Of a stretch of DNA of 64,000 bases, positions 1 to 64,000 are shown piece by piece. Below the pieces are notes generated by a model. The model was not told the origin of the DNA. It did not search any database and saw only the letters and a program-made list of their open reading frames with translations. The stretch's first letter is position 1; each line of letters starts with the position of its first letter. The position numbers and the translations under genes are program-made. This DNA comes from Siphonodentalium dalli. Lineage: Eukaryota > Mollusca > Scaphopoda > Gadilida > Siphonodentaliidae. The stretch is from NCBI GenBank assembly GCA_032622095.1, contig CP136069.1, positions 185,493,122 through 185,557,121 on the forward strand, given 5' to 3'.

Positions 1-85
1 ATACGTCTTGTAGATTACATGTGCAGAAGTTTTAAAGTACTGACCCCTGGCTCGTGTCTCTGTCCCACGTTGTAATCGTATGTGC

Positions 86-2414
86 CTAGCTGAGAGAAGA
101 ATTCACGCACTGGAATGCGTCAGATGTCGCTCTGCGCTTACATTGGGATGTGCACACAAGTTTAGCCTTTTTGCAACCACAACGAGAGGTAGAACAGGTG
201 AATGAACAGCCACAAAACACCAATTGGATGCAAGAAGTCGGAACAGGTGGTCGCGACATCAGTTCAGGGACATATTTATTGTCAACACATTTCCAACCCA
301 TTCCATCCGGACTTAGTAACGATGGGTACGGCTGGTATGATTGTCGCCAAGGACATGATAGGAAATGTGCTCGTTTTATATGAAACCCAAGAGCATCACT
401 GGTGGGAGGTAAGCTTTCATGTGACCTAGATTTCAGAAAGAGGACTTCCCGAGCTGAATCCACATTAATTACTTGAACACCATATATCATACACACAAAT
501 TTCATTACGTCCAAAGAAGTATCTTCCGTTTAAGTATCTATGCCCAGCCCATTTAGCAAATCGGGGTGTTTTTAGTACACGTTCCAGCAGGTTTTCTTCC
601 CACGTCCCATGAAGAATGATGTTATAATTATCACTACCAGTGAGTGCATGGAAGGCGGGCAGGTTTTGAACGATGGAAGATTCACGGTCAATGTTATCCA
701 CTATTTCATATATTGGTATGTACTCCCCTTTACTGGCAGTTCCAGCTTTCAGCATGCAGAGTTCTTTACATGGCATCCGTGCAAAGTGACTGATAAGAAG
801 AATCAATATGTCTGTATCCCGCGCTTGAACAACAACTTTTTCGGCATTAATTGTAGTGCAGTGAACAATAATTCTGGTATCAGCCTCTTCATGGTGGGAT
901 CGTAAAGCATTAATATCGATATCTGCACTATTTGAGCGGGCTTCTTCTTCGTCATCAAACCGACCGGACACCACGATCGTCTGCTCAGATACCTGTTTCA
1001 GCAGTGTGTGTGATAAAATGTTAGCATAATCGGCTTTGATTTCAGACAATGAGAGGAATCTTTTCCAGTCGGATGGAAGAGGAACGTTTACGGACTCGTG
1101 CAATGACTCGCCTGACTGGAGTCCTTTGCGGCGTCGCGTTCGTGTTCCAGATTTAAGCGAATCATCGTAGTACCTGTCAAATAACACATCAACTCGTTGA
1201 AATGATTTTGCAGATGCAACAACATTTCTCACAAAATACTCTCCAATATTCCCAAAAGTGTCCACATCTTTCGGCTTTCCCATTCCGACGACCAGCGCTT
1301 GACCATCGATAACTAAAGCAGATGAAATTTGAGTATCTAATGGTAGAGCGGAAGAAGGACTCACTAGAGAAGATAATAGTCTCGAAAGCTCAGCCTTATT
1401 ACCTGTTCGTAATTGTCCATTCATTTCTGTGATTGATATTGGCACTGGGATATTAACTCATGGCGGAGCATATCGCCAATATCCACTTTCCTCCCAGCAT
1501 CCAGAGCGATAATAAGTCTCTGTAGGATGGAGCGATCGGCCTTGAGAATGTTCTGTTTTGAAGCTTTGTCTTTCTGGAGAGAAACATCAAACAATGACGC
1601 AAATGACCATGGTTTGTTTTTAGTCAACGGATCTCTCAAACTAACCTTGGGTTCAGCAGAAAACCGTTCATCAACAAATGTGTTCAACTGCTCCTGTCCC
1701 TTTACAAAACAACAAAGTAAAGATTCTTCAATTTCCGAAGTCACCAATTCCTTAGTCGCGATATTCTGTGGCGAATCGTTGTCATTTTGAAGAGATTGAA
1801 TCTTTCGAGTGTTGATAGCAACTTATTTTCGTTGAATTTGTCGCGATTCTGTCTCCCTGCATGTATACGACTCATTGTGCTTTAATTCGTCAGATTCACA
1901 GAGGTTATACATCTCACGAGTTTGGTTAGAAAGGCACGTTCTCAAATTGAAAGCGAGAGCACACCTGTTAAGTGCTGTCGGGGTTTTTAGGAATTCCTAC
2001 AATACCTCCGCGTCTCTTGCCTGTACCATTGAGTCACTCTTGGCCTTGATCAGGGTCAACCTCTGTGAATGGCCTGCTTGAACCTTTTACCACAAAATTC
2101 CAATTCTTGAATTCGCTCAAAACTGCTGTTGGGATAAGCTGGAGCATCTCATTTAAGTTAACCGTTCCCCAACGAGCGTAGTTTATATGATCATACCTCA
2201 TGAATATTGGCAGCATATCACGAAAGGAAGACAAATGAAGCTCCCAAGTGCCATCTCTCTGTGCACGTGTGAAATTGAGTAGAATCTGAACCATCTCCAT
2301 GTATGTCCACCAAAATTCAAAATTAGGGTTTTTCTTTAGTATATCACAAAATGGAACCAGTGATATTATAAATTCATTATGTGATATCACAAAATCGAAT
2401 ATATGATACCACAA
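86..2414 (-). pseudogene. Decayed copy of a multicopy invertebrate protein gene (XPG/FEN-like segment plus Cys-rich tail)
   Basis: Read on the minus strand, one protein is recoverable in pieces from different frames. About 2,360-2,034 holds a Trp/Tyr-rich part (FEFWWTYMEMVQ, then YDHINYARWGT) and ends in a stop. About 2,010-1,750 is degenerate. 1,747-1,421 follows. 1,445-465 holds HEEADTRIIVHC and, soon after, ARDTDILILL and AFHALTGSDN. 514-86 ends in a Cys-rich tail (CGCSFTCSTSRCGCKKAK). This order matches an uncharacterised protein that I know as multicopy in corals, hydra and molluscs. The EEAD...DTDILIL spacing resembles the XPG-I acidic motif of FEN-type nucleases, which is an inference. 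At least three frame breaks (near 2,034, 1,450 and 500) and a missing N-terminus argue for a dead copy. The AT-rich repeat at 2,335 replaces the N-terminal part. A single intact gene with sequencing errors is less likely. Confidence 0.75.
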
Positions 2415-2620
2415 AATAATTAATCATTTAATGATATAAATAATTCGATTTTATGATGTCATAAAATGATTTACTGATATCCCAAAATGTTGAAGGAATA
2501 GTAGTCCAGCTATGCCATTTTTTATTTATTGATATCGCCAAATCGAATTAGTCATATCACCAACTCAATCTTATGATATCACAAAATGAATATATGATAT
2601 CACAAAATCGAATTATTATA
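2335..2620. repeat. AT-rich repeat of a GATATCACAAAAT motif
   Basis: The palindromic word GATATC, usually followed by ACAAAAT or CCAAAAT, recurs every 25-40 bases on alternating strands, with degenerate spacers containing TCGAAT. It abuts and truncates the decayed gene to its left. Confidence 0.6.
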
Positions 2621-2639
2621 CAGGCGTTTTGGCGGTCTC

Positions 2640-3879
2640 GCCCATATAACATTAGTCAAAAGTTTCATGTTGAAAATTTATGCCGCACACAACAATATTT
2701 TGAAATTTCAGTCCGAAAATAAATTGAAATTGTTCTGATAGTTTGATTTTCCATACATGTACCTGTAATATATGCTCCAGATATGACTGAATTCCTTCTG
2801 ACAGACGTCACAACCGTATGGACGATCCTCGGTGTGTGTCATCTTGTGCATGGTCAGACATGACTAAATTCCGTCTGACACACGTCAAATGTATCCAAAA
2901 TCGACCGGTGATTTCACATCAAAAGTTGAGGTTATTTTTTACTTCAAAACTGAGTCTCGTTGCCTGTTTTTGTTTTACATCAAAAGCTGGGGATTTTAAA
3001 TAAAAACTCGTTAGTTACATCAAAGGCTGGCAATTTTACATCAAAACTAGTTATTTGCATCAAAAGTCATCAGTTACATCAAAACATGACGCAACATTCC
3101 AGTAATGGGGACCGGTTTGCTCCTAATTATATTACCGGTACAGAATAAAAGGTTTACTCCGGTGCAATGCAGCATATTATTCAAGGGGTAGGGCGGTTGA
3201 GGGCCAAACATAGCCACATCAACTTTCTTTAAAAAAAACAACAACATTTGAATCGCATCAAGCTGTCCGTCAGGGATCCAACTTCGAGCGAGTTGATGTA
3301 TATCGGGTTAATTATCTCGCCTGTACGTATATGTCATAGCAGGGGCTTCGCTGAGTCAAAAATGTCCTCGAATTTGGACGAACTGCAAAGTTTTTCAATA
3401 AAACACAAAGTACACTGTTGGTTATTTGAAGAAGCAAGGACGTCGATTGTATGCTACCTATATATCAAATATAACTTATATAGGCTGGAAAACTATTCCG
3501 ATAGAGCATTATATGCAACGATAACAGGCATAAATTGTCAGTTTTCCCATTTTAAAGCACCATGGTATTCCACAATTAGCTCGTAATAATTGAAGATTTA
3601 CTGGCAGTATTGACAAAATATTTCTCTGTAGAAAAACAAATTTTGTCAATACAGTTTTGTTTTCACCTGATCATATGTTTACCTCAGAGTGAGGAAACTT
3701 GAAATTTTTCGGACATAAATTTATAGTTTCCTCGAGTAAAACTATCAAAATTGATATTATTTCGACCAAAAGACACATATTATTGATGGTTATACCGAAA
3801 GCGAATTCCTTAATATTCGAATACTTTGAAAAAACAGAAAGAAATTGAGGAGCGACTGGACCAATCAGTGATAAACTTA
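2640..3879. other. Non-coding stretch with small duplications
   Basis: No gene is visible. Two similar 30-base segments (around 2,784-2,812 and 2,860-2,890, both with ATGACT...TTC.GTCTGACA) form an imperfect direct repeat. From 2,930 to 3,090 the word ACATCAAAA recurs about eight times. A hairpin using TATTGACAAAAT and its complement lies at about 3,609-3,652. The rest is AT-rich with nothing recognisable. Confidence 0.5.
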
Positions 3880-4115
3880 GTCTTCATATAGGCCGAAATA
3901 TGAGCTTAGTATTCGAATGCTACCTTAGCCGTTTCTTCTTCTTATAGGCCGAAATATGAGCTTAGTATTCGAATGGTAAGCTAAGCATTCGAACCTCACC
4001 TCATTTGCATATAATTACCATTCGGATTGCTCACATTTCGAATGCTTAGTTTAACATTAGAATACTAAGCTCGAATGCTTAGATAACCATCCGAATGCTT
4101 ATATAGCTAACATTC
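3880..4115. repeat. Repeats of the CATTCGAATGCTAAGC word
   Basis: A segment beginning AGGCCGAAATATGAGCTTAG occurs twice (about 3,890 and 3,945). Inverted and direct copies of GAGCTTAGTATTCGAATG follow to 4,110. Related words reappear at 5,630-5,700 and near 6,640, so these may be scattered pieces of one older element. Confidence 0.5.
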
Positions 4116-4349
4116 ATATCATTATTTTTGAACAGGATCTACACTTGAGTTCTTAGTGTTGCATGGAATGCTAAATATTTGGTACTTAAAATCATTATAA
4201 TTGCATGAATATGAGACATTCCTGGATAATTCTATCCATATGTGGATTTTCATACATGCATGCACATGTATAGTACATACCAGTACAGATTTACATCCAG
4301 AATGAACTACTATCCAGGTCAAAGTCTCAAAGAAGAATAAGACTAGCTG

Positions 4350-4710
4350 TATGGGGCGCCATCCCTGCAAATATTCGCCATTCGGAGATATCTCCTTGGA
4401 TCCAAGCATATATCTGCTCGCATTATGGAGATATCTCCTCGGTTTCAAGGAGATATCTCGTTGGAAATATTTCAAGCAGATATCTCGTAGTTGCGAGGAG
4501 ATATCTCCTAGGATCCAAGGAGATATCTCCATAATCCAAGCAAATATCTCCTTGGATCCAAGGATATATCTCCATAATGGACCATATTCCAAGCAGATAT
4601 CTGCTAGGAATTGCAATTCCAAGGAGATATCTCCTGGAAACCGAGGAGATATCTCCGAATTACAAGGAGATATCTCCGAAAACGAATATTTGCAGGGATG
4701 GCACCCCATA
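4350..4710. mobile_element. Foldback element built of AAGGAGATATCTCC repeats, TA-flanked
   Basis: The ends are inverted repeats: TGGGGCGCCATCCCTGCAAA at 4,352 and its complement, with one mismatch, ending at 4,708. Both are flanked by TA. The interior is a run of about a dozen palindromic AAGGAGATATCTCC-type words separated by CCAAG or AATTG spacers, so the whole element can fold on itself. The reading frames here (4,122-4,713, both strands) are by-products of the repeat. No transposase is present. Confidence 0.7.
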
Positions 4711-5180
4711 TAGCTGCTAATTAAAATGACTGGAATTTATTCTCAATGAAAAACAATAAAACTTCCAAATGATAAATTCCATCGATTTAACATCACAGTA
4801 ATTAACACCCACATCGGCTAATATTCGATTGATTTCCCAAGGAATTAGAAAAGTTAATGAATTTAATCAACCCAAAATCAAATTAAAAATTAAGACAAAG
4901 AATTATCAATTATATATTGCACAATATAGTACAAGGAAATTAAAGCACCAAATTGGCCATATAACAGTTGGGTACGTGCAGATGATGTACTGTTATAGTA
5001 TCTAACACTGTCTTAAGAGCTAATGGCTATATAGGTTTAATAATTACTTACATTACAAAAATTCAGAGACTCCATCCAGAAAACAACAAAGAACACAAAT
5101 TAAAATGTCTTGATAGAAATTTTCCCTCCTAAACTATAACCAATTCGATTTACCATTCGAATGTTAAGGAAGAATATCTC
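4711..5180. other. AT-rich spacer, nothing recognised
   Basis: No convincing ORF, repeat unit or RNA gene was seen between the foldback element and the TTAA-5 element. Confidence 0.5.
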
Positions 5181-5629
5181 TTAAAGGTACTCAATCCGAT
5201 TAAACACCCCTAACTTACTATTTCGTTGGCGTCGGGGGTAAAACATATTTGATTCGAGTCGAGGAACCTACCCATCAAAGCTCAGAGTGATCAGATATCG
5301 ATTTTTGAAGTTTGTTATTTCAATTGTTTGTGGCCCAGAAACACGCTGTCACACGGATGGTCTCGGTCCATATTGCGGATGGATAACTCTAAAGACAAAT
5401 GGTAATACCGCCAAATTTAGTGAAATAATACGGCCATATTTCGTTGAACAAAATGCTGATAAATAACACGTTTTGGGAAATTCGATATCGTATTGACAGT
5501 TGTTAGCATTATTTTGTTACAATTAATCGATTCGGATAACTAAAGCGTAATTTGAAGAAATGTTGTTGTTGTTGTTGTTGTTGTATCTTGATGATATGGG
5601 GACCCTCTGATCGGATTGAGTACCTTTAA
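5181..5629. mobile_element. TTAA-5 miniature element, copy 1 (complete)
   Basis: Flanked by TTAA on both sides, with inverted ends AAGGTACTCAATCCGATTA and its complement near 5,610-5,629. It contains a GTT microsatellite (5,561-5,583) and the segment GATTCGAGTCGAGGAACC, which recurs in all copies (24.9 kb, 29.9 kb, 40.5 kb, 42 kb, 52.9 kb, 55.5-57.0 kb). It has no coding capacity. TTAA targeting suggests piggyBac-type mobilisation. Confidence 0.7.
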
Positions 5630-5735
5630 CACTCGAATGCTAAGCAAGAAAAAATACTGAGGGCTAGCATTCGAATGCTAAGCGAATTTTAAGGAGAGTG
5701 AAGTTTAGTCTTCAAATGACATCTCTATATATAAT

Positions 5736-6212
5736 AACTAGCCGATGAGCCCGACGTTGTCCGGGCTATTCAAAAACCAAATTTCAAGTCGATAGCTCTA
5801 CCCGTTTCCGAGATATGGTCTGCGCATGCGCGAAGCTGACGTCGCACGGGCTCGGCGACCCGATAAAATTCGCATACGGAGCAAGATACATTCACATACC
5901 AAATTTCAAGTCGATAGCTCCACCCGTTTCCGAGATCAGGTCTGCGCATGCGCGAAGCTTGCGTCGCACGGGCTCGGCGACCCGATAAAATTCGTATCCG
6001 GGGCAAGATACATTCACATAGCAAATTTCAAGTCGATAGCTCCACCCGTTTCCGAGATCTCGTCTGCGCATGCGCGAAGCGGGCGCCGCACGGGCTCGCT
6101 AATACGACAACGTCAACCGCCTGGTCAAACTACACACACGTACCAAGTTTCGTCCTGATCGGTCGAGAATCGTAGATTTGTATAAATGACAAACAAACAT
6201 ACAGACAGACAT
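5736..6212 (+). mobile_element. Retroposon-like element with 122-bp internal tandem repeats
   Basis: Starts ACTAGCCGATGAGCCCGACG and ends in an (ACAG)-type tail after ATCGTAGATTTGTATAAATG. Inside are three near-identical 122-bp units starting CAAATTTCAAGTCGATAGCT at 5,778, 5,900 and 6,022, rich in CG (GCGCATGCGCGAAG). An ACAG-rich 3' tail is typical of RTE-type LINE/SINE ends. No reverse transcriptase is present. Confidence 0.6.
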
Positions 6213-6614
6213 GAGACTAGCCGATGAGCCCGACGTTGTCCGGGCTATTCAAAAACCAAATTTCAAGTCGATAGCTCTACCCATATCCGAGATCTGGTCT
6301 GCGCATGCGCGAAGCTGGCGTCGCACGGGCTCGGCGACCCGATAAAATTCGTATCTGGGGCAAGATACATTCACATAGCAAATTTCAAGTCGATAGCATG
6401 CACCACCCGGTTCCGAGACCTCGTCTATGCATGTGCGAAGCTGACGTCGCACGGGCTCGGCGACCCGATAAAATTCGTATCCGGGGCAAGATACATTCAC
6501 ATACCAAATTTCAAATCGATAGCTCCACCCGTTTCCGAGATTCGTCCCGATCGGTCGAGAATCGTAGATTTGTATAAATGACAGACAAACAGCCAAACAG
6601 ACAGACAGACAGAG
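6213..6614 (+). mobile_element. Second copy of the 122-bp-unit retroposon-like element
   Basis: Begins with the same ACTAGCCGATGAGCCCGACG head, immediately after the ACAG tail of the previous copy. Units start at 6,257, 6,379 and 6,504, and the last is truncated into the ATCGTAGATTTGTATAAATG...(ACAG)n tail. Head-to-tail adjacency suggests insertion into the tail or tandem duplication. Confidence 0.6.
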
Positions 6615-7078
6615 GTCTTCAAAATATATATGAGATAAGCCTTCGAATACTAAGTGTATGTAAAGCAACTACTTATTAAGTTTTTCCTCTTGGTAAGCGT
6701 ATTTTCAATGTGTATATGCATTGACGTTTATCCATTATTTCCCAAAAATTGGGTCTGCCGTGGTTCAACTTAGCGGTTATGCATTATATTGGACAATGTC
6801 ATACCACACCGACAGAAACCATCCAGCCATGCACGTCCCTGGTGGCGATACATTCTATTCGTACACGTCGGACCAGAGCATGGACGCAGTTACCGACACG
6901 TGATATCCGATTTCCCGCCAAAAACACCGTAATTAGTTTCGTTTCGTCTACAGAGAGTTCCCGTGCATAATATTGCAGTAATCCGGCGACCCAGTTCGCT
7001 GACTCCAAGTTTATCGATTTTCCACTGAGCCGGTACTTATATCAAGGTCTTCCTGTGTGTTTATCGCAAATTTAGAAA
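6615..7078 (+). promoter_or_regulatory. Upstream region of the GST gene
   Basis: About 460 bases precede the GST start codon. They hold no convincing gene or TATA box, so this is called upstream and 5' untranslated sequence by position only. The ORFs at 6,721-7,008 on both strands lack any recognisable motif. Confidence 0.3.
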
Positions 7079-7243
7079 ATGTCGAACTCAATCTTTATTT
7101 ACTGGGGTTCAGGGAGTTTGCCATGTTGGAGACCACTTCTTGTTATGGCGGAGAAGGGCATTGCGTACGACGAGAAAATAATTGAGTTCAGTAAGAAAGA
7201 GCACAAGTCGGAAGAAGTTCTGAAGATTAATCCACGAGGACAG
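7079..7243 (+). CDS. GST exon 1
   Basis: Starts at ATG and encodes residues 1-55 up to NPRGQ. The donor is CAG|GTAAGA. The first ATG in frame fits the family start just before the IFIYWGSG strand. Confidence 0.93.
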
Positions 7244-10200
7244 GTAAGATTCTGCTTCGTCATTGTGACGGCGTGCAAAATTATCAATTGGATTTATGCA
7301 CAGACTATTCCTGCATGCCCTATGGTTTCCGTCATTGTTGGGACGTGTTCGAGTGTTCCCTTGGGGGGGGGGGGGGGGGTGGTGGATATGTTGTCTAACC
7401 TGGAATTTATAGATGTACCTGCCCACTTGCACCAAACAAAAATATAAATTTCCAAGAAATTTCATTTGCACACCTACTCCTCCCCCCTCCCTTTTGAAAA
7501 TGTTGACACCCCCTCCAGACCCTCCCAACCCCTCCCTCCAAACCCCTCACCTGTTGCCATATTTAAGTGAACTCAGTAATACATGCTTCCATGGTGGGGG
7601 GGGGGGGGGGGGGGCGGTGGTAGTGGGGTTGGTGTTTGTCAACCTCTCCTGGTAATAATTTTCAACAAGTAGACATTTCATATGAGAAACTAGTCCAACA
7701 AATTAGACTATTCGGATTAAGATATATTTTAATATTTGGACATTTATGTTATTTTAATTCTATAAGGATTAAAGGGGTACTGTACCCAAGATGTTGTTGT
7801 TGGTTTCTATAATCCCCGAGTCGGAGAATAAGGTAACAACTTTTCCATTTTTTGATAGTCTGTTGAGTACGAAGTATTGTTACGGATGGCAAATTTACCG
7901 GAATGCAAAAATACAAATTGTCGTTGTCGAGTAATTTTTGTACAGTTTTCAACCAAATGAATCAAATAAACATTATATTATATGCTTAGTAGTCCCATAT
8001 ACTCATTTAAGTTAGTGTATGGTCACTAGTCAATGAGTGGCTTGGGTTTTCTCCCCGTATAAGCATAATGTTTCAAACGATCGTGTGTGCAATTGTTTTA
8101 TTAATCCAGTATCCCTCAATTATAATTTGATTACGTTTTGTACACGGAAATTCCAATTTTAAGAGACGCCATTTTATGGCTGGAGCCATAAAATCAATTT
8201 ATATTAAATTATTGACTTTTAAATTATTAAATTTTAAGATAGCCTATTAACCTGAGCGTTTACAGAATACATCTTCGACTCAAATTACTTATATTTCTAT
8301 ATAGTATCGATACTAGATCGTTGTTATCACCGGGAATTTATTGAAAATGGCGTACAGTACCCCTTTAAGATAATCGTAAATGTCCAAATACTAAAATATA
8401 TCTTAATCCGAATAGTCTAATTTTTTGGACTAATGAGAAATGAGCAGTGGTTTCAATGTGGTCATAGGATTATGACTGCGAGAAATATTCAGCAAACTGT
8501 TTGCCAAATTTTTATTTCGGTCGAACCCCATGACCACATTGAATCCACCGTTTTATACTAATGTGATAAACAACTGGGACATATTTTCGTTACTTTTATT
8601 GGAATTTTTAGATAAGATTTATGCCGCATACTACATTCCGAGCGAATGCGAGCTGTAAAATGTCCCAAATTAATTGTATGTATACTATACCCGAAAATTG
8701 GAAAACAGATCAATATTAATTGTATGTATATCATACCAGAAGATTGGAAAACAGATCAATATTAATTGATAGAAGCATTTCAGGACAGGGGTTTTCGAAT
8801 CATTTATTATTTTATACACAGGAAACTATATAAAACTTGTTATAGGAAGAGATAGTCAGATAGATCATCTTTAATTTGTCATGAGAACGTACGCTCTGTG
8901 CCAGACCTAAGCTAGATTTAAATCGTGTTCAGACAATAAGCGCTTAAGCCGATATAACTCGCACAACATTATTATACATCAAAATTCAAATACATTCTGG
9001 CATTTTTGAAATTTGTCGGGATTGTACGTGCTATTCAAATTTATTATACATTTTTAAGCTTATAATTAATAATTTCTACCTATAATTATACCCCCCGCAA
9101 CGAAGTTAGGGGGGGGGGGTATACTGGAGTCAGCTTGTCCGTCCGTCCGTCGTCCGTCCGTGGACACAAATTTGTCCGGAGTTTTTCTCAGTCGTTTTTT
9201 GATCAATTTCCGTGAAACTTGGCACAGACATCAACCACCATGGGAACCTGTGCACCTGCGATTATGATGTCTGTCCGCCTTTTTTTGGTGGAGTTATTCC
9301 CCCTTTTTCGACTTAGAAATTTTTTGCAACATGTATAATTTTGTCTGAGCTTTTATTCCTACATTTTTAGGTCAATTTTTTTTTTAACTTGGCACAGATA
9401 TTTAGTACCATGGGAACATGTGCCCTTTGGTGGAGTTATCCCCCTTTTTCGACTTAGAAATTATTTTGCAACATGCCTAATTTTGTCCGAGCTTTTATTT
9501 CTACATTTTTAGGTCAATGTTTTTTAATCTTGGTACTGATATTTAGTACCATGAGAACCTGTGCACCTGCGATTATGATGTCTGTCCGAATTTTTTTGTG
9601 GAGTTATTCCCCTTTTTCGACTTAGAACATTTTTGCAAAATGCATAATTTTGTCCGAGCTTTTATTCCTACATTTTTCGGTCAATAGGTTAGGTTTGTGT
9701 ACCTTCAATGGGAACTGTTATTTTATTATTTTAACTAAATGTTTACTGACATGTGAAACATCTTAGTATTTTAAAAACACTGGGGGTATCCTTAGTCCCA
9801 TTGGGACAGTCACACCTCTAGTTATTGTTGGGTAGTTGACGGGACAAACGCCGTGCTAGAACTGAATCTGTCTTGTGAATACATAACCACAATTTGCCAT
9901 CGCTGAGCCCCATTGTCATAATACTTTATGTTATCTATTGACATCTAAACTTATATTTGTATTGGACCACTGAAACATTTTCTGTATCATGTGGTAGCCA
10001 CATTCTGGAAATTACAACCTCCCTCCCATCATGTGGGAACCTTGTTCCGGAAGATACCATTTACTTTTAGGGAATAGGATAAAGTATGATATCATAATTT
10101 GACAGAAAAGTTTTCTCATAAATGCTTATATTTGAAGTGGTACTGGGAACGGAATGTTGAAAGATAAATTCATTACCCTGTGTCTGTTCACATACATGTG

Positions 10201-13200
10201 TTACAGGTTTTAGTACCATTTTACCTACCCTCAGTCAGCCATATCCTATTCGGAATTTCGGTCGCATGGGATATGGCTGGCTTCGGGTAGGTAAAACTCA
10301 CACAGTAATGCCCTAAATAATCGACTCCTTAACCACAGCAGAATTATGGGTAACTTTTCAAGATTTAGTCGGTAATATGGCTTGTTGACATTCATTGGAA
10401 AGCTCTCACTGAGAGCTTTCCGATGAATGGCAACAAGCCATATTTCCGATTAAATCCTGAAAAGTTACCAATAATTCTGCTGTGGTTAAGGAGTCGATTA
10501 TTTAGGGCATTACTGTACTATATGAACAGGCTTGGGGTAATTAATAGTATTAATATAACATGTATCTTCCGATCCCTAACCATATACTATTTGATTAATT
10601 TTCAGGTGCCAACTTTCAAAGATGGTGATGTCGTCATCAATGAATCCATGGCGATTGTTAATTACTTGGAGGTATAATTTTTCATTTTATTTAGTCTTTG
10701 TTCAGCCACCTTAGAGGTGTATAAGGCCTTGTTTTTTTATCACAATATGTGTTGTACACTATAGGCACCTTATTTGGAATGATTGATACAATTGATTGTA
10801 CTATATGGCCAGATATTGATATCAATAATGATACCACCTGTTGGATTAATATAGAATACACCCATAGAAGCCGAGAGAACCAAATTTTCACCATGAGTAG
10901 AATTGTGGTTTTTGTGGTTTTAACCACGAGCATTTTGGAGGGTGTTTAATACCAGGAGTGGTTTTAGTTACTTTTTCCCATCTGTTCAGTTTCTATATCA
11001 CATATAATTTGAAGAAGATGAAATGCATAATCGAGGTGATTATAGATGGATTATCTCTTAGATAATTTCCTGGGTATGAAATAATATGTATGAGTTGGAA
11101 ATCCATGGCTGGAAATTATTCTATCAATTAATATTGATTTTATTTTGATATTATGTTATTCAATTAATAGGACACTTCTTTGTTCTATAAATAGAACTTT
11201 TAGATAGAGGCCTCCAGGGTGGTGCTCTGAACAATTGCGAGCCGCAAAATAGCTAAATTTGTCTCTGATAGATTGTACCGGTATCTATTGTAATATTGTG
11301 CAAATCAAGTGGATAAGACCTAGAGTGTATCATATGCTTAATTTCAATGATCAAAATAGCTGAAAATAAAAAAAAAAATGCAAATATAATGACGGTCGTG
11401 AATATCAGGGACCATTATTGAATGGCACAGAGTTGTTTTATTGGAAAAAAATTCCAAATAAAACCAATATTAATTGATAGATGCGTATCCGAACAGGGGT
11501 CTTTGATTCATATCTATTATTTCATAAAAACTATATTGATAATGCTGCAGAAGAGATCATCCACCTTTAATTGGAGAACATCACTTCAACTGGGGAACTT
11601 AAATCTGGTCCTAGGTCTCTGGGAGACCGTCTCCCATAGCGTTTGAGGACTAAGCAGAATCAAGTTCCCAGATAGTGAATTTGGTGATTCTAGCCCGTCA
11701 TGCGGGATAGCATCACTAAATTCACCCTCTGGGACCTTATTCTAAAAATATCAGACACACTATATCTTGCAATGAATATTCTTTTTGGTTTCGATCTGCT
11801 CCTACTGATTACTTCATACTCGGAAACATGGCTTCTTCTAAACATGGCATTGATGGCAATACCACCAATAACAGGCATTCACGCCATTCAGATTCAATAG
11901 TCTAGACTAATTTAAAGCTCTAATTTGCTTCTGCATATACATGTACAGTAGACTTCTATGTCAACATCATAAAAAAGCTTAAATTATCACATTAATAAGA
12001 ATTTTACATTGTGCAGAGCAAGTACAAGGATAAGGGAACAGTTCTGATACCAAGTGACCCAAAAGAACAGGCTCTCGTTCAGCAGAGAACATACGAGGTT
12101 TGTTAATTTATTGCAAATTTCCCTTAAAGACATATTATGTACTTGTTCAGGCGCGTGAAACTGATAAGTTAGTAATCAGGCACTATGTCAATTGGAGGAA
12201 TGCAACATTCTACTACCACCGCCGAAAACCTGAAGCAAATCGACCGTACCACTCCATAGAAAACATATTCTGAACTACGCTCAAATGTAAATATTTACTA
12301 CTCGATTCGATCTATCGGCAATAAACTAATGAAAACGATTTCATCATCGAGAGTCACTGCATTTAGTTAATAATTAGAATGACGGTGTGTGTTATCAATT
12401 TAGATATACTATTGTAAAAATAACTACTTTGAACAAGATTATTTTCCATTTCTATATTTGATCACTCTACCGGAGTGTTTCACATCACTTTAACCTTACT
12501 CCACCCCTAACACCCCAAAATTTATGAAAATCATTGGATGTGATTGAACGGTATCTGGAGAAGTCAACTTTTTGGCTTTCCCTCTTATTTATCATTCTAT
12601 TCATTTCTCAGCAAAAAGTAAACTCCTTCCCAAGTTGAGGTACAGTCATTGACACTTTCATTTTATTTATTTAAATCAATTTTGACAAAATAACACCATT
12701 ATAACCTCTGCCAGGTACTTCGAGTCACCACACCAAATTTGGTTTAAATCAGTCTAGGGTTCTGGGAGAAAAATCTGAACAGATGGACTCACAGATCCTA
12801 TTCTTTTATATATATATAGATTATGTAGAATGTTAGATGTTAAAAAAACTTTAGTCATCAATTGTGAGCAACAAGCCTTGAAATAGGGTGTCTGTCATTT
12901 GCAGAATGAGGTCCCCAGAGGGTGAATTTAGTGATGCTACCCTGCATAGCGGGCTAGCATCACCAAATTCACCCTCTGGGAACCTCATTCTGCTGAGGTG
13001 TAAGCAGAATGAGGTCCCCAGAGGGTGAACTTGGTGATGCTAGCCCACTATGCGGGGTAGCATCACTAAATTCACCCTCTGGGGACCTCATTCTGCAAAT
13101 GACAGGCTCACTATTTCAAGGCTTGGTGAGCAAAGAATAATTTCGTACGGGGCTGAATTCTCTGAAGCCTCCTTTGTTTTAGGCTAACGTTTCCTATGTT

Positions 13201-16200
13201 CACTTGAACAGTTAGTGCGAGGATATTATTCAAAATAAATCGACAACAACAAATTAATTAGTCCACATGTCAATATCTAAAAATCAACTTTTGGAAGACG
13301 AGGTGATCAAAGTTGTATAAAAAAATTACAGCTATCACTTCCAATTTCGGCTTCATAGACATCATGAGTTGTTATTTTTGTAATTTGTTGTTATGGAGAT
13401 GGCCATTTCCCCCCCCCCCCAACATTAATAACTAATTTGTCAAGAAAATAGCAAATACAATATATAACTCTCTCCACCATCTTATTTGCAGGGTTTGGCT
13501 AACCTACAGAATAAGTTTTTTGACAACATCATTTACTACGTTTGGAAAACAAAGAAGGAAGATATTAAACAGGTATTATATTTATAAGGACAGAACACAT
13601 TCAATTCATTTCATGTCTTGTGCTAGCTAGAGGGTCTCCGTTGGTGTCCAACAAGCCTTGAAATAGGGTGTCTGTCATTTGCAGAATGAGGTCCCCAGAG
13701 GGTGAATTTAGTGATGCTACCCCGCATAGCGGGCTAGCATCACCAAATTCACCCTCTGGGAACCTCATTCTGCTTACACCTCAGCAGAATGAGGTTCCCA
13801 GAGGGTGAATTTGGTGATGCGCATGCTAGCCCGCTATGTGGGGTAGCATCACTAAATTCACCCTCTGGGGACCTCATTCTGAAAATGACAGACACACTAT
13901 TTCAAGGCTTGGTGTCCAACTTAGAATTTCCAGTTGCACACCCCCTTGCACACCCCCTTGCACACCCCCTTGAACCAAATCAAAATTAAATCCATTTGCT
14001 CGATTGGTGTCTTCTTAACCCATTCTATACTAAATGGATTCTCATTTTTCATCTGGAGGGCTGTTCAGGTAATAAAAACAGAAGACAGCCGGGGAAAAAT
14101 AATAGAATTGCAGAATGTTACATTTTTATTGGAGGGAAATATTCGGATAATAATATGGTCGTTTGTTGAACTTTTTGTCTGAACATTTCCTGAGGGGTAA
14201 CTACTCATCAATGATGCTTTATTATAGAAAGGGTTAAACTTATTATCTGAACATTTCCTATGGGGTAACTACTCATCAATGATGCTTTATTATAGAAAGG
14301 GTTAAACTTATTATCTGAACATTTCCTATGGGGTAACTACTCATCAATGATGCTTTATTATAGAAAGGGTTAAACTTATTATCTGAACATTTCATATGGG
14401 ATAACTACTCATCAATGATGCTTTATTATAGAAAGGGTTAAACTTATTGTCTGAACATTTCATATGGGATAACTACTCATCAATGATGCTTTATTATAGA
14501 AAGGGTTAAACTTATTGTCTGAACATTTCATATAGGATAACTACTCATCAATGATGCTTTATTATAGAAAGGGTTAAACTTATTGTCTGAACATTTCATA
14601 TGGGATAACTACTCATCAATGATGCTTTATTATAGAAAGGGACTTATATTGTCTGAACATTTCCTGAGGGAACTACTCATCCATGAGTATTAAGAATAGA
14701 AAGGATTACGGTTTCAATATGTTTGGAAATGTTCAGTCTGACACCCCACAATAAGTTTGGAAAATTCCTAACGAATGTCTATTTCAATCCAAAAATTTTA
14801 CAGAAAGTAGAATAGGCCAAGGAATGTCACACTAATTATTAAATACTATTTGAGAAATCAAAATGAAAAAAAATAAACATTCAATTACTGGAGCTTCCTG
14901 AAATTTTGCGAAAAAACCTGTACCATTGCATTCTCTTATACAGTAATGCCCTAAGTAATCGACCTCTTAACCAAAGCAGAATTATGGGTAACTTTTCAGG
15001 ATTTAGTCGGAAATATGGCTTGTTGCCATTCATTGGAAAGCTCTCTCCGAGAGCTTTCCGATGAATGGCAACAAGCCATATTTCCGACTAAATCCTGAAA
15101 AGTTACCCATAATTCTGTTTTGGTTAAGAGGTCGATTACTTAGGGCATTACTGTATATGTGAGTCTCCCATATATAGCCTCGCATATAAGAGAATACATT
15201 GGCCTATCAGTATTTACTTTGACCTTGTATGTCAGTGCAATACTCTTAAGATATCTAAGTCTCTCATAGGGCACCATGCATAAGAGAATACATTGGCCTA
15301 ACAATATTTACTTCGACCTTGTAAGCCAGTGCATTCTCTTATATATATATATACAAGGTTCCCAATGGGAGACTCACATATATAAGATAAATGCACTGAC
15401 ACAGGATCTTTAATGCTGCACCAATTGTAGCAGGTTAACCTGTTTTTAGTGTGAATTTCCAACTCATGTTACATTATATCAGGCATTAAATTTCCAATAG
15501 TTTCAAAAATGTTGACCAAACAGGCCTCCTTAAGGTCCAATGAGATTCTCATTTTGATTCTCGCAATAGCTCCCGATTTGCTGTAGAAATGCTATATTTT
15601 GATTCTCGCAATACTTTATGGATTTTAAGACCTGCCAGTTTGGTGGGTTAGATACCCCATGTCCCTGTGAGCACCCATATGAAATTCCAATGCCAAACCA
15701 ATTTCCAACCAATAATATGTTGCATCTATTGTCTGAGGTGATGGGTCAAACAAAATAAATTTTTCACATTTAAAGTCAGTTTGAATATTTTATTTGCAAA
15801 TAATTCCATGATTAGCGAACGTACTTCTATTATTCTTTTCAAGGAGAAACTTGATGAAGCTTATGAGTCTGCAAGGACTGAATTGGTTCTCTGGGAGAAA
15901 TACTTGGAGGTAAGTTGATATTTTAATTCTTATTTGGTTCTGTCATAAAATATACATTGGAATGTCGTTACCATGTAGCTTTTCTTCATTATACCCATTA
16001 TCCCCCCCCCCCGGCTGCCTCATCCACCCATAACAGAGTTATGGTGGGTTTATTGGAATCGGCTTGTCTGTGCACACACCCTGCAGCCCACAATTACTGG
16101 AGAAATGTTTTGAAAATTTACAGACTTGTTTGGGATCACCTCCAGTTGGGAGCTATCAAATTTGACCGAGTTTTGATAAAAAATATGGGCAGCCATCTTG

Positions 16201-19200
16201 TATTTTACTCTTTGCATGAATAAATCCTTTTGCACACCCTAAAAATAACATGTTCTATTCAATTGATCCCAAATTTTATAGGGATCTTCGGGGCGACCTT
16301 TAGATGAGTTATATCAAATTTGAACAAAAACTTGGCTGCTGGCAGCCATCTTGGATTTCACTCTGCATGATTAAATTCTTTGGCACCCCTACAAACAAAT
16401 TTTTTTTTAAACGTAACTAATTCCAAACTTCATAGGAATCCTCGGTAGACCTATAGATGGGAACTATCAAATTTTCCCTAATTTCACTGAAAAAAGTGGC
16501 GGTCAGTGGCCATCTTGTAATTGCATGTAAATCCATTGGCACACCCTGCAGCCCACATTTATTGGAGTAATATTTGAAAATTTATAGGCGGCATGTTTAT
16601 GATCACCTCCAGATGAGAGCTATCAAATATGAATGATTTTCGATTAAAAACGCTGTCATCCATCTTGAATTTTTCTCTTTGCTCGACTAAATCCTTCGTT
16701 TTACCCTATAATCATCATTGCCCATCGATTGATATCAAACCTCATATGGATGATATAGCTGTCCGGGTTGACCTCTTGTATTACTTAAACATTTATACTT
16801 TCCGCATTGCTTATTGCTCCATTGACTGTAATGTATGATTATCCCCGTTTGAAGTTGAGGTACTTTGTCATTGGCACTTTCATTTTTCAATATGGGCAGG
16901 TAGGTTTTAATATTTATTTTTTAGCCACAAAATTATCTGGCAGGCAAGATTTTATTCCTACATTTTGTGACCAAAATTGACCAGCAGGCAGGATGTTTAC
17001 TCCCCAGTTATAAAAACAAATATTGGGTGTGAAGATTAATTTTTATAATGATGTGTTAATTAACCTTTTGAACCCTGAGGTATATATCTAAAATGCCCCC
17101 AACCTAGGATATTGAGGAATTTACGCCTTCTTCAGAGGATGGGATGTACTATACTTGTTTTGATGGTACAGTAAAACCTCTCCAAACCAAACACCCTTCC
17201 AACTGACCCTTCTGTTCAGTTTAGAGAGGTGTTCGGTTTATAGAAAATCGCACTATAATCTGAATGTATTGCCGGCTTACTAAGCATTGTCAAAGCACAA
17301 CCAACTCATTATTGATTAATTAAACTTCATTCAATAAAGTACCAAATAAATTATAAATAACAATGGATAAAACATGGTATAATCAGGTATAATAAGAATT
17401 AAAACAGTATAATGAGACATAATGCAAGCATGGATAAAACAGGAAACAATAAGGAAGTGATAAATTTTACAGTGATTCACGGTTTTTGAAAATGTCACTG
17501 ATATATATGTAGTAGCACAGGTTTAGTACTCTTGAATATGCCGCTTTAAATAGCAGTCTTTTGTCGGCGAACGGAACATCAGGTATCTGATTAGATAACA
17601 GTATGCTTATTTCACTCATTGAGTGAACAATGGTGACCTCGACATGGAGAATTAGAGCACTGACACTTTGTTTACATCAATCAGTTGGACTCTTAATTTT
17701 ACAACCACTGTCAAAACTTAATACTAATTCGATCAAAGTACACAATGGTAGTATATTGTCACCAATATTGTCACACAGTTTTAAACAACATATCACAATG
17801 AATGAGCCGTCACAAAAACGACCGTTCAGAGTTGAATGTGGACCAGAAATTTAAACTTAACTTAAAAGATCCCCATTCTACACCAGAGCTAACAATTTAA
17901 GAGCTCAGCATCAGGTCTGTCAAATCTACCGCACGTTCGTTGGTATCGCTTTCCGCGTTTGTATTTCAGAGGTAAAAATTTATGTATTTGTTCACTAATG
18001 GGCTAAACAATCCATCCGATTTTCGGCGTAGAGACGTTCTGATTTTTACAGAGGTAACTTGGGTAAAATCGGGACGGGACAACTTATTCAGTATGCAGCG
18101 AGATTCGGTTTATAGATCGAGGGCTGTTTTGGAGAGGTTTCACTGTATAATGTATATGGATTCATATTTGGTCTCAAAATGTTGACAGGACACTCATAAA
18201 GTAGAATAATATATTTAGTTAATAATATTTATTAGGGTGCATATATTCCCTACATCTGGTTAATCTCACTGAATAATATGCCATATGAGGCTCTAATATT
18301 AATCTTTAATCATCATAGATGAAAAATTGGCTGAATATTGAGCCCACATCAGGGTTCACGCCTGTCATGTTGAAATGCCGACAAGCCTTGAAATAGGGTG
18401 TCTGTCATTTGCAGAATGAGGTCCCCAGAGGGTGAATTTAGTGATGCTACCCCGCATAGTGGGCTAGCATCACCAAATTCACCCTCTGGGAACCTCGTTC
18501 TCCTATTGATTTACATCTCGCGACTAATACTCAAACCCCTTCATTTTACCGTTTGTTCGATCGGAACTATCTTTTGCTCAGTTTTAAATTCACGCATCAA
18601 TGGGTGTGCAAAAAATAGTACTTCTCAAATTTAGTTATGAGTAAGGTACCATATTCAATGAACTTATGTGCACTTACGCTGGTGGAGTCATTGTCAAAAG
18701 GCACTGATGACATTTGTAGCCAGCTTTTCAAAAGGGTCACAATTTAGTGTAGCCTGCTTTTCGCCGACAATGAAGTTCTTAGCTGAGCATTTCAAATCTC
18801 GTTGTTTGATAACTTGATATATGGTCTGTTTACATTTGCGACAAAATGTCTTCGAGTGCTGTCATATCAATTGGATAAATTTTATGTGAAGCATGGCCAG
18901 GCATTAGTTGAAGCTTTAAATAGAATTCTTACAATGCATATATAAATTGGCCATCAAAGAACTCCGAGGAAGGCAGATTTGAAGAACTTTTTTTATTTCA
19001 TCTGCTCGAAGTCCGATTTACTAGTCTCATTGTATGTGATAATATGAAAATGTTGCTATGAATGTTTCGTCGGCAAAAAGCTGGCGACGCTTGTGATATT
19101 GTTTAACCCTTTGAGTGCCAGGTCCGATTTTTGTATCAACCCATATACCCTGTGCCAATGCATTCTCTTATATATGCGAGTCGACCATAGGTCGTCTCGC

Positions 19201-20035
19201 ATATATAAGAGAATGCATTGGCCTAACAATTTTTCATCATTTGTTATTATTTTTTACAATTTTTTACAAATTTAATATAATTTTTTCTTATATTCTTTAA
19301 CAGACTTATTTTTACAGACTTATTTTGTAGGTTTAGTGCCAGGGAATCTTACGTTTTTCATGGGCATCAAAATTATTACTATGAATACTTGCTGATAATT
19401 TCGAGTTATAACATGCCCCTAAGGTTTTATCCAGTTTGTTTTTAAATTCGCTATAGCATGCTTGAGCATACCCAAAACAAATTCAACGCAAAAAAATATA
19501 AAAAAACAAAAAAAATTAAATTTTTTTAGGGCCGATTTTACAGACCGTAAATTAGGGCCAATGAGATCGGCCCCTGGCACTGAAAGGGTTAAAAGCTGGC
19601 TATTGTGTCTTTTGTCAGCTGCACTTACGGATTCAGCTTTAATACAGTAATGCCTTAAATGATCGACTCCTTAACCACAGCAGAATTATGGGTAATTTTT
19701 CAGAATTTAGTCAGAATATTCAGACTAAATCTGACTAAATCCTGAAAAGTTACCCATAATTCTGCTGTGGTTAATGAGTCGATTATTTAGGGCATTACTG
19801 TAGTCATTGTGTCTCTTTTCAGAACTCAGACTTTGTTGCTGGGAACAGCTTCTCCATGGCTGATGTCATAGTCTTCACTTATTTCGCATTCTTCTGGAGA
19901 ATGGGACTTGACCTCAGCAAATACCCTAAAATAGAGGGCTACTTCAATCGGCTGAGGGAGAGGGAATCGATCAAGAAAACATGGCCGCCACACTGGAAGA
20001 CGTCCGACAATAACACAACCATGAGCCCAATCTGA
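7079..20035 (+). CDS. Glutathione S-transferase, rho-like (six exons, 223 aa)
   Basis: Exons are 7079-7243, 10606-10671, 12017-12097, 13492-13572, 15844-15909 and 19823-20035. All begin after AG, end before GT and join in phase 0 to give 55+22+27+27+22+70 residues, the normal size for a cytosolic GST. Residues 1-77 form the thioredoxin-like domain: WGSGSLPCWR (9-18) supplies the glutathione-activating region, QVP (55-57) has the cis-proline, and NESMA (67-71) matches the motif that binds the gamma-glutamyl group. The helical C-terminal domain carries FVAGNSFSMADV, the folding motif of GSTs, and ends in RLRERESIKKTWPPHW. The WGSGS.PCWR start and the SIK.(S/T)WPP end fit the rho class known from fish and molluscs. 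The expected role is cytosolic conjugation of glutathione to electrophiles. No frame breaks were seen. The assignment to a GST is very secure; the class is likely. Confidence 0.95.
7360..7382. repeat. Poly-G run in GST intron 1
   Basis: A run of about 17 G bases followed by GTGGTGG. A second G run lies at 7,598-7,614. CCTCCC-rich sequence between them (7,480-7,545) makes the area strongly strand-asymmetric. Such runs are prone to length error. Confidence 0.7.
7655..8440. mobile_element. Long-armed palindromic element interrupted by a TTAA-7 element
   Basis: The left arm (about 7,681-7,732, with ATTAGACTATTCGGATTAAG) is matched in inverted orientation at about 8,383-8,437. The loop holds a separate TTAA-flanked element. 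No ORF is shared by the two arms. Confidence 0.55.
7769..8368. mobile_element. TTAA-7 miniature element
   Basis: Both ends lie at TTAA, with inverted termini AAGGGGTACTGTACCC and GTACAGTACCCCTT. About 600 bp, without coding capacity. Confidence 0.6.
8451..8553. mobile_element. Small foldback repeat
   Basis: GTTTCAATGTGGTCATAGGA at the left end is matched by the inverted ATGACCACATTGAATCCACC at the right end, about 60 bases apart. Confidence 0.5.
8560..9084. other. AT-rich intron sequence with a small direct repeat
   Basis: A segment containing GAAAACAGATCAATATTAAT is directly repeated (about 8,699 and 8,747). It is related to sequence at 11,440-11,580 in intron 2 (ATATTAATTGATAGA, then a shared CAGGGGT), which points to two old copies of one repeat. 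Confidence 0.45.
9085..9822 (+). mobile_element. Element with CCCCCCGCAACGAAGTTAGG head, copy 1
   Basis: Starts TATACCCCCCGCAACGAAG (a short hairpin with the following G run) and then has a (GTCC)n stretch. About 110-200-bp degenerate internal repeats follow, each with CCCTTTTTCGACTTAG and a segment on the pattern TTTTGTC(T/C)GAGCTTTTAT. It ends CCCATTGGGACAGTCACACC. An inverted second copy is at 60,377-60,975. No ORF of note. This head sequence is, as I recall, common in mollusc genomes. Confidence 0.65.
9823..10207. other. Intron 1 sequence, nothing recognised
   Basis: No gene, RNA or clear repeat was seen, apart from two similar ATCATGTGG(T/G)A words around 9,987 and 10,028. Confidence 0.4.
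10208..10300. mobile_element. Short palindromic element
   Basis: TTTTACCTACCCTCAGTCAG at the left is matched by the inverted GGCTTCGGGTAGGTAAAACT at the right, around a short loop that includes CATATCC and GGATATG. It directly precedes a TA-1 element. Confidence 0.55.
10302..10517. mobile_element. TA-1 palindromic miniature element, copy 1
   Basis: Nearly perfect inverted repeat over its whole length, with ends CAGTAATGCCCTAAATAATC and its complement around a GCTCTC/GAGAGC loop. In the better-preserved copies the ends abut TA on both sides, as in Tc1/mariner-type elements. Non-coding. Confidence 0.75.
10606..10671 (+). CDS. GST exon 2
   Basis: Residues 56-77 (VPTFKDGDVV to NYLE). The acceptor is TTTTCAG and the donor GAG|GTATAA. 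Carries the cis-proline and the ES motif. Confidence 0.93.
10957..11776. mobile_element. Old, split hAT-1 element
   Basis: 10,957-11,038 matches the interior of hAT-1 (TTAGTTACTTTTTCCC... to ATAATCGAGGTG). 11,571-11,776 matches its right half (CTTCAACTGGGGAAC to CAGACACACTATAT). The 530 bases between are foreign, AT-rich and unassigned. Confidence 0.55.
12017..12097 (+). CDS. GST exon 3
   Basis: Residues 78-104 (SKYKDKGTVLIPSDPKEQAL to QQRTYE). The acceptor is GTGCAG and the donor GAG|GTTTGT. The domain-linker segment LIPSDP is characteristic of the class. Confidence 0.92.
12124..12492. mobile_element. TTAA-6 miniature element, copy 1 (complete)
   Basis: TTAA-bounded, starting AGACATATTATGTACTTG and ending GAGTGTTTCACATCACTT. 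Related copies lie at 38,149-39,407 (interrupted) and 50,646-51,017, with part of one at 30,003. Non-coding. Confidence 0.65.
12700..12835 (+). mobile_element. Retroposon 3'-end fragment
   Basis: Shares, with divergence, the stretch from ACCTCTGCCAGGTAC through TCGGTCTAGGG-like sequence to a TATATATATAGAT tail with the element at 40,030-40,433. This looks like the tail of an RTE-like LINE/SINE. Confidence 0.45.
12872..13125. mobile_element. hAT-1 short palindromic element, with 8-bp target duplication
   Basis: Ends CAAGCCTTGAAATAG and its complement. A perfect 8-bp direct repeat, GTGAGCAA, flanks it (12,864-12,871 and 13,126-13,133). The whole body is an inverted repeat of a GAATGAGGTCCCCAGAGGGT segment. 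Target length and structure indicate a hAT-type non-autonomous element. Confidence 0.8.
13492..13572 (+). CDS. GST exon 4
   Basis: Residues 105-131 (GLANLQNKFFDNIIYYVWKT to DIKQ). The acceptor is ATTTGCAG and the donor CAG|GTATTA. It is part of the helical domain and lies between two hAT-1 elements. Confidence 0.92.
13652..13911. mobile_element. hAT-1 short palindromic element, second intronic copy
   Basis: Same structure as the copy at 12,872-13,125, with its own perfect target duplication GTGTCCAA (13,644-13,651 and 13,912-13,919). Different target duplications show two independent insertions around exon 4. Confidence 0.8.
14015..14707. mobile_element. TTAA-4 element with an expanded internal 68-bp array
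   Basis: Starts at TTAA then CCCATTCTATACTAAATGG. The right part (GAACATTTCC...) is expanded into the 68-bp array listed separately. Other copies lie at 37.7, 48.0, 50.0 and 51.1 kb. Confidence 0.55.
14180..14690 (+). repeat. 68-bp tandem array, about seven units
   Basis: Units begin GGGGTAACTACTCATCAATG at 14,194, 14,262 and 14,330 and continue with little divergence to about 14,690. Each contains TTATTATAGAAAGGGTTAAA. The period is constant and there are no unique spacers. Confidence 0.85.
14884..15436. mobile_element. TTAA-3 element, decayed, interrupted by TA-1
   Basis: The left end (ACTGGAGCTTCCTGAAATTT) and the shared hairpin core words (GCATTCTCTTATA) are split at a TATA site by the TA-1 element at 14,940. 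The remainder continues to about 15,436 with the GTCTTTAATGCTGCACCA-like end sequence. Confidence 0.6.
14940..15155. mobile_element. TA-1 element, copy 2 (nested)
   Basis: Full-length palindrome inserted in the TTAA-3 core, flanked by TA on both sides. It must be younger than its host element. Confidence 0.75.
15437..15843. other. End of GST intron 4, nothing recognised
   Basis: Two copies of an ATTTTGATTCTCGCAATA word (about 15,550 and 15,596) are the only structure seen before the exon 5 acceptor. Confidence 0.4.
15844..15909 (+). CDS. GST exon 5
   Basis: Residues 132-153 (EKLDEAYESARTELVLWEKY to LE). The acceptor is TTTTCAAG and the donor GAG|GTAAGT. The LWEKYL helix fits the family. Confidence 0.92.
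16050..16900 (-). mobile_element. Element of diverged ~165-bp repeats (GCAGCCATCTTG type), copy 1
   Basis: Four diverged units each carry GCAGCCATCTTG-like, CCTCCAG.TGGGAGCTATCAA-like and TGCACACCCT words. It ends TGTCATTGGCACTTTCATTT. The same family, opposite strand, is at 57,183-58,090, with a fragment at 31,839-32,020. Non-coding. Confidence 0.6.
17167..18147. mobile_element. Pogo/Tigger-like non-autonomous element 1
   Basis: TA-flanked inverted ends CAGTAAAACCTCTCCAAACC (17,169) and the complement of CAGTGAAACCTCTCCAAAAC (ending 18,145). The CAGT(A/G)AAACCTC terminus is typical of pogo/Tigger-type elements. About 980 bp without a transposase ORF. Confidence 0.65.
18381..18501. mobile_element. 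Half of a hAT-1 element
   Basis: Starts CAAGCCTTGAAATAGGGTGT and keeps the left palindrome as far as the second GAACCTCGTTCT. The right half is missing. Confidence 0.7.
18502..19102. other. GST intron 5 sequence with a loose inverted repeat
   Basis: GTAGCCAGCTTTTCAAAAG (about 18,716) and CGGCAAAAAGCTGGCGACGC (about 19,072) are imperfectly complementary and may mark the ends of an old element. Nothing else was recognised. Confidence 0.35.
19103..19592. mobile_element. TTAA-2 element, copy 1 (complete)
   Basis: TTAA-flanked with inverted ends CCCTTTGAGTGCCAGGTCCG and CCTGGCACTGAAAGGG. Near the left end it holds the hairpin core (GCCAATGCATTCTCTTATAT and its complement) shared with TTAA-1 and TTAA-3. 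Confidence 0.7.
19643..19802. mobile_element. TA-1 element, copy 3, next to GST exon 6
   Basis: Internally deleted palindrome ending at 19,802, leaving only 20 bases (GTCATTGTGTCTCTTTTCAG) before the last exon. The branch site of intron 5 probably lies in the element. Confidence 0.75.
19823..20035 (+). CDS. GST exon 6 (terminal)
   Basis: Residues 154-223 (NSDFVAGNSFSMADV to the TGA at 20,033). Contains the SMAD N-capping segment and the basic C-terminal end. Confidence 0.94.
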   Translation, partial: NSDFVAGNSFSMADVIVFTYFAFFWRMGLDLSKYPKIEGYFNRLRERESIKKTWPPHWKTSDNNTTMSPI

Positions 20036-20326
20036 AAAATATTCAGATTTTGATAAAACAATCTTGTGAGGGAGTACACCAAATAGTTGTATTATAGTTG
20101 GGAGGTTGAGTCTGTTGCTGTTTTACTTTGGGCAATAGAGACCAATTCACTTGAAATGTCTCCATCAATGGCACCAAATTTACAACATGATGTAATGGAA
20201 GATGTACTCAATTTTGAAAGCAAGTGGTTCAATATTCGCCTAAATTCCTGAACAAACAAACTCAATATAAGCATGTGCATGCATGTTCGCTGTGTATAGT
20301 TTGGATGTATGTATGCTGGAAAAGTA

Positions 20327-20332
20327 AATAAA
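20327..20332 (+). terminator. Possible GST polyadenylation signal
   Basis: AATAAA, 292 bases after the stop codon, just before the TTAA-1 element. Called by position. Confidence 0.5.
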
Positions 20333-20371
20333 CGAAGAATATCAAATTAACAAACGTAGTGAAGAGTAAAT

Positions 20372-20761
20372 TTAACCCTTTACCCAACAAACCGGCCAAA
20401 TAAAGCTTCAACAGCCTAAAATATCTTCGGTCTGTCTCAATAGAACCATACAAATATGGATATCATTGGAACCGGCTCATTGACCACATTGTGATAGTTA
20501 CAGTTATGCCCTGTGCCAATGCATTCTCTTATATATGCGAGTCGACCATAGGTCGCCTCGCATATATAAGAGAATGCATTGGCCTAAAAAAAATCTTTTT
20601 TTAACACTTTTTACCATTTTTTCTTACATTCTTTAACAATTTTATAAATTTTAATGTGTTAAGCCAATGCATTCTCTTATATATGCGAGGTGACCTATGG
20701 TCGACTCGCATATATAAGAGAATGCATTGGCACAGGGCCGTTCTGTTGGGTAAAGGGTTAA
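20372..20761. mobile_element. TTAA-1 element, copy 1
   Basis: TTAA plus CCCTTTACCCAACA at both ends (inverted). Contains two copies of the shared hairpin core separated by an AT-rich spacer. About 390 bp, piggyBac-like. It lies inverted to the copy at 21,014. Confidence 0.8.
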
Positions 20762-21013
20762 ACTACCAGGACACTATATATGGCCATTGCCACTCTAACT
20801 TGTATCAAAGTAAGACTATGTCCAGATGGTGACAAGGAATAATGAAGTTAGAATGTACAACATTTATGAGTCAATTCCCAGCGGGAAAATGACAGAAATG
20901 TTCAATGGTGGCCAATAGTAATTTTTTTCTCGAAAAATGGCCAAAGTTTCGGGCCAAAAAGTTTCAAGTCTATAGTCTGCTAATCATCAGATCTCTATGA
21001 AACTGTTAACTCA
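20762..21013. other. Spacer between inverted TTAA-1 copies
   Basis: 252 bases of single-copy-looking sequence. It would be the loop of a large hairpin formed by the flanking elements. Confidence 0.4.
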
Positions 21014-21412
21014 TTAACCCTTTACCCAACAGAAGGGCCCTGTGCCAATGCATTCTCTTATATATGCGAGTCGACCATAGGTCGCCTCGCATATATAAGA
21101 GAATGCATTGGCTTAACACATTAAAAATTATAAAATTGTTAAAGAATGTAAGAAAAAATGGTAAAAAGTGTTAAAAAAAGATTTTTTTTAGGCCAATGCA
21201 TTCTCTTATATATGCGAGGCGACCTATGGTCGACTCGCATATATAAGAGAATGCATTGGCACAGGGCTAACTGTAACTATCACAATGTGGTCAAGGAGCC
21301 GGTTCCAATGATATCCATATTTGTATGGTTCTATTGAGACAGACCGAAGATATTTTAGGCTGTTGAAGCTTTATTTGGCCGGTTTTGGCCGGTTTGTTGG
21401 GTAAAGGGTTAA
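21014..21412. mobile_element. TTAA-1 element, copy 2
   Basis: Full-length, TTAA on both sides, same terminal CCCTTTACCCAACA. Opposite orientation to copy 1 and nearly identical to it. Confidence 0.8.
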
Positions 21413-21538
21413 TAGGTAATCAGCAGTTGCTTGTCTGTCTATGGAGAACAATTTATCAAAAGTCGCACACGCTTACTTATCAAAACAATGCTGGTTAGCA
21501 ACTAGTATGGTGGCCTTATTTAATCAAATGACAATACT

Positions 21539-21652
21539 TTAGTGCTTCATAACAGCTTGAGCAATTTCAGTTTATGTGATCCCATCCTTGCATTTAGTGC
21601 TTCATAACAGCTTGAGCTATTTCAGTTTTTGTGTTTCCCATCCTTGCACATT
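21539..21652 (+). repeat. Direct repeat of ~55 bp
   Basis: TTTAGTGCTTCATAACAGCT... to CCCATCCTTGCA occurs twice back to back (about 21,538 and 21,594). Confidence 0.7.
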
Positions 21653-22279
21653 GTCACTTTTTCCAACTCAAACTTTACATTTTCGTTTTTAGTTTCGGTT
21701 ATCATGATCTGTAATGTTGCACCAGTGCAGCTTCCATCATGCAAGGGCTAAGCATGTAATGACTTTCCAAACAACTAGAATATAGGTCAATCATCCATTA
21801 AATGGACCAAAGAACTTCATCCAATCATTACTAACTTTTGTTTGTTTGTTAAAGTGGCACGCTTTAATTTTATTAATTTATTTTATTTTGTTGCTCAAAC
21901 TTTTTAACCTGGGACTCATACATTCAATTTTGATCATATATGAACATATCGCTTAATTCTTTTCAATATCTTTATGAATGTTCAGCACACTTCATATTCA
22001 CTTTTACTCTTGATACGATGGCATCAGATATACCAACCATTCTTTACTTTTTTCTCATGTTTATATGCTTATCAGGTTGTATGATTTATAATAATATAAT
22101 ACTGGTACATTTTAATCAGAGATCGAACATGTGCCATACTCAAAGGCTGAGAATCGAGAGTGTACATGCCAGTTTTGATAAACCCAGTGTTGATAAGGCT
22201 TGTACCACTCGCAAAGTAAGCATGTCACCCCCCTACCCCCCCCCATGAATCCTATGGGAGGCCAAATTCACATTTAATA
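21653..22279. other. Intergenic sequence with a TTAA-3 relic
   Basis: ATGTTGCACCAGTGCAGCTT (about 21,714) resembles the TTAA-3 end. A 102-codon ORF at 21,940-22,248 is AT-rich and lacks motifs, so it is not called as a gene. Confidence 0.35.
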
Positions 22280-22395
22280 GCTAATTACGCCTAAGCATAG
22301 TGCATTACGCTTAATCATCATTCAGATTTCCATTACACTTAAGCATAATACCATTACTCTTAAGCATAATGGTATTACGCTTAAAATACTTGGTA
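22280..22395. repeat. Short tandem repeat of TTACGCTTAAGCATAATG words
   Basis: Five degenerate copies of a 20-25-base unit with TTA(C/A)(G/A)CTTAAGCATA. Confidence 0.6.
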
Positions 22396-22534
22396 TTTTT
22401 GGTAAGGGTCCGGGGTCCCTGCAATTGGGAAAACAAATTTATACCACAGTGGGGGTAAATTTTTGAATTCAAATAATAACACACGTCTCATTGACATTGA
22501 GTATATGGAGTTATCCTTCTTCCATTGTGATCTT

Positions 22535-22672
22535 CAAATTCAGTCTCGCTATATCTTGAATCGCGTTTATAATTCAGTCTCGTTATGCCTTGAATCGCAT
22601 TTAGAATTTAGTCTCGCTATGCCTTGAATCGCGTTTAGAATTCAGTCTCTCTATGCCTTGAATCGCGTTTTC
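22535..22672 (+). repeat. ~37-bp tandem repeat, four units
   Basis: Units contain TTCAGTCTCGCTATGCCTTG and AATCGCGTTTAGAA with small differences. Confidence 0.75.
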
Positions 22673-23290
22673 TTGTTATAGTCACGCCTGCCGCTGTTGA
22701 TAAAAACGAAGAGTCCATTCAACCAATTATTGACAAAGTCAATTTGGGAGAATTATATTTGGAATTTTCAGACTGTATATTGTGAAAAATCAAGTCTATT
22801 TTGCATTGGAATGGGCCAGAATATCGGCAGCTTGTGCTGTACATAGGATCATCCTTGAATATTCAAGGCTAATTCCTACAGCACCATCTCGGTATTGGTC
22901 AGTTGTCAGATTCAAGGCTATTCCAGGCATTGGTGGCCCTGTGGAAACACTGTTAATGCTTGATTCTCCGCCTCGTATAACTCTTGAATTATACACTTGT
23001 CTGTTATATTTTGCTTATTGATCAATCGAAACTGTTAAAAATGTTATAGTGCAGACATACAGAAGAAAATATATCCATATTAAAATGTTTCCTCTATTAA
23101 TACTGTGTTGTTTTTTTTAAGCATATGTTAGTCACTAGCAGTACTCTGTCACTCGCACTGAAGGGGTCACTCTAACCTAAATATGTGCTGAAGGGTACAC
23201 AGGTTTTGAAACACAAGTTAACACCACCCCCAATAATACACAATCCTTTATTTTGTCCTCCAGGGGGACCTGTGTAAAGATTGTTTACCT
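22673..23290. other. Intergenic stretch with an unexplained open frame on both strands
   Basis: 22,782-23,021 (plus, 79 codons) and 22,796-22,996 (minus, 66 codons) are both open and GC-richer than the surroundings. Neither product was recognised, and neither has good splice sites in view. Not called as a gene. Confidence 0.25.
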
Positions 23291-23294
23291 TTTG

Positions 23295-23530
23295 CAAAAA
23301 CCCTGTGCCAATGAATTCTCTTACATATAAAAGAATGCATCAGTCCAACAAATTTCATTTTATTTTTTATTGTTAAAAGAATGTAAGAAATAATGGTAAA
23401 AATTGTTATATAAATAAAATTGATAAAAAAAAATATGAAAAATTGTTAGGCCAATGCATTCTCTTATATATGCGAGGCGACTTATGGTGGACTCGCATAT
23501 ATAAGAAAATGCATTGGCACAGGGTTATCG
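23295..23530. mobile_element. Decayed element with the shared hairpin core
   Basis: Two CCCTGTGCCAATG(A/C)ATTCTC-type core segments with an AT-rich spacer, but the TTAA ends are not preserved. Belongs to the TTAA-1/2/3 group. Confidence 0.5.
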
Positions 23531-23923
23531 AATAGCATCCATGCACTCTATTACATCAATGATTGGATATTACATCAATGAGTGAACACCAATATGAATT
23601 GATGTGAACTGCTCTTCTTTACTTATATTGAGATATTTACACTCACACATGCATTCACATTTTGGAACATGAAAGCAGGATATTGGTTGGTCTAAATTAT
23701 GTCACATGACATCACGTGCAGACCCCAACTTTCTTCCATTTTTGTGTAGATGCAACTTGCACCGAGACACGGGAATAACGTTGGAAATTGGCACTTAACG
23801 CTCGTTTAATCTGTCAGTTGAGTGTGCTCTAAGTAATGGATATTGTTTTTGTTGTGTTACATAAAGTATCAGACCAGCCAGCAAGCAAATCAACATCCAT
23901 TTCTTAAATATCCTCGTTCTTTA
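23531..23923. other. Intergenic, nothing recognised
   Basis: No ORF, RNA or repeat was supported here. Confidence 0.4.
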
Positions 23924-24175
23924 TTAACCCTTTACCCAACAAAACGGCCAAAACCGGCCAAATAAAGCTTCAACAGCCTAAAATATCTTCGGTCTGTCTC
24001 AATAGAACCATACAAATATGGATATCATTGGAACCGGCTCATTGACTACATTGTGATGGTTACAGTTATGCCCTGTGCCAATGCATTCTCTTATATATGC
24101 GAGTCGATCATAGGTCGCCTCGCATATATAAGAGAATGCATTGGCACAGGGCCGTTCTGTTGGGTAAAGGGTTAA
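23924..24175. mobile_element. TTAA-1 element, copy 3 (internally deleted)
   Basis: TTAA and CCCTTTACCCAACA at both ends, but only one hairpin core remains, giving 252 bp. Confidence 0.8.
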
Positions 24176-24550
24176 TGATCTGTTTAACTAGTGCAATGCC
24201 AAGGTTGGCATATGTCTCTCTCATGTTGGTACCTAAGTAATGTTAAATATTTGTGTGGAAAAAAACTCTGGCAAATATCTACGGACAAAGAAAACTGAAC
24301 ATTCAAATCATTCCATCGATATTGGTCTATTTGGCCAATATAAATTGCTAGATTTACATCCAACTTTTTTAGAAAATTGGGACGGGAGGGCGAATTTAAT
24401 TTTTTATATTTTATTCTTCCCAACATAAATGGCCATGGACAGTTCTAGATATTGAAGCAGAATCCTATCTTATATATTACAAGGCGATTTAGATTGTCCA
24501 ATTTGATCAAAATAGACTGATTAATGGATCATTGAAATGTAATTTGATGA
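24176..24550. other. Intergenic, nothing recognised
   Basis: Overlapping ORFs of 60-80 codons on both strands have no motif and were not accepted. Confidence 0.35.
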
Positions 24551-24785
24551 TTAACCCTTCCATGACTGGAGCTTCCTGATTTTTTGCGAAAAGCCTGTGC
24601 CAATGCATTCTCTTATATATAAGAGAATGTGTTGGCCTAACAATATTTACCTTCATCTTGTAACCCAGTGCATTCTCTTATGTATGCGAGGCTCCCTATG
24701 GGAGACTCGCATATATAAGAGAATGCATTGGCACAGGGTCTTTAATGCTGCACCAGTGCAGCTCCCATCTTGGAAAGAGTTGATG
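24551..24785. mobile_element. TTAA-3 element, copy
   Basis: Begins TTAACCCTTCCATGACTGGA. Holds two core hairpins and ends in GTCTTTAATGCTGCACCAGT...GGAAAGAGTTGA. The right TTAA is decayed. Confidence 0.65.
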
Positions 24786-24894
24786 AATGAGAAAAAAATT
24801 GGATAAAAGATATGCAAATAAAAATATTGAGGGGACTAAAAATAGTATCGGGGAAGGGAATCTAGCAATTTTTTTATATTGGCCATAGTAATCC

Positions 24895-25330
24895 TACAAT
24901 AATTTAAGTCTAATTATTGATATACACTTAATGGTATTCAATTTGATGGACCCCATATAATCATATTCCAAATTGATTAATTGGCCAAATAAAATTCTGA
25001 CCAGTCAACTATAGTATAAAATTGCCCAAAATGTGTTATTTATTAACATTCTGTTCAACAAAATATGGTCGGTTTTCAAATTTCCAAAACAATTGATTTT
25101 AGAGTTATCCATCTTCATCCGCAATTTTGTCAGAGATCATCACCTTGACAATTTTTTTCCAGGCCACTAATAAGTGCATATATCGACGAATAACAAATTT
25201 CAAAAATTTCTATCTGATCACTCTCAGCTTTGATGGGTGGGTTACTTGACTCGAATCAATTATATTTTACCCCTGAAGCAAAAGAAATAGTAATTTGGGA
25301 GCGATAATTTGGATTATGCATCTTTAAAAT
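24895..25330. mobile_element. TTAA-5 element, degenerate copy
   Basis: Contains the family segments GTCAACTATAGTATAAAATT, TTAGAGTTATCCATCTTCAT and GACTCGAATCAATTATATTTT, in order. Confidence 0.55.
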
Positions 25331-26805
25331 GCAAAATGTTGATGCTGCATGAAAATATTGTCCAGCGATCTTGAGGGCTGTGACTGTTAGAATGAATGGA
25401 TGAACCCCATAGTAAGTGGGTATCTTTATTAATTGTTTACGGATTTCCCTACCGAAAAAAAAGCTGTTTGTCAAAAAATAATTAATTATAGTTTTCGGTT
25501 TTTTTATTTCAGCCAATGGGAATATTAATCCAGACACATACAAAAAATTTGAAAAAAGTATGAGTTTACCCAAAATGTACAACATCGATTGAACATCTAA
25601 GCAAATGTCAATGCCAACATGGCGGACACTGATTTTGGCAATACAAGGTGATATCGTCGGACGGAGGGCTAGACCGACGGATGGAATCCTCGATAAAATG
25701 TCCTGAACCTCCTTTGGAGATTAACTGACCCAACTACTCCAGTGCATGTTGGGCGCTCCCATGACCTCCACAACGTTCCTATTTTCGACACTTATCAGGC
25801 ATCTATTTGACCCATATTAAGAAATCAAAACATAGACCTCCGATAAATTGCAGACAGCGTGGCTGAATGAAGAAAAAAGATATAAAGAATACAAGATTTA
25901 ATTGCAAAATCACACAGTTGCAAAATGGTACCAGTACCGGTATACAAGTACATTAACATGTGTACACAAGAATTTAATTTATGATATAATATTATAAGCT
26001 GCATAGGCATTTGAGACAATGGACTCATTTTTTGGACAAGAGGGAAATGCTCGGCATGTATCAGAGACAAGTACTTATAACACGCCTATCAGCCCTCGAC
26101 CAATGGAAGTTATCTAACCTAGGTGAGCATTACTGATATGGGCTGTGAAACCATGTTAAGTCACAACGAGCAGATGCAGGGACGTAGCGACATGGGCGAT
26201 ACATCATGCGAAATATATAAATGTAATAATTAATTAAAGTAATACCGAGTATATGCCATAGTAAAATTTCAGATCGGGGAGGGGGGTATTCAGACAAGTT
26301 AAATGGGCATTTGCTTTGTCGGCAAACGCCTGCAGTTACTATCCTGAACAGTGGCAAATTTAGTACCCCACTCACCAACACAATGAACAAATGTAATCAA
26401 CGACAGACCGTTTTGTAGCGCAGACAACAACTGACTGATAATTAGAGTAAATAAGGGTCAGTAACCGGACCCCATTGAATAACTTACATTTGTCGAAAGT
26501 GCTGTTTGTGATATTATAAATCTGACTTGGAATGTATGGAATAAATCAATCCGATATGTAGGATTAATGCACAATAGAGTAGAAGTGTAGTGTGCTCTCT
26601 AGTTAATCCACAATAAATAAATAAGTAAATAGAAATGTCATGATTCGGCACAAATGCAATGTGTTGAACAGTCTGGGCGAAATACCGACCATGGGGTATT
26701 GATTGGTATTCACGGGACCATGTTTGTAAGACTGACCACACATTTAATTGGTAACAGAAACTCATCACTGATTGTAAGATTCTCGGGCTGATTGGGTGTC
26801 ATAAA
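25331..26805. other. Intergenic, few features
   Basis: Several ORFs of 80-109 codons (25,256-25,585; 25,825-26,070; 26,130-26,390; 26,514-26,768, all minus) have no recognisable domain and low-complexity or AT-driven composition. A G-rich run lies at 26,277-26,287. Nothing is called. Confidence 0.35.
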
Positions 26806-26809
26806 TATG

Positions 26810-26894
26810 TTATAAGCACGGCGTCCAATTAGTGAAATAAACACCACGCTTGTGATCTTTATTTCACTTATAAATCGGACGCCGTGCTTATAAC
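26810..26894. mobile_element. Small hairpin element
   Basis: TTATAAGCACGGCGTCCAAT is matched by the inverted CGGACGCCGTGCTTATAA. GTGAAATAAA and TTTATTTCAC are the inner pair. Confidence 0.65.
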
Positions 26895-27126
26895 GTATAT
26901 ATATAACATGCAGCTGTGCTAAAAATCTACCATATACCTATATAATTATAGTCATTTGATTCTAGAAATCCAAACTGGGATGTAATGAGACGTAAGTGTG
27001 GCTAAATTGCTTTGAATTTTAAAAGATGACACCATAATGACACTTTTTTCCATTTCCTTACCAGTTATCAACTCTCAACATCGGATGATCATTTAAAGTA
27101 AATAGCATTTATGGTTTTATGGCCTA

Positions 27127-27515
27127 TTAACCCTTTACCCAACAGAAGGGCCATGTGCCAATGCATTCTCTTATATATGCGAGTCGACCATAGGTCGCCT
27201 CGCATATATAAGAGAATGCATTGGCTTAACACATTAAAAATTATAAAATTGTTAAAGAATGTAAGAAAAAATGGTAAAAAGTGTTACAAAAAGATTTTTT
27301 TAGGCCAATGCATTCTCTTATATATGCGAGGCGACCTATGGTCGACTCGCATATATAAGAGAATGCATTGGCACAGGGCATAACCGTAACTATCACAATG
27401 TGGTCAAGGAGCCGGTTCCAATGATATCCATATTTGTATGGTTCTATTGAGACAGACCGAAGATATTTTAGGCTGTTGAAGCTTTATTTGGCCGGTTTGT
27501 TGGGTAAAGGGTTAA
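27127..27515. mobile_element. TTAA-1 element, copy 4
   Basis: Full-length with TTAA at both ends and two hairpin cores. Orientation as copy 2. Confidence 0.8.
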
Positions 27516-27524
27516 CGGAGGGTA

Positions 27525-27717
27525 TTAACTTCCATGACTGGTGCTTCCTAAATTTTTGTAAAAACCCTGTGCCAGTGCATTCTCTTATATATGTGAGTCT
27601 CCATAGGCAGCCTTGCATATATAATATTTTTAACATTATTATGCCACCGACCACCCCATAGTAGGTTCGTAGGGGTTTTCGCAAAATTTTAGGAAGTTCT
27701 GGTAATGAAAGGGTTAA
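27525..27717. mobile_element. TTAA-3 element, short copy
   Basis: Starts TTAACTTCCATGACTGGTGC, ends GGAAGTTCTGGTAATGAAAGGGTTAA, and has one degenerate hairpin core. It lies only about 10 bases from the preceding TTAA-1 element. Confidence 0.6.
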
Positions 27718-27769
27718 AAAAATTGTTACCAAGAAGAACATGAAACAAGAGTATCACTAGGGCGCCCCG

Positions 27770-27910
27770 CATTAATTTTTTAAAAAGGGCAATAACTCTG
27801 CTGAAAATTTTAGATTGACCTGTACTTTGGGCTAGTAAACTCACATACCAAATTTCCATAGTTTTTTTTTTTAAATGGGCATGTCAAAATAGTTAAGTGC
27901 AACAAACGCT
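27770..27910 (+). mobile_element. AAAAGGGCAATAACTCTG-type repeat fragment
   Basis: Shares AGGGCAATAACTCTGC...TTGACCTGTACTTT with elements at 44,826-45,150 and 55,800-56,240. A dispersed non-coding repeat. Confidence 0.5.
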
Positions 27911-28233
27911 GACCCTTTTAAACAGACAATGCTGATTTTGACCAGTTGCAGGGTGTTGCTTATTTCCTCATTAAATTATTTGCAATGACAATAGCAGCAC
28001 TCAAGTAGCCTTACATTAATTTCTTGATATTAAAAATGAGAAAACATTGCTTGTAACCCTTTGCATATATTCTCTGCCAAATACCATCAAGAATCAGATT
28101 TTGACACCTTGAGAAGTTGATATCTTTTAGGTGATTATAGAGAATACCTATGGGTTTTGTTTGAATACCCAAATTATCTCATCAGTGGCTACAAGTAAAT
28201 ACAGAAATTCTATATTTTCTTGTAGCCATGAAT

Positions 28234-28447
28234 TACAGTAATGCTCTAAATAATCGACTCCTCAACGACAGAAGAATTATGGGTAATTTTTCAGGATTTA
28301 GTCGGAAATATGGCTTTGCCATTCATCGGAAAGCTCTCAGTGAGAGCTTTCCGATGAATGGCAACAAGCCATATTTCCGACTAAATCCTGAAAAATTACC
28401 CACAATTCTGCTGTCCTTCAGGAGTCAATTATTTAGAGCATTACTGT
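28234..28447. mobile_element. TA-1 element, copy 4
   Basis: Full palindrome with minor substitutions, TA at both ends. Confidence 0.75.
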
Positions 28448-28771
28448 ATATAATTATATATTCAACCAAAACCCATTGTTATTTGTTGTTCTGTGTTCAC
28501 TACATTATAAAATTCCCCAAAACTGCTAGTTTTGGTCTACAGTTCACTGCAAATTGTTAGTAAACTTTGACAATTACTGTGGCTATGTTTACATCTAGCG
28601 GATGATTTGCTCACCACTATAGGCAAATATCGATCCCATCTGCCAGTGTTTTTTTTCTGAAAAGATGCGAAAAATGAATTTATACACAATTTATATTAAG
28701 ATGCACAAGTTAATAGTATAATCATTAAATAACCTGTTTATAAACATGAAAAATAGTCTGCCTGTTATTGA
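28448..28771. other. Spacer between TA-1 copies
   Basis: AT-rich, nothing recognised. Confidence 0.4.
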
Positions 28772-28928
28772 TACAGTAATGCCCTAAATAATCGACTCCT
28801 TAACCACAGCATAATTATGGGTAATTTTTCAGGATTTAGTTGGAAATATGGCTTGTTGCTACTCACTAAATCCTGAAAAATTACCCATAATTCTGCTGTG
28901 GTTAAGGATTATTTAGGGCATTACTATA
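28772..28928. mobile_element. TA-1 element, copy 5 (loop deleted)
   Basis: Both outer arms are present; the GCTCTC/GAGAGC centre is lost. Confidence 0.7.
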
Positions 28929-29263
28929 CGTGTTGAAACTGAATGTGATTTGTCGCTATAAACCATAAATGATCTCGGAGACGGTATTACTATGGTGTTA
29001 TTAATCGCTTCGGTCAGTGTTATCAATCCCTTGGTCCAGGCATTGATAGAATGTTCTTCTCCACAGCAATTTCCCACTATTTAATGAGGAAGCAAATAAT
29101 AACGAGAGGTTGATCACGATCGGCAGATGTTTAACCCATTCTTTCAACCATACTGACTGAAAAACAGCAATCTAGAACAGAAAATACGCTTTATACATGA
29201 TGATTGGAAAGATATGTTATGGTTTCCAACATTAACTTGATGTGTATAAATATGAGACTGATC

Positions 29264-29665
29264 CAAGTCTGCAAATAGCGTGTCTGTCATTTGCAGAATG
29301 AGGTCCCCAGAGGGTGAATTTAGTGATGCTATCCCGCACAGCGGGCTAGCATCACCAAATTCACCCTCTGGAGACTTCATTCTGCTTAGGCCTCATCTTC
29401 TGGGAAGTATCTATTGTATCAAATTAACATTGGTTTTAGTTACTTTTTCCCTTCTGGGAAGTTTCTATATCCCCTAATTTGCAGAAGATAAAATTCATAA
29501 TCGAGGTGCCCAATGGGTGAACATAACCAACTTCAACTGGGAACTTCATTCTGATCCCAGGTCTACCATAGCAGTTGATGGCTTAAGCTTTGCGGGATAG
29601 CGTCACTAAATTCACCCTCTGGGGACCTCATTCTGCAAATGACAGACACGCTATTTGCAGGCTTG
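29264..29665. mobile_element. hAT-1 element with target duplication GACTGATC
   Basis: Ends CAAGTCTGCAAATAG and CTATTTGCAGGCTTG. The same 8 bases lie at 29,256-29,263 and 29,666-29,673. The interior keeps the long form of the family. Confidence 0.8.
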
Positions 29666-29885
29666 GACTGATCAGAAGAAATATTGTGCGGATATCATGC
29701 ATTCATGTAATGGTTAGAGGTAGGGCTAATATTTTCAATAAATATTGATTGACACCAAAATCTATACAGGTTAAGAATGTGCTATTATAACCTAGATGTG
29801 AATAATGAGAGTGATCAGGTGAAACATATTTGGCACATTCGATAGCATGTGTCTACAGAATTGTTGGATAGGATTAATATATTTA

Positions 29886-30236
29886 AAGGTACTCAATCTG
29901 ATAAAACTCCTCTCAATTACTATTTTAATGGCTTCGGGGGTCAAAAATATTTGATTCGAGTCGAGGAAGCCGCCCATCAAAGCTCAGATTTATTAGATAT
30001 CGATTTTAGAAATCGTTTTCGTTAGTTTATCGCCGATAGATGCGTCCCGAATCGAGTAGTAAATATTAACAATTGAGCGTAGTTCTGACGATGTTTTCTA
30101 TGGAATGGTGCGGTCGATTTGCTTCAGATTTTCGGCAATGTTAATAAAATGCTACATTCCTCCAGTTGGCATAGAGTCTGGTTACTAACTGATCAGTTTC
30201 ACGCACCCGAACAAGTACATAATATGTCTCTAATAG
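29886..30236. mobile_element. Chimeric miniature element: TTAA-5 left half joined to TTAA-6
   Basis: 29,886-30,003 follows TTAA-5 (AAAGGTACTCAATCTGAT, GATTCGAGTCGAGGAAGC). From about 30,010 the sequence follows TTAA-6 in reverse (TTAGTTTATCGCCGATAG to ACAAGTACATAATATGTCTC). The join falls at a shared AAATCGTTTT-like word. Confidence 0.6.
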
Positions 30237-30239
30237 AGC

Positions 30240-31199
30240 CCTAATGTAAAAACTATAAGTTTGATTTGTAATTATTTTGCCTTTCCTCAAATTTGATGAT
30301 ATGAATTGAATTGATATGAAATGTTGAATCTTTCTAAAGTTATAATATATGTACTCTCACGACTGTGGATATTGGATGGTCATATGATAAGTAATTAATT
30401 GATATGATATCACATGCAACTATTAGAATAAAATCTTCATATTTTCAAAACAGGACATCACCTCTAATGGTATAAACTATTAAATATGTATATTTATATA
30501 GAGTGTTCATTAACAAACCTGGTTCAAGAGTGAAAAGGGTTGATTAATCAATACCAAAATCCATACAGATGAAGAGTATGCTAAGAAAAAACGAGGCAAG
30601 AAATATGAGGCAGCTCAGAAGAAAAGTGTTTGACTAAATGCATCGGATAGCATGTTTCTGAAGGGTTAATTCTTTTCTAAACCGATTAACCGATTTGAGA
30701 CCAAAAACTATACAGGTGAGGGGAGTGTCATCATAAACATGCATATAAAATATGAACACAACTCGATAAAAAATACTTAAGAGTTATCACGTCGATAGAA
30801 AGTGTCTATGGACAGACAGACAGATAAACGACGGATGGTTGATGTCGGTACGATACAAGGTATGGGTACACATAAAAGCTGATACAATGGCATTTGTAAA
30901 GTTACCCAAGATCTCCAAAACATGCATATTGGTAACACTTCTAAAGTCATTTTTGCGGCATTTGGCCAATCTGATGAAATGGAGGAAAACCCATTATGCA
31001 GCATTATGTGTATAAAACATTCCAAAACATATATATTGTAAATATTTTAATAACGCCACTTTTGGTTGTGAAAACACCATATATTTTCAAATATATATAT
31101 TCATGAATGTTTCAAACAGATACTGGCTCTATCTCAAATCATTCAGAGTAGATAAACACCATGAAAATAACAACTATAAAAAAACAACAGTACATTTTC
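30240..31199. other. Intergenic, nothing firm
   Basis: CCAAAATC(C/T)ATACAG..GA-type words at about 29,756, 30,557 and 30,702 suggest an old dispersed repeat. ORFs here (30,777-31,025) are motif-free. Confidence 0.35.
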
Positions 31200-31618
31200 T
31201 TAACCCTTTACCGAACAAAACGGTCAAAAACGCCCAAATAAAGCTTCAACAGCCTAAAATATCTTCAGTCTGTCTCAATAACACCATACAAATATGGATA
31301 TCATTGGAACCGGTTCATTGACCACATTGTGATGGTTACAGTTATGCCCTGTGCCAATGCATTCTCTTATATATGCGAGTCGACCATAGGTCGCCTCACA
31401 TATATAAGAGAATGCATTGGCCTAAAAAAAAAATTATTATTTTTTCTTACATTTTTTAACAATTTTTATAATATTTTTCTACATTCTTTGACAATTTTAT
31501 CATTTTTAATATGTGTTAAGCCAATGCATTCTCTTATATATGCGAGGCGACCTACGGTCGACTCACATATATAAGAGAATGCATTGGCACAGGGCCGTTC
31601 TGTTGGGTAAAGGGTTAA
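31200..31618. mobile_element. TTAA-1 element, copy 5
   Basis: TTAA ends and two hairpin cores. The spacer between cores is enlarged by T-rich sequence. Orientation as copy 1. Confidence 0.8.
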
Positions 31619-31838
31619 CAGTATTATACACTAGAAATATAGTTATTCAGCAGTCCCCACCAGCATCATATCATATTAGCAGAACCGCTTAACCATGGTA
31701 ACATAGTCACTAAGGATATCACAAATGTGCACAATGTAATAATAAATAATATTAAAAAATAATTCATCCATTTATTACATGCATTCTACATCCAAACATG
31801 CCCGTCTGTTTTCAAAACATTTCGTCAGTAATTGTGGC

Positions 31839-32020
31839 GGCCATGTTTTTGAACAGAATTTGGAAAAGATCCTAAACTCCCATCTAAAGGTCATCCTGAA
31901 GAGCCATACAAACTTTGGTGCCGATCGAATGAGAGATATGACTTGAAAGGTGTGCTAAAGGAAATTGTTGACACACGCACACACACATGGACGGATGGAC
32001 ACCAACCCATGACAATAGCA
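31839..32020 (+). mobile_element. Fragment of the ~165-bp-unit GGCCATGTTTTT family
   Basis: One unit with GCGGCCATGTTTTTGAACAG and TCCCATCTAAAGGTCATCCT, then a (CA)n run. Same family as 57,183-58,090. Confidence 0.55.
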
Positions 32021-32263
32021 CAAACTTGACTTTGTCAAATTGACAAAAAAACGACAACTAACTTGAAATCCCATTTATTATGGGATATTGAGATCCTGGG
32101 TGACTTGGTGTAGATTTTGGAGATCCTATGGCGGTATAAGAAACATATGCATGTAAGTTAAAGGCAAGGATTTAAATATGAAAATAAAGTATAAATGCTG
32201 AAAGTTCTGGTTTTCTGTTTGGTGTTTCCCTGATTATTTATATATGCAGAGCCAGTCAAGATG

Positions 32264-32482
32264 TACAGTAATACCCTAAATAATCGACTCCTTAACCACA
32301 GCAGAATTATGGGTAATTTTTCAGGATTTAGTCGGAATTATGGCTTATTGCCATTCATCATCGGAAAGCTCTCCCGAGAGCTTACCGATGAATGGCAACA
32401 AGCCATATTTCTGACTAAATCCTGAAAAGTTACCCATAATTCTGCTGTGGTTAAGGAGTCCATTACTTAGGGCATTACTGTA
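32264..32482. mobile_element. TA-1 element, copy 6
   Basis: Full palindrome; TACAGTAATACCC at the left and GGGCATTACTGTA at the right. Confidence 0.75.
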
Positions 32483-32485
32483 GCT

Positions 32486-33003
32486 ACGGTAGGGATACTA
32501 CTGGTTTACATTGAAGTACAGTTGCCTTACTCTTCTACAGCGGACTTCAAGCATCAATAGCATGCTATCTAAAATCACCAATGATGGTAATAAATTATCT
32601 CAATTGTGAAAGAAACCTGGTTTATTCCATAGAAAACTATATTTGTTTTGAACTTCACAAGAGCTGTCAACTGAAAGTAGTAATTTAATGCGAAAAATAC
32701 ATTTCATCACAATGTTTCATAATTTCAAAAGAATACAGACTTTTCGACCTCAAGAACTTTGTAACAGTATGGGTCATCTATAGACATAAACAGACGGATA
32801 AAATATGAGGTATTCTCCAAATTACATTTCATATTATGTGAGTAATTTAACACAACACATCATTGTGAATATAAGATATCACTTTTCCAATAAATGTAGC
32901 ATTTTATATTGAAAAATCCCGCCCTGGATATGTGCGTAAAGTCCATTAAAGTATAGTAAGGCAACCGTACTTCGAAATAAACCAGTATTATCCCTATACC
33001 GAT
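32486..33003. mobile_element. Inverted-repeat element (GGTAGGGATACTACTGGTTT ends)
   Basis: The left arm (GGGATACTACTGGTTTACAT...GTTGCCTTACT) matches the right arm in inverted orientation (32,950-33,000). The middle is AT-rich and non-coding. Confidence 0.6.
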
Positions 33004-33980
33004 GTGTATAAAATAATTTAACACAATATTTTGCTTTGTTCTGCTGATAAATGGTGAAAACTAGATGTGACATAAAAACTTGACTAAATGGTTTACATCG
33101 AAGGTTACTTGGACTTGGAGGTGACCAGGGAAGTATCCAGGGCAGTTTTAATACCTAGTACAGCCTAAATGACCCAAAATTCATTGTGGACAGTATTGAT
33201 TCAACCTGAATTTTCAACAATATGCTATGTTAATAAAAAATCTGCTGTTGCAATAGAGCCTTTATTTGCATGTTCAATTTTGAAATCATAAACATTATAT
33301 CATATTTATAATATATGTATCCATATCTGTGTTGATTCGGTGTCGAATCCTTATTATTTTAATTTTTATGGGGATACATGCATCGTCTGCTGGAAACAGG
33401 TGTCCCCAAATTATCTCTGGATGCTTCCCTGGAAGTGATATGCCATCTTTAATAGACTACAAGTAATAATCATCACGGAAACTTAGAAAGGTAAATTGCA
33501 TAGGTAACATGATAAGTATAAAAAATAATATACACATCTATTTTCAACATTTAAAAAATTATTATGACAATTAAGATAATAAATATATTATGATAAAGTA
33601 TTTCATGTCATTAACATTTAGTACATCAGCATTTATAATGTAATATGAGGAATAAATTATGAAGCACATTAATGAGCCATGAAATTAAAATGAGAATTAA
33701 AAAATAATAAAGTAATTTAGGTGTTCGTTAGGGATGGGAGTATGGCCCTATTAAATTATTTTAATTGATGCGATTCGGAATGTTTCATCTGATTCGATTC
33801 GATTCAAAATCGGCTGTTCTGAGCAAAGGCAAATTTCAGATGCTGCCAATATTTTGTGCAAAATTTAACCAATTTGTGTGGCATTAGTTTTGCATTGTAG
33901 TAAGGAAGATACATGTATGTTGAATGTCTGGTAGTATAAACAAGGACCAGATAACAAAGACTATTATATAGATAATGAAT
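33004..33980. other. AT-rich intergenic stretch
   Basis: GGGAAGTATCCAGGG (about 33,128) and CTGGATGCTTCCCTGG (about 33,417) form a loose inverted pair. A GATTCGATTC microsatellite lies at 33,792-33,806. Nothing else was recognised. Confidence 0.35.
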
Positions 33981-33986
33981 GGCTTG

Positions 33987-34097
33987 GAGTTGACTATGCC
34001 AAAATAGGGGTCCTCGAGGAGGACTAGTCCACGAGCCGCAGGCGAGTAGACTATTCCTCCTCGAGGACCACTATTTTGGCATAGTCAACGACAAGAC
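33987..34097. mobile_element. Foldback element (GTTGACTATGCCAAAATAG arms)
   Basis: The two arms are complementary through GTCCTCGAGGAGGA around a short GC-rich loop (CACGAGCCGCAGGCGAGTAG). Confidence 0.65.
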
Positions 34098-34585
34098 ATT
34101 CATTATTTATAATATTATATCGAACATTGGTGCCAATTCTCACACAATATCTGGGTCTGATTTTGTCACATTTTTATTTACCGTGAATTTTGGAAATCGG
34201 TCTCAGATTTTACAATTTACAGCAATCTGTTGACGATGGTAGGGGGGCATAACTATTTTATTAGTTACATCTAACAGCACCTCTTCATGATTCATGTATT
34301 TATTGCTATAAATACGTCATTAGCAAAGACATGTTGGCGAAATTGTAGAAGTTAACTGGCTTAGCTTCGATTAAAACGGAAATGAACTTCCACTGCATTA
34401 CAAAATTAGGACTGGCCGCTTGCCAACCAAACGGACAAACTATTAAATACATTGGCTAGCTATGATCGGACATTTGTAAGATAATTACAATCCACCAATA
34501 AATCTAATGATATGCCTATATTGCAACAAGTATCGTACACAGTATAGTTTAAGATTGGCCGTATCTTCAGGCGGCAAACCGATTT
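34098..34585. other. Intergenic, nothing recognised
   Basis: No ORF or repeat was supported. Confidence 0.35.
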
Positions 34586-34693
34586 CGCCATTCATTGGAA
34601 AGCTCTCAACAAGCCATATTTCCGACTAAATCCTGAAAAGTTACCCATAATTCTGCTGTGGTTAAGGAGTTGATTAATTAGGGCATTACTGTA
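34586..34693. mobile_element. TA-1 element, right half
   Basis: Begins in the loop (GCCATTCATTGGAAAGCTCT) and keeps the complete right arm to CATTACTGTA. Confidence 0.7.
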
Positions 34694-35089
34694 ACTATTT
34701 TAAACCAGACTCAAACATTAATGTATGTGATGATGATGGGCCAAGTTTCAAAATTTTAAACTGAAGTTTATACCATGTATATGTAAAGCATGAGGATCTT
34801 CAGCGTTTTATATAATTAGCTGAGGTAAAATTTCTGGCCTAGGAAATTTATTAGCCTATACTAGGTAGATTCCTGCTAATTAATGAAAGTTCAACTGTAA
34901 ATTGAACATGAGGGCCCAGATGGGTGCAATGGAGGAATGATTAATATGAGTAATAATACAATCGAATGAAGTAAACAATATGAAAAATGGAACACATTCA
35001 CTCATTACAACAACAACAACCATATATTCACTTGAATTATCACAGTTTAATATTATACCACTGGCAGCAAGCCGATTACAGTAGAACGA

Positions 35090-35440
35090 CTAAATTGGTC
35101 AAGATCACTTGTTTCCATTGCATGGGGCATCCAGGATCTCAAAAAACATTGGTTAGGGTACATAGGAACAAATAATTGAATAATACGGTTACCCATGATC
35201 AAAACATTGATTAGGGTACCCATGATCTCAAAAAACATTGATTATGGTACCCATGATCACCAAAAACATTGATTAGGGTACCCAGGATCTCCAAAAACAT
35301 TGATTAGGTTACTCAGGATCAAAACATTGATTAGGGTATGCAGGATCTTCAAAATGTTGATTTGCACATCCAGGATAAAAACATCGATCAGGGTACCCAG
35401 GATAAAAACACTGATTAGGGTACCCAGTATCTCCAAATCT
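35090..35440 (+). repeat. ~30-bp tandem repeat (ACATTGATTAGGGTACCCAG)
   Basis: About ten degenerate units with GATCTC.AAAAACATTGATTAGGGTACCCA. A second small array of AGCTAATACAATGGCAGACG units follows at 35,450-35,530. Confidence 0.75.
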
Positions 35441-35911
35441 CATCAGCTAATACCATGGCAGACGGCACATGCACATAGCTAATACAATGGCACATAGCTA
35501 ATACAATGGCAGACGGCACATAGCTAATAAATTAACGAAATTCTCATTCTGACTAGGGCCTCATGGTTTATCAATATCATATCGAATATCGATATATTTT
35601 GAATATCATATTTATCATACCATTATAGAGTTATATCAGAAATAACAGGTTGTCGATATATTTATTGTAAACTTTTAAATGACCTAGCCATCCACTTTGG
35701 CAACATTATGTGCAGGAGTATTCTCAGGGAGTGGTGTAGGAATGCATAAATAACCTTGCATGCATTAAAGGTGAGATAAAGAGTCTTGAGTATCGCTAAA
35801 GGCATGACAACTAATTGGTGACAAGAAGTGCTACTCATTCAGTTAACCCTTTCATGATTGGAGCTGTGCTGGTGCAGTATTAAAGATCCTGTGTCAGTGC
35901 ATTCTCTTATA

Positions 35912-36573
35912 CAGAGTTCCCACTCATTTCTGCTAGCCAAATTTAAGCACTATTCAAGTACTTTTCATGGACCTCGATGATAAATTTCAATTTTAAACTA
36001 TTATAGTTGATCATTGTATTTTGGCACTATGCTAAATGGTCTGCAGACATTCTTCCCATATGAACATTTTTTTCTTCTTATAATATTGAAAGAAACAGTT
36101 CAAGGGGTATGTTCTATGAAAATACAACTGAAAGAAAATTATCAGATAAAACTTTTGTTAAGGATTTGAGAGAATTGCATTTTCAAAAATACTGTACTCA
36201 ATATGACTAAATTCAAGCACTTTTCAAGGGTGATGGGTGTAAATCAAGTACTATTCAAGAAAGAATATTAATTTAACCCTTTGAGTGCCAGGTCGATTTT
36301 TGTATCAACCCATATACCATGTGCCAATGCATTCTCTTATATATGCGAGTCGACCATAGGTCGCCTCGCATATATAAGAATGCATTGGCCTAACAATTGT
36401 ATTTTTTTTTTATTTTTTTTTTACAATTTTTTACAATTTTAATAATTTATTCTTTAACAGACTTATTTTGTAGGTTTAGGGCCGATGAGATCGGCCCCTG
36501 GCACTCAAAGGGTTAAGCACTTTTGAAGGAAGGTTCTGATATTGAAGTACTTTTCAAAAGAGTGGGAATCCTG
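35912..36573. mobile_element. hAT-like element with CAG(A)GTTCCCACTC ends
   Basis: CAGAGTTCCCACTC at the left and GAGTGGGAATCCTG at the right are inverted. AAGTACTTTTCA recurs near both ends. The ends resemble hAT termini. TTATA flanks both sides, a possible remnant of a longer target duplication. Confidence 0.5.
36273..36516. mobile_element. TTAA-2 element, copy 2 (innermost of three nested elements)
   Basis: TTAA ends with CCCTTTGAGTGCCAGGTCG and CTGGCACTCAAAGGG, one hairpin core and a T-rich interior. Inserted in the hAT-like element. Confidence 0.75.
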
Positions 36574-36782
36574 TTATATAGGGAGCCTCGCATATATAAG
36601 AGAATGTACTGGCTTACAAGGTCAAGGTAACTATTATTAGGTCCAATGTATTCTCCTATATATGCGAGGCTCCCTATGGGAGACTCGCATATATAAGAGA
36701 ATGCATTTGCACAGGGTTTTTTTGCAAAATTTCAGGAAGCTCCAGTCATGGAAGGGGTAATGTGCTGTTCGATACCCATTGT

Positions 36783-37113
36783 GGTATAAGCAGAATATGA
36801 TAATTCTGGGAACTATTTATAGTCTCAAATTAACATTGTTTTTAGTTACTTTTTCCCTTCTGTTCAGTTTCTATATCCCCTAATTTGCAGAAGATAAATT
36901 GCATAATCAAGGTTTGTAATGGGTGAACATCACAAACTTCAACTGGGGAACTTCAATCTGATCGTAGGTCTCCCATAGCAGTTGAGGCCTAAGCAGAATC
37001 AGGTCCCCAGAGGGTGAATTTAGTATGCCAGCACCCCCATGCGGGATAGCATCACTAAATTCACCCTCTGGGGACCTCATTCTGCAAATGTGAGACACAC
37101 TATATCCAGGTTT
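36783..37113. mobile_element. hAT-1 element, left end missing
   Basis: Contains the family interior (CTGTTCAGTTTCTATATCCC) and right palindrome, ending GACACACTATATCCAGGTTT. Confidence 0.65.
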
Positions 37114-37137
37114 AGTGATTAACTAACAAATTAATGA

Positions 37138-37440
37138 CTAAATATAAATGGCGTCTTCTGTGTACAAACGCTCAAATAAAATGTGTCCACCTTTTTCAAC
37201 GATGGAGATAAAGTCACTGGATGTGGAATCAACATTGCCAAGGTCAATCGAGGTTAACAAAATTACTACATTGTTTACATTTTTGCGTATTTCAGATGTT
37301 GAAAATGGACAATCGATATCGTTGAAGTTGTCGTCAGTATTAAATAGTTGAATATTACGAATTTCAAACAGGTCAAGTGGCTCAATAGTGAAATATTTAT
37401 AGTTCCAAGAAGTGAAATAAGAATGTAATACGTCTTTAAC
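37138..37440 (-). pseudogene. Fragment of a non-LTR retrotransposon-like reading frame
   Basis: The minus frame has near-normal amino-acid composition across about 100 codons, with CPFSTSEIRKNVNN followed by SIDLGNVDS.SSDFIS. That order (P(F/I)xxxEI...N then a (S/P)ID..N.(D/S)..SS.F segment) resembles the region just before the reverse-transcriptase palm of LINE ORF2 proteins. It ends in a stop at 37,138, and at the other end the TTAA-3 element at 37,436 cuts it off. No endonuclease or catalytic RT motif is present, so the identification is tentative. Confidence 0.35.
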
Positions 37441-37701
37441 CTTTTCATGACGGGAGCTGCGCTGGGGCAGCATTAAAGATCCTGTGCCAGTGCATTCTCG
37501 TTTATATGCGAGCCTTCCATGGGGAGCCTCGCACATATTAGACAAAGCACTGGCTTACAAAGTCAAGGTAAATATTGTTAGGCCGTGTATTCTCTTATAG
37601 ATAGATGTGAGGCTCCGTGTGGGAGACTCGCATATATAAGAGAATGTATTGGCACAGGGTTTTCGGAAAATTTCAGGAAGCTCCCATTATGGAAGGGTTA
37701 A
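37436..37701. mobile_element. TTAA-3 element (complete)
   Basis: Begins TTAACCTTTTCATGACGGGA, ends CCCATTATGGAAGGGTTAA, with two hairpin cores. Its right TTAA is shared with the following TTAA-4 element. Confidence 0.7.
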
Positions 37702-38152
37702 CACTTTCTTTACAAAATACTCATTGACAAGTACAGTAATGACCTAAGTAATCGACCTCTTAACCACAGAATAATTATGGGTAACTTTTCAGGATTTAGT
37801 CGGAAATATGGCTTGTTGCCATTCATCGGAAAGCTCTCCCCGATGAATGGCAACAAGCCATATTTCCGACTAAATCCTGAAAAGTTACCCATAATTCTGC
37901 TGTGGTTAAGAGGTCGATTACTTAGGGCATTACTGTAGCTTTCCATTAGAAAATAATCATATAAGATCAACAAATAATCGTAGGTCATTTGTTGAACTTA
38001 TTATCTGAACATTTCCCCAACGATTAGAATTCCTTCTCCACTTTCTATTATCTGTCGTCTGCCTATATTTCATAAACATCCCTCCAGATTAATAATAGAC
38101 CATTCCAATGTTTAATTTTATAACTCTGTGGAAGAATCCATTAAGTATTTAA
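37698..38152. mobile_element. TTAA-4 element interrupted by TA-1
   Basis: TTAACACTTTCTTTACAAAA at the left, then TTTGTTGAACTTATTATCTG (37,988) and GAAGAATCCATTAAGTAT at the right. The TA-1 copy at 37,732 lies inside. Confidence 0.6.
37732..37937. mobile_element. TA-1 element, copy 8 (nested)
   Basis: Nearly perfect palindrome in the TTAA-4 element, TA on each side. Confidence 0.75.
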
Positions 38153-39407
38153 GACATATTATGCACCTGTTCGGGTTAGTGATGCGGACCGGACCACCTT
38201 GGGTGGTCCGGTCCACTGCCAAGGCGGTCCAGTCCGGTCTGGTCCAGGCCATTCCGGTCCGGTACACATGCCTGGACCGGTCCAAAACGGTCCGGTCCAC
38301 CTATAATAAGCTATATGTTAATGAATTCTCTGTTTTCTCAAAGTTTTTACTCTGTATAGTACAAACTATAAGGTTACTGAGTTCAGTGCATTGCAATGAG
38401 TCCATATATGTTAAAACTTACATTGTTTGCCGATTGTATGCACCATTGTCTGTCTCTGGTGGGATATACTGGGAACGATGCACGATAATAGTATTTCTAG
38501 TAATGCGAACATGCACTAATTAAATGTATTGGACAGATATATAGCTAGGGCCAGAATGTGTTATAACCAATCTAACATGGCACTCAACTGATCGTATGCA
38601 TGATTCGTATCATACTTATTTTCATTAAATTGAAATTTAAACGAAATAACTATACTGATGACAATTATACAAATGTGTACTAATATGACTACTACATTAA
38701 TATTGAAGTCTTGGAGATTGTGATGGCTGATTGTATAGTTCTGACAATTACAGTTATATACATATCTTTCATTATAAGGAAAATGACATGTACAAAGTAC
38801 ATCTATACATTGTTTTCGTGGCATCAAACGTTTAATATATATTAACCACTTGAATGCGTCAATACATTGTTGCTAATTGATATGACGGCAAATACGCAAT
38901 AATATTCGCGATAGTTTATTTTACTGAAGTAAAATAGTGGACCGGACCGGAAAGTACCGGACGGCGACAAAAAGCGGTCCGGTCCGGTGACACCCGGTCT
39001 GGACCGGACCGGGGTCCACCCCTGGACCGCAGACCGGACAGGTCCAAAGCGGTCCGATCCGCATCACTAGTTCAGGTACATGAAACTGGTAAGATATTAT
39101 TCAGGCACCATGCCAACTGGGGGAATGTAGCATTCTACTAACATAGCCGAAAATCAGAAGCAAATCGACCCTACCACTCCATAGAAAACATCTTCACAAC
39201 TAAATATTTACTATTCGATTCAGGACGCATCTATAGCCGATAAACTACTGAAAACGATTTGTCATCGAGAGTCATTTAATTAATATATAAGAATGACGAT
39301 GTGTGATGTCAATTTGAATATACTATTTGTAAAAAAAATTTACTTTGAACAAGATTATTCTTCATTTGTATTTGATCACCATACCAGAGTGTTTCACATC
39401 ACTTTAA
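38149..39407. mobile_element. TTAA-6 element interrupted by a hAT-like element
   Basis: TTAAGACATATTATGCACCT at the left and GTGTTTCACATCACTTTAA at the right match the intact copy at 12,124-12,492. An 893-bp insertion lies between 38,177 and 39,069. Confidence 0.7.
38177..39069. mobile_element. hAT-like element, TAGTGATGCGGACCGG ends, 8-bp target duplication
   Basis: Inverted termini TAGTGATGCGGACCGG and CGGTCCGATCCGCATCACTA. Flanks GTTCGGGT (38,169-38,176) and GTTCAGGT (39,070-39,077) differ at one base. The ends carry many GGTCCGG words; the middle is AT-rich and non-coding. Confidence 0.75.
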
Positions 39408-39773
39408 TATGACTTTAAGCATCATTCTCCTATAGAAGTATATAACATGGCGGTTCATGTGAGATTTTGAGATCTTGGGTACTTCAATATTTTGTGCATC
39501 CTATTTATCCAAGCAACATTTCAAGATCACAGGCAACCTAATTAACAAATGCGTGCAAAAGTGACCAATTCAGTCTTCTTATAGACTTATTACATATATG
39601 TAACGGAATGTGAAGAGCGCAATAGCTAATAAAAAAACAACATAGATGAAATTATTATATGTATAGAGGGTAATAGTCTTTTGATTGTATGAAGTTTGAT
39701 CACGTGTCATAGAGCAGTTTTGAGCATTGATTGCCTGGCAAACAAACTATCGCCCGGGCTATAGACTTCAAAC
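39408..39773. other. Intergenic, nothing recognised
   Basis: No supported gene or repeat. Confidence 0.35.
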
Positions 39774-39990
39774 TACAGTAATGCTCTAATTAATCGACCC
39801 CTTAACCACAGCAGAATTATGGGTAACTTTTCAGGATTTAGTCGGAAATATGGCTTGTTGCCATTCATCAGAAAGTTCTCGCCGAGAGCTTTCCAATGAA
39901 TGGCAACAAGCCATATTTCCGACTATATCCTGAAAAATTACCCATAATTCTGCTGTGGTTAAGAAGTCGATTACTTAGATCATTACTGTA
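39774..39990. mobile_element. TA-1 element, copy 9
   Basis: Full palindrome; TACAGTAATGCTC at the left, GATCATTACTGTA at the right. Confidence 0.75.
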
Positions 39991-40029
39991 TTACCTACAT
40001 GCTGACAGCGAGAATTGTGTCATTTTAAT

Positions 40030-40433
40030 ATACTAGCTGAAACAAGCTTGCCAGCGCTTGTGGCCCTTTTGCGCATTAAGGGCCTGTGGCCCCTGTGTGC
40101 GCGTTCGCCCACATTTCGACATAAATATTCACATAGGCTCATATTCGACTTATTTGATTCTGAAATAAGCCAAACCCATAGTGGACTTATACCCGTTCTG
40201 TTGGATGGTGCAGGCCACAGTGAAAACACATATATAAAGAGCGTACATCTGGTCTGCAAATAAGTTCATATTGAACCTAAATATTCACATTTATTTGATT
40301 TTTGTTTTAAACTAACGCCGTTATAATCTCCACCAGGTACCGCTAGTCACCCCACCAAATTATGCTGAAATCGGTCTAGGGGTCTGTAAGAAAAATCCGA
40401 ACAGACAGATCCTACTCTTTTATATATATAGAT
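40030..40433 (+). mobile_element. RTE/SINE-like retroposon
   Basis: Starts TAGCTGAAACAAGCTTGCCA and ends with CACCCCACCAAATTATGCTG, TCGGTCTAGGGGTCTGTAAG and a TATATATATAGAT tail. The 3' part is shared with 12,700-12,835. No coding region. Confidence 0.5.
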
Positions 40434-40436
40434 AAC

Positions 40437-40562
40437 ACCTATTGACTACCTTGGGGTGGAACAGCGAGTGCTATTTTCTCTAGATGGTGTCTTCTGAACA
40501 TTAAGCAGGACTTTTGACCAAAATTTGAAATTTGATAGCTCTTGAGCTTTGAAGGGTGGGTT
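40437..40562. mobile_element. TTAA-5 fragment leading into the 24-bp array
   Basis: GAAGGGTGGGTTCCTTGACTC followed by AAATCAAATATATTCC is the conserved interior of TTAA-5. Confidence 0.55.
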
Positions 40563-41060
40563 CCTTGACTCAAATCAAATATATTCCACCCACGAAGCCA
40601 AATATATTTCACCCATGAAGCCAAATATATTTCACCCACAAAGCATAATATATTTCAACCACGAATCCAAATATATTTCACCCACGAAGCAAACTATATA
40701 TCACTTACGAGGCCAAATATATTTCACCCACGAAGCCAAATATATTTCACCCATGAAGCCAAATATAATTCACCCATGAAGCCAAATATATTTCACCCAT
40801 GAAGCCAAATATATTTCACCCATGAAGCCAAATATATTTCACCCATGAAACCAAATATGTTTCACCCACAAAGCCAAATATATTTCACACACGAAGCCAA
40901 ATATATTTCACCTACGAAGCCAAATATGTTTCACCCACGAAGCCAAATATATTTCACCCACGAAGCCAAATATATTTCACCCATGAAGCCAAATATATTT
41001 CACCCGCGAAGCAAAATATATTTCACCCACGAAGCCAAATATATCTCACCCACGAAGCCT
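40563..41060 (+). repeat. 24-bp minisatellite, about 20 units
   Basis: Units AATATATTTCACCCACGAAG plus CCAA, with few substitutions (CCCATG, CCTACG, CACACG). The unit is recognisable as the TTAA-5 interior AAATATATTTTACCCCGAAGCC. Frames through it are open by chance. Confidence 0.9.
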
Positions 41061-41119
41061 AAGCAAAATGAGGTCCCTGAGGGTGAATTTGGTGATGCTA
41101 TCCCGCACAGCGGGCTATC
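41059..41119. mobile_element. hAT-1 fragment
   Basis: CTAAGCAAAATGAGGTCCCT to CGCACAGCGGGCTA, a short piece of the palindrome. Confidence 0.6.
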
Positions 41120-41239
41120 AACACATCATTGACCTCTGATCTTTGAAGTGATCTGCTATGCCCTAAACCATTAAAATCGCATGCAGTCTGCACCACTCTC
41201 CAATGAAATTGAGGGAATCTCTTCAATACGGAATCTAAT

Positions 41240-41245
41240 TTTAAT
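41240..41245 (-). terminator. Possible ATTAAA polyadenylation signal of the phosphatase gene
   Basis: ATTAAA on the minus strand, about 75 bases past the stop codon. No AATAAA is nearer. Confidence 0.3.
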
Positions 41246-41320
41246 AGAGGGTTCCCCAAGACGTACATCCGATATAGGATTTTTGTTGGTTTTCAAAGAG
41301 ACTGGTTATTGATCTAGTAG

Positions 41321-41760
41321 TTAATTGAAAGGTGGAACAGTTGCGTAATATAAACCTGAATAAAAATAATACATGCCGTATACTAAACAAGGAAGAATCA
41401 CAAGTCTTTTAAAATCATTGGATCTCCTCAACAAACGATATGACATCAATAACACATACAAGCAGAGCAACGGAAAGGCAACCTTGACTATTCTCAAAAG
41501 TAATGTTACATAAGCATGTGCTGTGAGCATTCGGAAAACAAACGGACAATAGCATGACGAATGAGTGTTATATGTATTCTCACTGCAATCAACACCCTCA
41601 ATGAAGGGACCGTGATTATGCTGTATTAACCACAGAGAATCAAACGGTGTCGTGTTAAATACTGTCAGCTGATCCAGGAATATGTGGGTGTCATTATAGA
41701 CGTACATATGGCCATATGTATTAATCCCGTCCTTGGCATGTCTATATGCTGACCAATCAT
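41321..41760 (-). CDS. ACP7: Phosphatase exon 8 (terminal) with hydrophobic C-terminal tail
   Basis: Begins DDWSAYRHAKDGINTYGHMY, the end of the catalytic domain, then VYNDTHIFLDQLTVFN. After residue ~55 of the exon it departs from what I know of the family: a Cys-containing stretch, then LLLRIVKVAFPLLCLYVLLM, RLLRR and LVILPCLVYGMYYFYSGLYY before the stop. Two likely membrane segments suggest membrane anchoring. The first is the stronger. Confidence 0.88.
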
Positions 41761-44700
41761 CTGTAAAAGAAATATTTTAGAATATTAAAAAATTTTCTAG
41801 ATTGGTTATGTCTCTTAACCAGGGGCGGCGGATTCAACCAAGGGCAAGGGGCAACATTACCAGAAAAGGGAACTTTCAGTCAATGCTATTGGCAAAAAGG
41901 CAAAATATTTGGTAATCATTCAACACTTTAAAGGCCCACCTAATTTTCAAACCCCCATATAATCAGATTCCAACAACAACATTTTTAGAAATTCCGCTTC
42001 AGTTATCAGAATTGATTAATTGCCCAAAAATAATGCTAACCACAGTCAATTGTACAGTTAAACTTTGTTAAGTCGAATCGCAAGGGACCGTTGGATTACT
42101 TCGAGTTATCCATGTAAGACATGACTGAATGAAATTATTCTCTATATCAAGCAGTTTAAATAAGATTTATTTATTTATTTATTTCGTCTGTAAACACTAC
42201 TAATCCTCTCACGGTCGAAATTGACCCACGCACCTCGTTAATATGTTAAATAAACAATACATTAGGAAAAACAGACTCTAGGAAACTTCACAGCTTTTTT
42301 ATGCAATTGAATGGAAGCACAGGGTTATCATCACATGGAGATGCATCGCCGACGGCTCTTCGACTTAACCATAGTAATTAGTGTTATAAGCTGGCTGGTG
42401 GGACCAAATTTTGTTTTTGCCTTAAGCGGGATTTTCGACTTATCCACCTTCGACTTAAATGTGATTATTCTATTGGCTTTGCACACAAGCTCAGCCAGGA
42501 CCAGGCAATGGCTTCGACTTAAGTGGGGTATTCGAGTTACCGACGTTCGACTTAACGAAGTTTGACTGTAGTATAAAATTGCCTGAAACGTGTTATTTGT
42601 CAACATGTTGTTCGTCGAAATTTGGCCTTATTATCAACACAAAGCCTCTTGATTTTAGAGTTATCCATCTTCATCTGCAATTTGGTCCGACTGTCAACTT
42701 TTTACTGGGCTACTAATAAGTCTCGATGGTGAAAAATAATAGATTAATTTTTTTTATATATAATAACTCTGAGCTTTGATAGGGGGGTTCCTCGACTCGA
42801 ATCAAATATTTTTTAGCCCCGAATCCAATTTTATATAAAATATATGTCATATTACATACTATTTGAAAGAGGAAGCTCCTAACGCATTGTATTATCAACT
42901 TATTCGGTGTAATAAACTGAGAAAATGTTGTTTTTGTTGAGACACCGGCTTGTGTTCTGTGCTCAAGTTTCATTATTTTTAATGGAAGGGGAATAACTCT
43001 ATATCTTAAGATAGGGTAATTTGATTCTGGGAGCTTTATTAGATAGGTCCGTTCACTTCAGATGTCTTAAAAGGGGACTAATAATTATATATATTTTGGC
43101 TAGAGGTGACCAAACGGTGGGATCATCGGAGCTGAAAATTTGTACATATGAGTAATTTGACCGGGGAATCATATTAGATATGTCCCGTTGACCTATAATG
43201 ACTTAAAGCAGGCCTCAGCTCACAAGGCGACTCGGGCGAGATTGTCGCCTTACTGTCGCTGACTTCGCCCTATCGTCGCTCTAAGGCGAAATCGAAGTCG
43301 CCTTCAATTTTAGGGGGAATTGTTTTGTTTTTTCTTAATATTTTTTCTATTTTTTTTTTCCGGACATGTCCGTATATAGATGAATTGTGGCGGCCATCCC
43401 AAAAAGAAACAGACGATGCAGAGCCAAAGACCCAAGTGTTTAAAATAAAAAAATAAAATATGACCTATTGTTTTTAAATTGTGTTGTTATTCCGTCGCCT
43501 TTGTTCCCTTTGCGGTAATGAATGTTAATCACTAATGTTTTGACACGCTGAAAACACGATGAGATGTTCGCATCTGTGTTGTTACTGACCATTGTGAGTG
43601 TCACAAATAAATGTTTTAATTAACTTAAAAGACCGCCGTCCCGCTTTTCAGATATAAAACAATTACGACATTATCAGAGTATGTACCAGGCGCTTCGGAA
43701 GTTCGTTTCGGTAACGCGTCGGACTTTTTGAAGAGACCGCGTCGGACTTTTTGAAGAGACCGACTTCCGTAAATAAAATTATGTCAAGTTTATTGCTTTA
43801 ATCGGATTATACCAGTGATGTTGGTATTAATTAAGGGAGGCCATTAATTAATAAAAGCTTTTGCAACTCCTTTGTTAGTTAGTCCTTATTGTTTATTTTA
43901 GCGGACACCCACATTACAGCCGTGACCAAATTAAACTTAAAAAGTTACATGCATGCATCATGATTCAGCTGCAGTCTTGGAAATAATACGACTTTCATTT
44001 AGTTAAAAAAGTAACTATTACCACTGATTACTGTAACTTAATAATTGTCTTGCTTAAATGATAGCTACACAAAACATTTCCAAAAATTGTCAGATGTTAT
44101 AAAATAAAGCGATATTTGAAAATTGTCAATTTTTGGTAGTCTCCCCACCCTGAAGTCTCCCTAAATTTCCTGAAGTCTCCCTAAATTTCCTGGAGGGAGA
44201 CTTCAAGTCTCCCTGTTCTGGACCCCTAGGCTGAGGCCTGACTTAAAGAGGCACTAATACTTAGCAATAAAGAGCATTTATTATCAACTTAATAGATAGA
44301 TGTAACTTTATCTGGAGAGTCATGTGATATTTATCCCAGACGACTATCATGACTAATTTTTTTAAATGACTTGAAGGGCCTCTAATAAATTACGCATTCT
44401 ACACCCGAGCATTGCTGTGTACCTTACCGCTATTCTCAAAGTAATTGACCAGAAAAACGGGGTGATACCCCGGTCATGACCGCGGTGATACCGGTAATAA
44501 ACGGTAACGGTATCGAGATGGTCACGGCGGTGGAGTTACGGTATTGGGCGATGATACCGCAGTCTTTTAGCGGGCACCGCATTAATTTTTTTGAATACCG
44601 CGGTCTTTTAGCGGGCACTGCATTAATTTTTTTGAATACCGCGGTGATTTTCATGGAACTCTTTGAGGGGAGGTATTTACTCCCACATACTTGTTCGCAT

Positions 44701-47700
44701 TAACAAGCGGTATCAGTACCGCGGTATTGGAGGATACCGCGGTATAGTACCGCGGTATTAACGGGGTGACACCACGTTATTGGTGGTCAATTACTTTAAG
44801 TATAGCGGTAGCTAGTAGTAAATAAAATTAAAGTTATCACCCGGAAAATGGGCGGACCGAACACAAATTCGAACTTGACCTGTATTTTCATGTGGGTAAT
44901 GTATTTTCATGTGGGTGATCCACATACAAAATTTAAAAACAATCAGATAACTAAAACTATAGTTATCACCTGGAAACCAAAATAATCGGCAAATTCCAAG
45001 TCAATAAGGACCATAATTCTGGCAAAAATGGGCAGATGGAATCCAAAATTGAATATGACCTGTATTATAATGTGGGCAATCCACAACAAATATTTGAAAA
45101 CACTTAGATAATTAAAACTAAAGTTATCATCTGGAAACTATCTGGGATGGACAGACATACACTTCTGATTTCTATAGTATCCAATAGGTAGATGTTAAAC
45201 CCACACCTTCAAGCATACTGACTACCACAATCAAAATCACCAATCTGGAACTGAATATACACAGGTCTGTAGACGAAAAGTGAAGATGATGGGAAAGAGA
45301 CGTTATATGGCATAAGACCAGAATCTATCCACAAGTGCTAAATGTCAAAGAACATTGTTACATGTGCTAAACAGGTATAACATACCTATGAGGGGTTTTC
45401 CATCATAAACTAGAACATGGAGTATGAGAATGACCAGATAAGTTACTGTTTTGGTGCCTTGTCACTCAAATTCCTACGTTAATACCACACGGCCACTGAA
45501 GCGAACCCACAAAGGAAGCCCAAATGGCTGCTGCATTCCAACGTCATAATTAGGACACTATTTGCACATTTTAAGGTCTCTGTGTTAGGAATATGGAAGA
45601 TAAAAATAAAGGTTTGGAAAATTTTGGGCCAGGACAGACCTTATCTGATACTCACCAGCATGTTGGTTCTCAAAATCCTTGTGGTGAGTGTTACCTGCGT
45701 TACCAGATATGAAGTGGAGACTGGCTCGTGGATCAACATAATTAAATGCTGTGACCTTATCTTTGTATACCGGCCAGAATCGCTCATAGGAATGTTCGTG
45801 AGCTTCCAACACCAAATCAACACCTTGTGCATGGAACATGTCCTCCAATCTTAGGTGAGAAGGAAGAACAAATTTAAACTAATAGATTCGACGTGCGATT
45901 CAAGATTTTATTAACCATTTCTTTACAAAATACTTGTTGATAAAGAGTTCAATGAAAGGACGCAGACCCCACACCCCCTGATTTTGAGGTGGCTTTTTGG
46001 CTTCTTTTTGTTTTATTAGATTTTTAAAAAATTATTAAAATTGTAAAAATTTGTAAAAAATAACAACAAATGATGAAAAATTGTTAGGCCAATGCATTCT
46101 CTTATATATGCGAGGCGACCTATGGTCGACTCGCATATATAAGAGAATGCATTGGCACAGGGTATATAGGTTGATACAAAAATCGGACCTGGCACTCAAA
46201 GGGTTAAAGAAAAACAATTCAAATTCTGGCAAAATTTGACTCAAACTAGATGATGGCTAAAGTTTGATCAATGTCGGACTCTGAATATATGAGTTATTTT
46301 CACGTAACAAATCATAGCAGATTCATGAAGAGTTCACATTTATGTGCAATCTGTTTCGGAAGAGTACATTCCCCTCGAATTAGGATGTTAACTTTATTGC
46401 TCGTGCCTCCTCCTGGGCTTGCATTCTAATCCATAGAGTTCAGTGTGAGGGCTTCCTTTAGCGGAAAAATATTATTTTTATCAATAGAATTCATTGTTCC
46501 TCAAAGAAAGCCTGATCACAGGAATATCATAAATATCTCCAATGGTAGAGCCATTCCCAACTCCACAAAAATAAAAAAAATAAAACTGAGACATTACAAT
46601 TGGGTACAGCTGGTTATACAGGGTCTGCGCTGTCTTTTTTTTAACCCTTTACCCAACAGAACGGCCCTGTGCCAATGCATTCTCTTATATAAGAGAATGC
46701 ATTGGCACAGGGCATAACTGTAACTATCACAATGTGGTCAAGGAGCCGGTTCCAATGATATCCATATTTGTATGGTTCTATTGAGACAGACCGAAGATAT
46801 TTTAGGCTGTTGAAGCTTTATTTGGCCGGTTTTGGCCGTTTTGTTGGGTAAAGGGTTAAAACATGGCCTGAAATGGGCAAACTTTTTATTACCCCAAATG
46901 GAGACGGAAATCAAATTCAAAAGCACTAAATAGCTCGACAAAATTAGGTGACAAAACAGTATTGCCGATAAAATGGTCTTGAGCACATGGGTTTCGTACA
47001 TAGGAAACATCTTACCATGACAAACCAAATTGAAGTTATGCTTTAACATTTCATTTAACCAGCCTCTTCATTTAATATTGGCTTTAAAAACACTTTGTCA
47101 ACAAGATTTAATCGTGCACTGGTTATGTCATTTTTGTTGATTGAATGGTCTGTAAGATGTAATACGTTAATGCATTGTCCAATAATTGGATATACCAGCG
47201 AACAGCACTACTCAAAGGTATATCAGTTATATAATGTGTTATAAATTGCCTCCCATCTAGTCAGGCATTAACAATAAAAAAACTGGCTTCTCATCTTAAA
47301 GTTTTTAATCCAACACATATATATTGACAGTTATCACCTCACTATCATAAGCAACATGTTTTTTTTATCTTAGCGAAAAGAGTGGTGACAATTACCGTAA
47401 CACCACTTATTAGTTGGTGAATACGGTGACCAGCAACATGGAGCTAAATAAAAGTGGATTTATCATAATACATACCTATGTTCGTATAATAGGAGATTGT
47501 TAAAAGTTGTTTTCATGTTGTTTAAATTTTGGTTTTATCCTGAGTAACAAATAACTTTCAAAAACTTTTAGTCATTAATTGTGAGCTCAGAAAATGAGGA
47601 TTTGGTCCAAGTTTTTTTAATTTGGTCAAAATAAATTTGGCCAAAGTTTTTTTTAATTTGGCCAAAAAGAATTTCATATGGCCAAAATATATTTCAGTCC

Positions 47701-50700
47701 AACATGAACACTGCTGTTATACAATGGGGGCATTCATGCATGGCTAATCCATGCAGGTACATTGTAGAGCAGTAGTAGGCGACAAAAAGTTAACCCCATT
47801 CCTCCAGTGGTTTTAAAAGGCGGGATATATATCAATATAGTTCAGTGCAACAGCCTCCTTCAGCGGAAAATTTATTTTTTAGAAATGGAATTGAGTTTCC
47901 TTTATTCTCGTGGAATAAATTTATCGATGAAATCGTAAAATGCTGTGCACATTCTTATTTCAGGTACGAATTAAGGCAGTGACAAATATGAATGCAAAAA
48001 AATATGTTAAAATATTAGTAGTTATCCCAGAGAATGTTCATAGTTTGTTGAACTTATTATCAGAACATTTCCCACCAATGAATAGGATTCCTTGTGCACT
48101 TTCTACTACCTGTCGTCTGCTTTTATATCTAAACATCCCTACAGATGTATTATAGACCCTTCCAATGCATAATTTTAAAACTGATTGGGAGAATCCATTC
48201 AGTATGGAAAGGGTTAAATTATCTATTATTATAATGCAACTCACCCATGCTTGACAAATCTCTGGAAGTATTTGCCAGCACAGTTATCAGTATTTTTGTT
48301 TGAACAGTAGAATGGTCTGTGTCCGAGAGCAATTATCCACGGTCTGACATCACGATGCTTGTTTGCTTCAATGAGGTCATCTAATAGAAAATAAAACTGC
48401 TTGCATACCATATCCTGGTCAAACACAAAATAGTATTCTGAGTTGTACCTGTAGACAAAAGAATGACCGGAGATGTATTAAAGACATGACATTATCAATT
48501 AGCATTATATTATTTTCAAACGTTGGACTGCCTCCATTTATTTCCATTTACAGATATTTTAATTATAAATATGGTAAGAGAACAAGAAAACTGGTTCATA
48601 AATTAGTGAAAAGAGTCTGGAAAACTCTACAAAATATTTTTCGTAAAAATCTTGTATCTGATGGCAGTTTCAGTTCTTAATCGTTCCTGAAGATACAAGT
48701 GTGTATATTGAAGAGCATCAATATGGGACTTTACATTGAGTAGAATGTGATTGTTCTGACATTTAAATAGTTATGGACATCATTGAAATGAGCTCAAATG
48801 TAGTAAAACCATAATCGCGTAGACTGCTGACTTCAGGGAAAATAATCAATAATATTATTATTCACACAATGTGAATGATCAAGGTACAACACCAGGTTTG
48901 TTCATATGGAGACGAATGTGCTGTTGTGTAAATAAATCCTGGAATATGTGTAAGTTTTACAAGCAAGGAAACATGGAAGATTTTACCATGATTTATCGTT
49001 TTACATGTGAAGGTTGGTGTTGTTGTTGAGATTAGTTAAATATAAATATAAATGTAAATATAATTGTCAATCCAGTCCAATCTTCCTTTATGCAAGAAAC
49101 TCATTAATATAACCCTCATACTTTCCTGTGGTTTGACATAAACTCAGAAGTCATATTATTTTTCGCTCAGATTTAATAACACAGCACAAATTTAAATATG
49201 AGTAAGATAATCTATATAGATCAGTATAGATGTCCAAAAATCACTGTCGAGGAGCGCACTTCGAATTTTGAGAATGACTTTGATTTCATCGCCACCAGTT
49301 TTTGAAGTTTTTCATAAAAAGGTTGTTTCGTGGGAACGTGAATTCATGTATCAAGCTTTAACCCGTTCATGACGGGAGCCGCGCTGGTGCAGCATTAAAG
49401 GTCCTGTGCCCTTTGTTGAAATTACCATGGTGCATTTTGCCAAGCCCTAGCAATGCTTTTGTTCAAACATAACACCAGTATACGAGATAGGTACACAGAC
49501 TGAACGTTATGTCTCTTTTCAGCATGTTGTAAAATTGTTGTTAAAAAACATGGAAAGCGAGATGAAACATAATAAATTCATATAAAATAGCAGATTCATT
49601 ATTTGTTATATCCAATGTTGCTTCCTTCTATAATATTCTATTCGAAATGTGAATGCCCAAGGCAACTTATCTTTGGGAAACCAAACATTTGGAATATTTA
49701 ACAAGGGTTATAACTCAGGCAATATCTGTCAGACCAACCGATATAAAAAACTTGCCCTGTGATTAAACCACATATCATGTTTTTAGTCAATTGAGAAACA
49801 AATACTAAAATGTTGATAGACGGATGAACAGACAGAAGCCTGGTAACACAGGCGGATGAACGGACAGACTGATTATATTAATACTCACGTGACAAAGTGA
49901 ACATTGCCGATATCATAGCTGTACCACAATCTTCCATATTCCATCGGCCATCTGGAGCCAGGCATTGAGAATCTGTTTCTATAAACAATAAACTTGTTGT
50001 GGATTTCTGAAAAATTAACATATTTGTATTAACCATTTTGATACTAAATACTCATTGACGAGTAGTTCCCTTAGGAGATTTTCAGCTAATAAGTTCAACG
50101 AAAGGACAATGACGATAAGTTGTTTGTTGAACTTATCATCTGAACATTTCCCAGCAATTCATAGGAATCCTTTATTTTTTATAACATTTTTATTCAGATC
50201 TCAGAAGATTTTCAATAATTGGTACATAATAGGTACATATAATAAATGGTACATGTTTATATGTACATATTTTAAGTCTCAATGTAAACATTAAAGTGTA
50301 TATGAATATGTTAAATAAATATATACATCTATGGTTTTTGATAATTTTGAGCATTTCTTTAGTTATGCACAAATGCCCAAGCAGACATCTCTAGGGTCCT
50401 GTTGTGACTACCATTGCATCCCCCAAACTGCCAAGGAGCACCAGGAGTCAGAGATGGATATCTATCCGTTGCCACCAACCCCTGCCTGGGTCAGAGCATC
50501 ACCAGTCGTCCGATCCCTCCCAGCCCACGAATGGATATGAATCCTTCTGCTCTTGTATTATCTGTTATTCGGTCGTTGTCTGCTTTTGTTACCTGAACAC
50601 CCCTCCAAATGAATAATAAACTGTTCCAATATATACTTTTATAACTTAAAGTGATGTGAAACAATCAGGTTGGTGATTAAATAGAAATGTAGAATAATCT

Positions 50701-53700
50701 TGCTCAAAGTAGTAAGTTATTTTTAAGCATATAAATTCAAATTTACAACACACATCATCATTCTTATATATCAATTAAATTCAATGACTCTCGGTGGCGA
50801 AATTATTTGCGTCCGTTTATCGCCATTTGTTGCATCCCAAATAAAGATGTAAATATTTACAATTGCGCGTTGTTCGGGCGATGTTTTCTATGGTGTGGTC
50901 GATTTCGTTGAGATTTTCACCGATGTTAGTAGAATTTTACATCCCCCAGTTTGCAGAGCGCCTGAGTACTAACTTATCAGTTCAAAGCACCCGAACAAGT
51001 CCATAATATGTCTTTAATGGGAGAATCCATTCAGTATAGAAATTGTTAAGATATACTCTTCTATGGTTATAATCATTATAATCATTTCTTTACTGAATGG
51101 ATTCTCCCCAAGCCTGAGTACAGCGTGTCTGTAATCTGCAGAATGAGGTCCCCAGAGGGTGAAATTAGTGATGCTATCTCACATAGCAGGCTGGCATCAC
51201 CAAATTCACCCTCTGGGGACCTCATTCTGCTTAGGCTTCATCTTCTCTGGAAAGTTTCTTTATTATAAAAATTTCTACAGAAACTTAGAGTCTATTTCTT
51301 TTTTAATTTAGTTTCTCTATATCCCCAAATTGGCAGAGACACATTACATAATCAAGGTTCCCAATGGGTGTATATCACAATATTCACCCATTTGGGAACT
51401 TCAATATGAGTCTATGTCTCCCATAGCAGATGAGGCCATGCAGAATGAGGTCCCCAGAGGGTGAATTTGGTGATGCTTGCCCGCTATGTGGGATAGCGTC
51501 ACTAAATTCACCCTCTGGGAACCTCATTCTGCAAATGACAGGCACACTAAACTCAGACTTGATTCTCCCATTCAGTTATAAATGCATACAATTAATGGTT
51601 TATTACACATCAAGAGAGTCGTTCAATATTAATGAGCATATGACAGACAACCGTTTGTTGAACTTACTATGTGAACTTTCCCTTAGGTAACTACTTGTCT
51701 ATGAGCATTTAATAAAGCAATAGTTAAAGCAGTCGGCCTGGTTTTGGTTCACAAATAGTTCTATAGTGCTACATTTTTGTATACATGTATATTTCTAATC
51801 TAATTGCAATTCTCATGCTTTGCATTTTGTAAATGGTACAGGGCCTGAAAAAGGCCTAGTGTTTCCTTTGATGGCGCCTACACGGGGCTGAATACCATTT
51901 TCGTATAGATTATTAAATGATGTATTCTTATGAATAGCACACCTTATCTTACTGTTGTTGGTGAGATTATCAATAGCCGACAACAATTATTTGAGAAACA
52001 TACTTATCTGGGAGGGAAGGAAAACTGCAATTATGGTACTCCTCCACATACCTGTATATCATGATTAACAAAATTGGCAAATGATAATAAATCAAACACA
52101 TTTCAAAAAGCGCTATATAATTCACCCTCTGGGGACCTCATTCTGCAAATGACAGACACCCTATTTCAAGGCTTGGCTATATGAACAAAATCATGAATCC
52201 AGTACATGTATGTACCCAAATCATAAGTATTTAAGGTGTTTTCCCAGTGAAATTTATTTCCGATGTTTAGTAATCGTATCTTCAGGAGTGATGATTCATC
52301 TTTTATCTGCAAGACTCACAGGGATTATAAAAAGGCCCCGCAAATTCCAAACACAGGGCTGTTTACGCGCTGTTCTAAATGCCCCATCAAAATAAAAAGC
52401 TTGCATTGAAATTGTTCTTATATGTCAGCCATACTACTTTTCACTCACTTTAAAATTCTTGCACTTATGAATTCATGAAAAATAGTACTGCGTGAACATA
52501 GATATGAGTATGGTACTATTCAAAATGAAATTATCTTAGAATCAGACTCGACCTACCCAGTCTCAGTAAATATCAGACCCACATACATGAGGGTAGCGAC
52601 CCCCTTTTCGGACTTTCCGGACGCTGTCAGGCTAATACGTCGGATATCGGATGCTATCATTGATGACCTCTTTTGATGTTATAATAGAGAATTTAGTTAA
52701 GTTTCATCTGCTAATATATATTTTTGAGTTTGGCATATTTTTTGACACAGTTTTAATAGCTACTTAGCTTTGTGAATGCTATTATCATGGACCTAATAAC
52801 TACTATTAGCAGGTATTGAACAGCTGTGGAAGATTTAGGCAAGATGTGTTTGATTAAAGATACATTATCCTATTTAACACCCCTAAATTACAATTTCTTC
52901 AGCTTCGGGGTGAAAAATATTAGATTTGAGTCGAGGCACCCACCCATCAAAGCCCAGAGTTACATGTATCAGATTTAGAGATTTAAAATCTGTTATTTTT
53001 CACCATCTCGAATATTTGGCAGCCTGGTAAATATTCGACGAATGCCGACCGACATACTCTCGATACCATATTGCGTTGAACATAATGTTGATATATAACA
53101 CTTTTTGGGCAAATTTATACTGTAGTTGACAGTGGTTTGCATTACTTTTTGGCAATTAATCGATTCTGATAACTGACGCAGCATTTCAAGAAATGTTGTT
53201 GTTGTTGGAATCTGGTGATATGGGGACCATTTAATCAGATTGTGTATCTTTAAGTCTGGCCAATTATGGAGCTTACCATTCATAATACTCTATAATCTAT
53301 TTATTACTGGCCAATGGAGTCCAGTTTCAATTTATAATGTCTTGTTTGGCTTTATAACCTCATTATAATTCAATAACATTAGCTAACACTATTCCGGATG
53401 GCGCCTCTCTGTTATGGAGTATTCCGGATATAAGGGTCTGCTTTAAGCTGGATGCCGGATTCAAGGAAAGGGGTTTGCTACCCTCATATATAATAGTGGG
53501 TCTCATTGCCTGCTGTACAGTTTCTATACCATAACCAAACCCAGGGATTCCATACTCAAGCCTGTGTATAGTGTGTCTTGACATTAATTTTGCAGAATGA
53601 GGTGCCCCAGAGAGTGATTAATGAAGCTATCCCACACAGCAGGATAGCATCACAAAATTCACCCTCTGATAACCCCATTCTGCTTAGGCATTAACTGCTA

Positions 53701-56700
53701 TATGGGAGACCTAACTTCAGATTTAAGTTTCCCAGTTGAAGTTGGTGATATTCACCAATTAGCCCAGTTCTGGTTAACCCTTTACCCAACAGAACGGCCC
53801 TGTGCCAATGCATTCTCTTATATATGCGAGTCGACCATAGGTCGCCTCGCATATATAAGAGAATGCATTGGCTTAACACATTAAAAAAAATTTAGGCCAA
53901 TGCATTCTCTTATATATGCGAGGCGACCTATGGTCGACTCGCATATATAAGAGAATGCATTGGCACAGGGCATAACTGTAACTATCACAATGTGGTCAAG
54001 GAGCCGGTTCCAATGATATCCATATTTGTATGGTTCTATTGAGACAGACCGAAGATATTTTAGGCTGTTGAATCTTTATTTGGCCGGTTTTGGCCGGTTT
54101 GTTGGGTAAAGGGTTAAAACACCGACTATATAGCAATGACGCTGTACTGAGTCTTGAGTATTTGGGGGATCCCTATTACCACAAGCAAGCATTACGTCAG
54201 TCTCAACCAATCACAACTTAGTATCAACAAAGCGATGTAGCCATTCAGGCGAGAGATGAAATCTCTATACAGTTGCAGATTTGCCACATAACTAAAAATA
54301 GCGTCAGTTTGAAGCATCGGATAATAATTATATAGGCGATATCGGTCATTGGTAAAGCTATTTATGTGCTGTGGCATCATACTACATGGGTAGCATACGT
54401 TATTTATATCGTCACAGGGCTATTTGGTAATAGGAGACACAGGCATTTTCTCCAGACCAAGTATTACATAGCAATTCGAGTCAGGTTTACCCAGAACTGC
54501 CTAAAGCCATGTGACCTCCATTAGGCATTTTATCATCTGCAAATTTGGGGATATAGAAACTAAACAGAAGGGAAATTGTAGCTAAAACAATGTTAACTTA
54601 AGACTATAGATACTTCACAGAAGATGAGGCCTAAGCAGGATGAGGTCTCCAGAGGGTACATTTGGTGATGCTAGCCCACTGTGTGCCGTAAAGAGACTAC
54701 TGATAGATGACAGTATGAATCTGAGTGTATAATTACAGACTATACTTACCATGGTTACCAGGGAAACCCATGTATGGTGTATGTGCAGCTAACTTACCAT
54801 GGTTACCAGGGAAACCCATGTATGGTGTATGTGCAGCTAACTTACCATGGTTACCAGGGAAACCCATGTATGGTGTATGTGCAGCTAACTTACCATGGTT
54901 ACCAGGGAAACCCATGTATGGTGTATGTGCAGCTAAATTACAATGGTTACCAGGGAAACCCATGTATGGTGTATGTGCAGCTAACTTACCATGGTTACCA
55001 GGGAAACCCATGTATGGTGTATGTGCAGCTAACTTACCATGGTTACCAGGGAAACCCATGTATGGTGTATGTGCAGCTAACTTACAATGGTTACCAGGGA
55101 AACCCATGTATGGTGTATGTGCAGCTAACTTACCATGGTTACCAGGGAAACCCATGTATGGTGTATGTGCAGCTAACTTCTCCAGTTCTTGGAACCATTT
55201 TTCACCTACCTTAGAAAGATAAAAAACATTCCTCAAATTATTAACCCTTTCATGACAGGATCTGCACTGGTGCAGCATTAAAGACCCTATGCCAGTGCAT
55301 TCTCTTATTTAGGCCAATGTATTCTCTTATATATGTGAGCTATGGGAGAACTTGATACTATTTTCAAGGCCGAACTGATGGACTGATTTCTATAGAGAAT
55401 GATTTCGCTAACAAGAGTCACATTGAGTAAGTTTATTCATTCTGCGCCACCTCTGCAGAATGTTTCCCATCACTTTAATCACTTTAAAGGTTTACAAGGT
55501 ACACAATCTTATTCTATGGTCCCCGATTTCTTCAAAAGACTCTTTAGTTATCACAATCAATTAGTTACTAAAAAATAATGCTAACCACTGTCAACTCTAG
55601 AATAAAATAATGCTAAACACTGTCAACTCTAGAATAAAATAATGCTAACCACTGTCAACTCTAGAATAAAATAATGCTAACCACTGTCAACTCTAGAATA
55701 AAAATAATGCTAACCACTGTCAACTCTAGAATAAAATAATGCTAACCACTGTCAACTCTAGAATAAAACAAGTGCACCGCTGGGCGGAGGTAACGCCCCC
55801 GACTGTACAATCAGAGAAACTTTCTGGTTAAGCGCTATAAAAATGCCACATGTTGTTCTATATTAGCTTCAAATTTGGTCTGGTGCCACAAAAATAAAAC
55901 TGAATTTTCTAAAAAAAACCTGAATTTTTTAAGTCGAAAAAGGGTCATAACTCTCACAAAAATTATCCGATTGAACCGAAATTTTACCTTGACCTGTATT
56001 GCGATATTGGTAATACACAAAAAAAAACGGGTTTGCAAATAAACAATCCAAAATCTGGAAACCAAAAAAAGTAGCAGAAAACCTGAATTTTCTAAGTCCA
56101 AAAAGGGGCGTAACTCTGGAAAAAATGGGCGGACGAAACCACGGCTATGGGGAAATCTTGTCCCCCCGGCTGGTCTATTGGCATACCAAAGATCAACTGA
56201 ATTGAATTAGCGAAACCAAAGTTATGAGTTGAAACGCTCGTATGCCACAGAAAACTGAAAATAATGCTAACCACTGTCAACTCTAGAATAAAATAATGCT
56301 AACCACTGTCAACTCTAGAATAAAATAATGCTAACCACTGTCAACTCTAGAATAAAAATAATGCTAACCACTGTCAACTCTAGAATAAAATAATGCTAAC
56401 CACTGTCAACTCTAGAATAAAATAATGCTAACCACTGTCAACTCTAGAATAAAAATAATGCTAACCACTGTCAACTCTAGAATAAAAAATAATGCTAACC
56501 ACTGTCAACTCTAGAATAAAATAATGCTAACCACTGTCAACTCTAGAATAAAAAATAATGCTAACCACTGTCAACTCTAGAATAAAATAATGCTAACCAC
56601 TGTCAACTCTAGAATAAAAAATAATGCTAACCACTGTCAACTCTAGAATAAAAATAATGCTAACCACTGTCAACTCTAGAATAAAATTTCAAAAACAAGT

Positions 56701-59700
56701 TATACATGTATATCAACATTTTGTTCAACACAATTTGGTACAGAGAGAATATCAGCCAGCACGTCGAATAAAGGAGAGAATATCAGCCAGCACGTCGAAT
56801 AAAGGAGAGATTATCAGCCAGCACGTCGAATATTTGCTAGGCTGCCAAATATTCCAAGCGGTGAAATAGATATCTGATAACTCTGATGGGTGTGTTCCTC
56901 GACTCGAATAATATATTTTTACTCCCGAAGCCAAAGAAATAGTAATTTAGGAGCGTTAATTTTGATTATGTATCTTTAATCACTTACCACTCCATCCTCT
57001 GCCCATATATCATAAGCAAAGTCACCTAAATGCCATATTACATCAAACTCTGTTTTGTTCACTTCCATGAGTAAGGCCGGAAGAGTTGTGAAGTCTCTGT
57101 ATCCCCAGTCACCATAGACAAGATATTTAGCTACCCAATTCTAAAATACAATTAATAAGTAGAAATGATAGTATCCATTATGAAAGTGTCAATGACACTG
57201 TAGCCCAACTTGGGGAGGCGTTAATAATTTTATACTGAGCAGTCAATAAAATGATAAAGAAGGAAATTCAAATGTTTCAGTAAATGGATTATATTGCATA
57301 TATGAAATTAATTTCATTTCAAACATTTCCCCTCTAAATGTGGGCTGCAGGGTGGATGGATTCAAATGTGAAATCCAAGATGGCTCCAGGCACGCATGTT
57401 TTTCATCAAATTACAGAAGAATTTGGAGAGCTTCCATCTAGAGGTCACATCAAAGAACCATATGAAATTTGGATGAGAAATGAGGAATGTGGCATGTAGT
57501 CATGAAAAGACTAAAATCCAACATGGGCGCTGGCAACCATGTTTTTTAAGGAAATTTGGAAATATCATTGGCTCCCATCTAGAGGTCACCCTGAAGATGC
57601 ATATAAAGTTTGGTGATGATGGACAAGGGATGTGGTCTGTAGGTAGCGCCAAAGGATTTAGTTATGCAAGCTTCCGGCGGCCATGTTTTTTATTGTATAT
57701 CTTTCAAATTCGATACCTCTCATTTAGAGGTGATCCTAATCAAAACATTTATTACACATATGCTGTCTGCAGGGTGCGCCGATGGATTGAAATTTTAAAT
57801 CCAAGAAGGCTGCTGGCAGCTATGTATTTTAACAAATTTCACAAATAATCGATGGGTCCCATCTAGACGTAACCCCGAAGATTCGTATGAAGTTTGATGA
57901 CAATCGGATGAGGGATGTGGCCTGTAGAGTGTGCCAAAGGATTTAGTCATGCTCAGAGTAAATTCAAGTAGGCAGCTGGCAGCCATGTTTTTTAATGAAT
58001 TTCAGAAAATATCAATGGCTTCCATCTATAGTTCACCCTGAAGATGCATATATATATTTTTGTGATGATCGGAAAAGGGACACAATTTCAGGCTTGTATG
58101 ACAGATGCTTTTAACCCTTTACCCAACAGAACGGCCCTGTGCCAATGCATTCTCTTATATATGCGAGTCGACCATAGGTCGCCTCACATATATAAGAGAA
58201 TGCATTGGCTTAACACATTAAAAATTATAAAATTGCTAAAGAATGTAAGAAAAAATGGTAAAAAGTGTTAAAAAAAGATTTATTTTAGGCTAAAGCATTC
58301 TCTTATATATGCGAGGCGACCTATGGTCGACTCGCATATATAAGAGAATGCATTGGCACAGGGCATAACTGTAACTATCACAATGTGGTCAAGGAGCCGG
58401 TTCCAATGATATCCATATTTGTATGGTTCTATTGAGACAGACCGAAGATATTTTAGGCTGTTGAAGCTTTATTTGGCCGGTTTTGGCCGGTTTGTTGGGT
58501 AAAGGGTTATATCCATTCGAAATTTCACAGAAAACTCGCTCTTTTTCCCCAACGATGATCAGACAATAACTCTTCAAAAGTTTTGTCCTTGTCCACTTGA
58601 GCCATGAATTGAGTTGTTTCTTTAAGACAACATTAAATAAAATGCAAGGCTGCCACGATCTTCATGAGCGCCTCCAGGTTTTACACCATTGAGTCGACTC
58701 AGTTTTGAAGGGGCAGTCACAGAATGAGGTCCCCAGAGTGTGAATTTAGTGATGCTATCTCAAATGGCAAGCTAGCGTCACCAAATTCATCCTCTGGGGA
58801 CCTCATTCTGGTTAGGCCTCAAATGCTATGGGAGACCTGGGATCAGATAGAAGTTCCCCAGTTGAAGTTCGCGATGCTTACACATTAGTCACCTTGATTA
58901 TACATTATATCTTCTGCAAATTAGGGGATATAGAAACTGAACAGAAGGGGAAAACTATAATCAATGTTAATTTGAGACTATAGATACTTCCAAGAAGATG
59001 AGGCTTAAGCTGATTGAGGTCCCCAGAGGGTGAATTTGCTGATGATAGCCTGCTCTGTGGGGTAGCATCACTAAATTCAAACTCTGGGGACCTCATTTTG
59101 TAAATGACAGACACTATATCCAGGCTTGTATCAAAGGCAGCTGACATCAGCGGAAACAGTTTCACGACAGTGTGTATGTTTATTTGTCACATGTAGTTGA
59201 CATTGAAAGCACACATACACATATTAACCAAAAACACTGTCATAATACGGAGTTCGATGTATAGATTTGGCATATACACTCACTCCTTGTTCTCTGACAG
59301 AGTTGAAGTTATATATAGGAGACGATGCTGTACCATTCACACCACGACATATAACTGTATAGTAATATTTGGTTCCAGGTTGAAGATTCTGAAATAAGAT
59401 TAAGGTTGATGAATTAGCGTGTTTTAATTTAAATATAGTAAATAATAAAAATAATAATAGCACTTATAATATAGTGCTTATAACCCATAATGGGTCGTAA
59501 TCGCTTTACATATTAGAATAAATACATATAATATGCACATGAGACAGATAATCTATGGATATGTGGATTGTTTCACGACAATCAGGTTTTGTTATTCAAT
59601 TTCTTGGAGTTGGGATATAATAGTCTAGCTTTATGATTTTCAACCCCGATGTTATCAGACAGACAATCGGTGTCTAAACAGGGTATACTTTTGTGCCAGT

Positions 59701-61780
59701 CTATCGATTTTAAGATAATCGGTTGTGTTGCTAAATTAAAAAATTTTGTTTTCTGTCATCCTATTGGATGGAACCCTGAATGAATGTTTAACTCTTTCAT
59801 GATGGGAGCTGCGTTGGTGCAGCATTAAGATCCTGTGCCAGTGCATTCTCTTATATCATATACTAGTATAAGAGAACACATTGGTCTAATAATATTTTGT
59901 ATTGTAAGCCTATGCATTGGTATAGGTTATCACAAAATTTCAAAATTGTTTTTATTGAAGAAGCCATATTTTGATTTTTGAAGTCAAATTAATTTATCCA
60001 CCTTAAATTTTTGTCGGGTGAGCAAAAACTCCATATGAATTGGAAAATATATATAGAATATGTAGCTAGTGCAGTCACTTAAACTGTTTAAGCCTGGGAG
60101 GGGGATTTAACTGTTTAAGCCTGTGAGGGGGATTAAACTGTTTAAGGCTGTGAGGGGGATTAAACTGTTTAAGCCTGTGAGGGGGATTTAAGCATCTATT
60201 TGGCCGATGTCAGCAGTTAACATGTAGCTACAGTGTATCTGCAGTCAAGGAAAATAACCTGGGTTTCTTACTGCAATTAATCGCGGTGCCAGCCACAGAA
60301 GTCACAGAAATGTTAACTGAGGTGAGTTATGGTTTGACCGCAGTTATAAATACATAATAACCCCAGTTACTGGGTTAACTAGAGGTGTGACTGTCCCAAT
60401 GGGACTAAGGATACCCCCCGTGTTTTTAAAATACTAAGATGTTTCACATGTCAGTAAACATTTAGTTAAAATAATAAAATAACAGTTCCCATTGCAGGTG
60501 CACAAACCTAACCATAATCTTAAACTTATTGACCGAAAAATGTAGGAATAAAAGCTCGGACAAAATTATGCATTTTGCAAAAAGTCGAAAAAGGGGAATA
60601 ACTCCACAAAAAAGTCGGACAGACATCATAATCGCGGGTGCACAGGTTCTCATGTTACTAAATATCAGTGCCAAGATTAAAAAACATTGACCTAAAAATG
60701 TAGGAATAAAAGCTCGGACAAAATTATACATGTTGCACAAATTTTCTAAGTCTAAAAAGGGGGAATAACTCCACCAAAAAAAGTCGGACAGACGTCATAA
60801 TCGCAGGTGCACATGTTCCCATGGTGGTTGATGCCTGTGCCAAGTTTCACGGAAATTGATAAAAAAACGACTGAGAAAATCTCCAGACAAATTTGTGTCC
60901 ACGGACTGACGACAAACGGACGAGCTAACTCCAGTATACCCCCCCCCCCTAACTTCGTTGCGGGGGGTATAATTACTTAGGAGAGTACAGTAGATACAAA
61001 GAATATACATGTAGGATACAGCAAGACATTGACGTCTGAATACCAAGCCTTGACATAGAATGTCTGCATTTGCAGAATGAGGTTCCCAGCAGGTGAATTC
61101 AGTGAAGCGATCCAGCACAGTGAGATAGCATCACCAGATTCACCCTCTTTTGGACCTCATTCTGCTTATGCCTCATCTTCTGGGAAGTATCAATAGTCTC
61201 AAAATAACAGTGTTTTTAGTTAGTTATGTTCATTTTCTATATCCCCTAATTTGCAGAAGATAAAATACATAACCGATGTGACTAATTGGTCAACATCACC
61301 GACTTCAACTGGGGAACCTCAATCTGATCCTAGGTCTTCCATATCAGTTTAGGCCTGATCAGAATGAGGTTCTTTGAGGAATGAGGAATTTTGGTGACCT
61401 TAGCCCACCATGCGGGATAGCGTCACTAAATTCACTTTCTGGGGACCTCATTCTGCAAATGACAGACACTATTCCAAGGCTTGCTGAACACAGTATGGAT
61501 GTATAGCAGCAAAGAGGTTAAATAATAAATGACATAACCAACAATTCAGGTCTACTCACAATCATAACAGCGCGATGCATCAGACGCAATGTAATATCAG
61601 ATACTTCTGGGATAATAGCAGTTGTTTCATTGGCTATCGTTGTCTGATGATTCGGCTGCAAACCGTAAGTCAAATGGCACTTTGTCTTGTTATGAGTGGT
61701 CCACAGGATAAACATCTCTGAGTGAGTGTTGCCTAAACTGAGGTGAATCTGCTCAGGTTTCCGCTGAGTTAGTCCGGAGC
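41321..61780 (-). CDS. ACP7: Purple acid phosphatase, ACP7-like (eight exons found, 5' end missing)
   Basis: Minus-strand exons, 5' to 3': 61780-61560, 59388-59284, 57140-56988, 55209-54750, 50006-49889, 48448-48245, 45849-45656, 41760-41321. All have AG/GT borders, mostly GTGAGT or GTAAGT donors, and compatible phases. An Fn3-like N-terminal domain (IHLSLGN, LQPGTKYYYTV) precedes the dinuclear metallophosphatase domain. All five metal motifs are present: GDWG, GDFAYD, GNH plus E across a splice, GHRPFYC and AHEHSYERFWP. The NRFSMPG and LWYSYDIGNVHFVT segments are typical of animal ACP7. Expected role: secreted or lysosomal acid hydrolysis of phosphate esters. The signal-peptide exon should lie above 61,780 and was not found. 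Oddities are a nine-fold repeated exon end and a C-terminus with two hydrophobic stretches. With a single repeat copy the visible protein is about 500 aa. Orthology to ACP7 is likely but by recall only. Confidence 0.93.
41930..42840. mobile_element. TTAA-5 element, degenerate, interrupted by a pogo-like element
   Basis: Family segments ATAATGCTAACCACAGTCAA (42,031) and TAGTATAAAATTGCCTGAAA (42,569) are separated by the insertion. The GACTCGAATCAAATATTTTT segment follows at 42,795. Confidence 0.6.
42053..42570. mobile_element. Pogo/Tigger-like non-autonomous element 2
   Basis: TA-flanked ends CAGTTAAACTTTGTTAAGTC and the complement of CAGTCAAACTTCGTTAAGTC. About 515 bp. Several TTCGACTTA-type words occur inside, plus a (TTTA)n run at 42,166-42,184. 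The 84-codon ORF at 42,311-42,565 has no transposase motif. Confidence 0.7.
42985..44345. mobile_element. Dispersed repeat interrupted by a hAT-like element
   Basis: GGGAATAACTCTATATCTTA and GACCTATAATGACTTAAAG (43,190-43,208) continue at 44,241 with ACTTAAAGAGGCACTAATA. Two to three diverged ~130-bp units with TTAGATA.GTCCGTT.AC are visible. Confidence 0.5.
43209..44240. mobile_element. hAT-like element, CAGGCCTCAGCT ends, perfect 8-bp target duplication
   Basis: CAGGCCTCAGCTCA at the left; GGCTGAGGCCTG at the right. ACTTAAAG occurs directly on both sides (43,201-43,208 and 44,241-44,248). 1,032 bp, no transposase. GTCGCC repeats occur near the left end and GAAGTCTCCCTAAATTTCCT repeats near the right end. 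Confidence 0.85.
44423..44812. mobile_element. TA-flanked element rich in ACCGCGGTAT words
   Basis: Inverted ends TACCGCTATTCTCAAAGTAA and the complement of TACCGCTATACTTAAAGTAA. The interior holds many GATACCGCGGT-type words and a duplicated TTTTAGCGGGCAC(C/T)GCATTA segment. Confidence 0.6.
44826..45150. mobile_element. Dispersed repeat (TTGACCTGTATTTTCATGTG type)
   Basis: Two diverged units each with GGGCGGA..GAA...AA(A/T)T, GACCTGTATT.T.ATGTGGG and AAAGTTATCA. Related to 27,770 and 55,800. Confidence 0.55.
45151..45655. other. Phosphatase intron 7 sequence, nothing recognised
   Basis: No supported feature before the donor of exon 7. Confidence 0.4.
45656..45849 (-). CDS. ACP7: Phosphatase exon 7 (GHxH motif)
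   Basis: LEDMFHAQGVDLVLEAHEHS, YERFWPVY, then DPRASLHFISGNAGN. The two His of AHEH are metal/phosphate ligands. GG|A and G|AT junction phases fit both neighbours. Confidence 0.94.
46034..46207. mobile_element. TTAA-2 element, one end missing
   Basis: Ends GGACCTGGCACTCAAAGGGTTAA with one hairpin core. The other end is lost in an AT-rich run. A TTAA-4-like fragment (TTAACCATTTCTTTACAAAA) lies just before, at 45,911. Confidence 0.6.
46437..46512 (+). repeat. Repeat with GTTCAGTG...GCTTCCTTTAGCGGAAAA
   Basis: A similar segment is found at 47,838-47,905 (GTTCAGTGCAACAGCCTCCTTCAGCGG...). Two copies of a dispersed sequence in the same intron. Confidence 0.45.
46641..46859. mobile_element. TTAA-1 element, copy 6 (internally deleted)
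   Basis: Both TTAA ends are intact. The two cores are collapsed to one minimal hairpin (TCTCTTATATAAGAGA), showing internal loss by recombination between core copies. Confidence 0.8.
46860..48045. other. Phosphatase intron 6 sequence, few features
   Basis: ATTTGGCCAAA-type words recur at 47,610-47,700. Otherwise nothing was recognised. Confidence 0.35.
48046..48217. mobile_element. TTAA-4 element, right part
   Basis: TTTGTTGAACTTATTATCAG to GAGAATCCATTCAGTATGGA and AAGGGTTAA. It ends 28 bases from exon 6. Confidence 0.6.
48245..48448 (-). CDS. ACP7: Phosphatase exon 6 (GHRPFYC motif)
   Basis: YNSEYYFVFDQDMVCKQFYF, LLDDLIEANKHRDVRPWIIA, LGHRPFYCSN, then NCAGKYFQRFVKHG. Holds metal ligand His of motif IV. 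The acceptor is TTGTCTACAG and the donor GTGAGT. Confidence 0.94.
48449..49357. other. Phosphatase intron 5, nothing recognised
   Basis: AT-rich; no supported ORF or repeat. Confidence 0.35.
49358..49412. mobile_element. TTAA-3 left-end fragment
   Basis: TTAACCCGTTCATGACGGGA to AAAGGTCCTGTGCCCTT, then stops. Confidence 0.65.
49889..50006 (-). CDS. ACP7: Phosphatase exon 5 (completes GNHE)
   Basis: The acceptor TTAATTTTTCAG is followed by AA, which completes the Glu codon of GNHE when exon 4 ends in G. Then IHNKFIVYRNRFSMPGSRWP and LWYSYDIGNVHFVT. An alternative downstream AG (TTGTTTATAG) would shift the frame, so the longer exon is chosen. Confidence 0.93.
50029..51049. mobile_element. TTAA-4 element interrupted by TTAA-6
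   Basis: TTAACCATTTTGATACTAAA at the left; GAGAATCCATTCAGTATAGA and TTGTTAA at the right. The interior includes TTTGTTGAACTTATCATCTG and a GC-richer stretch (50,400-50,540) not seen in other copies. Confidence 0.6.
50646..51017. mobile_element. TTAA-6 element, copy 3 (nested)
   Basis: TTAA-bounded; GTGATGTGAAACAATCAGGT at one end and AAGTCCATAATATGTCTTTAA at the other. In reverse orientation to the copy at 12,124. Confidence 0.65.
51080..51726. mobile_element. TTAA-4 element interrupted by hAT-1
   Basis: TTCTTTACTGAATGGATTCT before, and ATTCAGTTATAAATGCATAC, TTTGTTGAACTTACTATGTG after the insertion. Confidence 0.5.
51113..51561. mobile_element. hAT-1 element with target duplication ATTCTCCC (nested)
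   Basis: Starts CAAGCCTGAGTACAGCGTGT and ends CTAAACTCAGACTTG. The same ATTCTCCC lies on both sides. Both palindromes and the interior are present. Confidence 0.75.
51727..52574. other. Phosphatase intron 4 sequence with one hAT-1 fragment
   Basis: 52,121-52,176 is a hAT-1 right end (TTCACCCTCTGGGGACCTCA to TTTCAAGGCTTGG). Nothing else was recognised. Confidence 0.45.
52575..53503. mobile_element. Inverted-repeat element (AGACCCAC...ATGAGGGTAGC ends) carrying TTAA-5
   Basis: Left CAGACCCACATACATGAGGG and right CCCTCATATATAATAGTGGG/TCT are inverted. TCCGGA and TCCGGCA-type words occur near both ends. The TTAA-5 copy at 52,854 sits inside. Confidence 0.55.
52854..53252. mobile_element. TTAA-5 element, copy 2 (nested, complete)
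   Basis: TTAA at both ends, GATACATTATCC at the left and TCAGATTGTGTATC at the right, with the conserved GAGTCGAGGCACCCACCCAT interior. Confidence 0.65.
53555..54690. mobile_element. hAT-1 element interrupted by TTAA-1 and other sequence
   Basis: The left palindrome and GTTGAAGTTGGTGATATTCA (to 53,765) and the right interior (54,530-54,690) are parts of one element. TTAA-1 (53,774-54,117) and about 410 unassigned bases lie between. Confidence 0.6.
53774..54117. mobile_element. TTAA-1 element, copy 7
   Basis: TTAA ends, two hairpin cores with a shortened spacer. Orientation as copy 2. Confidence 0.8.
54745..55176 (-). repeat. 48-bp coding minisatellite, nine units, spanning an exon-intron border
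   Basis: Nine units of exactly 48 bases with almost no divergence. On the minus strand each encodes LAAHTPYMGFPGNHGK and contains the 5' splice site CATG|GTAAGT. Units 2 (55,081-55,128) and 5 (54,937-54,984) have CATT at the border, and unit 5 also has a weakened donor (GTAATT). 48 is a multiple of three, so the frame stays open through all units. Confidence 0.97.
54750..55209 (-). CDS. ACP7: Phosphatase exon 4 (GNH motif, repeated)
   Basis: The acceptor TTTATCTTTCTAAG precedes VGEKWFQELEK, then LAAHTPYMGFPGNH. Using the first donor gives an exon of 76 bases (55,134-55,209), the size expected for the family. Using the last gives 460 bases. The coordinates give the longest form. Each form ending in CATG joins exon 5 to make GNHE. 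Confidence 0.88.
55241..55345. mobile_element. TTAA-3 fragment
   Basis: TTAACCCTTTCATGACAGGA to CCAATGTATTCTCTTATATA. It sits 32 bases from exon 4. Confidence 0.65.
55577..55769 (+). repeat. 32-34-bp minisatellite, array 1 (about six units)
   Basis: Units ATAATGCTAACCACTGTCAA plus CTCTAGAATAAA, differing mainly in the length of the A run. Confidence 0.85.
55775..56256. mobile_element. Dispersed repeat inserted between the two minisatellite arrays
   Basis: Starts AAGTGCACCGCTGGGCGGAG. Contains AAAAAGGGTCATAACTCTCA and TTGACCTGTATTGCGATATT, as in the repeats at 27.8 and 44.8 kb. Non-coding. Confidence 0.55.
56257..56690 (+). repeat. 32-35-bp minisatellite, array 2 (about thirteen units)
   Basis: Same unit as array 1. 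A second small array of ~30-bp units (GAGAATATCAGCCAGCACGT) follows at 56,745-56,830. Confidence 0.85.
56988..57140 (-). CDS. ACP7: Phosphatase exon 3 (GDWG and GDFAYD motifs)
   Basis: 51 codons: NWVAKYLVYGDWGYRDFTTL, PALLMEVNKTEFDVIWHLGD, FAYDIWAEDGV. Carries the Asp and Tyr ligands of motifs I and II; the Tyr gives purple phosphatases their colour. Phase 0 at both ends; the donor is GTG|GTAAGT. Confidence 0.95.
57183..58090 (+). mobile_element. Element of diverged ~165-bp repeats (GGCAGCCATGTTTTT type), copy 2
   Basis: Five units with AAATCCAAGATGGCT-like, GGCAGCCATGTTTTTTAA-like, CATCTAGAGGTCACCCTGAA and GGGATGTGG.CTGTAG words. Opposite strand to the copy at 16,050-16,900. Confidence 0.6.
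58111..58510. mobile_element. TTAA-1 element, copy 8
   Basis: Left TTAA intact, right end changed to TTAT. Two hairpin cores. Orientation as copy 2. Confidence 0.78.
58716..59129. mobile_element. hAT-1 element, left tip missing
   Basis: Both GAATGAGGTCCCCAGAG palindromes and the interior are present, in reverse orientation. Ends GACACTATATCCAGGCTTG. Confidence 0.7.
59284..59388 (-). CDS. ACP7: Phosphatase exon 2 (Fn3-like domain end)
   Basis: 35 codons: NLQPGTKYYYTVICRGVNGT, then ASSPIYNFNSVREQG. The LxPGTxYYY motif is standard in purple phosphatases. The acceptor is CTTATTTCAG and the donor GTGAGT. Confidence 0.93.
59389..60065. other. Phosphatase intron 1 sequence with a TTAA-3 fragment
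   Basis: 59,788-59,940 starts TTAACTCTTTCATGATGGGA and keeps a decayed core. The rest is AT-rich and unrecognised. Confidence 0.45.
60080..60190 (+). repeat. ~27-bp tandem repeat, four units
   Basis: AAACTGTTTAAGCCTGTGAG plus GGGGATT, repeated with few changes. Confidence 0.85.
60377..60975 (-). mobile_element. Element with CCCCCCGCAACGAAGTTAGG head, copy 2
   Basis: Inverted relative to 9,085-9,822. From AACTAGAGGTGTGACTGTCC to TTCGTTGCGGGGGGTATAAT, with one fewer internal unit. Shares the CTAAAAATGTAGGAATAAAA words. Confidence 0.65.
61042..61483. mobile_element. hAT-1 element, long form
   Basis: CAAGCCTTGACATAG to CTATTCCAAGGCTTG. Flanks CTGAATAC and CTGAACAC are a one-mismatch 8-bp target duplication. 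Confidence 0.75.
61560..61780 (-). CDS. ACP7: Phosphatase exon 1 found (Fn3-like domain start)
   Basis: GSGLTQRKPEQIHLSLGNTH, SEMFILWTTHNKTKCHLTYG, then VSDITLRLMHRAVMI. The acceptor TTTATTTTCAG shows an earlier exon exists. The first two bases complete a codon from it. PEQIHLSLG is the normal start of the mature domain, so only a leader exon should be missing. Confidence 0.92.
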
Positions 61781-62241
61781 CTGAAAATAAATGTCATTTA
61801 GTGGCATAATAATAATTGTACAACTATATGACCCAAAAGTTCAATTAATACGAAAACTAAAAATACCATGCACAAAGTAACTATAACTGGTCACGATCAA
61901 CAAAGAGTGATCAAGTTAAGCAGATGAACGATCAACGATTGGCTTATGTTCAGATTGATAATTCCAAAATTGGAGCTATATGCCAAATATGGGGTTGATT
62001 TGGTGGATGGAAGCACTAGAATAGTAAAATATAGTATTGTATTAAGTGACATACAGGTATATGTATTGCGAAATTCTTTCTGTAGTATGTTTTAACATAT
62101 GTATCATGATGCACTTATTCCCACATTTTCATATATTTTGTCGACTAATTGTACAGTTCCATAGTCACGGTGAGAGGTAAATCTGGAAATGAACACTCAA
62201 ACATAGTGTAATTAAAGTAAAAGGATAAGTTAAATATTTTC
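61781..62241. other. Intron sequence upstream of the phosphatase, nothing recognised
   Basis: No signal-peptide exon with a suitable donor was recognised here. Confidence 0.4.
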
Positions 62242-63279
62242 AGTGTGGCATGGAATACTACCGTATGCTATTAGTGTGGCATGGAAATTATACTACCGTA
62301 TGCTATTAGTGTGGCATGGAATACTACTGTATGATATTAGTGTGGCATGGACTACTACTGTATGCTATTAGTGTGGCATGGAATACTACCATATGCTATT
62401 AGTGTGGCATGGAATACTACTGTATGCTATTAGTGTGGCATGGACTACTACCGTATGTTATTAGTGTGGCATGGAATACTACCATATGCTATTAGTGCGG
62501 CATGGAATACTACCGTATGCTATTAGTGCGGCATGGAATACTACCGTATGCTATTAGTGTGGCATGGACTACTACCGTATGTTATTAGTGTGGCATGGAA
62601 TACTACCATATGCTATTAGTGCGGCATGGAATACTACAGTATGCTATTAGTGTGGCATGGACTACTAGTCTACTACCGTATGTTATTAGTGTGGCATGGA
62701 CTACTACCGTATGCTATTAGTGTGGCATGGAATACTACCGTATGTTATTAGTGTGGCATGGAATACTACTGTATGCTATTAGTGTGGCATGGAATACTAC
62801 TGTATGATTTTAGTGTGGCATGGACTACTACCGTATGCTATTAGTGTGGCATGGAATGCTAACGTATGCTATTAGTGTGGCATGGAATACTACTGATTGC
62901 TATTAGTGTGTCATGGAATACTACTGTATGCTATTAGTGTGGCATGGACTACTACCGTATGTTATTAGTGTGGCATGGAATACTAACGTATGCTATTAGT
63001 GTGGCATGGAATACTAACGTATGCTATTAGTGTGGCATGGAATACTACTGATTGCTATTAGTGTGTCATGGAATACTACCGTATGCTATTAGTGTGGCAT
63101 GGACTACTACCGTATGTTATTAGTGTGTCATGGAATACTACCGTATGCTATTAGTGTGGCATGGACTACTACCGTATGCTATTAGTGTGGCATGGAATAC
63201 TAACGTATGCTATTAGTGTTGCATGGAATACTACTGTATGTTATTAGTGTGGCATGGAATACTACCGTATGCTATTAGT
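62242..63279 (+). repeat. 31-bp satellite array, about 33 units
   Basis: Units AGTGTGGCATGGAATACTAC plus CGTATGCTATT. Variants (GGACTAC, TGTATG, TGTTATT, GCGGC, AACGTATG, GTGTCATGG) recur in higher-order patterns, for example ACTGATTGCTATTAGTGTGT twice, about 170 bases apart, which shows block duplication. Confidence 0.95.
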
Positions 63280-64000
63280 CAGGGTTTCCGCTAGGGATAA
63301 ATAACTGAGGCCGTATTTGGGGGGGGACACTCAACGCGACGGCACGACCATGGTTCGCTCCGTCGGGTGAAAATTTTGATGTTTGTCAGTGAAAAGAAGC
63401 AATTTCCTTGCACCTAAGACATGAAATAGGAACGTTGAAGCTACGTGGATAAAGTAAATTGAAACAGCGTTTTTTGACACCAAATTATTTAGTTATTAAT
63501 TTAGTATCTCCATCATCGCTGTTCAATAGGTCAAGGGTATCAGAATGTGAACCGGATTTCGTACCGGCTGTTTTTCGTACCGATATTCTGAAGCATACCG
63601 GTAGTTGGTAACCAAGAGGTCATTCCCCTCGCTACGCTGGTTTGGGCGCAATTCCGTTTTGCAAGTAACTCCATGCATTTGAAAATGCATCTAATCTTCT
63701 CTCTGTTCGCGCCTCGTGTGGTGTTTGATGCGACTTGCATTTGTTGCATCACATTTCCCGAAGTAGCTGAAGCGGCAAAGTCAACGCTCGCCTGAACACA
63801 ATCTACGTGATCGGTAGAATTCACATGCCTTTCAAACTGTCTAGTGGATGGTCAGTCTGCCGAACCCCTGTATCCACCCAGGACAGACCGATTTGTTGCA
63901 TTCTGGGCAGACAACGGCGCCACCGGTAACATAGGGAGCAAATCCACCCCCCTTTCTCTATACTGTAATTTGCCCACGGGAAGATCTCCATCCATTTTCG
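63280..64000. mobile_element. Terminus of a probable hAT element, running off the window
   Basis: CAGGGTTTCCGCTAGGG immediately after the satellite is a classic hAT-type terminus. Further inside lies the zinc-finger-like reading frame at 63,540-63,870. The other end is outside the window, so target duplication cannot be tested. Confidence 0.5.
63540..63870 (-). pseudogene. Fragment of a hAT/zinc-finger-like reading frame
   Basis: The minus frame contains RQFERHVNSTDHVDCVQASV, which looks like the end of a zinc finger of hAT-related proteins (H....S..H). About 90 more codons follow up to a stop. A CPECNKSVCPGW-like stretch upstream (about 63,905-63,870) is in a different frame. No catalytic domain is present. 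The assignment is tentative. Confidence 0.35.

Follow-up and report, generated by a model that had tools for sequence, protein, structure and literature searches.

Exon 4 of a gene on the minus strand of our window, the 64,000-nt stretch of the Siphonodentalium dalli genome analyzed here, ends in a short unit repeated nine times in tandem, each copy carrying its own 5' splice site. Which of these nine donors ends the exon, and are the repeated units exon or intron? The first-pass annotation of this DNA suggested that the gene could yield a phosphatase in which an active-site segment occurs one to nine times. The window corresponds to C9:185493122-185557121 of the genome that we searched (2.23 Gb, 9 contigs).

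The gene had been read as a phosphatase from its letters, and domain searches support that identity. The spliced single-copy protein, with six exons joined, matched Pur_ac_phosph_N (PF16656; 64 bits) and Metallophos (PF00149; 48 bits), both above the cut-off, and aligned through GNHE with 6gja, a solved purple acid phosphatase. Only the joined protein scored; Pfam searches with single exons gave no match above the cut-off, and an Rfam scan of the whole window returned 0 matches at the gathering score. The protein contains GDxG, GDxxY, GNHE, and GHxx, which we take to be the motif list of purple acid phosphatases, and the GDWG...GDFAY segment of exon 3 presumably holds metal-ligand motifs. We take the gene to belong to an ACP7-like family. 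It resembles that family in having both domains and a GNHE that aligns with 6gja; as for differences, its protein would be ordinary if the first unit alone were used.

Table 1. Exons of the phosphatase gene and parts of its exon-4 array (positions within the window).
Feature	Position	Strand	Basis
Exon, N-terminal domain (PF16656), first part	61560..61780	-	Splice sites and homology
Exon, N-terminal domain (PF16656), second part	59284..59388	-	Splice sites and homology
Exon 3, GDWG...GDFAY	56988..57140	-	Splice sites and homology
Exon 4, 76-nt form to the first donor, encoding VGEKWFQELEKLAAHTPYMGFPGNH(E); putatively functional	55134..55209	-	Unit list
Junction-spanning tandem array, 48 bp x 9 (3' end of exon 4 and 5' splice site)	54744..55179	-	TRF
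Units 2-9 (8 x 48 bp), probably intron in the main transcript; open and in frame if retained	54750..55133	-	
Exon 5, opening with the AA that completes Glu in GNHE	49889..50006	-	Splice sites read
Exon 6, GHRPFYCS	48245..48448	-	Splice sites read

Exon 4 starts at 55209, after TTTCTAAG on the minus strand. TRF described the array at its 3' end with a period of 48, 9.1 copies, a match of 98%, and a score of 851. The unit list resolved nine units of 48 bp without indels, a number that has no independent check because the window was taken from the searched assembly. Each unit encodes KLAAHTPYMGFPGNHG, apart from two with GNHC and one with N for K, and the complete list of differences comprises CATG>CATT (units 2 and 5) and, following unit 5, GTAAG>GTAAT. 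Donors begin with GT in 9/9 units, reading GTAAGT in 8/9 and GTAATT in 1/9. With the letters that we take to form the U1 5' end, predicted pairing was equally strong in seven donors (-8.6 kcal/mol) and weaker in the second (-4.9) and fifth (-1.4). Exon length by donor n is 76 + 48(n-1) nt (76 at the first, 460 at the ninth). All nine ends give a length of 1 mod 3 with an open frame, and the next exon opens with AAATCC after its AG, so that GNHE is completed from any of the nine donors. The annotated layout is thus confirmed: nine 48-bp units at the GNH exon, a donor in each with the frame kept, and an exon range of 76 to 460 bases. We also accept its view that the units underwent recent expansion or homogenisation.

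As an amphioxus structure of the same kind has already been named, we file the exon-4 array as a mirage, a splice-junction-spanning minisatellite: its tandem duplication spans the exon-intron boundary and many of its units hold a splice signal. In their accessible text, PMC3087553 and PMC3902484 describe mirages in the amphioxus genes Adh, globin, TnC, and PGBD5 (TnC and PGBD5 added by PMC3902484), with units 10-72 and 150-160 bp long and, for globin, 3 and 6 units in two haplotypes. The same portions of text report that regular splicing is undisturbed (PMC3087553, PMC3902484), that the Adh and TnC mirages generate no aberrant mRNAs (PMC3902484), and that mirage splice signals could serve as cryptic sites yielding alternative transcripts (PMC3087553). 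Units that straddle a splice junction, splice signals in many of them, and occurrence on both donor and acceptor sides are common to the amphioxus arrays, as far as that text goes, and to those described here; our case differs in coming from another animal group and in an exon-4 array that is fully in frame. On the animal group, the best PDB scores for muscle myosin exons of the searched genome were with chains from scallop (413 bits) and squid (403), above those from tarantula (364) and vertebrate (352), a mollusc-like profile that makes a lophotrochozoan probable. A search of the genome for the mollusc haemocyanin family gave no match, in a run where the controls did not score either. A literature search, with most subscription journals outside its scope, found no mirages described outside lancelets and the term in this sense only in these two papers. 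The first-pass annotation had known of no described phosphatase with such an arrangement. Within the same text this holds for phosphatases, but the structure itself was already known from amphioxus.

Paralogs of exon 4 provided a comparison. Six are close (C9a, which is the window gene, and C9b, C4a, C4b, C6a, and C6b) and three are distant. The exon-4 homologue measures 76 nt to the first donor in the 8 paralogs measured, with the array present or absent; the ninth, C6x, has a different donor position and was left out of this measurement. C9b, 102 kb from C9a, likewise has nine units, with other unit variants. A 10-bp insertion in its unit 4 shifts the frame of units 4-9 and places them past a stop; its donors 2 and 3 are in frame, and two of its donors read GTAATT. 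C6a and C6b hold 16 and 17 recognisable decayed copies of ~49 bp at irregular spacing, with a TAA immediately past the first donor and later donors decayed to TTCAGT. A further mark of mirages is a unit number that is unstable between alleles or in the soma; the comparison made here is between paralogs, with the C6a and C6b arrays differing by one 49-bp unit and small changes. C4a and C4b have exon 4 without an array. In all six close paralogs the exon 3, 4, 5, and 6 matches are free of stops, and these open frames suggest that the paralogs are functional.

C9a and C9b share one consensus unit, although divergence between the two loci is 2-5% in exons and about 6-20% where intron blocks could be aligned. 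The two arrays may have been homogenised with the exon copy, for which 48 bp is too short a stretch to test. A single ancient array common to all paralogs was considered: the best intronic copy of the exon end, compared with 300 shuffles, was suggestive for C4a and C2 only (score reached by 5/300 shuffles in C4a, which has an exact 15-bp copy, 25/300 in C4b, 11/300 in C2, and 264/300 in C9x). Decay of units away from the exon was dropped as a weak idea (rho -0.45, p=0.08 in C6a; rho -0.58, p=0.014 in C6b; the two are not independent). Purple acid phosphatase matches were also seen at four places on C1 (217233578 and 247433441-247456548) in open frames of 191-560 aa, perhaps as intronless copies.

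Arrays were found at other phosphatase junctions as well, crossing an edge in 9/31 exons scanned. Exon 3 of the C6 paralogs has a ~56-bp array across its acceptor. In C4a, an 80-bp unit is repeated across the exon-3 donor (18 donors by pattern, 19 copies by TRF), and C4b shows the unexpanded single-copy state, so that these close sisters (C4a, L007 7273-8796; C4b, L008 6300-6720) offer the before and after of one exon-3 expansion. Upstream of exon 5, C6a carries 31 copies of a 58-bp unit, 98% identical and each with the acceptor and first exon bases, and C6b carries 10 (L009 506-2301 and L011 9044-9623, respectively). The unit length is not a multiple of three, and the added lengths pass through all three frames. 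This acceptor array is larger than the exon-4 junction array of the window.

The arrangement had been presented as special to a phosphatase. That does not hold, as arrays of this kind occur in two unrelated families, the kinesins and SNF2 proteins. For kinesins, the best 100 of 123 exon matches were taken with 380 bp of flank on each side and scanned by TRF at one fixed threshold, giving an array across an edge in 15/100 before curation. L101 was recounted as non-spanning after reading by eye because its array ends at AG, and recent gene duplicates were removed by hand (of the copies L114 and L116, L114 was kept). The resulting 92 exons had 12 spanning arrays at 12 exons and 12 further arrays confined to flanks. 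The SNF2 sample was 40 of 73 matches, after rows with internal stops, multiple copies of the same exon, and near-duplicate genes had been excluded by hand. It contained 3 arrays across an edge and 8 within introns only. Together, junction-spanning arrays lie at 15/132 sampled exons (264 junctions; about 11%), a new observation for this genome. The edges counted here come from HMM matches and are not exact splice sites. The weakest spanning calls are L084, L112, and L117 (1.9-2.6 copies), and a 69-bp acceptor array scored as intron-only in L068 was scored as spanning in the excluded duplicates L071 and L072.

Random seeding would predict 1.6 such arrays from the flank rate (Poisson p 2e-10), 4.5 from the window rate with the window's own array included (p 6e-5), and 5.7 from 182 kb of window and phosphatase-locus DNA (p 9e-4). 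The 15 arrays seen are likely an excess over random seeding, of 2.6 to 9 fold depending on the background. With SNF2 alone, the 3 arrays compare with 0.64, 1.35, and 1.74 expected from the flank, window, and 182 kb rates (p 0.03, 0.15, and 0.25), and significance is not reached with the window and 182 kb rates. In a cruder test, of coverage, exon edges (donors 11/85, acceptors 9/89 at a score of at least 32) did not differ from intron pseudo-edges (25/174, 24/170, and 16/136). Because that test scores each unit of an intronic array separately and takes in edge-spanning arrays as well, it was replaced by a count of array seeds.

Spanning arrays contained more copies than intron-only arrays (median 3.8 vs 2.2, p=0.010). 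Their unit lengths showed no preference for multiples of three (7/20, p=1.0); these 20 lengths, entered by hand from arrays seen, come from mixed families with the exon-4 array included and supersede an earlier list with 8 multiples of three (n=18). Nine kinesin donor arrays held 38 further donor copies downstream; 1 was open and in frame, and each of the other 37 was frame-shifted or preceded by a stop.

If those kinesins work, the unusable state of 37 of the 38 downstream copies means that the exon-proximal donor is used despite near-identical followers. The same argument applies to C6a and C6b, where donors 1 and 2 are equal in predicted U1 pairing (-8.8 kcal/mol each) and the second is behind a stop, such that a working enzyme needs the first. 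For C9a, comparison of these sequences makes it very probable that exon 4 functions in its 76-nt form, ending at the first donor, and that the other units are intron, a mirage seeded across the junction. The 76-nt exon would then be the main form in the window gene. Counted against this intron reading are the eight later donors of C9a, all of which keep an open frame and six of which equal the first in predicted U1 pairing, along with the two in-frame donors of C9b. The array could on these grounds be exonic, or alternatively so, with phosphatases bearing one to nine copies of the encoded segment: nine donors are in frame without a stop, seven at equal predicted strength. We nevertheless consider a coding repeat unlikely. 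Its frame is not kept across the paralogs, being broken in C9b and decayed or stopped in C6a and C6b, although the other exon matches are stop-free. Spanning arrays in general show no bias toward multiples of three, and the in-frame state of all nine C9a units is compatible with chance. In addition, the three variants among units all alter residues (too few to test), and in the two alignments shown the solved purple acid phosphatase fits the single-copy form here without a gap. The proposal of one to nine active-site copies as a likely product thus fares poorly against the paralogs and unit lengths.

For an intronic mirage, the unit itself suggests an origin. An AAGT in the exon (GAGAAGTTAGC) marks its start and an AAGT in the donor (GTAAGTATAG past the last unit) its end, and duplication between two AAGT words would yield precisely the 48-bp unit. 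A tandem duplication with breakpoints in these words of exon and donor GTAAGT, straddling the boundary of exon 4 and intron 4, probably founded the minisatellite that grew to nine units. The spliceosome would define exon 4 through the first, exon-proximal donor and the other eight units would be spliced out as intron, while slippage or unequal exchange could shift unit number with little effect on the enzyme. Since the unit happens to measure 48 bp and contains no stop, an exon mis-spliced to a later donor would keep the frame in this gene, which most such arrays would not allow. Alternatively, the redundancy could be under selection: surplus splice sites, or a row of U1 binding sites where a long intron begins, might buffer against splice-site mutation or shield the transcript. 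The enrichment of spanning arrays over random seeding and their higher copy number would fit, but mutational bias accounts for the enrichment equally well, acceptor arrays exist too, and donors have decayed in C6 and read GTAATT twice in C9b; we judge such selection very unlikely. An assembly or polymerase artefact is extremely improbable. Near-identical units are hard to assemble and the precise unit number may be off, yet the unit variants of C9a and C9b differ and similar arrays lie at many unrelated exons. The nine units of C9b, with their other variants, and the arrays at unrelated exons make a pure assembly artefact unlikely.

Duplication of splice signals inside a gene also recalls intron gain by tandem genomic duplication, as far as the accessible text describes it (the Rogers model; Gao and Lynch 2009, cited in PMC3087553; PMC4974935). 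Exon 4 differs in that no new intron is seen and all 8 paralogs measured retain the first boundary.

What merits following is the wider pattern of decoy-site arrays at about one in nine sampled exons. In the accessible text of PMC3087553 and PMC3902484, mirages are known from a handful of lancelet genes. It is possible, with a chance somewhat below even, that splice junctions are a hot spot for array founding in this genome, through a process tied to splice-site DNA or to transcription, leaving about one exon in nine with decoys. Such arrays would have arisen separately in lancelets, the spliceosome would pick the exon-proximal site, and in-frame arrays could feed exon extension. Many tandem decoy sites of equal strength amount to a natural experiment on how the spliceosome chooses among identical neighbours, and they bear also on the origin of introns and exon extensions. 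In a genome where ~11% of sampled exons carry such arrays, the splicing rule could be tested, and so could the mutational origin of the arrays.

Other repeats were noted in the course of this work. Tandem repeats make up about 10% of the window, with minisatellites at 62242-63279 (31 bp x 33), 40576-41059 (23 bp x 21), and 56258-56687 (32 bp x 13). A 103-bp unit with inverted halves (GCAGAATGAGGTCC...) occurs at 12901-13096 of the window and at L008 4171-4366, and L112 has a stretch resembling it. The kinesin introns of L048, L088, and L097 hold a palindromic element (GCATTCTCTTATATATGCGAG...) that is dispersed and, by eye, MITE-like.
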